Positions 1-34,667 of a stretch of DNA of 34,667 nucleotides are shown one piece after another. The DNA lies in contig NZ_JAINDZ010000044.1 in the NCBI RefSeq assembly GCF_019802345.1, positions 1-34,667 of the forward strand. Direction: 5' to 3'. This stretch comes from Methylosinus sp. Sm6. GTDB lineage: Bacteria > Pseudomonadota > Alphaproteobacteria > Rhizobiales > Beijerinckiaceae. The number at the start of each line of letters is the position of its first letter. Within the stretch, counting starts at the first letter, position 1. The notes beneath the pieces are model-generated. The model saw nothing but the letters and a program-made list of their open reading frames with translations. It had not been told where the DNA came from and ran no database searches. The position numbers and the translations under genes are program-made.

Positions 1-292
1 CGGACCCACGCCAATACGAGATAATACTATGCCTATCTTGAACCGGACAGCCGTGGGCTCGTCCCGGCCATCCACGCTGTAACGCTGAGGTTTCCGGCAA
101 TTTTAGGCGCGGCGACGACGTTGCGGGGACAGTTCCGCGACTTGCCCAAGATGCAAATCCGACAGATCGCGGGCGCTTTCCCAAGATATCTCCGCGGCCT
201 GGCGTGGATGGCCGGGACAAGCCCGGCCATGACGGCGCTGTTCATTTCGAGATGTGTGCATGCGGTAGCCCTCACAGCGGGAGGGTCTATGC
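1..292. repeat. Intergenic DNA with two inverted copies of a Rhizobiales-type palindromic repeat
   Basis: This stretch holds no gene I can support. A repeat copy at 203-235 (core gcgtggatggccgggacaag) reappears inverted at 55-77 with one mismatch, so the two could fold into a long hairpin around a spacer of about 125 bases. The shadow translation gives MAGLVPAIHA, a peptide string known from a dispersed intergenic repeat common in Bradyrhizobium and relatives. The short open frames here are products of the repeat and not genes. The region lies directly downstream of cydA, where cydB would be expected. Confidence 0.7.
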
Positions 293-1855
293 TCAGGCGA
301 TCAGGATCGGCCGCTCCTCCAGGGCAGGCGTGCGCGGCTCCACCGGCGGGCCGAGCCGCACATATTTGAGGATCAGCGCCACATCGACGACGGCGAGCGC
401 GCTGTAGAACAGGACGAAGCCCAAAAGGCTCGCCAGCACATTATGCGCGGGCGCGTCGGAGACGCCGAGGAAGGTCGGCAGCACGCTGTCGATGATCCAG
501 GGCTGACGGCCATATTCCGCGACGATCCAGCCGAGCTCGGCGGCGATCCAGGGCAGCGGCAGGCTGTAGAGCGCAAGCCGCAGCAACCAGGGATTTTGCC
601 GCAGCCGCCGCCGGCTGGCGACGAAGAAGGCCGCGCCGAACAGGAAGATGAAATAGAAGCCGAGCGCCACCATGATGCGGAAGGTCCAGAACAACACCGG
701 CACATTGGGGATGGTCGAGAGCGCCGCCTGGCGGATCTGCTCGTCGGTCGCATTCTCGATGTCGGGCCGGATCTGCTTCAGCAGCAGCGAATGGCCGAGG
801 TCCTTGAACGAGCCCGTCAGCATCGGCGGGATCGGCGCATCGGGTCCGTCCGGGCGCGCCGTGAGCCATTCATAGGCGGGCAGCCCGTCGCGGATTTTCG
901 TCTCGGACCGAGCCACGAGGTCCTTGATGCCCTCGACCGGCGTGTCCAGCGAGCGCGTGGCGATGAGGCCGAGGAGATAGGGAACCTCCACCTTGAAGCG
1001 CGTCGTCTGCGTCTCGAGGTCGGGAATGCCGACCAGGGTGAAGGAGGCCGGCGGCGGCTCCGTCTCCCACATGGCCTCGATCGCCGCGATCTTCATCTTC
1101 TGGCTGAAGCTCGCCGTATATCCGCTCTCGTCGCCGAGCACGACGACCGAGAGCGCCGAAGCGAGGCCGAAGCTCGCCGCCACATTGGCGGAGCGGCGCG
1201 CGAGATCGCGGTGCTGGCGCTGAAAGAGCAGGTAATAGGCCGAGATCGACAGCACGAACATCGCGCCGGTCACATAGCCCGCGCTGACCGTATGCACGAA
1301 TTTCGACTGCGCCACGGGATTGAAGAACACTTCCGAGAAGGAGGTGAGCTCCATGCGCATCGTCTGCGGATTGAAGGCGGAGCCGACCGGATATTGCATC
1401 CAGGAATTGGCGATCAAAATCCACAGCGCCGAGAAATTGGCGCCGAGCGCCACGAGCCAGGTGACGACGAGATGGCCGACCCTGCTCAAGAGATTCCAGC
1501 CGAAGAAGAACAGGCCGACGAAGGACGCCTCGAGAAAGAAGGCCATCAGCCCTTCGATGGCGAGCGGCGCGCCGAAGATGTCGCCGACATAATGGGAGTA
1601 ATAGGCCCAATTGGTTCCGAACTGGAATTCCATGGTGACGCCGGTGGCGACGCCCATCGCGAAATTAATGCCGAACAGCACGCCCCAGAACTTCACCGCG
1701 TCGCGCCACGCCGTGCGGCCGGTCATCACATAGACGCTCTCCATGATGGCGAGGATCAGCGACAGTCCGAGCGTGAGGGGAACGAAAAGGAAGTGATAGA
1801 GCGCCGTGAGCGCGAATTGCAGCCTGGACAGAGTCACCACGTCGAGATCGAACAT
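293..1855 (-). CDS. cydA: Cytochrome bd ubiquinol oxidase subunit I
   Basis: Subunit I of the cytochrome bd quinol oxidase, an inner-membrane enzyme that oxidises ubiquinol and reduces O2 to water with high oxygen affinity. The 520-residue length matches E. coli CydA. Counterparts of the haem ligands are visible: H21, E101 and E109 near the N-terminus, H188 in KFVHTVSAGYVTG, and M395 in WTFRIMVALG. The quinol loop after GDESGY (241-246) is long, so this is the E. coli-like L-type and not a short-loop cyanide-insensitive oxidase. Two ATGs lie in tandem; the second (1855) is chosen because GAGGAG sits six bases before it and the protein then begins like E. coli CydA. A CydP-like gene lies 31 bases upstream. 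No cydB follows before the window edge. Confidence 0.96.
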   Translation of the reverse strand: MFDLDVVTLSRLQFALTALYHFLFVPLTLGLSLILAIMESVYVMTGRTAWRDAVKFWGVLFGINFAMGVATGVTMEFQFGTNWAYYSHYVGDIFGAPLAIEGLMAFFLEASFVGLFFFGWNLLSRVGHLVVTWLVALGANFSALWILIANSWMQYPVGSAFNPQTMRMELTSFSEVFFNPVAQSKFVHTVSAGYVTGAMFVLSISAYYLLFQRQHRDLARRSANVAASFGLASALSVVVLGDESGYTASFSQKMKIAAIEAMWETEPPPASFTLVGIPDLETQTTRFKVEVPYLLGLIATRSLDTPVEGIKDLVARSETKIRDGLPAYEWLTARPDGPDAPIPPMLTGSFKDLGHSLLLKQIRPDIENATDEQIRQAALSTIPNVPVLFWTFRIMVALGFYFIFLFGAAFFVASRRRLRQNPWLLRLALYSLPLPWIAAELGWIVAEYGRQPWIIDSVLPTFLGVSDAPAHNVLASLLGFVLFYSALAVVDVALILKYVRLGPPVEPRTPALEERPILIA

Positions 1856-1886
1856 CATGCGCTCCTCGAGAGAAACTCCGAACGAA

Positions 1887-2051
1887 TCAGCGCGGCGGCA
1901 GGGCGTCGCCGGCGAGCTTCTGCGCCATGGCGGCCGGCGTGAGATGCGGCCGGTCGGAAGCGCTGAAGAAAGCGAAATAGAGCAGGGCGAGCGCGGCGAT
2001 CTTCGCCAGCAGCGCAAGAGAGATTTCCCGCCACGGTGGATCGATCGTCAC
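1887..2051 (-). CDS. CydP-like small membrane protein upstream of cydA
   Basis: A 54-residue protein starting at GTG with GGAGG five to six bases upstream. It has a short amphipathic start (TIDPPWREISL), one hydrophobic helix (about residues 11-31) and a polar C-terminal tail ending LAGDALPPR. It ends 31 bases before cydA and is surely co-transcribed with it. Size, topology and position match the family annotated as the putative cytochrome oxidase small subunit CydP, which lies upstream of cydA in many proteobacteria. The role, an accessory bd-oxidase subunit or assembly factor, is inferred from context. It is not CydX, which normally follows cydB. Confidence 0.72.
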   Translation of the reverse strand: MTIDPPWREISLALLAKIAALALLYFAFFSASDRPHLTPAAMAQKLAGDALPPR

Positions 2052-2286
2052 TCTGCCTCCTTCGGATGCGCCGCCACGAACCGCGCGCGGCTCCGGTCGT
2101 GGCTGCGATCCTATTCGCGATTCGCTCCGGCTTCATGACCGAAAAAGTCCTGAGCGCGCTTCGCGGGCGACCTTCGAGTCGCGCTATTCGAAACATATTG
2201 CGGCGCCGAAAGAAAGCCGAACCATGGCGCTGCGCCGCTTTGTCGCTGGCTCGGACGCGGCTGCGCGGCCGGCCCGCGATCTTTTC

Positions 2287-2315
2287 TTGACTTCGAGCGT
2301 CGGCTGCCCTATTCG
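2287..2315 (+). promoter_or_regulatory. Candidate sigma-70 promoter of tRNA-Asp
   Basis: TTGACT (2287-2292) and TATTCG (2310-2315) are separated by exactly 17 bases. The GC-rich segment after the -10 fits a stringently controlled stable-RNA promoter. The predicted start lies about 30 bases before the tRNA. The 2052-2286 stretch between this promoter and the CydP-like gene shows nothing I can identify, including no FNR-type box. Confidence 0.6.
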
Positions 2316-2351
2316 GCGCCTCTCGCTGATGTTCTACGGAGCGTCGCCTGC

Positions 2352-2428
<77 letters not shown>

Positions 2429-2431
2429 GAT

Positions 2432-2461
2432 AAATCATTCTCGCGCAAATCATTCTCGCGC
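2432..2461 (+). repeat. Perfect 15-bp tandem duplication after tRNA-Asp
   Basis: AAATCATTCTCGCGC occurs at 2432-2446 and again, identically and without a gap, at 2447-2461, four bases past the tRNA CCA end. It may be a slippage product or a scar. No integrase gene is nearby. Confidence 0.85.
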
Positions 2462-2517
2462 TGGACGCGGAAGCGGAGCCGCGCCATATTGAGGGCGCAT
2501 CCCGCGAGAGAAAAGCC

Positions 2518-2814
2518 GTGACCGCTGTCGCCTTCGACACCTTGAAGTTCGTGCGAAAGCTCGAGGCCGGAGGCTTCACGCAATCGCAAGCTTCGGCCGC
2601 AGCCGAAGCCTTCGCCGAGGCCACTGGCCAGGAACTGGCCACGAAATCCGATCTGCGCGAGGTCGAAACGCGCCTGGAAGCGAAAATTGCCGACATCCGC
2701 TCGGACATTCGCGAGCTGGAATTACGAATGACGATCAAGCTCGGCGGGCTGATCGTCGTCGCCGTCGGCGCGCTCCTCGCCGCCATCCGCTATCTTCCCG
2801 CCGGCGTCCGCTGA
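2518..2814 (+). CDS. DUF1640-like coiled-coil membrane protein (copy 1)
   Basis: A 98-residue protein starting at GTG with GAGAG about eight bases upstream. An N-terminal helical part (FDTLKFVRKLEAGGFTQSQA) leads into a charged heptad-rich coiled coil (about residues 40-72), and one C-terminal membrane helix follows (about 74-92). This layout fits the DUF1640/CCDC90-like family, whose bacterial members have no firm function. The next gene is a diverged paralogue in tandem. I assign no function. Confidence 0.75.
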   Translation: MTAVAFDTLKFVRKLEAGGFTQSQASAAAEAFAEATGQELATKSDLREVETRLEAKIADIRSDIRELELRMTIKLGGLIVVAVGALLAAIRYLPAGVR

Positions 2815-2852
2815 GGCCGTCGATTGATTCCGGCCCGGTCTGCGCCTATCCT

Positions 2853-3128
2853 ATGGGCATGACAGCGCCCGTCATCACCTTCGATCGCCTCGCCTATATC
2901 GACCGGCTGAAAGAGGCCGGCTTCGACGACAAGCAGGCCCGCGCTCAGGCGGACGCGCTCGACGCGGCGCTACGCGACTCGGTCGCCACTAAAGCGGATC
3001 TGAAGGAATTGGCCGGCGAGCTTCGCACCGAAATGGCCAATCTGAAGGTCGATATTCTCCGCTGGCTCGTCGTGACGCAGATCGCGCTCGGCGGCGTGAT
3101 CCTCGCCGCTGTCAAATTCGTGAAGTGA
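2853..3128 (+). CDS. DUF1640-like coiled-coil membrane protein (copy 2)
   Basis: A 91-residue paralogue of the gene 38 bases upstream. It shares the order FDRLAYIDRLKEAGFDDKQA, then an ATKADLKELAGELRTEM coiled coil (copy 1 has ATKSDLREVETRLEAKI), then a C-terminal membrane helix (about 70-88). Two starts are possible, ATG 2853 or ATG 2859, and neither has a strong ribosome binding site. The pair probably arose by local duplication and may form a hetero-oligomer; function unknown. Confidence 0.75.
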   Translation: MGMTAPVITFDRLAYIDRLKEAGFDDKQARAQADALDAALRDSVATKADLKELAGELRTEMANLKVDILRWLVVTQIALGGVILAAVKFVK

Positions 3129-3159
3129 ACCGCCCGCGAAGCGCGCCGCCGCCCGGACC

Positions 3160-5367
3160 TCAGGCGGCTTTCGTCTGCGCTGCGAATTTGCCGTAGAAGC
3201 TCTGTCCCTTCTCCGCCATCTCGCGCAGCCCGCGCGGCGGCGCAAAACGCTCGCCGAATTTCGCCGCGAACGCATCGCAGATCGCGACGAAAGCCGCCGC
3301 GCCGAGCCCGTCGATGTAGGAGAGCGTGCCGCCCGTGAAGGGCGCGAAGCCGAAGCCGAGGATCGAGCCGACATCCGCCTCGCGCGGATCGTCGACGACG
3401 CCCTCGAACAATGTGCGCGCCGCCTCCACCGCCTGCACCACGAGCAGACGCTGCTTCAGCTCCTCCACGTCGATCGTGTCGGGATCGAGCGGCGTGTCCG
3501 CGAGCGCCGAGAGGCCCGGCCACAGGCTCTTCTTGCCGACGGCGGGATAGTCATAAAATCCCTTGCCGTTCTTGCGGCCGAGGCGCCCCTCCTGCTCCAC
3601 CATGAAATGCAGCACGCGCTCCTGCGTCGGATCGACGGCGGCCTCGCCGAGATCCTTCTTGGTCGCGAGATGAATCTTCCAGGCGAGATCGAGCGCGATC
3701 TCGTCATTGAGCGACAGCGGGCCGACCGGCATGCCCGCCATGCGCGCCGCAGTCTCGATCATCGCCGCCGGCACGCCCTCGGTGAGCATGATGTGCCCTT
3801 CGCGCACGAAGTTCAGCACGCAGCGATTGGCGTAGAAGCCACGCGAATCATTGACGACGATCGGCGTTTTCTTCAACAGGCGCACATAGTCCAGCGCCGT
3901 CGCCACCGCGCGGTCGCTGGTCTTCTTGCCGCGAATGATCTCGACGAGCAGCATCTTCTCGACCGGCGAGAAGAAATGAATGCCGACGAAATTTTCGGGC
4001 TTCAGCGAGGTTTCGGCGAGCGAGCTGATCGGCAGCGTCGACGTGTTCGATGCGAAGATCACATCGGGACCGACGACGGCTTGCGCCTTCTTCGTCGCCT
4101 CGGCCTTGACGCCACGCTCCTCGAACACCGCCTCGACGATGAGATCCGCGCCTTTCAGCTGCTCGTAATCCGCGGTCGCGGTGATGCGCGCGAGCAGCGC
4201 CTCCTTGTCGGCGGCAGTGGCGCGGCCGCGCGACACCTGGCCCGAGACGAGCTTGTCGATGACGCTCTTGCCCTTGTCGGCGCTCTCCTGATCGCGATCG
4301 ATCAGCGCCACCTCGAGTCCGGCGAGCGCGCTGACATAAGCGACGCCGGCGCCCATGAAGCCGGCGCCGAGCACGCCGATCTTCCTGAATTTCGCTTGCG
4401 GAATCTCCTTGGGCCGATGCGCGCCCTTCTCCAATTCGCCCTTGGACAGGAACAGCGAGCGGATCATCGCCGCCGCCTGACGCGAGCGCAGAATATGCGC
4501 GAACCAGCGCGCCTCGACGCGCAGGCCGAGATCGAAGGGCAGCTGCAGCCCCTCGAAGACGCTGTGCAGAATGGCCTTCGCCGCCGGATAATTGTCGAAG
4601 GTCTCGCGGCGATAGATGGCGTTGGCGGCCGGCCATACCATCATGCCGCCCGGCGAATAGACGCGGCCCGACGGCGGCTTGAAGCCCTCGACGTCCCATG
4701 GCGCCTGCGCCTTGCCGCCGTTCACGATCCAGGCTTTTGCACGCGCGACGATCTCGTCCTCGGGAGCCAGCTCGTGCACGAGGCCGGCGGCTTTGGCTTT
4801 GGCCGGCTTCAGCTGCTCTCCTTTGAACAGCATCTGCAGAGCGTCGCCGGTCTGCATCAGCCGCGCGACGCGCTGCGTGCCGCCGGCGCCGGGGAAAAGC
4901 CCCACCTTGATCTCGGGCAGGCCGACGCGCGTCTTCTCGCTATCGGCGAGCACGCGGTGATGGCAGGCGAGCGCGAGCTCGAAAGCGCCGCCGAGGCAGG
5001 TTCCGCGTATCGCGATGGCGAAGGGCTTTCCGCAGGTCTCGAGCTTGCGATAGAGCAGCGAGAGCCGCCGCGCGCCCTCGAAGAACTCCTTCATCGCCTC
5101 GTCTTCGCCGCGCTCGCGCGCCGCCTTCGCGTAATCGGCCGCGCTCTTCTGCAGCATGGAGAGGTCGGCTCCGCCGGAGAAGGCCGATTTGCCGGATGCG
5201 ATCACGCAGCCCTTGATGTCGGCGTCGCTCGCGACCTTGTCGACGACTTTTTCGAGCTCGTCCATCACCTCATAGGTGATGACGTTCATCGAACGCTCGG
5301 GCATGTCCCAAATGAGCATGGCGACGCCGTCGGCGCCGGTCTCGAAACGGAAGTTTTGCAGGTTCAT
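3160..5367 (-). CDS. fadJ: FadJ-type enoyl-CoA hydratase / 3-hydroxyacyl-CoA dehydrogenase
   Basis: A 735-residue bifunctional beta-oxidation enzyme. It hydrates trans-2-enoyl-CoA and oxidises the L-3-hydroxyacyl-CoA with NAD+. The N-terminal crotonase domain (about 1-300) has the oxyanion segment SGGADLSML (64-72) and catalytic glutamates E130 and E152 (GLPEIKVGLFPGAGGTQR). The dehydrogenase part begins with the Rossmann motif GVLGAGFMG (331-339), followed by E412 in VEAVFEE and the catalytic His464 in GIHFFSPV, then two C-terminal helical domains. GGGAG-like bases precede the ATG. It is the last gene of a minus-strand set after acyl-CoA dehydrogenase and thiolase. The partner thiolase is the upstream gene, separated by a repeat element. 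The symbol could equally be fadB. Confidence 0.93.
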   Translation of the reverse strand: MNLQNFRFETGADGVAMLIWDMPERSMNVITYEVMDELEKVVDKVASDADIKGCVIASGKSAFSGGADLSMLQKSAADYAKAARERGEDEAMKEFFEGARRLSLLYRKLETCGKPFAIAIRGTCLGGAFELALACHHRVLADSEKTRVGLPEIKVGLFPGAGGTQRVARLMQTGDALQMLFKGEQLKPAKAKAAGLVHELAPEDEIVARAKAWIVNGGKAQAPWDVEGFKPPSGRVYSPGGMMVWPAANAIYRRETFDNYPAAKAILHSVFEGLQLPFDLGLRVEARWFAHILRSRQAAAMIRSLFLSKGELEKGAHRPKEIPQAKFRKIGVLGAGFMGAGVAYVSALAGLEVALIDRDQESADKGKSVIDKLVSGQVSRGRATAADKEALLARITATADYEQLKGADLIVEAVFEERGVKAEATKKAQAVVGPDVIFASNTSTLPISSLAETSLKPENFVGIHFFSPVEKMLLVEIIRGKKTSDRAVATALDYVRLLKKTPIVVNDSRGFYANRCVLNFVREGHIMLTEGVPAAMIETAARMAGMPVGPLSLNDEIALDLAWKIHLATKKDLGEAAVDPTQERVLHFMVEQEGRLGRKNGKGFYDYPAVGKKSLWPGLSALADTPLDPDTIDVEELKQRLLVVQAVEAARTLFEGVVDDPREADVGSILGFGFAPFTGGTLSYIDGLGAAAFVAICDAFAAKFGERFAPPRGLREMAEKGQSFYGKFAAQTKAA

Positions 5368-5496
5368 GGGGCGCTCCCGGTGAATCGTCTCGAATGATCG
5401 AATTGCGCGTCGCCGCCGAATTTTTCTTCCTCACCCGGCTCGCTGTAGACGCTCGCTTGCGGCACGTGACGCTCCTGGCGTTCCGCCCTTTGCCAT

Positions 5497-5628
5497 CCTT
5501 CGAGACGCGCCCTTCGGGCGCTCCTCAGGATGAGGATTCCGGACAGTCGAACGGGACTTCGTTTCGACCGACTGAATTTTTACCAGTCCCCTCACCCTGA
5601 GGAGCGCCCGCAGGGCGCGTCTCGAAGG
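5497..5628. repeat. Large inverted-repeat element (HPEERP-type), between thiolase and fadJ
   Basis: Two 38-base arms, 5497-5534 and 5591-5628, are reverse complements of each other at 36 of 38 positions and enclose a 56-base spacer. Each arm also contains its own small palindrome (gcgcccttcgggcgc). Shadow translations give HPEERPxGASRR on both strands, a peptide string typical of a dispersed repeat in Rhizobiales genomes. It fills most of the 278-base gap between the thiolase and fadJ and would form a strong hairpin in a shared transcript. Confidence 0.85.
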
Positions 5629-5645
5629 GGGCTCCGCGCGCGCCG

Positions 5646-6854
5646 TCACACCCGCTCGATGATCGTCGCGGTTCCCATCCCCGCGCCGATGCACAGTGTC
5701 ACCAGAGCCACGCCCTTGCCGCTGCGCTCCAATTCGTCGAGCGCCGTGCCGATCAGCATGGCCCCGGTGGCGCCGAGCGGATGGCCGAGCGCGATGGCGC
5801 CGCCATTCACATTGACCTTGGCGTCGTCGAGCGAGAAGGCTTGCAGGAAGCGCAGCACCACCGCCGCAAAGGCTTCGTTCACCTCGACGAGATCGATGTC
5901 GGAAAAGCTCATGCCGGCCCTGGCCAAGAGCTTCTTCGTCACATCGATCGGCCCGGTCAGCATCAGCGCCGGCTCCGAGCCGATATTGGCGAAGGCGCGA
6001 ATTTTTGCGCGCGGAGTCAAGCCGGCCTTCTCACCGGCCTGCTTCGAGCCGAGCAGCACCGCCGCGGCGCCGTCGACAATGCCCGAGGAGTTGCCGGCGT
6101 GATGGACGTAATTGATCTTTTCTACATCCGGATGCGCCTGAATGGCGACGGCGTCGAAGCCCGCCTGCTCGGCGAGAAAGGCGAAGGCGGGCTTCAGCGC
6201 GCCGAGCGACTGCATGTCGGTCGACGGCCGCATATGCTCGTCGCGGTCGAGAATGGTGAGGCCGTTGACGTCCTTCACCGGAACGACCGATTTTGCGAAG
6301 CGCTTCTCGTCCCAGGCGCGCGCGGCGCGCTGCTGCGACTGCATCGCATAGGCGTCGACGTCATTGCGCGAGAAGCCGTATTTGGTCGCGATGAGATCGG
6401 CGGAGACGCCCTGCGGCATGAAATAAGAGGGGATGGCGATGGCCGGATCGACCGGCCAGGCGCCGCCCGAGGCGCCGATGCCGACGCGGCTCATGCTCTC
6501 GACGCCGCCGCCGATGGCGAGTTCGTGCTGGCCGGACATGATCTGCGCCGCGCCGAAATTCACCGCGTCGAGGCCGGAGGCGCAGAAGCGGTTGATCTGC
6601 ACGCCCGGCACTTCATGGCCATAGCCGGAGGCGATCGCCGCGGCGCGGGCGATGTCGCCGCCCGCCTCGCCGACGGGATCGACGCAGCCCAAAATCACAT
6701 CGTCGACCGGCGCGCCGTCCAAGCCATTACGCTGCTTCAGCGCGGAGAGCGCCGCGACGGCGAGGCCGAGGCTCGACACCTCGTGCAGCGAGCCGTTCGG
6801 CTTGCCGCGCCCGCGCGGCGTGCGCACGGCGTCGTAGATATAGGCTTCGGGCAT
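5646..6854 (-). CDS. fadA: Acetyl-CoA C-acyltransferase (thiolase)
   Basis: A 402-residue thiolase that cleaves 3-ketoacyl-CoA with CoA to acetyl-CoA and a shortened acyl-CoA (or runs the reverse acetoacetyl-CoA reaction). The nucleophile Cys91 is in [12 protein letters not shown], His358 in [10 protein letters not shown] and the acid/base Cys388 in TLCIGAGMG, so the catalytic triad is complete. It lies between acyl-CoA dehydrogenase and FadJ on the same strand, which favours the degradative beta-oxidation role over polyhydroxybutyrate synthesis. No PHB genes are nearby. The symbol (fadA or fadI) is by context. Confidence 0.93.
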
Positions 6855-6872
6855 GAGCGGCTCCGTTGCTGG

Positions 6873-6945
6873 GCGAGTAGCGAGTAGCGAATAGCGAGTA
6901 GAAGTAACCCAATTGCTACTCGCTACTCGCTACTCGCTATTCGCT
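6873..6945. repeat. Long hairpin of TAGCGAG units between acyl-CoA dehydrogenase and thiolase
   Basis: The arms 6873-6901 and 6917-6945 are 29 bases each and complementary at 27 positions around a 15-base loop. They are built of iterated seven-base units (gagtagc / gctactc). The hairpin begins only four bases after the acyl-CoA dehydrogenase stop codon on the minus strand. Shadow translations contain SLFATRYSP, recurrent in Rhizobiales intergenic repeats. It may stabilise or attenuate the transcript between the two genes. Confidence 0.85.
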
Positions 6946-6949
6946 CTTT

Positions 6950-8743
6950 TCAAAACATCTCCGCCGGCAGGCTCATCATCGTCTGCGCGCCGGCCGCGAT
7001 GCGCGCCAGACGATAGCTCGTCTCGGGCAGCATCTTCTCCATGAAAAACTTTCCGGTCGTCAGCTTGGCGTCGAGCCAGGCGGCTTCGCCATCTGCGGTC
7101 GCCTTGCGGTCGAGCGCGGCGCGGGCGATGCGCGCCCAAAAATAGCCGAGCGCCACGCGGCCGAAGAGATGCATATAATCATAGGAGACGCCGGCGCCAT
7201 TGTCCGGCTCGGCGAGCGCGTTCTGCATCAGCCACATCGTCGCTTTCTGCAAATCGCCGAGCGCCGTCTTCAGCGGCTCCACATAGGGCTTCATCCTCTC
7301 GTCGGCGCTCTCGCGCGCGGCGAGCTCGCCCACTTCGGCGAAGAAGGCCATTACGGCGCGGCCATTGTCCTTGGGCAGCTTGCGGCCGACGAGATCGAGC
7401 GCCTGTATGCCGTTCGCGCCCTCATAGATCATGGCGATGCGGGCGTCGCGCACGAACTGCTCCATGCCGTTCTCGCTGATATAGCCGTGGCCGCCCCAGA
7501 TTTGCTGCGCCTTCACCGCATTCTCGAAGCCGAGATCGGTGAAGACGCCCTTCAGCACCGGGGTCAGCAGGCCGAGCCGATCCTCCGCCGCTCGGCGCGC
7601 CTCGGCGTCCTCGGAGCGATGGGCGACGTCGCTGTCGAGCGCCGCCGACAGGGCGAGGCCGCGAGCGGCCTCGTTGAAGGCGCGGATTTCGAGCAGATTA
7701 CGCCGGATATCCGGATGCACGATGATCGGATCGGCGGCGGCGCCCGGATTCTTCGCGCCGGAGAGCGCGCGGCCCTGCAGCCGCTCCTTGGCGTAGCAAA
7801 GCGCGTTCTGATAGGCGACCTCGGAGAGCGCGAGGCCCTGCACGGCGACGCCGAGCCGCGCCTCGTTCATCATCACGAACATGGCCGAGAGCCCGCGATT
7901 GGGCTCGCCGACGAGATAGCCGCGCGCGTCGTCGTAATTCATGACGCATGTGGCGTTGCCGTGAATGCCCATCTTATGCTCGATCGCGCCGCAGGAGACA
8001 GTGTTGCGCCCCGCGAGCGAGCCGTCCGCCGCGACATCGAATTTCGGCACGATGAACAAGGAGATGCCCTTCACCCCGGCCGGCGCGCCCTCGATGCGCG
8101 CGAGCACCAGATGAATGATGTTCTCGGCGAGGTCATGCTCGCCGGCGGAGATGAAGATCTTCTGACCCGTTATGGAATAGGAGCCGTCGCCGCGCGGCGT
8201 CGCCCTCGTCATCAGCAGGCCGAGATCGGTGCCGCATTGCGGCTCGGTGAGATTCATCGTGCCGGTCCAGCGTCCGGCCGCCATGGGCGGAATATAGAGG
8301 CGTTTCTGCTCCTCGTCGCCGTGGCGCAGCAGGGCGGCGAGCGCCCCTTGCGTCAGGCCCATATACATCGCGAGCGCCATATTGGCGGAGGAGCCATATT
8401 CGCTCATGGCCACGGCGAGCGCATAGGGAAGCCCCTGCCCGTCATATTCGGGCGGAACCGAGAGGCCGACCCAGCCGCCGGCGACGAAGGCGTCGAAGGC
8501 CTGCTCGAATCCCGCGGGCGTCGCGACATTGCCGTCCGCGTCGCGCCGGCAGCCCTCCTCATCGCCTGTGCGGTTCAGCGGCTGCAGCGTCTCCTCGCAG
8601 ATTTTCGCCCCCTCGGCGAGGATCTGCGCCAGCAGATCGGGCGTCGCCTCGGCGAAGCCGGGCAGATTGCCGAAGCGTTCGATGTGGAGAACGTCGGTCA
8701 GCAGGAACAGCGTGTCGTCCACGGGGGCTTTGTAGAGCGGCAT
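6950..8743 (-). CDS. Acyl-CoA dehydrogenase, DmdC-like subfamily
   Basis: A 597-residue FAD-dependent acyl-CoA dehydrogenase that introduces the trans-2 double bond, the first step of beta-oxidation. The start MPLYKAPVDDTLFLL and the length of about 600 residues mark the subfamily with extra N- and C-terminal segments that includes DmdC (3-methylmercaptopropionyl-CoA dehydrogenase) and many general long acyl-CoA dehydrogenases. The probable catalytic base is Glu441 in IYEGANGIQALDLVGRKL. The chosen ATG has GGAGG six bases upstream; the frame continues upstream but without family similarity. It is first in the minus-strand set followed by thiolase and FadJ. Substrate chain length or identity cannot be read from the sequence. 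Confidence 0.92.
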   Translation of the reverse strand: MPLYKAPVDDTLFLLTDVLHIERFGNLPGFAEATPDLLAQILAEGAKICEETLQPLNRTGDEEGCRRDADGNVATPAGFEQAFDAFVAGGWVGLSVPPEYDGQGLPYALAVAMSEYGSSANMALAMYMGLTQGALAALLRHGDEEQKRLYIPPMAAGRWTGTMNLTEPQCGTDLGLLMTRATPRGDGSYSITGQKIFISAGEHDLAENIIHLVLARIEGAPAGVKGISLFIVPKFDVAADGSLAGRNTVSCGAIEHKMGIHGNATCVMNYDDARGYLVGEPNRGLSAMFVMMNEARLGVAVQGLALSEVAYQNALCYAKERLQGRALSGAKNPGAAADPIIVHPDIRRNLLEIRAFNEAARGLALSAALDSDVAHRSEDAEARRAAEDRLGLLTPVLKGVFTDLGFENAVKAQQIWGGHGYISENGMEQFVRDARIAMIYEGANGIQALDLVGRKLPKDNGRAVMAFFAEVGELAARESADERMKPYVEPLKTALGDLQKATMWLMQNALAEPDNGAGVSYDYMHLFGRVALGYFWARIARAALDRKATADGEAAWLDAKLTTGKFFMEKMLPETSYRLARIAAGAQTMMSLPAEMF

Positions 8744-9107
8744 GAACGGCCTCCATGCGGGGGACGGCGGCCTCCGGACGGTTCCGGAGACGAAGGCGCA
8801 ACCCGTACGCGGGCGCGCCGCGACGATGCCGCGCGACTGACCGGGCAAGCCTCTGGCGCCTCACGCCGAATCGCGACCGCGAGGGCCGGGCCTGCGTAGC
8901 AATAGGTAGAGAGCAGGGCTCGGCGGCGCAATAGGGGCCGGCGCGGCGAGGATGGCTCCGCGCAAGGATTAACCTCTTATTTACCTCGTTCGAAGGAAAG
9001 TCCCCGAGGCGGCGCCGCAGCGCCGCGCGTTTCGGCGCGATTCGCGCTCCGCGTGTCTCTCGTTCAGTCCTTTCCCACTTGCACGGGTCACGCCCGCCGG
9101 AACCGCC
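8744..9107. promoter_or_regulatory. Divergent intergenic region of the acyl-CoA dehydrogenase and podJ-like genes, with a candidate CtrA box
   Basis: This 364-base gap contains no gene. TTAA-CCTCTTA-TTTA at 8969-8983 matches the alphaproteobacterial CtrA site (TTAA-N7-TTAA) at seven of eight fixed positions and lies about 125 bases before the podJ-like start. GANTC sites, targets of the cell-cycle methyltransferase CcrM, occur at 8868-8872 and 9039-9043. No clean -35/-10 pair was found for either direction. Confidence 0.4.
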
Positions 9108-12100
9108 ATGACCGAGGCATATGCTTGGAGCTTCAAGGGACTGGATCATGAGACGCGCGACGCCGCCCGCGCCGCGGCGCGCCGGTCGGGGAAGAGCCTC
9201 ACCGATTGGCTCGACGATATGATCCACGAGCAGGCCGATTCGGACCTGCGCCCCTCCCCCCGCAGGGACGAGGACGACCGCGCGGAGCCCTCCGCGCGCA
9301 GAAGGCTGCTGCGCTCCTCGCGGGCGGTCGGCCGTCTCGACCGCGAGCGCAGCCGACGAGGCGATGCGGCCCTGCTCGGCGAGGACGCCGAGCCGCCGCG
9401 AGCGACGGCGCCCGCGCCGGAGATCGAGCGGCGCGAGGCGAAAGCGATCGTCGACGACGCCGTCGCGCTGTTCGAGCGGCGCGCCGCCGAGAGCGAGCGC
9501 AAGACCGCGAAAGCGCTCGGCAATCTCGCCGATCTCATCGAGACCAACCATAAGACCCGCGCCCGGCTCGGCGACGATCTCGGGGCCGTGATCGACCGGC
9601 TCGGCCGCATCGAGCACAAGATCGCCCGCCGCGCCGAGGAGGACGGCTCCCGTCCGATTCGCGACGCGCTGTCGCGTCTCGAGACGCGCATCGACGATCT
9701 GGCGAAGGAAGAGCGATCCGTCGAGCTCGAGACGGCGATAGAGGCGTTCGACCGCCGGCTCGCCGAAATTTCCGCCCGGCTCGACGCCGAGGCCGAAGCC
9801 CGCGCGCACGCGGCCGAGTCCGCTCGGCGGGAGGCCGCGGAAGCAGCGCGCGAGCGGTTGCGCCGGCCGGCGCCGGCCGCCGGCTCCGCCAGGCGGCCGC
9901 TGGCCGACGCGGTCGCCGAGATCGCCGAGCGCCAACGCGTGCTGGACGGCGGCGCCGATTCGCGTCCCGCGCCGCCGCTCGCCGATCCGGCCGCGCGCTT
10001 CGCCGATCTCGCCAGTTCCATCGACGCGCTGTCGCAGCAGATCGCCTCGACCCGTTTCGAGCAGGATTCGCAGGACCAGCGGCGCCAGGCCGCGGTCGCG
10101 GCGCAGATCGATCAGCTCCGCCGCGAGCTCGACGGCGTGTCGCGCGTGCTCGTGGATCTCGCGCCCCGCGCGTCGGTCGCGGCGATCGAGGCGGCGCTGC
10201 GCGATCTCGCCGAGCGCGTGGAGGCTCAGCGCCATTACGGCGTCGAGGACAATGTGCTGGCGCCGGTCGAGCGCCTCACCGCCGATCTGCATGCGATGAT
10301 CCGCGACCTCGATCCGAGCCGCATGGTTCACAGCCTCTTCGACGAGGTGAAGGCGCTCGGGGAGCGCCTCGCGGCGCGGCGTGCAGAGGGCGGCGCGGAC
10401 CGGCAGACGCTGGAAGAGATCGCCTCGGAGACCCGCGAAATCCGTGACCTGCTGAAGGCCGTGGCGCTGCGTCCGCTGCCCTTCGACCGGCTGGAGGCCG
10501 GCCTCGCCGCGCTGACGACGCGGGTCGACGAATTGGGTTTCTCGGGCGGCGACGCCGCCGGCGCGCGCGACGTCGGCGATCTCGTCGCGGCGATCCGCTC
10601 CACTGTCGCGACCGAGACCTACGGCTATTTCCAGGCTTTCGAGCGCAAGCTCGAGGAGGTCGCGGCCAAGATCGACGCCGTCTCGGTGAAATCGGGCGGC
10701 GGCAAGCGCTTCGATGAGATCAACGAACGCATCGAGAAGCTGCACAAATCGCTCGCCGCGCGCATCGACCGCAGCGGCGGCGCCGGCGCCGGCCAGCTCG
10801 AAGGCCTCGTCACCGAGCTCGCCAGGAAGATCGACGCGGCGATTGACGGAAAGGCGGCGCAGCCCGCTTTCGACGAGCTCGGCCGCAAGATCGAGCGGCT
10901 CGAGGAGAGGCTGCAGCCGAAGTCGGGGAGAGCGGCGGAGGACAAGCAGTTCGACGAGCTCACCCGGCGCATCGACCAGATCCACGAGCATCTCGCCGCG
11001 CGGCGCGACGACGATTCGCGCCGCCGCCCCGACGCCGCGGCGGCGCAGCTGACCGATCTCGTCGGCCAGCTCGCCAAGAAAATGGATGCGGCGCTGGAGC
11101 GCAGGGCAGCCGCCGACACGTCGACGGGGATGGCGCAGTTTCGCGAGCTGACGCAGCGGATGGACCGGCTCCATGAGCAGCTTTCCGTGCGCGTCGAGGA
11201 GGAGACCCGCCGCCGCGTCGACGGCGCGACGGCGCAGATGACCGATCTCGTCGCGCAGCTCGCCGAGAAGATGGACGCCGCGCTCGATCCGCGCGCCGGC
11301 CGCGCCGCCTTCTCCGCGCTCGAGCAGCAGATCGGCCGGCTTGCCGAGCGCATCGACCATACCGACCAGACCATCGCCTCTTTCGCGACGCTGGAGGGAG
11401 CGATCGGCCAGTTGATGTCCCGGGTGGAGGAGACGCGCGGCTCGGCCGCCCGCGCCGCGGAGTCGATTGCGCGCGAGGCGGCGCAGGAGGCGGCGCGGGC
11501 GGCGGGCGCGCCCACCGCTCTGCAGAAGGCCCTCGAAAAAGAGCTGGTGGATCTGCGCCAGATCCAGGACGAGACCGGCCATCGCACCAATGAGACGCTC
11601 TCGGCGGTCCATGAGACGCTGCAGCGAGTCGTCGACCGGCTGGCGGTGTTCGAGGACGAATTGTCCGATATGCGCAAGGCGCGCGTCGCGCCGCCGGCCG
11701 CTCCGGCGCCGCGCGCCGAGCCCCGCGCGGAGCAAAAGCGCAGGCGCGAGCCGGCGGATGTCGAGGACATGCTGCTGGAGCCGGGCGATCGCCGCCCGCG
11801 CCGCGCCGCGCGCCGCGACGGCGAGCCGTCTGGCTCGGTGCAGGCCGATTTCATCGCCGCCGCGCGCCGCGCCGCCCAGCAGGCCGCCGTCGACGCCGAG
11901 ACCGCCGCCGCCAAAGGGCGCAACGGCCGCAAGCCCGCCGCGGCGACCACCGAGCGGGAGTTCGAAGCGCGCGCTGCCTCCGGAGCGGCCGGCGCCGGGG
12001 TCACCGGCGCGGTCGGCGCCGTTCTGCAGGCGCGCCGTCGGCCGATCCTGCTCGGGCTCGGCGCGCTGGTTCTGCTCTATGGCGCCTATCAGATCGCCCG

Positions 12101-13118
12101 CGTCAGCCTCGACGCGCCGGCCCCGCAGCAAAGCTCTGCGGCCGTTGTGGAGCCGGGCGCCGCGAAGCTCGCGGAGCCGGCTGCGGAGGCGCCTCGGGAG
12201 GCCGCCGCCGCCGCTCCCTCGGTCGAGCCGGCGGCGCCGCTTGCGGCGGCTCCGACGCCCGCGGCGCCGCCTGTCGCCAAATTTCCGCTGACGCCCACGA
12301 CGCCGGCCGCCGGCGTGTTCATGCCGCCGGCGCCCGGCAAGCTCGGCGCCGGCAATGTCGATTCCACGCCGACGGGGACCATCGGCGCGGCTTCGGCCGG
12401 GGCGGCGATCCTGCCCTCGCGCGATCCGCTGACCGCGATCCGCGAGCTGGCCTCCGCGGGCGATGCGGCCGCGCAGTTCGAGCTCGGGACCCGCTATGCC
12501 GACGGCCGCGGCCTCGGCCGCGACGCCAAGGCCGCGTTCCAATGGGTTCAAAAGGCGGCCGAGCAGGGGCTGGCGCCGGCGCAATATCGCCTCGGCTCCT
12601 TCTATGAAAAAGGCCTCGGCGTCGATCGCGACTATCTGCAGGCGCGCGGCTGGTATCAGCGCGCGGCGCGAGCGGGCAACGCCCGGGCGATGCATAATCT
12701 CGCCGTGCTCTTCGCCGAGGGCGGCGACGGCAAGCCCGACTACGCCCAGGCCGCCGAATGGTTCCAGAAGGCCGCCGAATATGGCGTGCGCGACAGCCAG
12801 TTCAATCTGGCGATCCTCTACGCCCGCGGGCTCGGCGTGCCGCAGAGCCTCGAGCAGTCCTATGTCTGGTTCTCGGCCGCCGCGGCTCAGGGCGACGAGG
12901 ACGCCGGCAAGAAGCGCGACGAGGTGCGCGGGCGGCTCGACGCCAAGAGTCTCGCCGCCGCCAAGGCCAAGGCGGAGGCTTTTCAGCCCAAGCAACAGGA
13001 CAAGGCCGCCAATGAGGTGACGCCGCCGCCCGGGGGCTGGGAGAACGTCAAGCCTCCAGCCAAGCCCGAATCGAAGCCCGAAGCCAAGCCGGCCAAGGCG
13101 AAAGTCTCGATCCGCTGA
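9108..13118 (+). CDS. podJ: PodJ-like polar localisation protein (coiled coil, one TM helix, Sel1 repeats)
   Basis: A 1336-residue single-pass inner-membrane protein. Residues 1-45 (AWSFKGLDHETRDAARAAAR, then GKSLTDWLDDMI) are the N-terminal motif typical of Rhizobiales PodJ/PodJL proteins. A very long Ala/Arg/Glu-rich coiled coil follows, including three similar units of about 50 residues starting near 535, 615 and 678 (FDE/REL...LxxQLAxKMDAAL). One membrane helix (about 976-998) is followed by an Ala/Pro linker and about four Sel1-like repeats (about 1110-1265), then a Lys/Pro/Glu tail. In Caulobacter, PodJ marks the flagellar pole and recruits pilus and polarity factors. The C-terminal peptidoglycan-binding domain of Caulobacter PodJ is not seen here. 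Family assignment is by architecture; polar function is inferred. The ribosome binding site is weak. Confidence 0.8.
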   Translation: MTEAYAWSFKGLDHETRDAARAAARRSGKSLTDWLDDMIHEQADSDLRPSPRRDEDDRAEPSARRRLLRSSRAVGRLDRERSRRGDAALLGEDAEPPRATAPAPEIERREAKAIVDDAVALFERRAAESERKTAKALGNLADLIETNHKTRARLGDDLGAVIDRLGRIEHKIARRAEEDGSRPIRDALSRLETRIDDLAKEERSVELETAIEAFDRRLAEISARLDAEAEARAHAAESARREAAEAARERLRRPAPAAGSARRPLADAVAEIAERQRVLDGGADSRPAPPLADPAARFADLASSIDALSQQIASTRFEQDSQDQRRQAAVAAQIDQLRRELDGVSRVLVDLAPRASVAAIEAALRDLAERVEAQRHYGVEDNVLAPVERLTADLHAMIRDLDPSRMVHSLFDEVKALGERLAARRAEGGADRQTLEEIASETREIRDLLKAVALRPLPFDRLEAGLAALTTRVDELGFSGGDAAGARDVGDLVAAIRSTVATETYGYFQAFERKLEEVAAKIDAVSVKSGGGKRFDEINERIEKLHKSLAARIDRSGGAGAGQLEGLVTELARKIDAAIDGKAAQPAFDELGRKIERLEERLQPKSGRAAEDKQFDELTRRIDQIHEHLAARRDDDSRRRPDAAAAQLTDLVGQLAKKMDAALERRAAADTSTGMAQFRELTQRMDRLHEQLSVRVEEETRRRVDGATAQMTDLVAQLAEKMDAALDPRAGRAAFSALEQQIGRLAERIDHTDQTIASFATLEGAIGQLMSRVEETRGSAARAAESIAREAAQEAARAAGAPTALQKALEKELVDLRQIQDETGHRTNETLSAVHETLQRVVDRLAVFEDELSDMRKARVAPPAAPAPRAEPRAEQKRRREPADVEDMLLEPGDRRPRRAARRDGEPSGSVQADFIAAARRAAQQAAVDAETAAAKGRNGRKPAAATTEREFEARAASGAAGAGVTGAVGAVLQARRRPILLGLGALVLLYGAYQIARVSLDAPAPQQSSAAVVEPGAAKLAEPAAEAPREAAAAAPSVEPAAPLAAAPTPAAPPVAKFPLTPTTPAAGVFMPPAPGKLGAGNVDSTPTGTIGAASAGAAILPSRDPLTAIRELASAGDAAAQFELGTRYADGRGLGRDAKAAFQWVQKAAEQGLAPAQYRLGSFYEKGLGVDRDYLQARGWYQRAARAGNARAMHNLAVLFAEGGDGKPDYAQAAEWFQKAAEYGVRDSQFNLAILYARGLGVPQSLEQSYVWFSAAAAQGDEDAGKKRDEVRGRLDAKSLAAAKAKAEAFQPKQQDKAANEVTPPPGGWENVKPPAKPESKPEAKPAKAKVSIR

Positions 13119-13123
13119 TCCTT

Positions 13124-13144
13124 GGCGGGCCTCTGCGTCCCGCC
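13124..13144 (+). terminator. Small GC hairpin after the podJ-like gene
   Basis: GGCGGG (13124-13129) pairs with CCCGCC (13139-13144) around a nine-base loop, six bases past the stop codon. No T-run follows, so termination here is uncertain. Confidence 0.3.
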
Positions 13145-13250
13145 GTCATCCGCCCGTCAAGAGACTCTCACGATAGCCTCACATGGTTTCGCTAACAAAG
13201 GCGGCGTGGTGCGGCGTTCATGAGGCAGCTTCTCTCGAGGAGTGGCGCAA

Positions 13251-13454
13251 ATGGCCGAGGAAATCGCGAACAAGACCAATGAGGCCGACAAGACGGCCGG
13301 GACCAACAATGGAAAGTTCATCGCCGGCGGCATCGCCGCGGTGTTGGGGGGCGTTGTGGGCTATGGGCTGGTGGGCGGCCCGGCGATCATCGCCGGCGCC
13401 GTCGTCTTCGGGCTGATCGGCGCGGCGCTCGGCTCCGTGTTCGATCGGGCTTGA
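13251..13454 (+). CDS. Small glycine-zipper membrane protein
   Basis: A 67-residue protein with a polar N-terminus (MAEEIANKTNEADKTAGTN) and one long Gly/Ala/Val-rich segment (about residues 22-64) rich in GxxxG spacing, resembling glycine-zipper inner-membrane proteins. ATG 13251 is chosen because GAGGAG (13237-13242) lies eight bases upstream; a GTG at 13242 overlaps that site. Function unknown. It is followed by a good terminator and is probably monocistronic. Confidence 0.7.
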   Translation: MAEEIANKTNEADKTAGTNNGKFIAGGIAAVLGGVVGYGLVGGPAIIAGAVVFGLIGAALGSVFDRA

Positions 13455-13529
13455 ATTGACGCATCTGCCCTGCGACAGCGTCGCGGCGGCCTATTGCAAT
13501 CGATGGTAGCAGTCCCTTTTCTTCCCGCT

Positions 13530-13566
13530 GCGGCAGCTCCGATCGGGTTGGGGCCGCCGCTTTTTT
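13530..13566 (+). terminator. Rho-independent terminator of the glycine-zipper gene
   Basis: The 11-base arms 13530-13540 (gcggcagctcc) and 13550-13560 (ggggccgccgc) pair with one mismatch around a nine-base loop, and six T residues follow directly (13561-13566). It lies about 75 bases past the stop codon and before the next gene, which also argues against a start of that gene near 13583. Confidence 0.8.
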
Positions 13567-13715
13567 CGGCCGATGCGCATGCTTGTGGCGCGATCGTCGA
13601 ACATCGGCTAAGGGGACGGCGTCGGCCGCGACCGATCGCCACGCGAGCGTCCCTCGTCGCGACCGCCGCCACGTTTCGACCGCCGTCACCGCTCCCACGG
13701 CCGCGGCGCCGCTTT

Positions 13716-13753
13716 TCCTCATGCGACATTCTTGTCCTCATGCGACAATCTTG
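13716..13753 (+). repeat. 19-bp tandem repeat upstream of the YfhO-like gene
   Basis: TCCTCATGCGACATTCTTG (13716-13734) is followed directly by TCCTCATGCGACAATCTTG (13735-13753), one mismatch in 19. It lies 40-80 bases before the chosen start of the membrane protein. It could be a regulator-binding duplication or simple slippage. Confidence 0.8.
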
Positions 13754-13795
13754 CGCGATGCGGCGCGAACGGGACGATTGGGAGACCGAGACGGC

Positions 13796-16075
13796 GTGGA
13801 CGATCGACGATCAGGCTATGGCGCGGCGACGCTGATCTTTCTCGTCGGGGCGGGACTATTGGCGTCTCCCTGGCTCTCCGGCCGGGTGACCATTCCCTGG
13901 GACGCCAAGGCGCATTTCTACCCGCAGTTCGTGTTCCTCGCCCACGCGCTGCACCAGGGGCAATCGCCCTTCTGGACGCCCAATGTCTTCGCCGGCTCGC
14001 CGCAGCTCGCCGATCCGCAATCGCTGATCTTCGCGCCCTTCTTTCTGGTCGCCGCCGCTCTTTCGGGAGAGCCTTCCTTCATCCTCGAGGACGCCATCAC
14101 CTTCGCCATGCTGGCGATGGGCGGCCTCGCGCTGATGGCCTATTTCCGCGACCGCGGCTTTGTGGCGAGCGGCGCGCTCGTCGCCGCCTTCGCCTTCGCC
14201 TTCGGCGGCTCGGCGGCCTGGCGCATCCAGCACACCGGCCAGGTGATGAGCCTCGCCTGGTTTCCGGTCACGCTCTTCCTGCTCGCCCGCGCGCTCGACC
14301 GGCGCTCCGCCGCCTATGGCGCGGCGGCGGGACTCGTCGCCGCTTTTCTGGTGCTCGGGCGCGATCAGGTGGCGTTTCTCGAGGTTCTGCTCCTCGCCGC
14401 CTATGCGCTGTTCCGCGTGCTCTCGGACGAGCGCGGCGCGATGAGCGCGCTCGCGCCGCTTCTCGCCGGAGCGGCCTGCGGCCTCGCGGTCATCGCCGTT
14501 CCGCTGGCGCTGACGATGGAGCTCGCGGCCGCCTCCAACCGGCCCGCCATCGATCTCGAGGGCGCGCTGCGCGGCTCGCTGCATCCGGCCGCGCTGCTGA
14601 CCCTCGTCTCCGCCAATATGTTCGGAACAGACGGCCCGCTGACGGATTTCTGGGGCCCGCCCTCGGCCGCCTTCGGCGTGAAGGACCTCTTCCTCGCGCG
14701 CAACATGTGCGACATCTACATGGGCGCGCTGCCGCTGCTCTCGCTGATCGCCGCTCTCGCCGGCCGGTCGCGGACGGATCGGGAAATGCGCTTCTTCGCC
14801 GGCGCGGCGGCAGCGTTCACGCTCTACGCGATCGGGCGCTTCTCGCCCGCATTCGCGGTGATGTTCCATTTCCCCGGCGTCGATCTGTTCCGCCGGCCGG
14901 CGGACGCGACCTTTCCGCTCGGCGCCGTGCTGGCCATTCTCGCCGGCTATGGGCTTCATCTCGTCGTGACCGCGGAACGCGCGCCGCCGCTGCGGGCGCT
15001 CGCCGCGGCGACTCTCGCGCTATTTGCCCTTGCCGCGCTCGTCGCCTTCTCCAAGGACCATCTCGGCGCCGCCGCTGTTCCGCTCGCGGAGAGCGCGGTC
15101 CTCGCCGCGCTGGCCTTTCTCGTGATCGCCTTCGCCCGCCGTCTCTCGGCGCGGCCTCTCGCGCTGCTCGCTGTCGTCGGCGCGACGATGACGCTCGATC
15201 TCGCCGTGAGCAATGGGCCGAATGAATCGACCGCCCTGCCGCCCGCGACGTTCGACGCGCTGCGGCCCGAAACCGGCAACGAGACGATTGCCTTGCTGCG
15301 CGAAAAGCTCGCGGCGACGGCGGCGCCCGATCGGCGCGACCGCGTCGAGCTCGCCGCCATCGGCTTCCATTGGCCGAACGCCTCGCTGGTGCACGGCTTC
15401 GACCATGATCTCGGCTATAATCCGATCCGCCTCGCTCTGTTCGAGGAGGCGACCGGCGCCGGCGACCATGTCGCTCTGCCGGAGCAGCGCGTGTTCTCGC
15501 CGCTGTTTCCAGCCTATCGCTCGACCATGGCCGATCTCATCGGCTTGCGCTACATCGCCGCCGGCGTTCCGATCGAGGAGATCGACAAATCTTATAAGCC
15601 CGGCGATCTCGACCTCATCGCCCGCACCGCCGACGCCTATGTCTATGAGAACAAGAACGCGCTGCCGCGCGTGCTGCTCGCCACCTGCGCCGTCCGCGCC
15701 GATTTCGCGCAAATGGTCGAGGATGGGCGCTGGCCGGAGATCGACTATCGGACCGTCGTCCTGCTCGAGGAATCGCCGATCTGCCACAATGCTCGCGCGG
15801 AATCCGGCGTCGGCGGCGGCGTGCGGCTCGCCTCCTACGGGCCGACGCAAGTCGTGGTCGAGGTCGACGCGCCGCGCGGCGGCGGCCATGTCGTGCTGAA
15901 CGACGTCTATCACCCGGCCTGGACCGCGACGCTGGACGGCGCGCCCGCGCCGGTGCTGCGCGCCAATGTGATGTTCCGCGCCGTCGCCGTGCCGGAGGGC
16001 CGGCACGAGCTGCGCTTCGCCTACCGCCCCTTCGACGAGCTGTGGCGGCGCATTCGCGCTGCGCTGCGGATCTGA
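13796..16075 (+). CDS. YfhO-family polytopic membrane protein
   Basis: About 759 residues. Many hydrophobic helices fill the first two thirds, starting with ATLIFLVGAGLLASPWL, then the conserved-looking loop TIPWDAKAHFYPQF with an acidic residue and WTPNVFAGSPQLADPQS. A soluble C-terminal domain (about 480-759) ends with a beta-rich segment (VVEVDAPRGGGHVVLNDVYHPAWTATLDG) typical of the YfhO family. These proteins resemble GT-C glycosyltransferases acting on lipid-linked sugars, and some glycosylate teichoic acid or envelope polymers; the acceptor here is unknown. The start is uncertain. GTG 13796 is chosen because the family-like region begins just after it and upstream codons run into a terminator and a tandem repeat; ATG 13721 lacks a ribosome binding site. 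Confidence 0.78.
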   Translation: MDDRRSGYGAATLIFLVGAGLLASPWLSGRVTIPWDAKAHFYPQFVFLAHALHQGQSPFWTPNVFAGSPQLADPQSLIFAPFFLVAAALSGEPSFILEDAITFAMLAMGGLALMAYFRDRGFVASGALVAAFAFAFGGSAAWRIQHTGQVMSLAWFPVTLFLLARALDRRSAAYGAAAGLVAAFLVLGRDQVAFLEVLLLAAYALFRVLSDERGAMSALAPLLAGAACGLAVIAVPLALTMELAAASNRPAIDLEGALRGSLHPAALLTLVSANMFGTDGPLTDFWGPPSAAFGVKDLFLARNMCDIYMGALPLLSLIAALAGRSRTDREMRFFAGAAAAFTLYAIGRFSPAFAVMFHFPGVDLFRRPADATFPLGAVLAILAGYGLHLVVTAERAPPLRALAAATLALFALAALVAFSKDHLGAAAVPLAESAVLAALAFLVIAFARRLSARPLALLAVVGATMTLDLAVSNGPNESTALPPATFDALRPETGNETIALLREKLAATAAPDRRDRVELAAIGFHWPNASLVHGFDHDLGYNPIRLALFEEATGAGDHVALPEQRVFSPLFPAYRSTMADLIGLRYIAAGVPIEEIDKSYKPGDLDLIARTADAYVYENKNALPRVLLATCAVRADFAQMVEDGRWPEIDYRTVVLLEESPICHNARAESGVGGGVRLASYGPTQVVVEVDAPRGGGHVVLNDVYHPAWTATLDGAPAPVLRANVMFRAVAVPEGRHELRFAYRPFDELWRRIRAALRI

Positions 16076-16185
16076 GCGCGCTCTGCGGCGGCGGCGATAT
16101 TGCTTCGCGGGAGGAAACCTGATTAGTCCTGCGTAGAAACACCCGAGGCTCCCGAGGGCGGGGATATCGGGCGAGGAAATCCGGG

Positions 16186-17739
16186 ATGACCCATTCACAG
16201 CGGCGGCCGGCGACCGGCGGAGCCGCCCCGGCGTCCGCCGACGCTCCGCAGCCCGTCGATCTCGATCCGCCGGATTGGGAGCGGTTCCGGGTCGAGAGCC
16301 ATCGCGCGCTCGACCATATGATCGATTTTCTCGCTGCGGTGCGGGAGCGGCCCGTCTGGCGCGAGCCCTCTCCGCAGGCCCGCGAGCGCTTCCGCCGTCC
16401 CTTGCCGGCGGCGGGCCGCGGGCTCACCGCGGCGCTCGAGGATTTCGAGCGCTTCATCGAGCCTTACGCCAATGGCAATATTCACCCTTTGTTCATGGGC
16501 TGGGCTCAGGGCGCCGGCACGCCGGCCGGCATGGTGGCGGAGATGCTCGCCGCCGGGCTCAACTCCAATTGCGGCGGCCGCAATCACATCGCGATCGACG
16601 TCGAGCGGCAGATCGCCGCCTGGATGGCCGAGGTCTTCGGCTTTCCGGCCGAGGCCAGCGGCATTTTCGTCACCGGCACGTCGATGGCGAACTTCCTGTC
16701 GCTGCTGATCGCGCGCGAGCATGCGCTGGGCGAGCGCAATGTCCGCAAGAACGGGCTGAAGGCGCTCGAGCATCAGCTCGTCGCCTATGCCTCGCGCGAA
16801 GCGCATAATTGCGTGCGTCAGGCGATGGAGCTCGCCGGCGTCGGCGCGCGCCATCTGCGGCTGATCGAATCGGACGCTGGCCGCGCGCTGCGGCTCGACG
16901 CGCTCACCGAGGCCATCGCCGACGATCGCGCCGCCGGCCTGCATCCCTTCCTCATCGTCGGCACGGCGGGCTCGGTCGATACAGGCGCGATCGACGATCT
17001 CGACGCACTCGCCGACATCGCCCGGCGCGAGGATCTCTGGTTCCATATCGACGGCGCCTTCGGCGCGCTCGCCGCTTTGTCGCCGGCGCTGCGGCCCTTG
17101 GTGAAGGGCCTCGAGCGCGCCGATTCCGTCGCCTTCGACTTCCATAAATGGCTGCATGTTCCCTATGACGCCGGCTTCTTCCTGGCGCGCGACCCCGAGG
17201 CGCACCGCCGCGCCTTCGCCGCCAACGCCGCTTATCTGACGCGCGCCCCGCGCGGGCTAGCGGCGGGGGAGATCTGGCCCTGCGACCTCGGCGCCGATCT
17301 CTCGCGCGGCTTTCGCGCGCTGAAGACCTGGTTCACCATCGAAGTGTTCGGCGCGGAGCGGCTCGCCGCCTGCATCGAGAAGAGCTGCCGGCTGGCGCGG
17401 CGGCTCGAGCGGCTGATCGCGGCCTCGCCCAGCTTCGAGATGCGCGCGCCGGTGACGCTGAACATCGTCTGCTTCGGCGTGAAGGACGATCCCAGCGGCC
17501 AGCTCAATCGCGAGATCGTGATGGAGCTGCACGAGAGCGGCGAGGCGGCGCCCTCGCTCACTCTGCTCGACGGCGTTCCGACGATCCGCGCGGCGATCTT
17601 CAATCACCGCACGCGCGACGAAGACATGGACGCCTTCATCGGCATGCTGGAGCGCGCCGCGCAGCGCGCCCGCGGCGAGCCGCCGCTGGCGCCGCTGCCG
17701 AGCCCGCGCGAGGACGGCGAGCCGCTGTCGCTGGATTGA
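16186..17739 (+). CDS. Group II PLP-dependent amino-acid decarboxylase
   Basis: A 517-residue fold-type I pyridoxal-phosphate enzyme of the aromatic-amino-acid/glutamate decarboxylase group. The PLP lysine is K321 in VAFDFHKWLHVPYDAG; the cofactor aspartate is D289 in WFHIDGAFGA; the ring-stacking histidine is H207 in REAHNCVRQ; IHPLFMGWAQGAGTPA near residue 100 is the usual substrate-entry segment. The substrate (aromatic amino acid, diaminobutyrate or other) cannot be told. GAGGA lies about eight bases before the ATG. It stands alone between a membrane protein and prfB, with no transporter or partner gene to suggest a pathway. The last about 35 residues are a Pro/Arg/Glu-rich tail. Confidence 0.88.
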   Translation: MTHSQRRPATGGAAPASADAPQPVDLDPPDWERFRVESHRALDHMIDFLAAVRERPVWREPSPQARERFRRPLPAAGRGLTAALEDFERFIEPYANGNIHPLFMGWAQGAGTPAGMVAEMLAAGLNSNCGGRNHIAIDVERQIAAWMAEVFGFPAEASGIFVTGTSMANFLSLLIAREHALGERNVRKNGLKALEHQLVAYASREAHNCVRQAMELAGVGARHLRLIESDAGRALRLDALTEAIADDRAAGLHPFLIVGTAGSVDTGAIDDLDALADIARREDLWFHIDGAFGALAALSPALRPLVKGLERADSVAFDFHKWLHVPYDAGFFLARDPEAHRRAFAANAAYLTRAPRGLAAGEIWPCDLGADLSRGFRALKTWFTIEVFGAERLAACIEKSCRLARRLERLIAASPSFEMRAPVTLNIVCFGVKDDPSGQLNREIVMELHESGEAAPSLTLLDGVPTIRAAIFNHRTRDEDMDAFIGMLERAAQRARGEPPLAPLPSPREDGEPLSLD

Positions 17740-17843
17740 GGCGCGCGCGGGGCTTCATATTTCCCGCGTCTTGCTCTATGACCGGCGGCCTCAAATCGAG
17801 GCGGCGACTCGCCTTCGATCCGACAGCCGGAGAAAAGCACCCG

Positions 17844-18975
17844 ATGCGCGCCGAGCCGCTTGCGCTGAAAGAACAGATCGAGCAGTCCATGGGACTGCTG
17901 AGGAGGCATCTTTGACGTCGAGACAGCAACTCGACGTCTCGCGGAGCTGAACGCCCGCGTCGAAGACCCGTCGCTCTGGAACGACGCCGACGCCGCGCAG
18001 AAGATCATGCGCGAACGCACCCAGATCGAGGAGCAGCTCGGCGCCATCGCGCGCCTCGAGCGCGACCTCGACGATGCGCTGACGCTGGTCGAGCTCGGCG
18101 AATCGGAGAATGACGCCGACACCGAGAAGGAAGGAATCGCCCAGCTCGAGGCGCTGCTGAAGGACGCGCGCGAGCGCCAGATCGAGGCGCTGTTCTCGGG
18201 CGAGGCCGACGGCAACGACACTTTCATCGAGGTCCATTCGGGCGCCGGCGGCACCGAGAGCTGCGACTGGGCGCGCATGCTGTTCCGCATGTACGCCCGC
18301 TGGGCGGAGCGCAAGAAATTCAAGGTCGAGGTGATCGAGGAGACCGCCGGCGACGAGGCCGGCATCAAATCGGCCACGCTGCTGGTCAAGGGCATGAACG
18401 CCCATGGCTGGGCCAAGACCGAATCGGGCGTGCATCGCCTCGTGCGCATCTCGCCATTCGATTCGAACGCACGGCGGCACACGAGCTTCGCCTCTGTGTG
18501 GGTCTATCCGGTCATCGACGACCGCATCGACATTCAGGTGAATGAATCCGACTGCCGCATCGACACCTATCGCTCGTCGGGCGCGGGCGGGCAGCACGTC
18601 AACACCACCGATTCGGCGATCCGCATCACCCATATTCCGACCGGCATCGTCGTCGCTTGCCAGGCCGAGCGCTCACAGCACAAGAATCGCGCCACCGCCT
18701 GGAACATGCTGCGCGCGCGCCTCTACGAGCAGGAGCTGGAGAGGCGCGAGGCGGAGGCCAATGCGGTGGAGGCGTCGAAGACCGACATCGGCTGGGGCCA
18801 TCAAATCCGCAGCTATGTGCTGCAGCCCTATCAGCTGGTGAAGGATCTGCGCACCGGCCACACCTCCGGCACGCCGTCGGAAGTGCTGGACGGCGAGCTC
18901 GACGATTTCATGCAGGCGTCGCTGGCGCAGCGCGTGCTCGGCGGCGGACCGGAGAAGGTGGAGGATGTGGAGTAG
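17844..18975 (+). CDS. prfB: Peptide chain release factor 2 (programmed +1 frameshift)
   Basis: Release factor 2 ends translation at UGA and UAA. The first 23 codons ([20 protein letters not shown]...) stop at an in-frame TGA (17913-17915). The site AGG AGG CAT CTT TGA C (17901-17916) is the classic RF2 shift site: a Shine-Dalgarno-like AGGAGG, three bases, then CTT-TGA-C. Reading resumes one base later at GAC (17914) and continues to TAG 18973, giving 376 residues in all. The stop-codon recognition motif SPF ([12 protein letters not shown]) and the catalytic GGQ ([15 protein letters not shown]) are present. The gene is therefore intact and autoregulated: low RF2 slows UGA termination and favours the shift. 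GGAGA lies about 11 bases before the ATG. Confidence 0.97.
17901..17916 (+). promoter_or_regulatory. prfB programmed +1 frameshift site
   Basis: AGGAGG (17901-17906), CAT, slippery CTT (17910-17912), stop TGA (17913-17915) and C (17916). The spacing equals that of E. coli AGGGGG-TAT-CTT-TGA-C. Confidence 0.96.
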
Positions 18976-19015
18976 GGGCGCGATGCGTCGCCCTGCATCC
19001 GGCGCCATGAACACA

Positions 19016-19039
19016 GGTAACCTTTGCGTTACCTATATT
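19016..19039 (+). promoter_or_regulatory. Operator-like palindrome with -10-like TATATT
   Basis: GGTAAC (19016-19021), six-base spacer CTTTGC, and GTTACC (19028-19033) form a perfect inverted repeat. TATATT follows at 19034-19039 and an ATG at 19041. Placement directly before the toxin-antitoxin relic suggests the former autoregulatory operator and promoter of that module. Confidence 0.5.
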
Positions 19040-19040
19040 C

Positions 19041-19295
19041 ATGCTCGAGTTGCGTTATTTCGTCTGACTCGACGGCAAGAGCGATATCGAAACAGGCAAA
19101 TCGATCTTGCGCGACTACATCAACGCGACGGTCGGATTCGAAAAGCTCGCGGCGGCGACGGAAACGCCGACGAAGAGCCTCATGCGCATGTTCGGCCCGA
19201 GCGGCAATCCCCAGGCGCGCAACCTGTTCGGAGCGCTCGGCTATCTGCAGGAGCAGGCGGGAGTGCGCTTTCACGTCGAATCCTCTCCGCGGTAG
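19041..19295 (+). pseudogene. Relic of a toxin-antitoxin module (antitoxin C-terminal part)
   Basis: After ATG 19041 the frame reads MLELRYFV, then TGA (19065-19067), then 75 more codons beginning LDGKSDIETGKSILRDYINA and containing TPTKSLMRMFGPSGNPQARN. The latter part strongly resembles the C-terminal helix-turn-helix portion of HigA-like addiction-module antitoxins common in Rhizobiales, which are normally about 95-110 residues. The N-terminal part is missing. MLELRYFV looks like the first residues of a HigB/RelE-type toxin. The simplest reading is an internal deletion that joined the toxin start to the antitoxin, leaving an in-frame stop. A TTG at 19107 could still start a 62-residue protein, so residual DNA binding is not excluded. 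Confidence 0.65.
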
Positions 19296-19310
19296 GCGCT
19301 GAGGCGCTCC

Positions 19311-21167
19311 TCAGCCCTCCCTCTGCTCCCGCGGCGGAGCCGCCGGCAGGCTCGCGCGCCGCTTCTTCATCTCCTTCAGCTTCACCGAGGCGCGGTCCGC
19401 ATGCTTGCGGCGAGCCTCCTCTCCCGTCGGCTGCAGCAGCTTGCGGAATTCGTCGCGCTTCTCGTGGATCGAGGCGATCACATAGCCCATCGGCACGCCG
19501 ACATCGACCAGCACCGTTTCGGCGAGCTGCAGGCTCGCCTCGATCGTCTCGGGGATCGCATCGGTCGCGCCGAGCTCGTAGAGATGCGTCGCATGCGTGG
19601 CGTCGCGCGCCCGCGCGACGATCGGCATGTCGGCGCGCGCCTCATGGGCGACGCGCACGATCTCCTCCGCCGCCTGCGGCTTCTCCACCGTCACCACCAG
19701 CGCGCGCGCATGGGCGACGCCGGCGCGCAGCAGGAACTCGCGCCGCATGCAATTGCCCCAGAAGATGTCGACGCCGGCGTCGCGCTTCTCGGCCACCAGC
19801 GTCACCGAATTATCGATCGCGACGAATGGAATGTCGTGGCGGCTCAGCATCCCGCCGATCAGCGTCCCGACGCGGCCATAGCCGACGATCACGACGCGCC
19901 CCGTCGCGACGTCGCCCTCGGGCGCGAGATGCGCGAATTCGGCCTCGACGTCCTGCTTGCGCCGGACCGGGTTCAGCCATTCGCCGAGCCGCCCCAGCGC
20001 CGGCACCAGGAACATTCCGAGCGTCACCGCCAGCATGGCGTCGCCGCCCAGCCGCTGCGGAACGAGTCCGCCGGAGATCGCGCCCGTCACCAGAATGAAA
20101 GCGAACTCGCCGCCCGGGGCGAGCAGCAGCGCCGTCTCCGCCGCTGCGGGCGCTTCGAGGCGAAAGGCGCGGGCGAGGCCGAACATGATCGCCGCCTTCA
20201 CCGCGATCAGGCCCGCCGCTATGGCGAGGATCGGGACGGGATCGGCGAGCAGGCGGCCGAGATCGAGCCCGGCGCCGACCGAGACGAAGAACAATCCGAG
20301 CAGCAGGCCTTTGAACGGCTCGATCGTCACCTCGATCTCGCGGCGAAACTCGGTCTCGGCGAGCAGCAGGCCGGCGATGAAGGCGCCGAGGCCCATCGAG
20401 AAGCCGTCGGCCGCGCTGGCGACGCCGGAGCCGATGATCACCAGCAGGCAGGCGGCCATGAATAATTCGGTCGAATCCGCCGCCGCCACCAAGCGGAACA
20501 GCGGCCGCAGCAGCAGGCGGCCGACGACGATGAGCAGTCCCAGGGCGGCGAGCGCCGGCAGAAAGGCGAGCAGCGACTGCAGCCCGTGCTCGCTGGTCCC
20601 GGGATCGGCGAGGAAGGAGACGAGGAACAAGAGCGGCGCGACCATCAGGTCCTGCATCAGCAGCACCGAGAAGGAGGCGCGGCCGGCGGCGCGGTTGAGC
20701 CGCCGCCGCTCGGCGAGAACCGGAATGACGATCGCGGTGGAGGACATGGCAAGCGCCGCGCCGAGCAGGATCGCTGGCGCGGTCCCGACGCCGCCGGCGA
20801 GGGCGGCGATGGCCGAAAGGGCCGCGCCGCAGGCGACGACCTGCGTGAGCCCCAGGCCGAACACCAGCATGCGCATGCGGGCGAGACGCTCCCAGGAGAG
20901 CTCGAGCCCGATCATGAACAGCAGGAAGACGAGGCCGAATTCGGCGATTTTGGCGACGCCCTCGACATCGCTCAGCGCGAAGGCCGCGACAGCTTCATGA
21001 GACTGCGCCAGCCGGCCGAGGCCGAACGGGCCGAGCGCGGCGCCGGCGGCGAGAAAGCCGAGAATAGGGCTGACGTGCAGCCGATGAAACAGCGGCGCGA
21101 CGACGCCGCCGGTCGCGAGGAACAGCAGCGCCTCGCGATATCCTTCCCACTGGAACGAACCCACCAT
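19311..21167 (-). CDS. Kef-type K+/H+ antiporter with RCK domain
   Basis: A 618-residue monovalent cation:proton antiporter-2 protein. About twelve membrane helices (roughly 1-385) begin ALLFLATGGVVAPLFHRL and include FGLVFLLFMIGLELSWERL. A TrkA-N/RCK nucleotide-binding domain starts near residue 425 with VVIVGYGRVGTLIGGML. A charged tail (KLKEMKKRR) ends the protein. KefB and KefC release K+ and acidify the cytoplasm under electrophile stress and are gated by glutathione adducts. Whether this one is glutathione-gated or a housekeeping YbaL-like antiporter cannot be told, and no KefG/KefF ancillary gene is adjacent. ATG 21167 has AGAGG eight bases upstream; the longer upstream frame overlaps the neighbouring gene and is not used. 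Confidence 0.9.
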   Translation of the reverse strand: MVGSFQWEGYREALLFLATGGVVAPLFHRLHVSPILGFLAAGAALGPFGLGRLAQSHEAVAAFALSDVEGVAKIAEFGLVFLLFMIGLELSWERLARMRMLVFGLGLTQVVACGAALSAIAALAGGVGTAPAILLGAALAMSSTAIVIPVLAERRRLNRAAGRASFSVLLMQDLMVAPLLFLVSFLADPGTSEHGLQSLLAFLPALAALGLLIVVGRLLLRPLFRLVAAADSTELFMAACLLVIIGSGVASAADGFSMGLGAFIAGLLLAETEFRREIEVTIEPFKGLLLGLFFVSVGAGLDLGRLLADPVPILAIAAGLIAVKAAIMFGLARAFRLEAPAAAETALLLAPGGEFAFILVTGAISGGLVPQRLGGDAMLAVTLGMFLVPALGRLGEWLNPVRRKQDVEAEFAHLAPEGDVATGRVVIVGYGRVGTLIGGMLSRHDIPFVAIDNSVTLVAEKRDAGVDIFWGNCMRREFLLRAGVAHARALVVTVEKPQAAEEIVRVAHEARADMPIVARARDATHATHLYELGATDAIPETIEASLQLAETVLVDVGVPMGYVIASIHEKRDEFRKLLQPTGEEARRKHADRASVKLKEMKKRRASLPAAPPREQREG

Positions 21168-21246
21168 CGAGATCGCCTCTGACCGGCCTCGAGCGATTCG
21201 CCGGCCAGCATAGGGCAATAGCACCGTTTTAGCAGCGCTCGCGGCG

Positions 21247-21648
21247 TTATTGCCGATCTTCCTCGAACCCGTCGCAGCTCTCGTCGAAGGCGTCGAGGCC
21301 GACCTCGAGATAGCTCGAGAGCAGCGGAATGCCGAGGAGATAGGCGGAGGTCGGCCCTTTGCGCCGCTCCTTCGCCTGCACAACGGCGGCGTCCCAGTCC
21401 TCCGTCGAGAAGTCGCCGCGGCCGACCCATGCGAGCGCGACGAGCTCCGCCTGCTCGTCCTCATCCATCGCCTCGATGAATTCGGCGAGCTCGCTGCGGT
21501 TGGGCGAATAGCCCTCCTCGGTCAGCACGCTCACGAACTTATCGTCCGAAGGGTTGGAGGCGTCCGGCTGCAGGCCCTCGTCCTCGGCCTCGATCTCGCG
21601 CGCCTTGACGATGACGAAGCAGACCTTGTCCGTATTGATGTCCGGCAT
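21247..21648 (-). CDS. DUF3775 protein
   Basis: A 133-residue acidic cytoplasmic protein without signal or membrane segment. The start VCFVIVKAREIEAEDEGL, the middle SELAEFIEAMDEDEQAELVALAWVGRGDF and the end GIPLLSSYLEVGLDAF are typical of the alphaproteobacterial DUF3775 family, whose function is not known. GAGG lies about ten bases before the ATG. It lies between nicotinamidase and the antiporter on the same strand. Confidence 0.85.
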   Translation of the reverse strand: MPDINTDKVCFVIVKAREIEAEDEGLQPDASNPSDDKFVSVLTEEGYSPNRSELAEFIEAMDEDEQAELVALAWVGRGDFSTEDWDAAVVQAKERRKGPTSAYLLGIPLLSSYLEVGLDAFDESCDGFEEDRQ

Positions 21649-21718
21649 GGCTCACATCCTCGCGACTGCGGCGGCCGCTCGGGGAATTTCGAGCCGCGCC
21701 CCGCCGAGATATGGGGCG

Positions 21719-22267
21719 TCACGGCGCCTCGATCACCGTCACCCCGGCGGCGCGCATTTCGGCGCGCGCATTCTCCCCGCCTTCCGGCGTGACCGGCCGC
21801 GTCGCGGCGCGCAGCACATGAGTGACGAAGCCGAGCCGCACGGCGTCGATGGCGCTCGCCTTCACGCAAACCTCCTCGGCGACGCCGACGATGAAGACGC
21901 GCTCGACCGCGCGTCGGCGCAGTTCTTCGGCGAGTCCGGTGGCGTCGAAAACGGACGCCTGCTCGCGTTCGGCTCGCCGCGCCTTGGCGACGAAGAGCGC
22001 GCCCTCGGGCAGCTTCAAGTCCGGGTGCAGATCCGCTCCGCGCGTGCCGCGCACGCAATGCTGCGGCCATCGCCCTCCGAAGGCGTGGAAGCTCTGGTGG
22101 TCCGGCGGATGCAGATCGCGCGAGGCGACGACCAGCGCGCCTCGCGCATGCGCCTCCTCGACGAGCGCATTGACGATCGGCACGATCTCGTCGGCGTGCG
22201 GAACCTCGAGCTTGCCGCCGGCGCAAAAGTCGCGTTGCAGATCGACGACCAGCAGCGCGTCGCTCAT
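21719..22267 (-). CDS. pncA: Nicotinamidase
   Basis: A 182-residue isochorismatase-fold amidase that hydrolyses nicotinamide to nicotinate for NAD salvage. The catalytic triad is D9 (VVDLQRDF), K95 (LFVAKARR) and C134 (GVAEEVCVKASAIDAV). The metal-binding segment is D51, H53 and H57 in RDLHPPDHQSFH. ATG 22267 gives the normal family N-terminus; upstream in-frame ATGs (to 22327) would add an unrelated tail reaching the divergent gene. The product feeds nicotinate phosphoribosyltransferase, encoded about 1 kb away on the same strand. Confidence 0.92.
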   Translation of the reverse strand: MSDALLVVDLQRDFCAGGKLEVPHADEIVPIVNALVEEAHARGALVVASRDLHPPDHQSFHAFGGRWPQHCVRGTRGADLHPDLKLPEGALFVAKARRAEREQASVFDATGLAEELRRRAVERVFIVGVAEEVCVKASAIDAVRLGFVTHVLRAATRPVTPEGGENARAEMRAAGVTVIEAP

Positions 22268-22325
22268 GCGCAGCCCTATCTTTTGTCTCGTCATCACTGC
22301 GTCTTCATGCGCCATCGTCGAATCC

Positions 22326-23444
22326 ATGGTCTCGAACCAGAGCAGAGCCGCGTCCGACGTCGGCGCCGCCGAGAAGGTGCGGCGGCTCGCGCAGCCTTGC
22401 GCCTATGCGCCCGCCCCCTCGCGCGTCGAGGTCATGGAGACACATATGTCGTATGTGTTCCTCGCGGGAGAGCGCGTCTACAAACTCAAGAAGCCCGTGC
22501 GCTTCGCCTTTCTCGATTTCTCGACCCTCGCCGCGCGCGAGGCCGATTGCCGTGAGGAGCTGCGGCTCAACCGCCGCCTCGCGCCCGGCGTCTATCTCGA
22601 CGTCGTTCCGCTGACGCTCTCGCCCGCAGGCGATTTGTCGCTGCGCGGCGACGGCGAGGTCGTCGACTGGCTCGTCGAGATGCGGCGCCTGCCGTCGGCG
22701 CTCATGCTCGACCGGCTCATAGCCGAAGGGACGCTCGAGCCGACCCGAATCGATGCGCTCGCAAAGACGCTGGCGAATTTTTACGCGCATGCCGAGCGCA
22801 CGGCGATGACGCCGCGAGATTACGTCGCTCGATTCTTTCGCGAGCACGACGAGACACGCCGCTTGTTGATGTGTGGATGCGCGCCTGAACGCGCGCGGTC
22901 CGGGAGCGCGTCGCTGGACCGCGAGCCGTCAGGCGCGCTCGTTCATGCGTCCGCTCTTCTCGATCGCCTCGAGGCGCTGCTCGTCGCGGCGACGCCCGCG
23001 CTCGAGGAGCGCGTGCGCGCGGGACGCGTGGTCGACGGACACGGCGATCTGCGCCCGGAGCACATTTGCTTTTGCGATCCGATCGCTATTTTCGATTGCC
23101 TCGAGTTCAATCGGCGATTGCGTCAGGTCGATCCCTTCGACGAGCTCGCCTTTCTGGACATTGAATGCGCGCTGCTCGGCGCGGACGACTTCGGCCCGCG
23201 ACTGATAGCGGAGACGGCGGCGCGTCTCGGCGATGCGCCATCGCCCGCGCTCGTCTCGCTCTATGGCGCCTGCCGCGCGGCGCTGCGCGCGCGGCTCGCG
23301 ATCGCGCATCTCCTCGATCCGCATCCGCGCCAGCCGGAGAAATGGGAGCCGCTCGCCGCGCGCTATCTGCGGCTCGCCGAAGCGCGGATGGCGGCGATCG
23401 GCCGAGACGAGGCCGCGAGCCGCGCGATCACTTCGCGCTCGTAG
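22326..23444 (+). CDS. COG2187-type aminoglycoside-phosphotransferase-like protein (stand-alone)
   Basis: A 372-residue protein of the kinase-like family related to aminoglycoside phosphotransferases. ETHMSYVFLAGERVYKLKKPVRFAFLDF (about residues 38-65) is the N-lobe signature, H239-GDL in VDGHGDLRPEHICF the catalytic loop, and IFDCLEFNRRLRQVDPFDELAFLDIE the conserved C-lobe segment. In many bacteria this domain is fused to a C-terminal ATP-binding (AAA/zeta-like) kinase domain, which is absent here. The substrate is unknown; antibiotic resistance should not be assumed. ATG 22326 lacks a strong ribosome binding site but keeps the family N-terminus. Its 3' end overlaps the convergent nicotinate phosphoribosyltransferase gene by 82 bases. 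Confidence 0.82.
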   Translation: MVSNQSRAASDVGAAEKVRRLAQPCAYAPAPSRVEVMETHMSYVFLAGERVYKLKKPVRFAFLDFSTLAAREADCREELRLNRRLAPGVYLDVVPLTLSPAGDLSLRGDGEVVDWLVEMRRLPSALMLDRLIAEGTLEPTRIDALAKTLANFYAHAERTAMTPRDYVARFFREHDETRRLLMCGCAPERARSGSASLDREPSGALVHASALLDRLEALLVAATPALEERVRAGRVVDGHGDLRPEHICFCDPIAIFDCLEFNRRLRQVDPFDELAFLDIECALLGADDFGPRLIAETAARLGDAPSPALVSLYGACRAALRARLAIAHLLDPHPRQPEKWEPLAARYLRLAEARMAAIGRDEAASRAITSRS

Positions 23445-24733
23445 CGCGCGAGTCCGGCGCTGATCGTGACCGGATAGGGGGAAGGCGTGAGCGCGCGGCA
23501 GCCGGCGGGCAAAGCGGCGATCGCTTCGCGCGCATGAGCGCGAATTTGCTCGAGACCGGGCTGCGGCTCCAGCGGCTCGCCGCCGCGCATGACGTCGCGC
23601 AGAAGAGCGACGCCGCTCGACATTTCGTCATGACGGGCGATCACGTCGAAGGCCGCGACGCCTTCGCGAAACCCGCGGAACACCTGCTTGCGTCCGGGCA
23701 GGCTGCGCTTGCCCGGCGACAGCTTCATGCGGCCGCGCCCTTCGAACTCCACGAGCTTGTATGCGATGTCGAGCGATGGCGCGTCGCCCGACACGGACAT
23801 GTCCGTGCCGACGCCGAACATGTCGATCGGCGCGGACGCCGCCGTCAGCCGATCGATGCGCGTCTCGTCGAGGCCCCCGCTCGCGACGATGCGCATATGC
23901 GCGAGGCCGGCGTCATCGAGCAGTCTGCGCGCGGCGCGCGACAAGGCGTCGAGATCGCCGAAGTCGAGACGAATCGCGCGCACGTCGAAATCCTCGCCCA
24001 TCTCCTCCGCGAGCGCGATCACTTCGCGCACGCCGGCGAGCGTGTCATAGGTGTCGACGAGCAAGGTCGTTTGCGGAAACAGGCGGGCGTAGGCGGCGAA
24101 TGCGTCGCGTTGCGTGTCGCAGGCTTCGACGAAGCTGTGGGCCATGGTGCCGGCCACGGGAATGCCATGCGCGCGGCCGGCGGCGAGCAGCGAGGTCGCC
24201 GCGACGCCGGCGATGTAGAAAGCGCGCGCGCCGTCCACCGCCGCGTCGAAGCCCTGCGCGCGGCGCGCGCCGAAATCGACGACCGCGCGGCCGCGCGCCG
24301 CCGCGACGATGCGCGCGGCTTTGGAGGCGAGCAGAGTCTGCAGGCCGATGCGATTGATGACGAGCGTCTCCAGCGCCTGCGCCTGCGCGATCGGCGCCGT
24401 CACCTCGATGATCGGCTCCTCGGCGAAGACCGGCGCGCCTTCTGGCACGGCGCGAATGTCGCCGGCAAAGCGCAGGCGCGCGAGGAAATTGAGAAAGTCG
24501 TGCGGGAATCCGAGCGAAGCGAGATAGCGCAGCTGCGCGTCCTCATAGCGAAAGCCGATGATGTCGCGCATCAGATCGGCGAGGCCGCAGGCGATGAGAA
24601 AATTGCGCGACGGCGGCAAATGGCGGACAAACAGCGAAAAGGTCGCGGGCCGTTCCGCCATGCCGAGCTCGAAATAGCCGCGCAGCATGGAGATCTCGTA
24701 GAGGTCGACGAACAGCGCGTCGGCGCGGGTCAT
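23363..24733 (-). CDS. pncB: Nicotinate phosphoribosyltransferase
   Basis: A 456-residue type II phosphoribosyltransferase that makes nicotinate mononucleotide from nicotinate and PRPP, usually with ATP hydrolysis. Visible motifs are DLYEISMLRGYFELGM at the start, VVDFGARRAQGFDAA (151-165), the phosphorylated/catalytic His199 in VAGTMAHSFVEACDT, LVDTYDTLAGV and FGVGTDM. Its ATG overlaps the TGA of the PRPP synthetase gene (ATGA), so translation is probably coupled and the PRPP producer and user are made together. The C-terminal about 27 residues are encoded opposite the end of the convergent gene and end in a basic AAIRASASRR tail. Confidence 0.93.
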   Translation of the reverse strand: MTRADALFVDLYEISMLRGYFELGMAERPATFSLFVRHLPPSRNFLIACGLADLMRDIIGFRYEDAQLRYLASLGFPHDFLNFLARLRFAGDIRAVPEGAPVFAEEPIIEVTAPIAQAQALETLVINRIGLQTLLASKAARIVAAARGRAVVDFGARRAQGFDAAVDGARAFYIAGVAATSLLAAGRAHGIPVAGTMAHSFVEACDTQRDAFAAYARLFPQTTLLVDTYDTLAGVREVIALAEEMGEDFDVRAIRLDFGDLDALSRAARRLLDDAGLAHMRIVASGGLDETRIDRLTAASAPIDMFGVGTDMSVSGDAPSLDIAYKLVEFEGRGRMKLSPGKRSLPGRKQVFRGFREGVAAFDVIARHDEMSSGVALLRDVMRGGEPLEPQPGLEQIRAHAREAIAALPAGCRALTPSPYPVTISAGLARYEREVIARLAASSRPIAAIRASASRR

Positions 24734-26226
24734 GGTCCTTGCTCCAGAAGATCGTCGATCGAGCCGCCGCTCTGCAGCCGCTCGATCGTGCGCGCGAGCA
24801 GCGGAGCGACGCCGAGAACCACGAGCCGCGCGCCGAGCGCGGCGACGGCGTCGGCGGGCGGCGGGACGGAATCGGTGACGACGATCTCGTCGACCTCGGC
24901 GTCGCGCAGCGTCGCGCCGCCGCGCGCGAATAGCCCGTGTGTCGCCGCGAGACAGACGCGGGCGGCGCCATTGGCGCGGCAAGCCGCGGCGGTGCGCGCC
25001 ATGGTGCCGCCGCTGCTGATGAGATCGTCGAGAATGACGACGGTTCGGCCGGCGACGTCGCCGGCGAATATCTCGCCCGTCACCTCGCCCATGCTGCGAT
25101 GCTTGTCCATGAAGCCTTTGGCGACCGCCCGCCCCAGCAGGGCCTCGAGGCGCTGTCGAAACAGCTCGGCGCGCTTCTCGCCGCCGAGATCGGGCGAGAC
25201 GACGGCGGCCGGCGCCTGGCCGATACGCTGAACGAAATGCCGCGCGAACAGCGCCTGAGCGTCGAGCGCTACCGCCTCGATGCGAAAGGCGTTCTCGAAG
25301 GCCGCGACATTATGCGCGTCGATGGCGACGACCGCGTCGACCCCGACGGCCTCGAGCAATTGCGCGACGGTGCGCGTCGCCACCGGATCGAGCGGCTTGG
25401 TTCTGCGATCCTTGCGCGCATAGCAGAGATAGGGCGCGACGGCCGTGATCTTCGCCGCGCCGGCGTCGCGCAAGGCGCCGATGAAGAGCAGGAGACGCAG
25501 CAGCTTGTCCGCGCCGCTCTCGCTCTGCTCGCCGTGCAGGCTCGAAATCACATAGACGCTGCGGCCGCGCACGCAGGCGAGCGGCCGGATCTTGCGCTCG
25601 CCGTCCTCGAATCTGCGCTCTTCATGCGGCGAAAGCGCGATTCCTATCTCGCGCGCGATGTTCTCGCCGATCTCGGCGCTGGAGCCGAGCGCGAACAGAG
25701 CGAGCGCCGACTCTGCGCGCGCGCGCGCCGGCCGCGCCGGCGCGGCGGAATCGAACGGGCTGACGGACAGCGCGCCGGCGACCGCGCCGAGCGTTCCGTC
25801 GGCGAGCGCGAGCGGCGCCGCGAGCAGCTCGACGCCGGCGATGTCGCGGCCATTCGCCACCAGCGTGAACTCGACGAGCGCCGGCTCGCCGACGCGCAGG
25901 ATTTCGTCGAAGAGGCGACGCAGCCGCACGGCGGCGCGCCGGTTGGCGCAGGCGCCGAGGCGCGCGCCCTCGCGCAGCGACACGAGCGGCGCCGACGCCG
26001 CCGCGCCGCGCAGCAGCTCATAGTCGCGCGCGCCCGCGAGCTTGCGGAAGGCGAAGCCGCCGCGCAGCGCCGAGACCATTTCGGCGAGCGGCGGCGCGAC
26101 GCCGCGCCGCATCGCGCGCCATTGCGCGAGCACGCGCTTCGACTCGGCGCCGACGGGCTGCGGCGCGAAATCGAGGCGCTCGAACAATCGGCGCAGAAAC
26201 GGCTGCGTCACGGCCAGCGTCGTCAT
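24730..26226 (-). CDS. prs: Ribose-phosphate pyrophosphokinase with an N-terminal PAS-like extension
   Basis: A 498-residue PRPP synthetase (ribose 5-phosphate + ATP to PRPP + AMP). Residues about 172-498 hold the enzyme: FEDGERKIRP, YARKDRRTKPLDPVATR (269-285), AIDAHNVAAFENAF, SPDLGGEKRAE (344-354) and the PRPP loop VVILDDLISSGGT (396-408). Standard enzymes are about 310 residues, so about 170 residues are added in front. This part (RVLAQWRAMRRGVAPPLAEM, then VEFTLVANGRDIAGVELLAAPL) resembles alphaproteobacterial PAS domains of the PAS_5 type, by eye only. It begins three bases after the stop of the alpha/beta hydrolase gene and overlaps the start of pncB. Having its own Prs suggests this is a second, specialised copy beside a housekeeping one elsewhere (inference). 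Confidence 0.9.
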   Translation of the reverse strand: MTTLAVTQPFLRRLFERLDFAPQPVGAESKRVLAQWRAMRRGVAPPLAEMVSALRGGFAFRKLAGARDYELLRGAAASAPLVSLREGARLGACANRRAAVRLRRLFDEILRVGEPALVEFTLVANGRDIAGVELLAAPLALADGTLGAVAGALSVSPFDSAAPARPARARAESALALFALGSSAEIGENIAREIGIALSPHEERRFEDGERKIRPLACVRGRSVYVISSLHGEQSESGADKLLRLLLFIGALRDAGAAKITAVAPYLCYARKDRRTKPLDPVATRTVAQLLEAVGVDAVVAIDAHNVAAFENAFRIEAVALDAQALFARHFVQRIGQAPAAVVSPDLGGEKRAELFRQRLEALLGRAVAKGFMDKHRSMGEVTGEIFAGDVAGRTVVILDDLISSGGTMARTAAACRANGAARVCLAATHGLFARGGATLRDAEVDEIVVTDSVPPPADAVAALGARLVVLGVAPLLARTIERLQSGGSIDDLLEQGP

Positions 26227-26229
26227 GCT

Positions 26230-26880
26230 TCAGCCCTCGCCGTGTCGCGGCAGCTTCGCCGCGAACCAATCGGCCGCCAGCTCGACGACGCGCTCCAGCG
26301 TCCCGGGCTCCTCGAACAAATGCGTCGCTCCCGGCACGACGTCGAGCCGCGATTGGGTCAGCAGCCGCTGCGATTCTCGATTCAGCTCTAATACTTCGTA
26401 ATCGAGCGCGCCGACGATCAGCAGCGTCGGCGCGCCGACGCGGCCGAGCGCGTCGCCGGCGAGATCCGGGCGCCCGCCGCGCGAGACCACGGCGCGGACT
26501 CGTTCCGGACATTGCGCGGCGGCGACCAGCGCCGCGGCCGCGCCCGTGCTGGCGCCGAAGAGGCCGATCGGAAGCTGCTGGAGCGCGGGCTCGGCGGCGG
26601 CCCAGTCGATCGCCTCGACCACGCGCGCGGCGAGCAGCGGAATGTCGAACACATTGCGCCGATCGCGCGCTTCGTTGCGCGTGAGCAGGTCCATGAGCAG
26701 CGTCGCAAGGCCGCGCGCCAACAGCGCTTCGGCCACGAAGGCGTTGCGCGGGCTGTAGCGTGACGAGCCGCTGCCATGCGCGAACAGCACGAGGCCAATG
26801 GGATTGTCGGGAATTTCCAGCGCGCCGCCGAGGCGGCGCGAGCCGACGGCGACCTCCGATCTGCGAACCAGCGTCGTCAT
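26230..26880 (-). CDS. Dienelactone-hydrolase-like alpha/beta hydrolase
   Basis: A 216-residue alpha/beta hydrolase. The oxyanion segment is LFAHGSGSSRYSPRN (33-47), nucleophile S111 lies in GLFGASTGAAAA, and the triad is completed by D160 (VGALDYEVLEL) and H187 (PGATHLFEEPG). Family members near phosphoribosyltransferase genes are common, but the substrate is not known. AGAGGG lies about eight bases before the ATG. It is the first gene of a tight operon with prs and pncB and is divergent from the hibernation-factor gene. Confidence 0.88.
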   Translation of the reverse strand: MTTLVRRSEVAVGSRRLGGALEIPDNPIGLVLFAHGSGSSRYSPRNAFVAEALLARGLATLLMDLLTRNEARDRRNVFDIPLLAARVVEAIDWAAAEPALQQLPIGLFGASTGAAAALVAAAQCPERVRAVVSRGGRPDLAGDALGRVGAPTLLIVGALDYEVLELNRESQRLLTQSRLDVVPGATHLFEEPGTLERVVELAADWFAAKLPRHGEG

Positions 26881-26961
26881 GGCGCACCCTCTCGCTCGCG
26901 GTGTCGCAGCGGCGTCGCCCGCTGCGAGGCGCCCCTCGCCTGCCCTATCTATCTATTGCGC

Positions 26962-26974
26962 CGTTCCCGGAACG
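26962..26974. promoter_or_regulatory. Short palindrome in the divergent hydrolase/hibernation-factor region
   Basis: CGTTCC-C-GGAACG is a perfect inverted repeat in the 214-base divergent gap 26881-27094. It might be an operator serving either side. No FNR/FixK-type TTGAT-N4-ATCAA site was found in this gap. Confidence 0.3.
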
Positions 26975-27094
26975 ACGCTGGTTTTTTGCCGGACGGCGCG
27001 CCCGACGGCCCGCGGTCCGAGCGCGTCCTCGACCGCGGGCCTTCGGGCTCGCTCTCCCGAGCGCTGTCGAAGCGCCAACGCGAAAGGCCTGCCG

Positions 27095-27661
27095 ATGCAG
27101 ACGACGCCGGAAATCGACTTTCAGGGAATGGAGGCGACGCCGCGCGCGCGGTCGCGCATCGAGCGTCACATCGACCAATTGGAGACGCGCTTCGGTCGCG
27201 TCACCGCCTGCCGCGTGGTGGTGAAGGCGCCGGGCGGGCGCCATCGCACCGGCGGGCTCTATGAGGTGAACATTCGCCTCGCCCTGCCCGACGGGCGCGA
27301 AGCGGTGGTCGAGCGCACGCCTCCGGAGGACGAGCGTTTCCAGGATTTCGACTTCGCGCTCGACGACGCCTTCAAGCGCGCGCGCCGGCGCCTGCAGGAC
27401 CAGGTCCGCCGCATGGAGGGACATGTCAAGCAGCACGCCGAGCCGGTCGGCGGCGTGGTGCGGCGGCTGATGCGCGAGGACGGCTATGGCTTCCTCGAGG
27501 GCGCCAATGGACGCGAGCTCTATTTCAATCGCAACAGCGTGGAAGGCAACGGCTTCGACCGGCTCGAGCCCGGCGACCGCGTCGCCTATCGCGAGGAGGA
27601 GGCCGACGACGGGCCGCAGGCGAGCGCGGTGAGGCCGCTCGGCGAACGGGCGCCATTATGA
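27095..27661 (+). CDS. Ribosome hibernation factor (HPF/RaiA) fused to a cold-shock domain
   Basis: A 188-residue fusion. Residues 1-110 form an HPF/RaiA domain (IDFQGMEATPRARSRIERHI, a beta-rich core, and a basic helix DDAFKRARRRLQDQVRRM), which binds the 30S decoding centre in resting cells. Residues 119-181 form a cold-shock nucleic-acid-binding domain (GYGFLEGANGRELYFNRNSV, then FDRLEPGDRVAYREEE and GPQASAVRPLG). ATG 27095 is chosen for AAAGG about eight bases upstream and for the family start. Such fusions occur in other alphaproteobacteria. It differs from the HPF gene usually found next to rpoN. It heads a plus-strand group with a phosphoribosyltransferase and alanine dehydrogenase. 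Confidence 0.9.
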   Translation: MQTTPEIDFQGMEATPRARSRIERHIDQLETRFGRVTACRVVVKAPGGRHRTGGLYEVNIRLALPDGREAVVERTPPEDERFQDFDFALDDAFKRARRRLQDQVRRMEGHVKQHAEPVGGVVRRLMREDGYGFLEGANGRELYFNRNSVEGNGFDRLEPGDRVAYREEEADDGPQASAVRPLGERAPL

Positions 27662-27727
27662 GGCGCCGCGCCTCGCAAAGTCGCGCGCCGCGCCTATATC
27701 GAAAGCGTCGTGCGAGGATTTGCCGCC

Positions 27728-28375
27728 ATGCCGTTTCGTGACCGAACCGACGCCGGACGCCGCCTCGCCGACGCGCTCTCCCGTCGCGAAGGCGAGGAGG
27801 CGGTGGTGTTCGCGCTGCCGCGCGGCGGCGCGCCGGTCGCCGCCGAGATCGCCGAGCGCCTGAACGCGCCGCTCGACCTCGTTCTGGTGCGCAAGATCGG
27901 CGTTCCTTTCCAGCCCGAGCTCGCAATGGGCGCAGTCGCCGATGGCGGCGCGCCGGTCGTCGTGCGCAACGAGGATGTGATCGCGCTCGCCGATGTCGGC
28001 CCCTCCGCCTTCGACGCCATCTGCGCGCGCGAGCAGGCCGAGATCGAGCGCCGCAGGAAGCTCTATCTCGGCGGGCGCTCGCGCCCCGACGCCGCCGGAA
28101 GGCTGGCGATCGTCGTCGACGACGGCGTCGCCACCGGCGCCACCACGCGCGCCGCGCTGCGCGCCGTGCGGGCGTTGCGGCCGAAAAAGCTGATCCTCGC
28201 CGTTCCCGTCGCGCCGACGGAGGCGCTCGAAGCGTTGCAGAAAGAGGCCGACGAGATCGTCTGCCTCGAGCATTATCGCGATTTCGGCGCGATCGGATTT
28301 TTTTATGCGGATTTTCGCCAGATCGACGACGAGGAGGTGATCGCCATTCTCGATCGCTTCACGCCGCGACAGTGA
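27728..28375 (+). CDS. Phosphoribosyltransferase-domain protein
   Basis: A 215-residue type I phosphoribosyltransferase-like protein. The PRPP-binding loop is VVDDGVATGAT (129-139); ALPRGGAPVAAEIAERL (29-45) and VRKIGVPFQPELAMGAV (54-70) are typical of the stand-alone family often found beside dienelactone hydrolases and stress genes. Its base substrate is unknown. ATG 27728 has AGGA about ten bases upstream; an in-frame GTG at 27710 would add six residues. It ends 13 bases before the alanine dehydrogenase gene, so both are probably co-transcribed. Confidence 0.87.
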   Translation: MPFRDRTDAGRRLADALSRREGEEAVVFALPRGGAPVAAEIAERLNAPLDLVLVRKIGVPFQPELAMGAVADGGAPVVVRNEDVIALADVGPSAFDAICAREQAEIERRRKLYLGGRSRPDAAGRLAIVVDDGVATGATTRAALRAVRALRPKKLILAVPVAPTEALEALQKEADEIVCLEHYRDFGAIGFFYADFRQIDDEEVIAILDRFTPRQ

Positions 28376-28388
28376 TCGGAGGCTCACG

Positions 28389-29510
28389 ATGCGCGTCGGC
28401 GCGCCGAAGGAAATCAAGGACAATGAATTTCGCGTGGCGCTGACGCCTGCCGGCGTCTTCGAGCTCGTCCGGCGCGGACATGTCGCGCTGATCGAGCGCG
28501 GCGCGGGCGAGGGCGCGGGGATCGCCGATGCGGCCTATGAAGCGGCGGGCGCGACGCTGGCCGAAGGGCCGGCCGGGATTTTCGAGACAGCCGATCTCAT
28601 CGTCAAGGTGAAGGAGCCGCAGCCGCGGGAGTGCGAGAGGCTGCGCCCTGGGCAAATTCTCTTTACCTATCTGCATCTCGCCGCCGACCGCGCGCTGACC
28701 CTCGATCTCCTCCACTCGGGCGCCGTCTGCGTCGCCTATGAGACGGTGACCTCGCCGTTCGGCGGCCTGCCTCTGCTCGCGCCCATGTCGGAGATCGCCG
28801 GCCGACTCGCGCCGCAGGCGGGCGCCCGCTGCCTGGAGAAGCCGATGGGCGGCCGCGGCGTGCTGCTCGCCGGCGCGCCGGGCGTGCCGCCGGCCGAGGT
28901 TCTCGTGCTCGGCGCCGGCGTCGTCGGGACGCAGGCGGCGATGATCGCGCTCGGCATGGGCGCGAGCGTCACCGTCGCCGACCGTTCGCCCGAGCCGCTG
29001 CGCCGTCTGCAGGCGCGCTTCGGCAATGCGGCGAAGACGATCTTCTCCACGCCGCCCGCGCTCGCGGAGCTCGCGAAGCGCGCCGATCTCGTGATCGGCG
29101 CGGCGCTGCTGCCGGGCGCGGCGGCGCCCAAGCTCATCGCGCGCGACATGCTCGCCGGCATGAAGCCGGGCGCGGTCATCGTCGATGTGGCGATCGACCA
29201 GGGCGGCTGCTGCGAGACCTCGCATCCGACCACCCATTCCGATCCGAGCTTCGTCGTCGACGGAATCGTGCATTATTGCGTGGCCAATATGCCGGGCGCG
29301 GTGCCGCGCACCTCGACCTTCGCGCTCGCCAGCGCGACGCTTCCTCATGTGCTGGCGCTCGCCGACCAAGGGCTCGGCGCGCTGCGCGAGGACCCGCATC
29401 TGCGCGCCGGGCTCAATATCATCGCGGGCGAGGTCGTCAACGCCGCGGTGGCCGCGGCGCATGATCTGCCCTCGGTTTCTTCGGCGCGGGCGCTCGGCCT
29501 CCGAGCGTGA
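28389..29510 (+). CDS. ald: Alanine dehydrogenase
   Basis: A 373-residue NAD-dependent enzyme that interconverts L-alanine and pyruvate plus ammonia. R15 (EFRVALTP), K75 (IVKVKEPQP), H96 (FTYLHLAAD) and D270 (VDVAIDQGG) match the substrate and catalytic residues. The NAD-binding motif is [14 protein letters not shown] (171-184), and [18 protein letters not shown] is family-typical. GGAGG lies seven bases before the ATG. Run towards alanine, it would reoxidise NADH, and in mycobacteria the enzyme is induced by low oxygen; its place here beside hibernation and NAD-salvage genes suggests a similar role (inference). Confidence 0.95.
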
Positions 29511-29526
29511 GAAAAGGAGAGGCGTC

Positions 29527-29988
29527 ATGCGGCTACGGTCCCCGGCCTTCGCCGAGCAGGCGGAGATACCGAAGAAATTCACCTGCGACGGTGAGAATGT
29601 CTCGCCGGCGCTGGAATGGGAGGGCGCGCCGGCGCAGACGAAGAGCTTCGTCCTCCTCTGCGACGACCCCGACGCGCCGGCCGGCATCTGGCGGCATTGG
29701 GCGGTCTATGATCTTTCGCCGCGGAACTCCGGCCTGCCCGAGGGCGCCGGCCGCCCCGGGCCGGGACGGGGCTATAGCCAAGCGATCAATGATTTCGACC
29801 GCTCCGGCTATGGCGGTCCCTGTCCGCCGCCGCGCCATGGCGTTCATCATTACCGCTTTCGCCTGCTGGCGCTCTCGGTCCCGGCGCTGCGGGTCCCCCG
29901 CGCCGATCCGACCTGCGAGGAGGTGGAGCAGGCGGCGAAGAGCGCGGCGCTCGCCGAGGCGCTGCTGATCGGGACCTATCAGCGGTGA
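29527..29988 (+). CDS. YbhB/YbcL-type PEBP (Raf kinase inhibitor-like) protein
   Basis: A 153-residue phosphatidylethanolamine-binding-protein fold. CDDPDAP (45-51), H57 in WRHWAVYDL and GGPCPPPRHGVHHYRF (96-111) build the conserved anion-binding pocket. There is no signal peptide, so it is cytosolic like YbhB. AAGGAG lies directly upstream at good spacing, and it begins 16 bases after ald, so it may be the last gene of that operon. Its biochemical role in bacteria is not settled. Confidence 0.92.
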   Translation: MRLRSPAFAEQAEIPKKFTCDGENVSPALEWEGAPAQTKSFVLLCDDPDAPAGIWRHWAVYDLSPRNSGLPEGAGRPGPGRGYSQAINDFDRSGYGGPCPPPRHGVHHYRFRLLALSVPALRVPRADPTCEEVEQAAKSAALAEALLIGTYQR

Positions 29989-30027
29989 CGAAAGCGACAT
30001 GATTCAGCAGATTTGACAGGGCTGAAC

Positions 30028-30050
30028 GAGCGAGCCTCTAAGGCTCGCTC
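30028..30050. terminator. Bidirectional terminator hairpin
   Basis: GAGCGAGCC (30028-30036) pairs perfectly with GGCTCGCTC (30042-30050) around TCTAA. It lies between the convergent ends of the PEBP gene and lptA. Neither side has a clear T-run, so its strength is uncertain. Confidence 0.55.
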
Positions 30051-30060
30051 TCCGGCGCCG

Positions 30061-30627
30061 TCAATCGCGCTTGGACTTCGCGTCCTTGTCGTCCTTCTTG
30101 GCCTCGCTCGGCGTGAACATGCTGCGCACGCGCTGGCCCATCATCGTCGCCTGTCCGGAACCGACGTCATAGACGAGCCTGTCGCCCTTCGCGACATTGT
30201 CGCCCTGGGTGAGCGTGACATTGCCGGTCAGATACACCTTGTTCTCGGCGCGGTCATAGGAGCCGTGGTCGCCGACGCCGATCTGATCCTTGGAGACGAG
30301 CGTCACCGGCCCTTCGGCGTCGATGTGGCGGACGCGGTCGCCGCCCGTGGCCGGAGCGCCCTCCTGCGCCTTGTCGAGCAAGATGGTCAGCCGCGAGGCC
30401 TTCAGCGTCGAAGGGCCGTTCACGACGATCACGCCGCCCGAATAGACGAGGCGTTGCTCCTTGTCGAAATAGTCGAGCTTGCCGGCGTCGATATCGACCG
30501 GATCCTTGGCGGTCGCTCCCGGCAGGATGCCGCCGGAGCGCCCCTTGGCGAGCGCCGGCGCGGAAAAGCCCGCCAGCAGCGCCAGCGCCAAAGCGGTTCG
30601 AGCGGCGGCTCGCGCTGCGACTCTCAT
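30061..30627 (-). CDS. lptA: LPS transport periplasmic protein LptA
   Basis: A 188-residue periplasmic bridge protein that carries lipopolysaccharide from LptC to the outer-membrane LptD. A signal peptide (about residues 1-27, cleavage after APALA) is followed by an OstA/LptA domain with DIDAGKLDYFDKEQRLVYSGGVIVV, an acidic middle, and KVYLTGNVTLTQGDNVAKGDRLVYDVGSG. A charged tail KKDDKDAKSKRD ends it. Its ATG overlaps the lptC stop (ATGA). The usual next gene, lptB, is absent; a terminator and a convergent gene follow. Confidence 0.92.
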   Translation of the reverse strand: MRVAARAAARTALALALLAGFSAPALAKGRSGGILPGATAKDPVDIDAGKLDYFDKEQRLVYSGGVIVVNGPSTLKASRLTILLDKAQEGAPATGGDRVRHIDAEGPVTLVSKDQIGVGDHGSYDRAENKVYLTGNVTLTQGDNVAKGDRLVYDVGSGQATMMGQRVRSMFTPSEAKKDDKDAKSKRD

Positions 30628-31325
30628 GGGGTCCCTTCGGTCGGATTCGGCGACGCCTCGTCGTCGCCGGGAAAGGTCGAATGAACGGCCCCGATGAAGG
30701 TGGCGCGCTTCTCTGTCTGCGAAAATTCGGACGATTGCGCGGTGACGATCGAATCGTCGAGCGTCAGAATGGTGGGCGTGGCCGAGGTCACGAGCCCGCC
30801 GCGAAAGTCGATCGTCGCCGAAGCGGTCTTCATGTCGAAGCGCTTGCCGTCATGGAGATGGGCGCTGCCGGTCAGCTCCGCCTGGTCCTTGCCGCCGTCA
30901 TAGACGCCTTGCTCCGAGGTGAGGATGATCACCCCGTCGGCTTCGCCGGTGAGCCGCACCTCGAGCTGATGCAGCTCATAAATGTCCGGCTGCGTCAGAT
31001 CCTGCACGGCTGTGCGCGCCCTGAGCTCATAGGGACGTCCATCCTTGCGATAGGCGATCAGCTTCGGATCCTCGATGGTGATGCGAGTCCCCTGCGTCAC
31101 GACACGGGAAAAGCTCAAATCCACCGGCAGGAAGCTGAGGGAGCGGACGAGGCCGCCGACGAGCGCCGCGACGACGATGCCCGCGCTGCCCCACACGAGG
31201 AGCCGGCGCAGCCGGGCGACGCGCTGCGTATGGCGCCGCGCCTGCGGAATAGCGTCGGGACGACGCGCCACGAAGGCGGCGAGCCGATCGCCGCGATCGG
31301 AAGTGGAGAAGACGTCGTCGCTCAT
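30624..31325 (-). CDS. lptC: LPS export inner-membrane protein LptC
   Basis: About 233 residues. A cytoplasmic basic N-terminus (RRHTQRVARLRRL) leads into one membrane helix (about 42-61), and the periplasmic LptC/YrbK beta domain follows (ITIEDPKLIAYRKDGRPYELRA, GVIILTSEQGVYDGG). It passes lipopolysaccharide from the LptBFG transporter to LptA. The start is uncertain. ATG 31325 fits the family N-terminus but has a weak ribosome binding site; ATG 31355 has GAGG ten bases upstream and would add ten residues. It is translationally coupled to lptA. Confidence 0.88.
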   Translation of the reverse strand: MSDDVFSTSDRGDRLAAFVARRPDAIPQARRHTQRVARLRRLLVWGSAGIVVAALVGGLVRSLSFLPVDLSFSRVVTQGTRITIEDPKLIAYRKDGRPYELRARTAVQDLTQPDIYELHQLEVRLTGEADGVIILTSEQGVYDGGKDQAELTGSAHLHDGKRFDMKTASATIDFRGGLVTSATPTILTLDDSIVTAQSSEFSQTEKRATFIGAVHSTFPGDDEASPNPTEGTP

Positions 31326-31386
31326 CGGTGGCCCCGGGGGAATCGAAGCGTCCATGGAGGGGCCGCCTCGTGGCATATTCGAGGCG

Positions 31387-32001
31387 TCATTCATGCGAGA
31401 AGATGTCGATCTCCGGCCAGCCGGCGAGATCGAGCCGCGCCCTCGTCGGCAGGAAGGAGAAGCAGGCAGCCGCCAGCTCGCTGCGATTCTCGCGCGCCAG
31501 CATGGCGTCGAGCCGCTCACGCAGCGCATGCAGATGGAGCACGTCCGAGGCGGCATAGGCGAGCTGCGCGTCGGAGAGCGTGTCGGCTCCCCAATCGGAG
31601 GATTGCTGCTGCTTGGAGATCTCGACGCCGAGCAGCTCGCGCACGAGATCCTTCAGCCCGTGGCGGTCGGTATAGGTGCGGATCAGCTTGGAGGCGATCT
31701 TGGTGCAATAGACCGGCTCGGCCAAGACGCCGAAGGTCTTCGCCATGACGGCGATGTCGAAGCGGCCGAAATGGAACAGCTTCAGCACGTTAGGATCTGC
31801 GAGCAGCGCCTCGAGATTGGGCGCGCGGGTCTGGCCGGGCGCGATGCGGACGAGATCGGCGTCGCCGTTCCCGCCGGAGAGCTGCACGAGGCAGAGCCGA
31901 TCGCGATGCGGATTGAGGCCGAGAGTTTCGGTGTCGATGGCGACGACGGGGCCGAGATCGGCTCCGTCCGGCAAATCGCCCTGGTGCAAGCGGATGGTCA
32001 T
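31387..32001 (-). CDS. rnd: Ribonuclease D-type 3'-5' exonuclease (short form)
   Basis: A 204-residue DEDDy exonuclease. The metal ligands D23 and E25 (AIDTETLGL), D82 (FGRFDIAVM), and Y149 with D153 (LAYAASDVLHL) are all present. The HRDC domains of E. coli RNase D are missing, as in the short alphaproteobacterial forms usually found directly before lptC. It probably trims RNA 3' ends, such as tRNA precursors. ATG 32001 gives the family N-terminus; its ribosome binding site is weak. Confidence 0.9.
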   Translation of the reverse strand: MTIRLHQGDLPDGADLGPVVAIDTETLGLNPHRDRLCLVQLSGGNGDADLVRIAPGQTRAPNLEALLADPNVLKLFHFGRFDIAVMAKTFGVLAEPVYCTKIASKLIRTYTDRHGLKDLVRELLGVEISKQQQSSDWGADTLSDAQLAYAASDVLHLHALRERLDAMLARENRSELAAACFSFLPTRARLDLAGWPEIDIFSHE

Positions 32002-32124
32002 CGCTTCGGCTGATCGGCTCTGGTTGGAATCACGGGCGCCAAAATATTCGAGGGCGGCTGGCGGAAGCAAGCCTCGCGCCGCCCTGTGGCGCGACAATCG
32101 GACCGGTCCCTCGGGCCGAGCCTC

Positions 32125-32155
32125 AAAAAAAAGCTCCGCCCGGGGAGGGCGGAGC
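32125..32155 (-). terminator. Rho-independent terminator of rpsA
   Basis: GCTCCGCCC (32133-32141) pairs perfectly with GGGCGGAGC (32147-32155) around a five-base loop. On the minus strand eight T residues follow (A-run 32125-32132). It lies about 20 bases past the rpsA stop codon. Confidence 0.92.
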
Positions 32156-32176
32156 CTTTGTTCTCTACTCGACCGT

Positions 32177-33910
32177 TCAGCCCTTCTTCGGGCCTTCGGC
32201 TTCTCTCGCCTTCAGCGCGGCGCCGAGAATGTCGCCGAGCGAGGCGCCGGAGTCGGCGGAGCCGTACTGCGCGATCGCCTCCTTCTCCTCGGCCACCTCG
32301 AGCGCCTTGATCGACACCGCGACCTTGCGCGCCTTGCGGTCGAACAGAGTGATGCGGACATCGACCTTCTCGCCGACGGCGAAGCGCTCGGGACGCTGGT
32401 CGGCGCGGTCGCGCGCCAGCTCGTTGCGCTTGATGAAGGTGGTGAGATCGGTGCCGAGGATCTTCACCTCGAGACCGGCCTCCTTCACCTCCAGCACCTC
32501 GGTGGTGACGACGGCGCCCTTCTTGACCTCGCCCGCGCCCTCCTCGGCGGAGATGGAGGCGAAGGGATCATTGGCGAGCTGCTTCACGCCGAGCGAGATG
32601 CGCTCCTTCTCGATGTCGACGTCGAGCACCTGAGCGGTGATGACGTCGCCCTTCTTATACTCCTCGATCACCTGCTCGCCCGGACGGTTCCAGTCGAGAT
32701 CGGAGAGATGGACCATGCCGTCCACATCGCCGTCGAGACCGATGAACAGGCCGAACTCGGTCTTGTTCTTGACCTCGCCGGAAACGGTCGAGCCCTGCGG
32801 GTGCTTCTCGGCGAAGGCCTCCCAGGGGTTCTGCAGCGTCTGCTTGAGGCCGAGCGAGATGCGGCGCTTGATGGGATCGACCTCGAGCACCTGGACGTCG
32901 ACCTCCTGGCTCGTCGCGACGATCTTGCCGGGATGCACGTTCTTCTTCGTCCAGGACATTTCCGAGACGTGGACGAGGCCCTCGATCCCCGGCTCCAGCT
33001 CCACGAAGGCGCCGTAGTCGGTGATGTTGGTGACGCGGCCGTGGAACTTGGCGCCGATCGGATATTTCGCCTCGATGCCCTGCCACGGATCTTCGAGCAG
33101 CTGCTTCATGCCGAGCGAGATGCGATGCGTCTCGTGATTGATCTTGATGATTTTTACACGCACGCTCTGGCCGATGGACAGAACCTCGCTCGGGTGGTTG
33201 ACCCGGCGCCAGGCGACGTCGGTCACATGCAGCAGGCCGTCGATGCCGCCGAGATCCACGAAGGCGCCGTAATCGGTGATGTTCTTGACGACGCCCTCGA
33301 TGACCTGCCCCTCCTCGAGGTTGGCCACGATCTCGTGACGCTGCTCGGCGCGGCTCTCCTCGAGCACGGTGCGGCGCGACACGACGATATTGCCGCGGCG
33401 GCGATCCATTTTCAGGATATGGAAGGGCTGCGGCACATTCATCAGCGGGCCGACGTCCCGGATCGGACGAATGTCGACCTGCGAGCGCGGCAGGAAGGCC
33501 ACGGCGCCGTCCAGATCGACGGTGAAGCCGCCCTTGACCTGATTGAAGATGACGCCCTCGACCTTCTCGTTGTTCTCGAAGCCCTTCTCGAGCTTGACCC
33601 AGCTCTCCTCGCGGCGCGCCTTGTCGCGCGAGATCACGGCCTCGCCGAGCGCGTTCTCGATGCGCTCGAGATAGACCTCGACCTCCTCGCCCACCTTCGG
33701 AGCGGGATCGCGGCCATAGCCGGTGAATTCCTTGAGGGCCACACGCCCTTCGGTCTTGAGGCCGACATCGATGACGGCGACGTCCTTCTCGATGGCGACG
33801 ACGCGGCCCTTGATGACGGACCCTTCGAAAGCCTCGTTCTGGCCGTAGCTTTCGTCGAGCAGGGCGGCAAAATCCTCGCGCGAAGGCGCGCGCTCTGTTG
33901 CAGTGGACAT
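32177..33910 (-). CDS. rpsA: 30S ribosomal protein S1
   Basis: A 577-residue RNA-binding protein of the small subunit that helps mRNA loading. Six S1 domains follow in series. Examples are EGSVIKGRVVAIEKDVAVID near residue 29, GVVKNITDYGAFVDLGGIDG near 205, GRVTNITDYGAFVELEPGIEG near 292 and GEVKNKTEFGLFIGLDGDVDG near 378; the last domain is more diverged. The ATG has AGGAG seven bases upstream, so the longer upstream frame is not used. The leader of about 200 bases carries a palindrome. The gene ends at a strong terminator. cmk, often upstream in related genomes, is not found in the 757 bases before it. Confidence 0.97.
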   Translation of the reverse strand: MSTATERAPSREDFAALLDESYGQNEAFEGSVIKGRVVAIEKDVAVIDVGLKTEGRVALKEFTGYGRDPAPKVGEEVEVYLERIENALGEAVISRDKARREESWVKLEKGFENNEKVEGVIFNQVKGGFTVDLDGAVAFLPRSQVDIRPIRDVGPLMNVPQPFHILKMDRRRGNIVVSRRTVLEESRAEQRHEIVANLEEGQVIEGVVKNITDYGAFVDLGGIDGLLHVTDVAWRRVNHPSEVLSIGQSVRVKIIKINHETHRISLGMKQLLEDPWQGIEAKYPIGAKFHGRVTNITDYGAFVELEPGIEGLVHVSEMSWTKKNVHPGKIVATSQEVDVQVLEVDPIKRRISLGLKQTLQNPWEAFAEKHPQGSTVSGEVKNKTEFGLFIGLDGDVDGMVHLSDLDWNRPGEQVIEEYKKGDVITAQVLDVDIEKERISLGVKQLANDPFASISAEEGAGEVKKGAVVTTEVLEVKEAGLEVKILGTDLTTFIKRNELARDRADQRPERFAVGEKVDVRITLFDRKARKVAVSIKALEVAEEKEAIAQYGSADSGASLGDILGAALKAREAEGPKKG

Positions 33911-34017
33911 TCGTTCTCCTGAGGACCCTTGTCGGGCGGGCGCCGGCTGAGGTTGGCGTTGCGGATGGGCTTCTTCGGTCGGAGGCTTCCCCGGCGGCTG
34001 CGGCCGGAGGAAACGAA

Positions 34018-34035
34018 AGTTCTCATGCGAGAACT
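34018..34035 (-). promoter_or_regulatory. Palindrome in the rpsA leader
   Basis: AGTTCTC (34018-34024), loop ATGC, GAGAACT (34029-34035): a perfect seven-base stem about 110 bases before the rpsA start. S1 is autoregulated through leader hairpins in enterobacteria; a similar role here is only a suggestion. Confidence 0.3.
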
Positions 34036-34109
34036 GGCCGGCGCGGCCCGATCGAAAAAGCTCTGGTTGAAAACAGGAGAGGCCGGAAGGAAACCCCGCC
34101 GGCCGCACC

Positions 34110-34145
34110 TGTGGATAATCTAGCAGGGCGGCGCGGGTCCGGCAA
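34110..34145 (-). promoter_or_regulatory. Candidate rpsA promoter overlapping a perfect DnaA box
   Basis: On the minus strand TTGCCG (34140-34145) and TAGATT (34117-34122) are separated by 17 bases. The 9-mer TTATCCACA (34110-34118), the consensus DnaA box, overlaps the end of the -10 and the likely start site. The start would lie about 200 bases before the rpsA ATG. Confidence 0.5.
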
Positions 34146-34479
34146 GAGAGGGACTGTGGCCGTAATCGCCCGCCGCGAAGGACTGCTGCTTCGCTCTCGA
34201 GCGACGGCGCTGATCTGGGGAGAAGAGCCAGCTCGTCGCGCGGCGCGAGGCGCCGCTTTCGGGAAAGTCTCAGTTTCAATTTCGGACGCGAATCGGTTTT
34301 CGTGGCCAATGGCCGAGACGCGCCATAAGCGGATCCTTGATCCGAAGGCTAGACGCCTCTTACTCACCATTTGGTCGGCGTCCTGCAGCGCGAGCCTATT
34401 GCGATAGTTCCAGCTTGACGGGGTTCCTCTATGCGTGCGAGCCTGTGGTCATTGCAACCCAGCAGGAGGAGGATGGAAG

Positions 34480-34536
34480 ATGCAAGCGCCCATTGAACTC
34501 TATCCTCGCGATCCGCTGCTTTCCCGGTCTTTCTAG
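34480..34536 (+). CDS. Possible 18-residue leader peptide
   Basis: ATG 34480 follows the very strong ribosome binding site AGGAGGAGG (34464-34472) and opens MQAPIELYPRDPLLSRSF, then TAG. An overlapping frame from ATG 34432 reads MRASLWSLQPSRRRMEDASAH. Neither resembles a known family. A leader peptide or small protein for a gene beyond the window is possible, as is chance. Confidence 0.25.
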   Translation: MQAPIELYPRDPLLSRSF

Positions 34537-34667
34537 CTGATCGAAGCCCGGGGGCACGCGGTCTCAATCCCTTTTCGGCCCGACGCCACAGGTCGTGTCC
34601 CCACCGGTGGTGTAGCAGTTCGGGAGCAAGCCGCTCGCGACGCGCGCTTTTCATAGCGCCGTAGCGA

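Follow-up and report, generated by a model that had tools for sequence, protein, structure and literature searches.

In the window, a stretch of 34,667 nucleotides from the methane-oxidising bacterium Methylosinus sp. Sm6, a divergent accessory PRPP synthase paralogue, named Prs2 here, carries an N-terminal domain that is a relative of PAS_5 (PF07310), as seen from profile, structure and orthologue evidence. This architecture also occurs in other Hyphomicrobiales, and the same domain, referred to as N-PAS, is fused to Prs2 in some genomes and encoded as a free protein, often near Prs2, in others, which corresponds to a Rosetta-stone pattern. Because the domain is a separate protein in relatives, often encoded near the enzyme, a dedicated control of PRPP supply is suggested. 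The reading favoured here, with a likelihood somewhat better than even, is that of a dedicated PAS_5-type regulator, acting in cis or in trans, of an accessory PRPP synthase linked to stress and NAD salvage.

The synthesis of purines, pyrimidines, histidine, tryptophan and NAD draws on PRPP. In the available parts of the literature, PRPP synthases are described as being controlled by nucleotides, phosphate and filament formation, and a dedicated PAS regulator, fused and free, would, if true, add a new input to the supply of PRPP. Likewise, PAS_5 proteins would gain a metabolic enzyme as a probable target; MopJ is the only studied PAS_5 protein found in the accessible text of the sources. No description of a PAS-PRPP synthase was found in a search of the open-licence literature, as judged from listings.

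The fused reading frame and its N-terminal domain

The fused gene is located at positions 24730..26226 on the reverse strand and forms one intact ORF of 498 codons with zero internal stops. Residues 1-157 (25756..26226, reverse strand) comprise the PAS_5-like domain, in which a conserved leader (MTTLA...RLFERLDFAP) precedes the PAS core. It is followed by a linker of residues 158-174 (25705..25755, reverse strand), whose pLDDT is below 50 at residues 161-172, and by the catalytic unit of Prs2, residues 175-498 plus the stop codon (24730..25704, reverse strand), as supported by Pfam, NCBIfam and structural matches in the PDB. A possible ribosome-binding site, GAGGG (26234..26238, reverse strand), was recognized from the sequence 7 nt 5′ of the ATG, and the ATG itself sits 3 nt past the stop codon of the gene directly upstream, which encodes an alpha/beta hydrolase (26230..26880, reverse strand; Abhydrolase_1, E 1.9e-7).

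A true start near residue 165, raised in the preliminary description as a counter-finding, would leave the N-terminus untranslated or in a separate frame. Canonical PRPP synthases do begin near this position, and the start codons of unfused Prs2 relatives are located at about 155-177 (query numbering). However, residues 123-190 of the window ORF contain no ATG, GTG or TTG codon, and the start codon of the fused gene is aligned at residue 1 in 22/22 orthologues (21 ATG, 1 GTG). In addition, purifying selection on the fused N-terminus (dN < dS in 9/9 pairs), the sequence resembling a ribosome-binding site and the full-length fused CDS annotated in two Rhizobium records argue against such an artefact, which is regarded as extremely improbable. 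With a conserved start codon at residue 1 and none at residues 123-190 in the window, a mis-called start was rejected.

Residues 1-170 of the window protein alone have no match in Pfam, so that the PAS_5 identity is not readable from this protein by itself. Among the N-termini of the orthologues, 13 of 22 match PAS_5 at E values up to 10 (best 1.4e-8), and of eight more domains, six free and two fused, six match at E values up to 1. The Pfam gathering score of PF07310 (22 bits) is passed by two of these eight (L117 with 22.5 bits and L123 with 24.1 bits), as well as by the fused protein of a congener (G105), which reached 35.2 bits in a whole-genome search. The comparison of the N-terminal domain profile with PAS_5 by hhalign resulted in 97.9% (E 4.8e-13, 129 columns), the controls giving 0.6% for the reversed profile and 0.2% for a Prs profile. 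In a tree, N-PAS forms a single clade (100/100) that is separate from 12 ordinary PAS_5 domains.

For the N-terminal domain of ~160 residues, AlphaFold2 predicts a PAS-like fold, in which the modelled order of strands and helices is that of PAS domains and a structural match to these is found. The Foldseek matches of the domain are weak (best E 9.5e-3). Cache-type sensor domains appear in the lower rows of the structural list as well, so that PAS would not be singled out by the fold match on its own. When the N-terminal profile was searched against PDB sequences, two matches at chance level resulted (best E 0.095), and the two-domain model has a pTM of 0.62 with a linker of low confidence. The resemblance to PAS_5 proposed in the preliminary description is thus borne out by the hhalign result, the predicted fold and the 13 orthologues, and the extension is predicted to be folded rather than disordered. 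PMC5874634 was dropped as a source on PAS_5, since the term there is the name of a plasmid.

The catalytic unit of Prs2

In Pfam, the window protein is matched by Pribosyltran_N (residues 176-295), Pribosyltran (316-442) and Pribosyl_synth (388-493), and in NCBIfam by TIGR01251 at residues 177-494 with 225.8 bits (cut-off 113). The best PDB matches of the full model are PRPP synthetases (7pn0, E 1.2e-26). Hence Pfam, NCBIfam, AlphaFold2 and the orthologues agree with the initial view of PRPP synthetase motifs placed C-terminally of an extra folded N-terminus. A canonical Prs (498.2 bits, cut-off 297) is encoded elsewhere in the genome, and Prs2 is therefore free to be conditional.

The E. coli Prs (class I, 7xmu) has the same catalytic fold and most of the compared active-site residues at ~32% identity in a structural match and, unlike the fused Prs2, is devoid of a PAS domain. 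The catalytic flexible loop K375-x-R377 (25096..25104, reverse strand) is aligned to E. coli K194/R196, the equivalents of which are kept in 24/24 fused and 71/71 other Prs2. In the PRPP/R5P loop ILDDLISSGGTM (25000..25035, reverse strand), D220 and D221 are kept in the same two sets of sequences, and D224, a Ser in the window, is replaced in all of them. Prs2 retains D170, D220, D221, K194 and R196 (numbered as in E. coli, with K194 and R196 assigned by position) and has the Prs fold and the active-site residues of a PRPP synthase, D224 excepted.

The loss of D224 in all 95 Prs2 examined and the score of the window protein for PRK01259 (212.9 bits), which is under the cut-off of 297, could also indicate that PRPP synthesis is not the main function of Prs2, which would instead have another diphosphotransfer or a regulatory role controlled by the PAS domain. 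Yet the remaining compared catalytic residues are kept or nearly so, and the same Ser is present in the solved ribose-phosphate pyrophosphokinases 3mbi and 3lpn, which contain the loop DDIISTGGT; this explanation is considered very improbable. Both structures, presumably of archaeal origin, belong to the class III PRPP synthases, whose loop DDxISxGGT has Ser for Asp as in Prs2. They differ from Prs2 in having chains of 284-287 residues and no PAS domain, and E. coli Prs is the better-scoring match to Prs2 when the whole domain is compared. As for the class III criteria (tetrameric, Pi-activated, no ADP allostery), the agreement with Prs2 consists of the loop residue only. Class III enzymes are described as being without an allosteric mechanism in the available part of PMC9232217.

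The residues of allosteric site 2 in E. coli Prs, R102, E133, F147, S149 and R178, were taken from the accessible text of the same source and correspond to K, A, D, Q and E in the window, so that 0/5 are kept. At nine positions of the ADP site 1, R49, A82 and S308 are kept, and N47, S81, Q136, D144, N145 and F313 are replaced; these positions were placed by our own motif reading of the list in PMC3380012, leaving out the site 1 loop residues. Thus, in contrast to the E. coli enzyme, which has the residues of both sites, the window Prs2 appears by sequence to be devoid of the class I set of ADP/Pi allosteric-site residues.

Distribution and genomic context

The two-domain architecture first seen in the window recurs in other genomes, the fusion being present in 20 of the 199 sampled genomes of the family, in two further families and on three Rhizobium plasmids. 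Eight sampled genomes encode the same PAS subfamily without the fusion, as a small protein of its own that is about 160-170 residues long according to the open reading frames. All eight have Prs2, located less than 5 kb away in six. The free gene adjoins Prs2 in G351 and G324 and is no more than 5 kb away in G564, G419 and G185; in G144 and G159, it is located on a different contig from the intact Prs2, with only Prs2 fragments nearby.

In the family sample, 23 genomes contain N-PAS, all of them among the 34 of 199 with Prs2, and the other 11 of these 34, all fully scored, have Prs2 without such a PAS domain. In the order sample, Prs2 was found in 22 of 397 genomes, 13 of them without such a PAS domain, and all nine genomes with a strong N-PAS have Prs2 (hypergeometric 8e-13, and 3e-7 for the five free ones, genome relatedness being uncorrected). 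N-PAS was seen without Prs2 in no sampled genome.

Within the fused clade, the PAS domain was apparently lost three or four times and is therefore dispensable for Prs2. As a possible interface, Prs2 columns were sought that are at least 90% conserved in the 24 fused rows and altered in two or more of three loss lineages, and none was found. The apparent losses, and an N-terminus evolving faster than the enzyme (30-77% vs 49-82% identity to the window protein in 21 orthologues), would fit a nearly neutral fusion, in which a PAS gene joined Prs2 once and was carried along without effect. This appears improbable, however, given that dN stays below dS in every pair, that a helix motif (described below) is common to the fused and free forms, that in the samples the subfamily never occurred without Prs2, and that the fusion persists across several families.

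In the window, the prs stop codon overlaps the start codon of a nicotinate phosphoribosyltransferase gene (23363..24733, reverse strand; NF006696, 566.7 bits, cut-off 503) as ATGA. The coupling to a PRPP-consuming NAD-salvage enzyme claimed in the preliminary description therefore holds here, but this gene was found within the examined flank in only four of the 11 other fused loci analyzed for neighbours. An isochorismatase-family hydrolase (21719..22327, reverse strand; PF00857, E 1.4e-35) is possibly a nicotinamidase. The uncharacterised kinase-like gene at 22428..23444 (forward strand), which we take to be aminoglycoside-phosphotransferase-like, has no match in Pfam at 1e-5 or in NCBIfam at 0.01, and a homologue is located near Prs2 in 62/69 loci. 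On the forward strand, a protein with an S30AE (ribosome hibernation-type) and a cold-shock domain (27095..27661; PF02482, PF00313) and a phosphoribosyltransferase-family protein (27710..28375; PF00156, E 1.8e-15) are encoded, the latter with a homologue in 38/69 Prs2 loci.

Prs2 neighbourhoods of some relatives contain GroEL/Cpn60, Hsp20, USP, ppsA or pncB, and these gene kinds resemble those of the low-oxygen-activated (lxa) locus of Burkholderia. For this stress-type cluster, the available text names a heat-shock protein along with universal stress proteins, as well as pncB and ppsA in the case of B. contaminans (PMC4981469, PMC6127331, PMC9104464). In contrast to the Prs2 locus, no PRPP synthase was found for lxa by a term search of the main text of these papers. 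A further difference is that no FNR-type box is located near the window operon: two matches with two mismatches were found in the window vs 4.27 expected by chance, neither of them near the operon. The motif TTG-N8-CAA is present neither at 26850-27110 of the window nor in the scanned stretches of five relatives.

Possible function of the PAS module

The subfamily alignment revealed the motif RxAxRLRRL (R97, A99, R101-L105) in the F-helix (residues 96-112; 25891..25941, reverse strand), which is kept in 29-31 of the 31 fused and free sequences and not in the 12 ordinary PAS_5. For cofactor-binding PAS domains, a heme-His and a FAD-Trp rule are given in the available part of PMC10468136. The N-terminal domain in the window has no His and one Cys, and the best columns among the 31 sequences reach 10/31 for His and 9/31 for Cys. 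W36, the only conserved Trp of the domain, is located outside the F-helix and is also found in ordinary PAS_5. A conserved Cys marks LOV domains. As none of these three marker residues (ligand His, F-helix Trp, LOV Cys) is conserved, cofactor binding of the heme, FAD or LOV type was rejected.

PAS domains commonly serve as sensors, and the preliminary description proposed that a ligand, redox state or another signal would gate PRPP supply through this domain. It is nevertheless conceivable, though rather unlikely, that N-PAS senses nothing and is a docking or oligomerisation module holding Prs2 by a partner (a neighbouring enzyme, the kinase-like protein or another Prs2 oligomer), with PRPP being channelled and not gated. 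This would agree with the subfamily-specific conservation of the F-helix arginines and the leader, the lack of a conserved His or Cys, a lone conserved Trp shared with ordinary PAS_5 and the high conservation of the kinase-like neighbour gene. Moreover, PAS domains may promote protein-protein interactions (PMC10468136, available part), and MopJ interacts with DivJ (PMC4432633, available part).

In the favoured mechanism of dedicated control, Prs2 would be an accessory PRPP synthase permanently fused to its own PAS_5-type regulatory partner, which is predicted to be tethered through a flexible linker. The PAS module, triggered by binding of a small anionic ligand or a protein partner, would most likely modulate the activity or assembly of Prs2 via the arginine-rich face of the F-helix. 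Because Prs2 is without the site 2 residues and six of the nine site 1 residues, the PAS module may take over the ADP/phosphate control that the housekeeping enzyme has. The PRPP produced would be supplied to local users, namely the nicotinate phosphoribosyltransferase and, perhaps, another protein of the phosphoribosyltransferase type, in what is, from its gene content, probably a stress-type gene cluster. The wider proposal of a further, signal-gated control of PRPP synthases, in which a PAS_5 subfamily in trans or in cis replaces ADP allostery and tunes PRPP for NAD salvage under stress, is put forward only tentatively. The fused and free pairs make this question approachable with purified proteins.

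A known system for comparison is MopJ of Caulobacter crescentus, a single-domain PAS_5 protein of 165 residues, which is induced by (p)ppGpp and in stationary phase (PMC4432633, available part). Instead of a metabolic enzyme, MopJ has a cell-cycle factor as its partner, the DivJ kinase, and no fusion is mentioned in this part of the source. Like the free N-PAS, MopJ has a PAS_5 domain and the same size, and is described there as a partner-binding protein.

An accessory PRPP synthase with a PAS_5-type N-terminal domain

The gene at 24730-26226 on the reverse strand of the window comprises 498 codons without an internal stop, and a Pfam search placed three PRPP-synthase domains within residues 176-493 of its product. 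The protein scores 225.8 bits on the NCBIfam model TIGR01251 (cut-off 113) and 212.9 bits on the narrower model PRK01259, below the cut-off of 297. A second gene of the same genome (G000:C89:13641-14579) encodes the canonical Prs, which reaches 498.2 bits on PRK01259 and is 35% identical to the window protein; the window gene, here termed Prs2, is therefore an accessory paralogue. Its nearest named relatives, from Methylosinus and other Methylocystaceae, are about 70% identical.

The preliminary description took the N-terminal extension for a PAS-like domain, with a mis-called start as the alternative. The extension is real and the gene starts at residue 1. The ATG follows the stop codon of the upstream alpha/beta hydrolase gene by 3 nt and is preceded by GAGGG 7 nt upstream, and residues 123-190 contain no ATG, GTG or TTG. 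In 22 of 22 orthologues, for each of which the start codon nearest to that of the window gene was picked, residue 1 is aligned to a start codon (21 ATG, 1 GTG), directly followed by a conserved leader, MTTLA...RLFERLDFAP. Furthermore, dN is lower than dS in the N-terminal region of all nine close pairs examined, with ratios of about 0.07-0.44. At the other end of the gene, the prs stop overlaps the start of the nicotinate phosphoribosyltransferase (NAPRTase) gene in an ATGA.

The comparison with E. coli Prs (its numbering is used here) included 24 fused and 71 other Prs2. D170, D220, D221, K194 and R196 are kept in all of them and T228 in 23 of the fused and all 71 others, whereas D224 is replaced in 95 of 95; the window protein carries Ser at this position, like the solved structures 3mbi and 3lpn. 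At the allosteric site 2 residues named in PMC9232217 (R102, E133, F147, S149, R178), the window protein has K, A, D, Q and E. Since three of these five residues are different in the canonical Prs of the same genome as well, site 2 is no clean class mark. For site 1, nine positions from the residue list in PMC3380012 were placed by motif, excluding the loop part of the site: R49, A82 and S308 are kept in the window protein and N47, S81, Q136, D144, N145 and F313 are not, whereas all nine are kept in the canonical Prs. Judged from these residue changes at both sites, class I control is probably altered in Prs2.

Distribution of fused and free N-PAS genes

The PAS_5-type subfamily of the extension (N-PAS) is found fused to Prs2 and also as a free gene of about 160-170 codons, with start codons assigned by hand. 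It co-occurs with Prs2 without exception in the samples. In the family, order and class samples, scoring covered only the 9 or 18 top first-look candidates of each genome, and a weak free copy may therefore have escaped. Of the 199 genomes in the family sample, 34 have a match to the protein at E <=1e-60. N-PAS was detected at E <=1e-12 in at least 23 genomes, all 23 among these 34, and is fused in 20 and free in three (G144, G159, G185). With every candidate scored, the remaining 11 of the 34 gave no N-PAS match better than E 9e-10.

In the order sample, at least 36 of 397 genomes match the N-PAS profile at E <=1e-4. Eight matches are strong, reaching E 2.6e-25 or better and beginning at profile position 1; G247, where the gene is broken in two, is the ninth N-PAS genome. 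The remaining 27 (E 7e-14 to 9e-5, beginning at profile position 10 or later) were treated as ordinary PAS_5. Prs2 was found at E <=1e-70 in 22 genomes, including all nine with N-PAS (hypergeometric 8e-13) and thus all five with a free N-PAS (3e-7), both values ignoring kinship between genomes. Among the best candidates of the 385 class-sample genomes, a match stronger than E 1e-13 occurred only in the window's own genome.

The two-domain architecture was thus found in 20 of 199 family genomes, and also in families f18 and f29 (G435, G382) and on three Rhizobium plasmids, from R. daejeonense, R. binae and Rhizobium sp. WYJ-E13. In two of the three plasmid records the gene is annotated simply as a ribose-phosphate diphosphokinase (WP_206110923.1, WP_168302266.1), whereas the third record lists no genes. 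A separate species-genome collection, scanned with a bias from the query peptides, yielded 54 loci, 6 of them with the fusion.

Free N-PAS adjoins Prs2 in divergent orientation in G351 and G324. Its distance from Prs2 is 4.1 kb in G564, 1.2 kb in G185 and 2.2 kb in G419, where it stands immediately before an alpha/beta hydrolase homologue. In G247 it starts 0.1 kb beyond Prs2, and its two pieces (L122 4014-8603) are separated by roughly 3.7 kb, in which a transposase-like frame was read by eye. In G144 and G159 the free gene is not on the contig of the intact Prs2. C-terminal Prs2 fragments lie about 2.6 kb from it (L158 459-884, L159 8995-9418), and the intact Prs2 of G159 is apparently on Methylocella tundrae plasmid p1, judged by equal coordinates.

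Phylogeny and shared motif

In a tree of 43 domains, the 24 fused and 7 free N-PAS form one clade (100/100), with the 12 ordinary PAS_5 outside it. The free forms cluster together (96/95), and the fused forms stand as a single clade beside them in only 14% of 200 bootstrap trees; this tree therefore does not settle fusion versus fission. On the Prs2 tree, fused genes fall into one clade (24 of 30 rows fused, SH-aLRT 93), also in a second version with five plasmid genes added and 36 mostly distant rows omitted (27 of 34 rows, 100/97), and the Prs2 of free-form genomes lie outside it. The fewest changes on the two Prs2 trees, 4 and 5, are consistent with a single gain of the fusion and its loss on three or four occasions, though it may have been gained more often.

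The F-helix residues R97, A99, R101, L102, R103, R104 and L105 are common to fused and free forms, occurring in 29-31 of 31 sequences, and the 12 ordinary PAS_5 do not preserve this pattern. From the co-occurrence, the shared motif and the purifying selection, we infer that the PAS protein regulates Prs2; the main rival reading is a scaffold without a sensing role. The domain architecture is new, and through the PAS protein a known enzyme would probably be subject to a new control input; the finding is not a new kind of system. No earlier account of a PAS-PRPP synthase was found in the open-licence literature searched.

Gene neighbourhood of Prs2

Neighbours were counted in 69 Prs2 loci with flanks, of which L050/L118 is counted twice and some are short. 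Homologues of a kinase-like gene (22428-23444, forward strand; left unnamed by Pfam and NCBIfam under the limits applied) occur in 62 loci, which makes it the most constant neighbour, commoner than NAPRTase (22); as a guess, its product may supply or use phosphorylated ribose. A phosphoribosyltransferase-family homologue is present in 38 loci, one of the alpha/beta hydrolase in 22, and one of the ribosome-hibernation-type S30AE protein, whose window copy (27095-27661, forward strand) has a C-terminal cold-shock domain, in 21. Single relatives have FtsH, Hsp20, Lon, Cpn60/GroEL, universal stress protein, ppsA or NAD+ synthase as neighbours.

This gene content resembles the low-oxygen-activated locus of Burkholderia; in B. 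contaminans, pncB and ppsA belong to that locus according to PMC4981469. A search for an FNR-type site around the window operon found none. On Methylocella tundrae plasmid p1 (L171 5838-8942), an NAD+ synthase gene is directly followed by Prs2, which is a further connection between Prs2 and NAD synthesis. On Rhizobium and Sinorhizobium plasmids, Prs2 has genes for GroEL, Hsp20, universal stress proteins or ppsA in its vicinity (L168 10732-15017; L169 5678-11920; L172 8001-12930), and these loci resemble a portable stress island.
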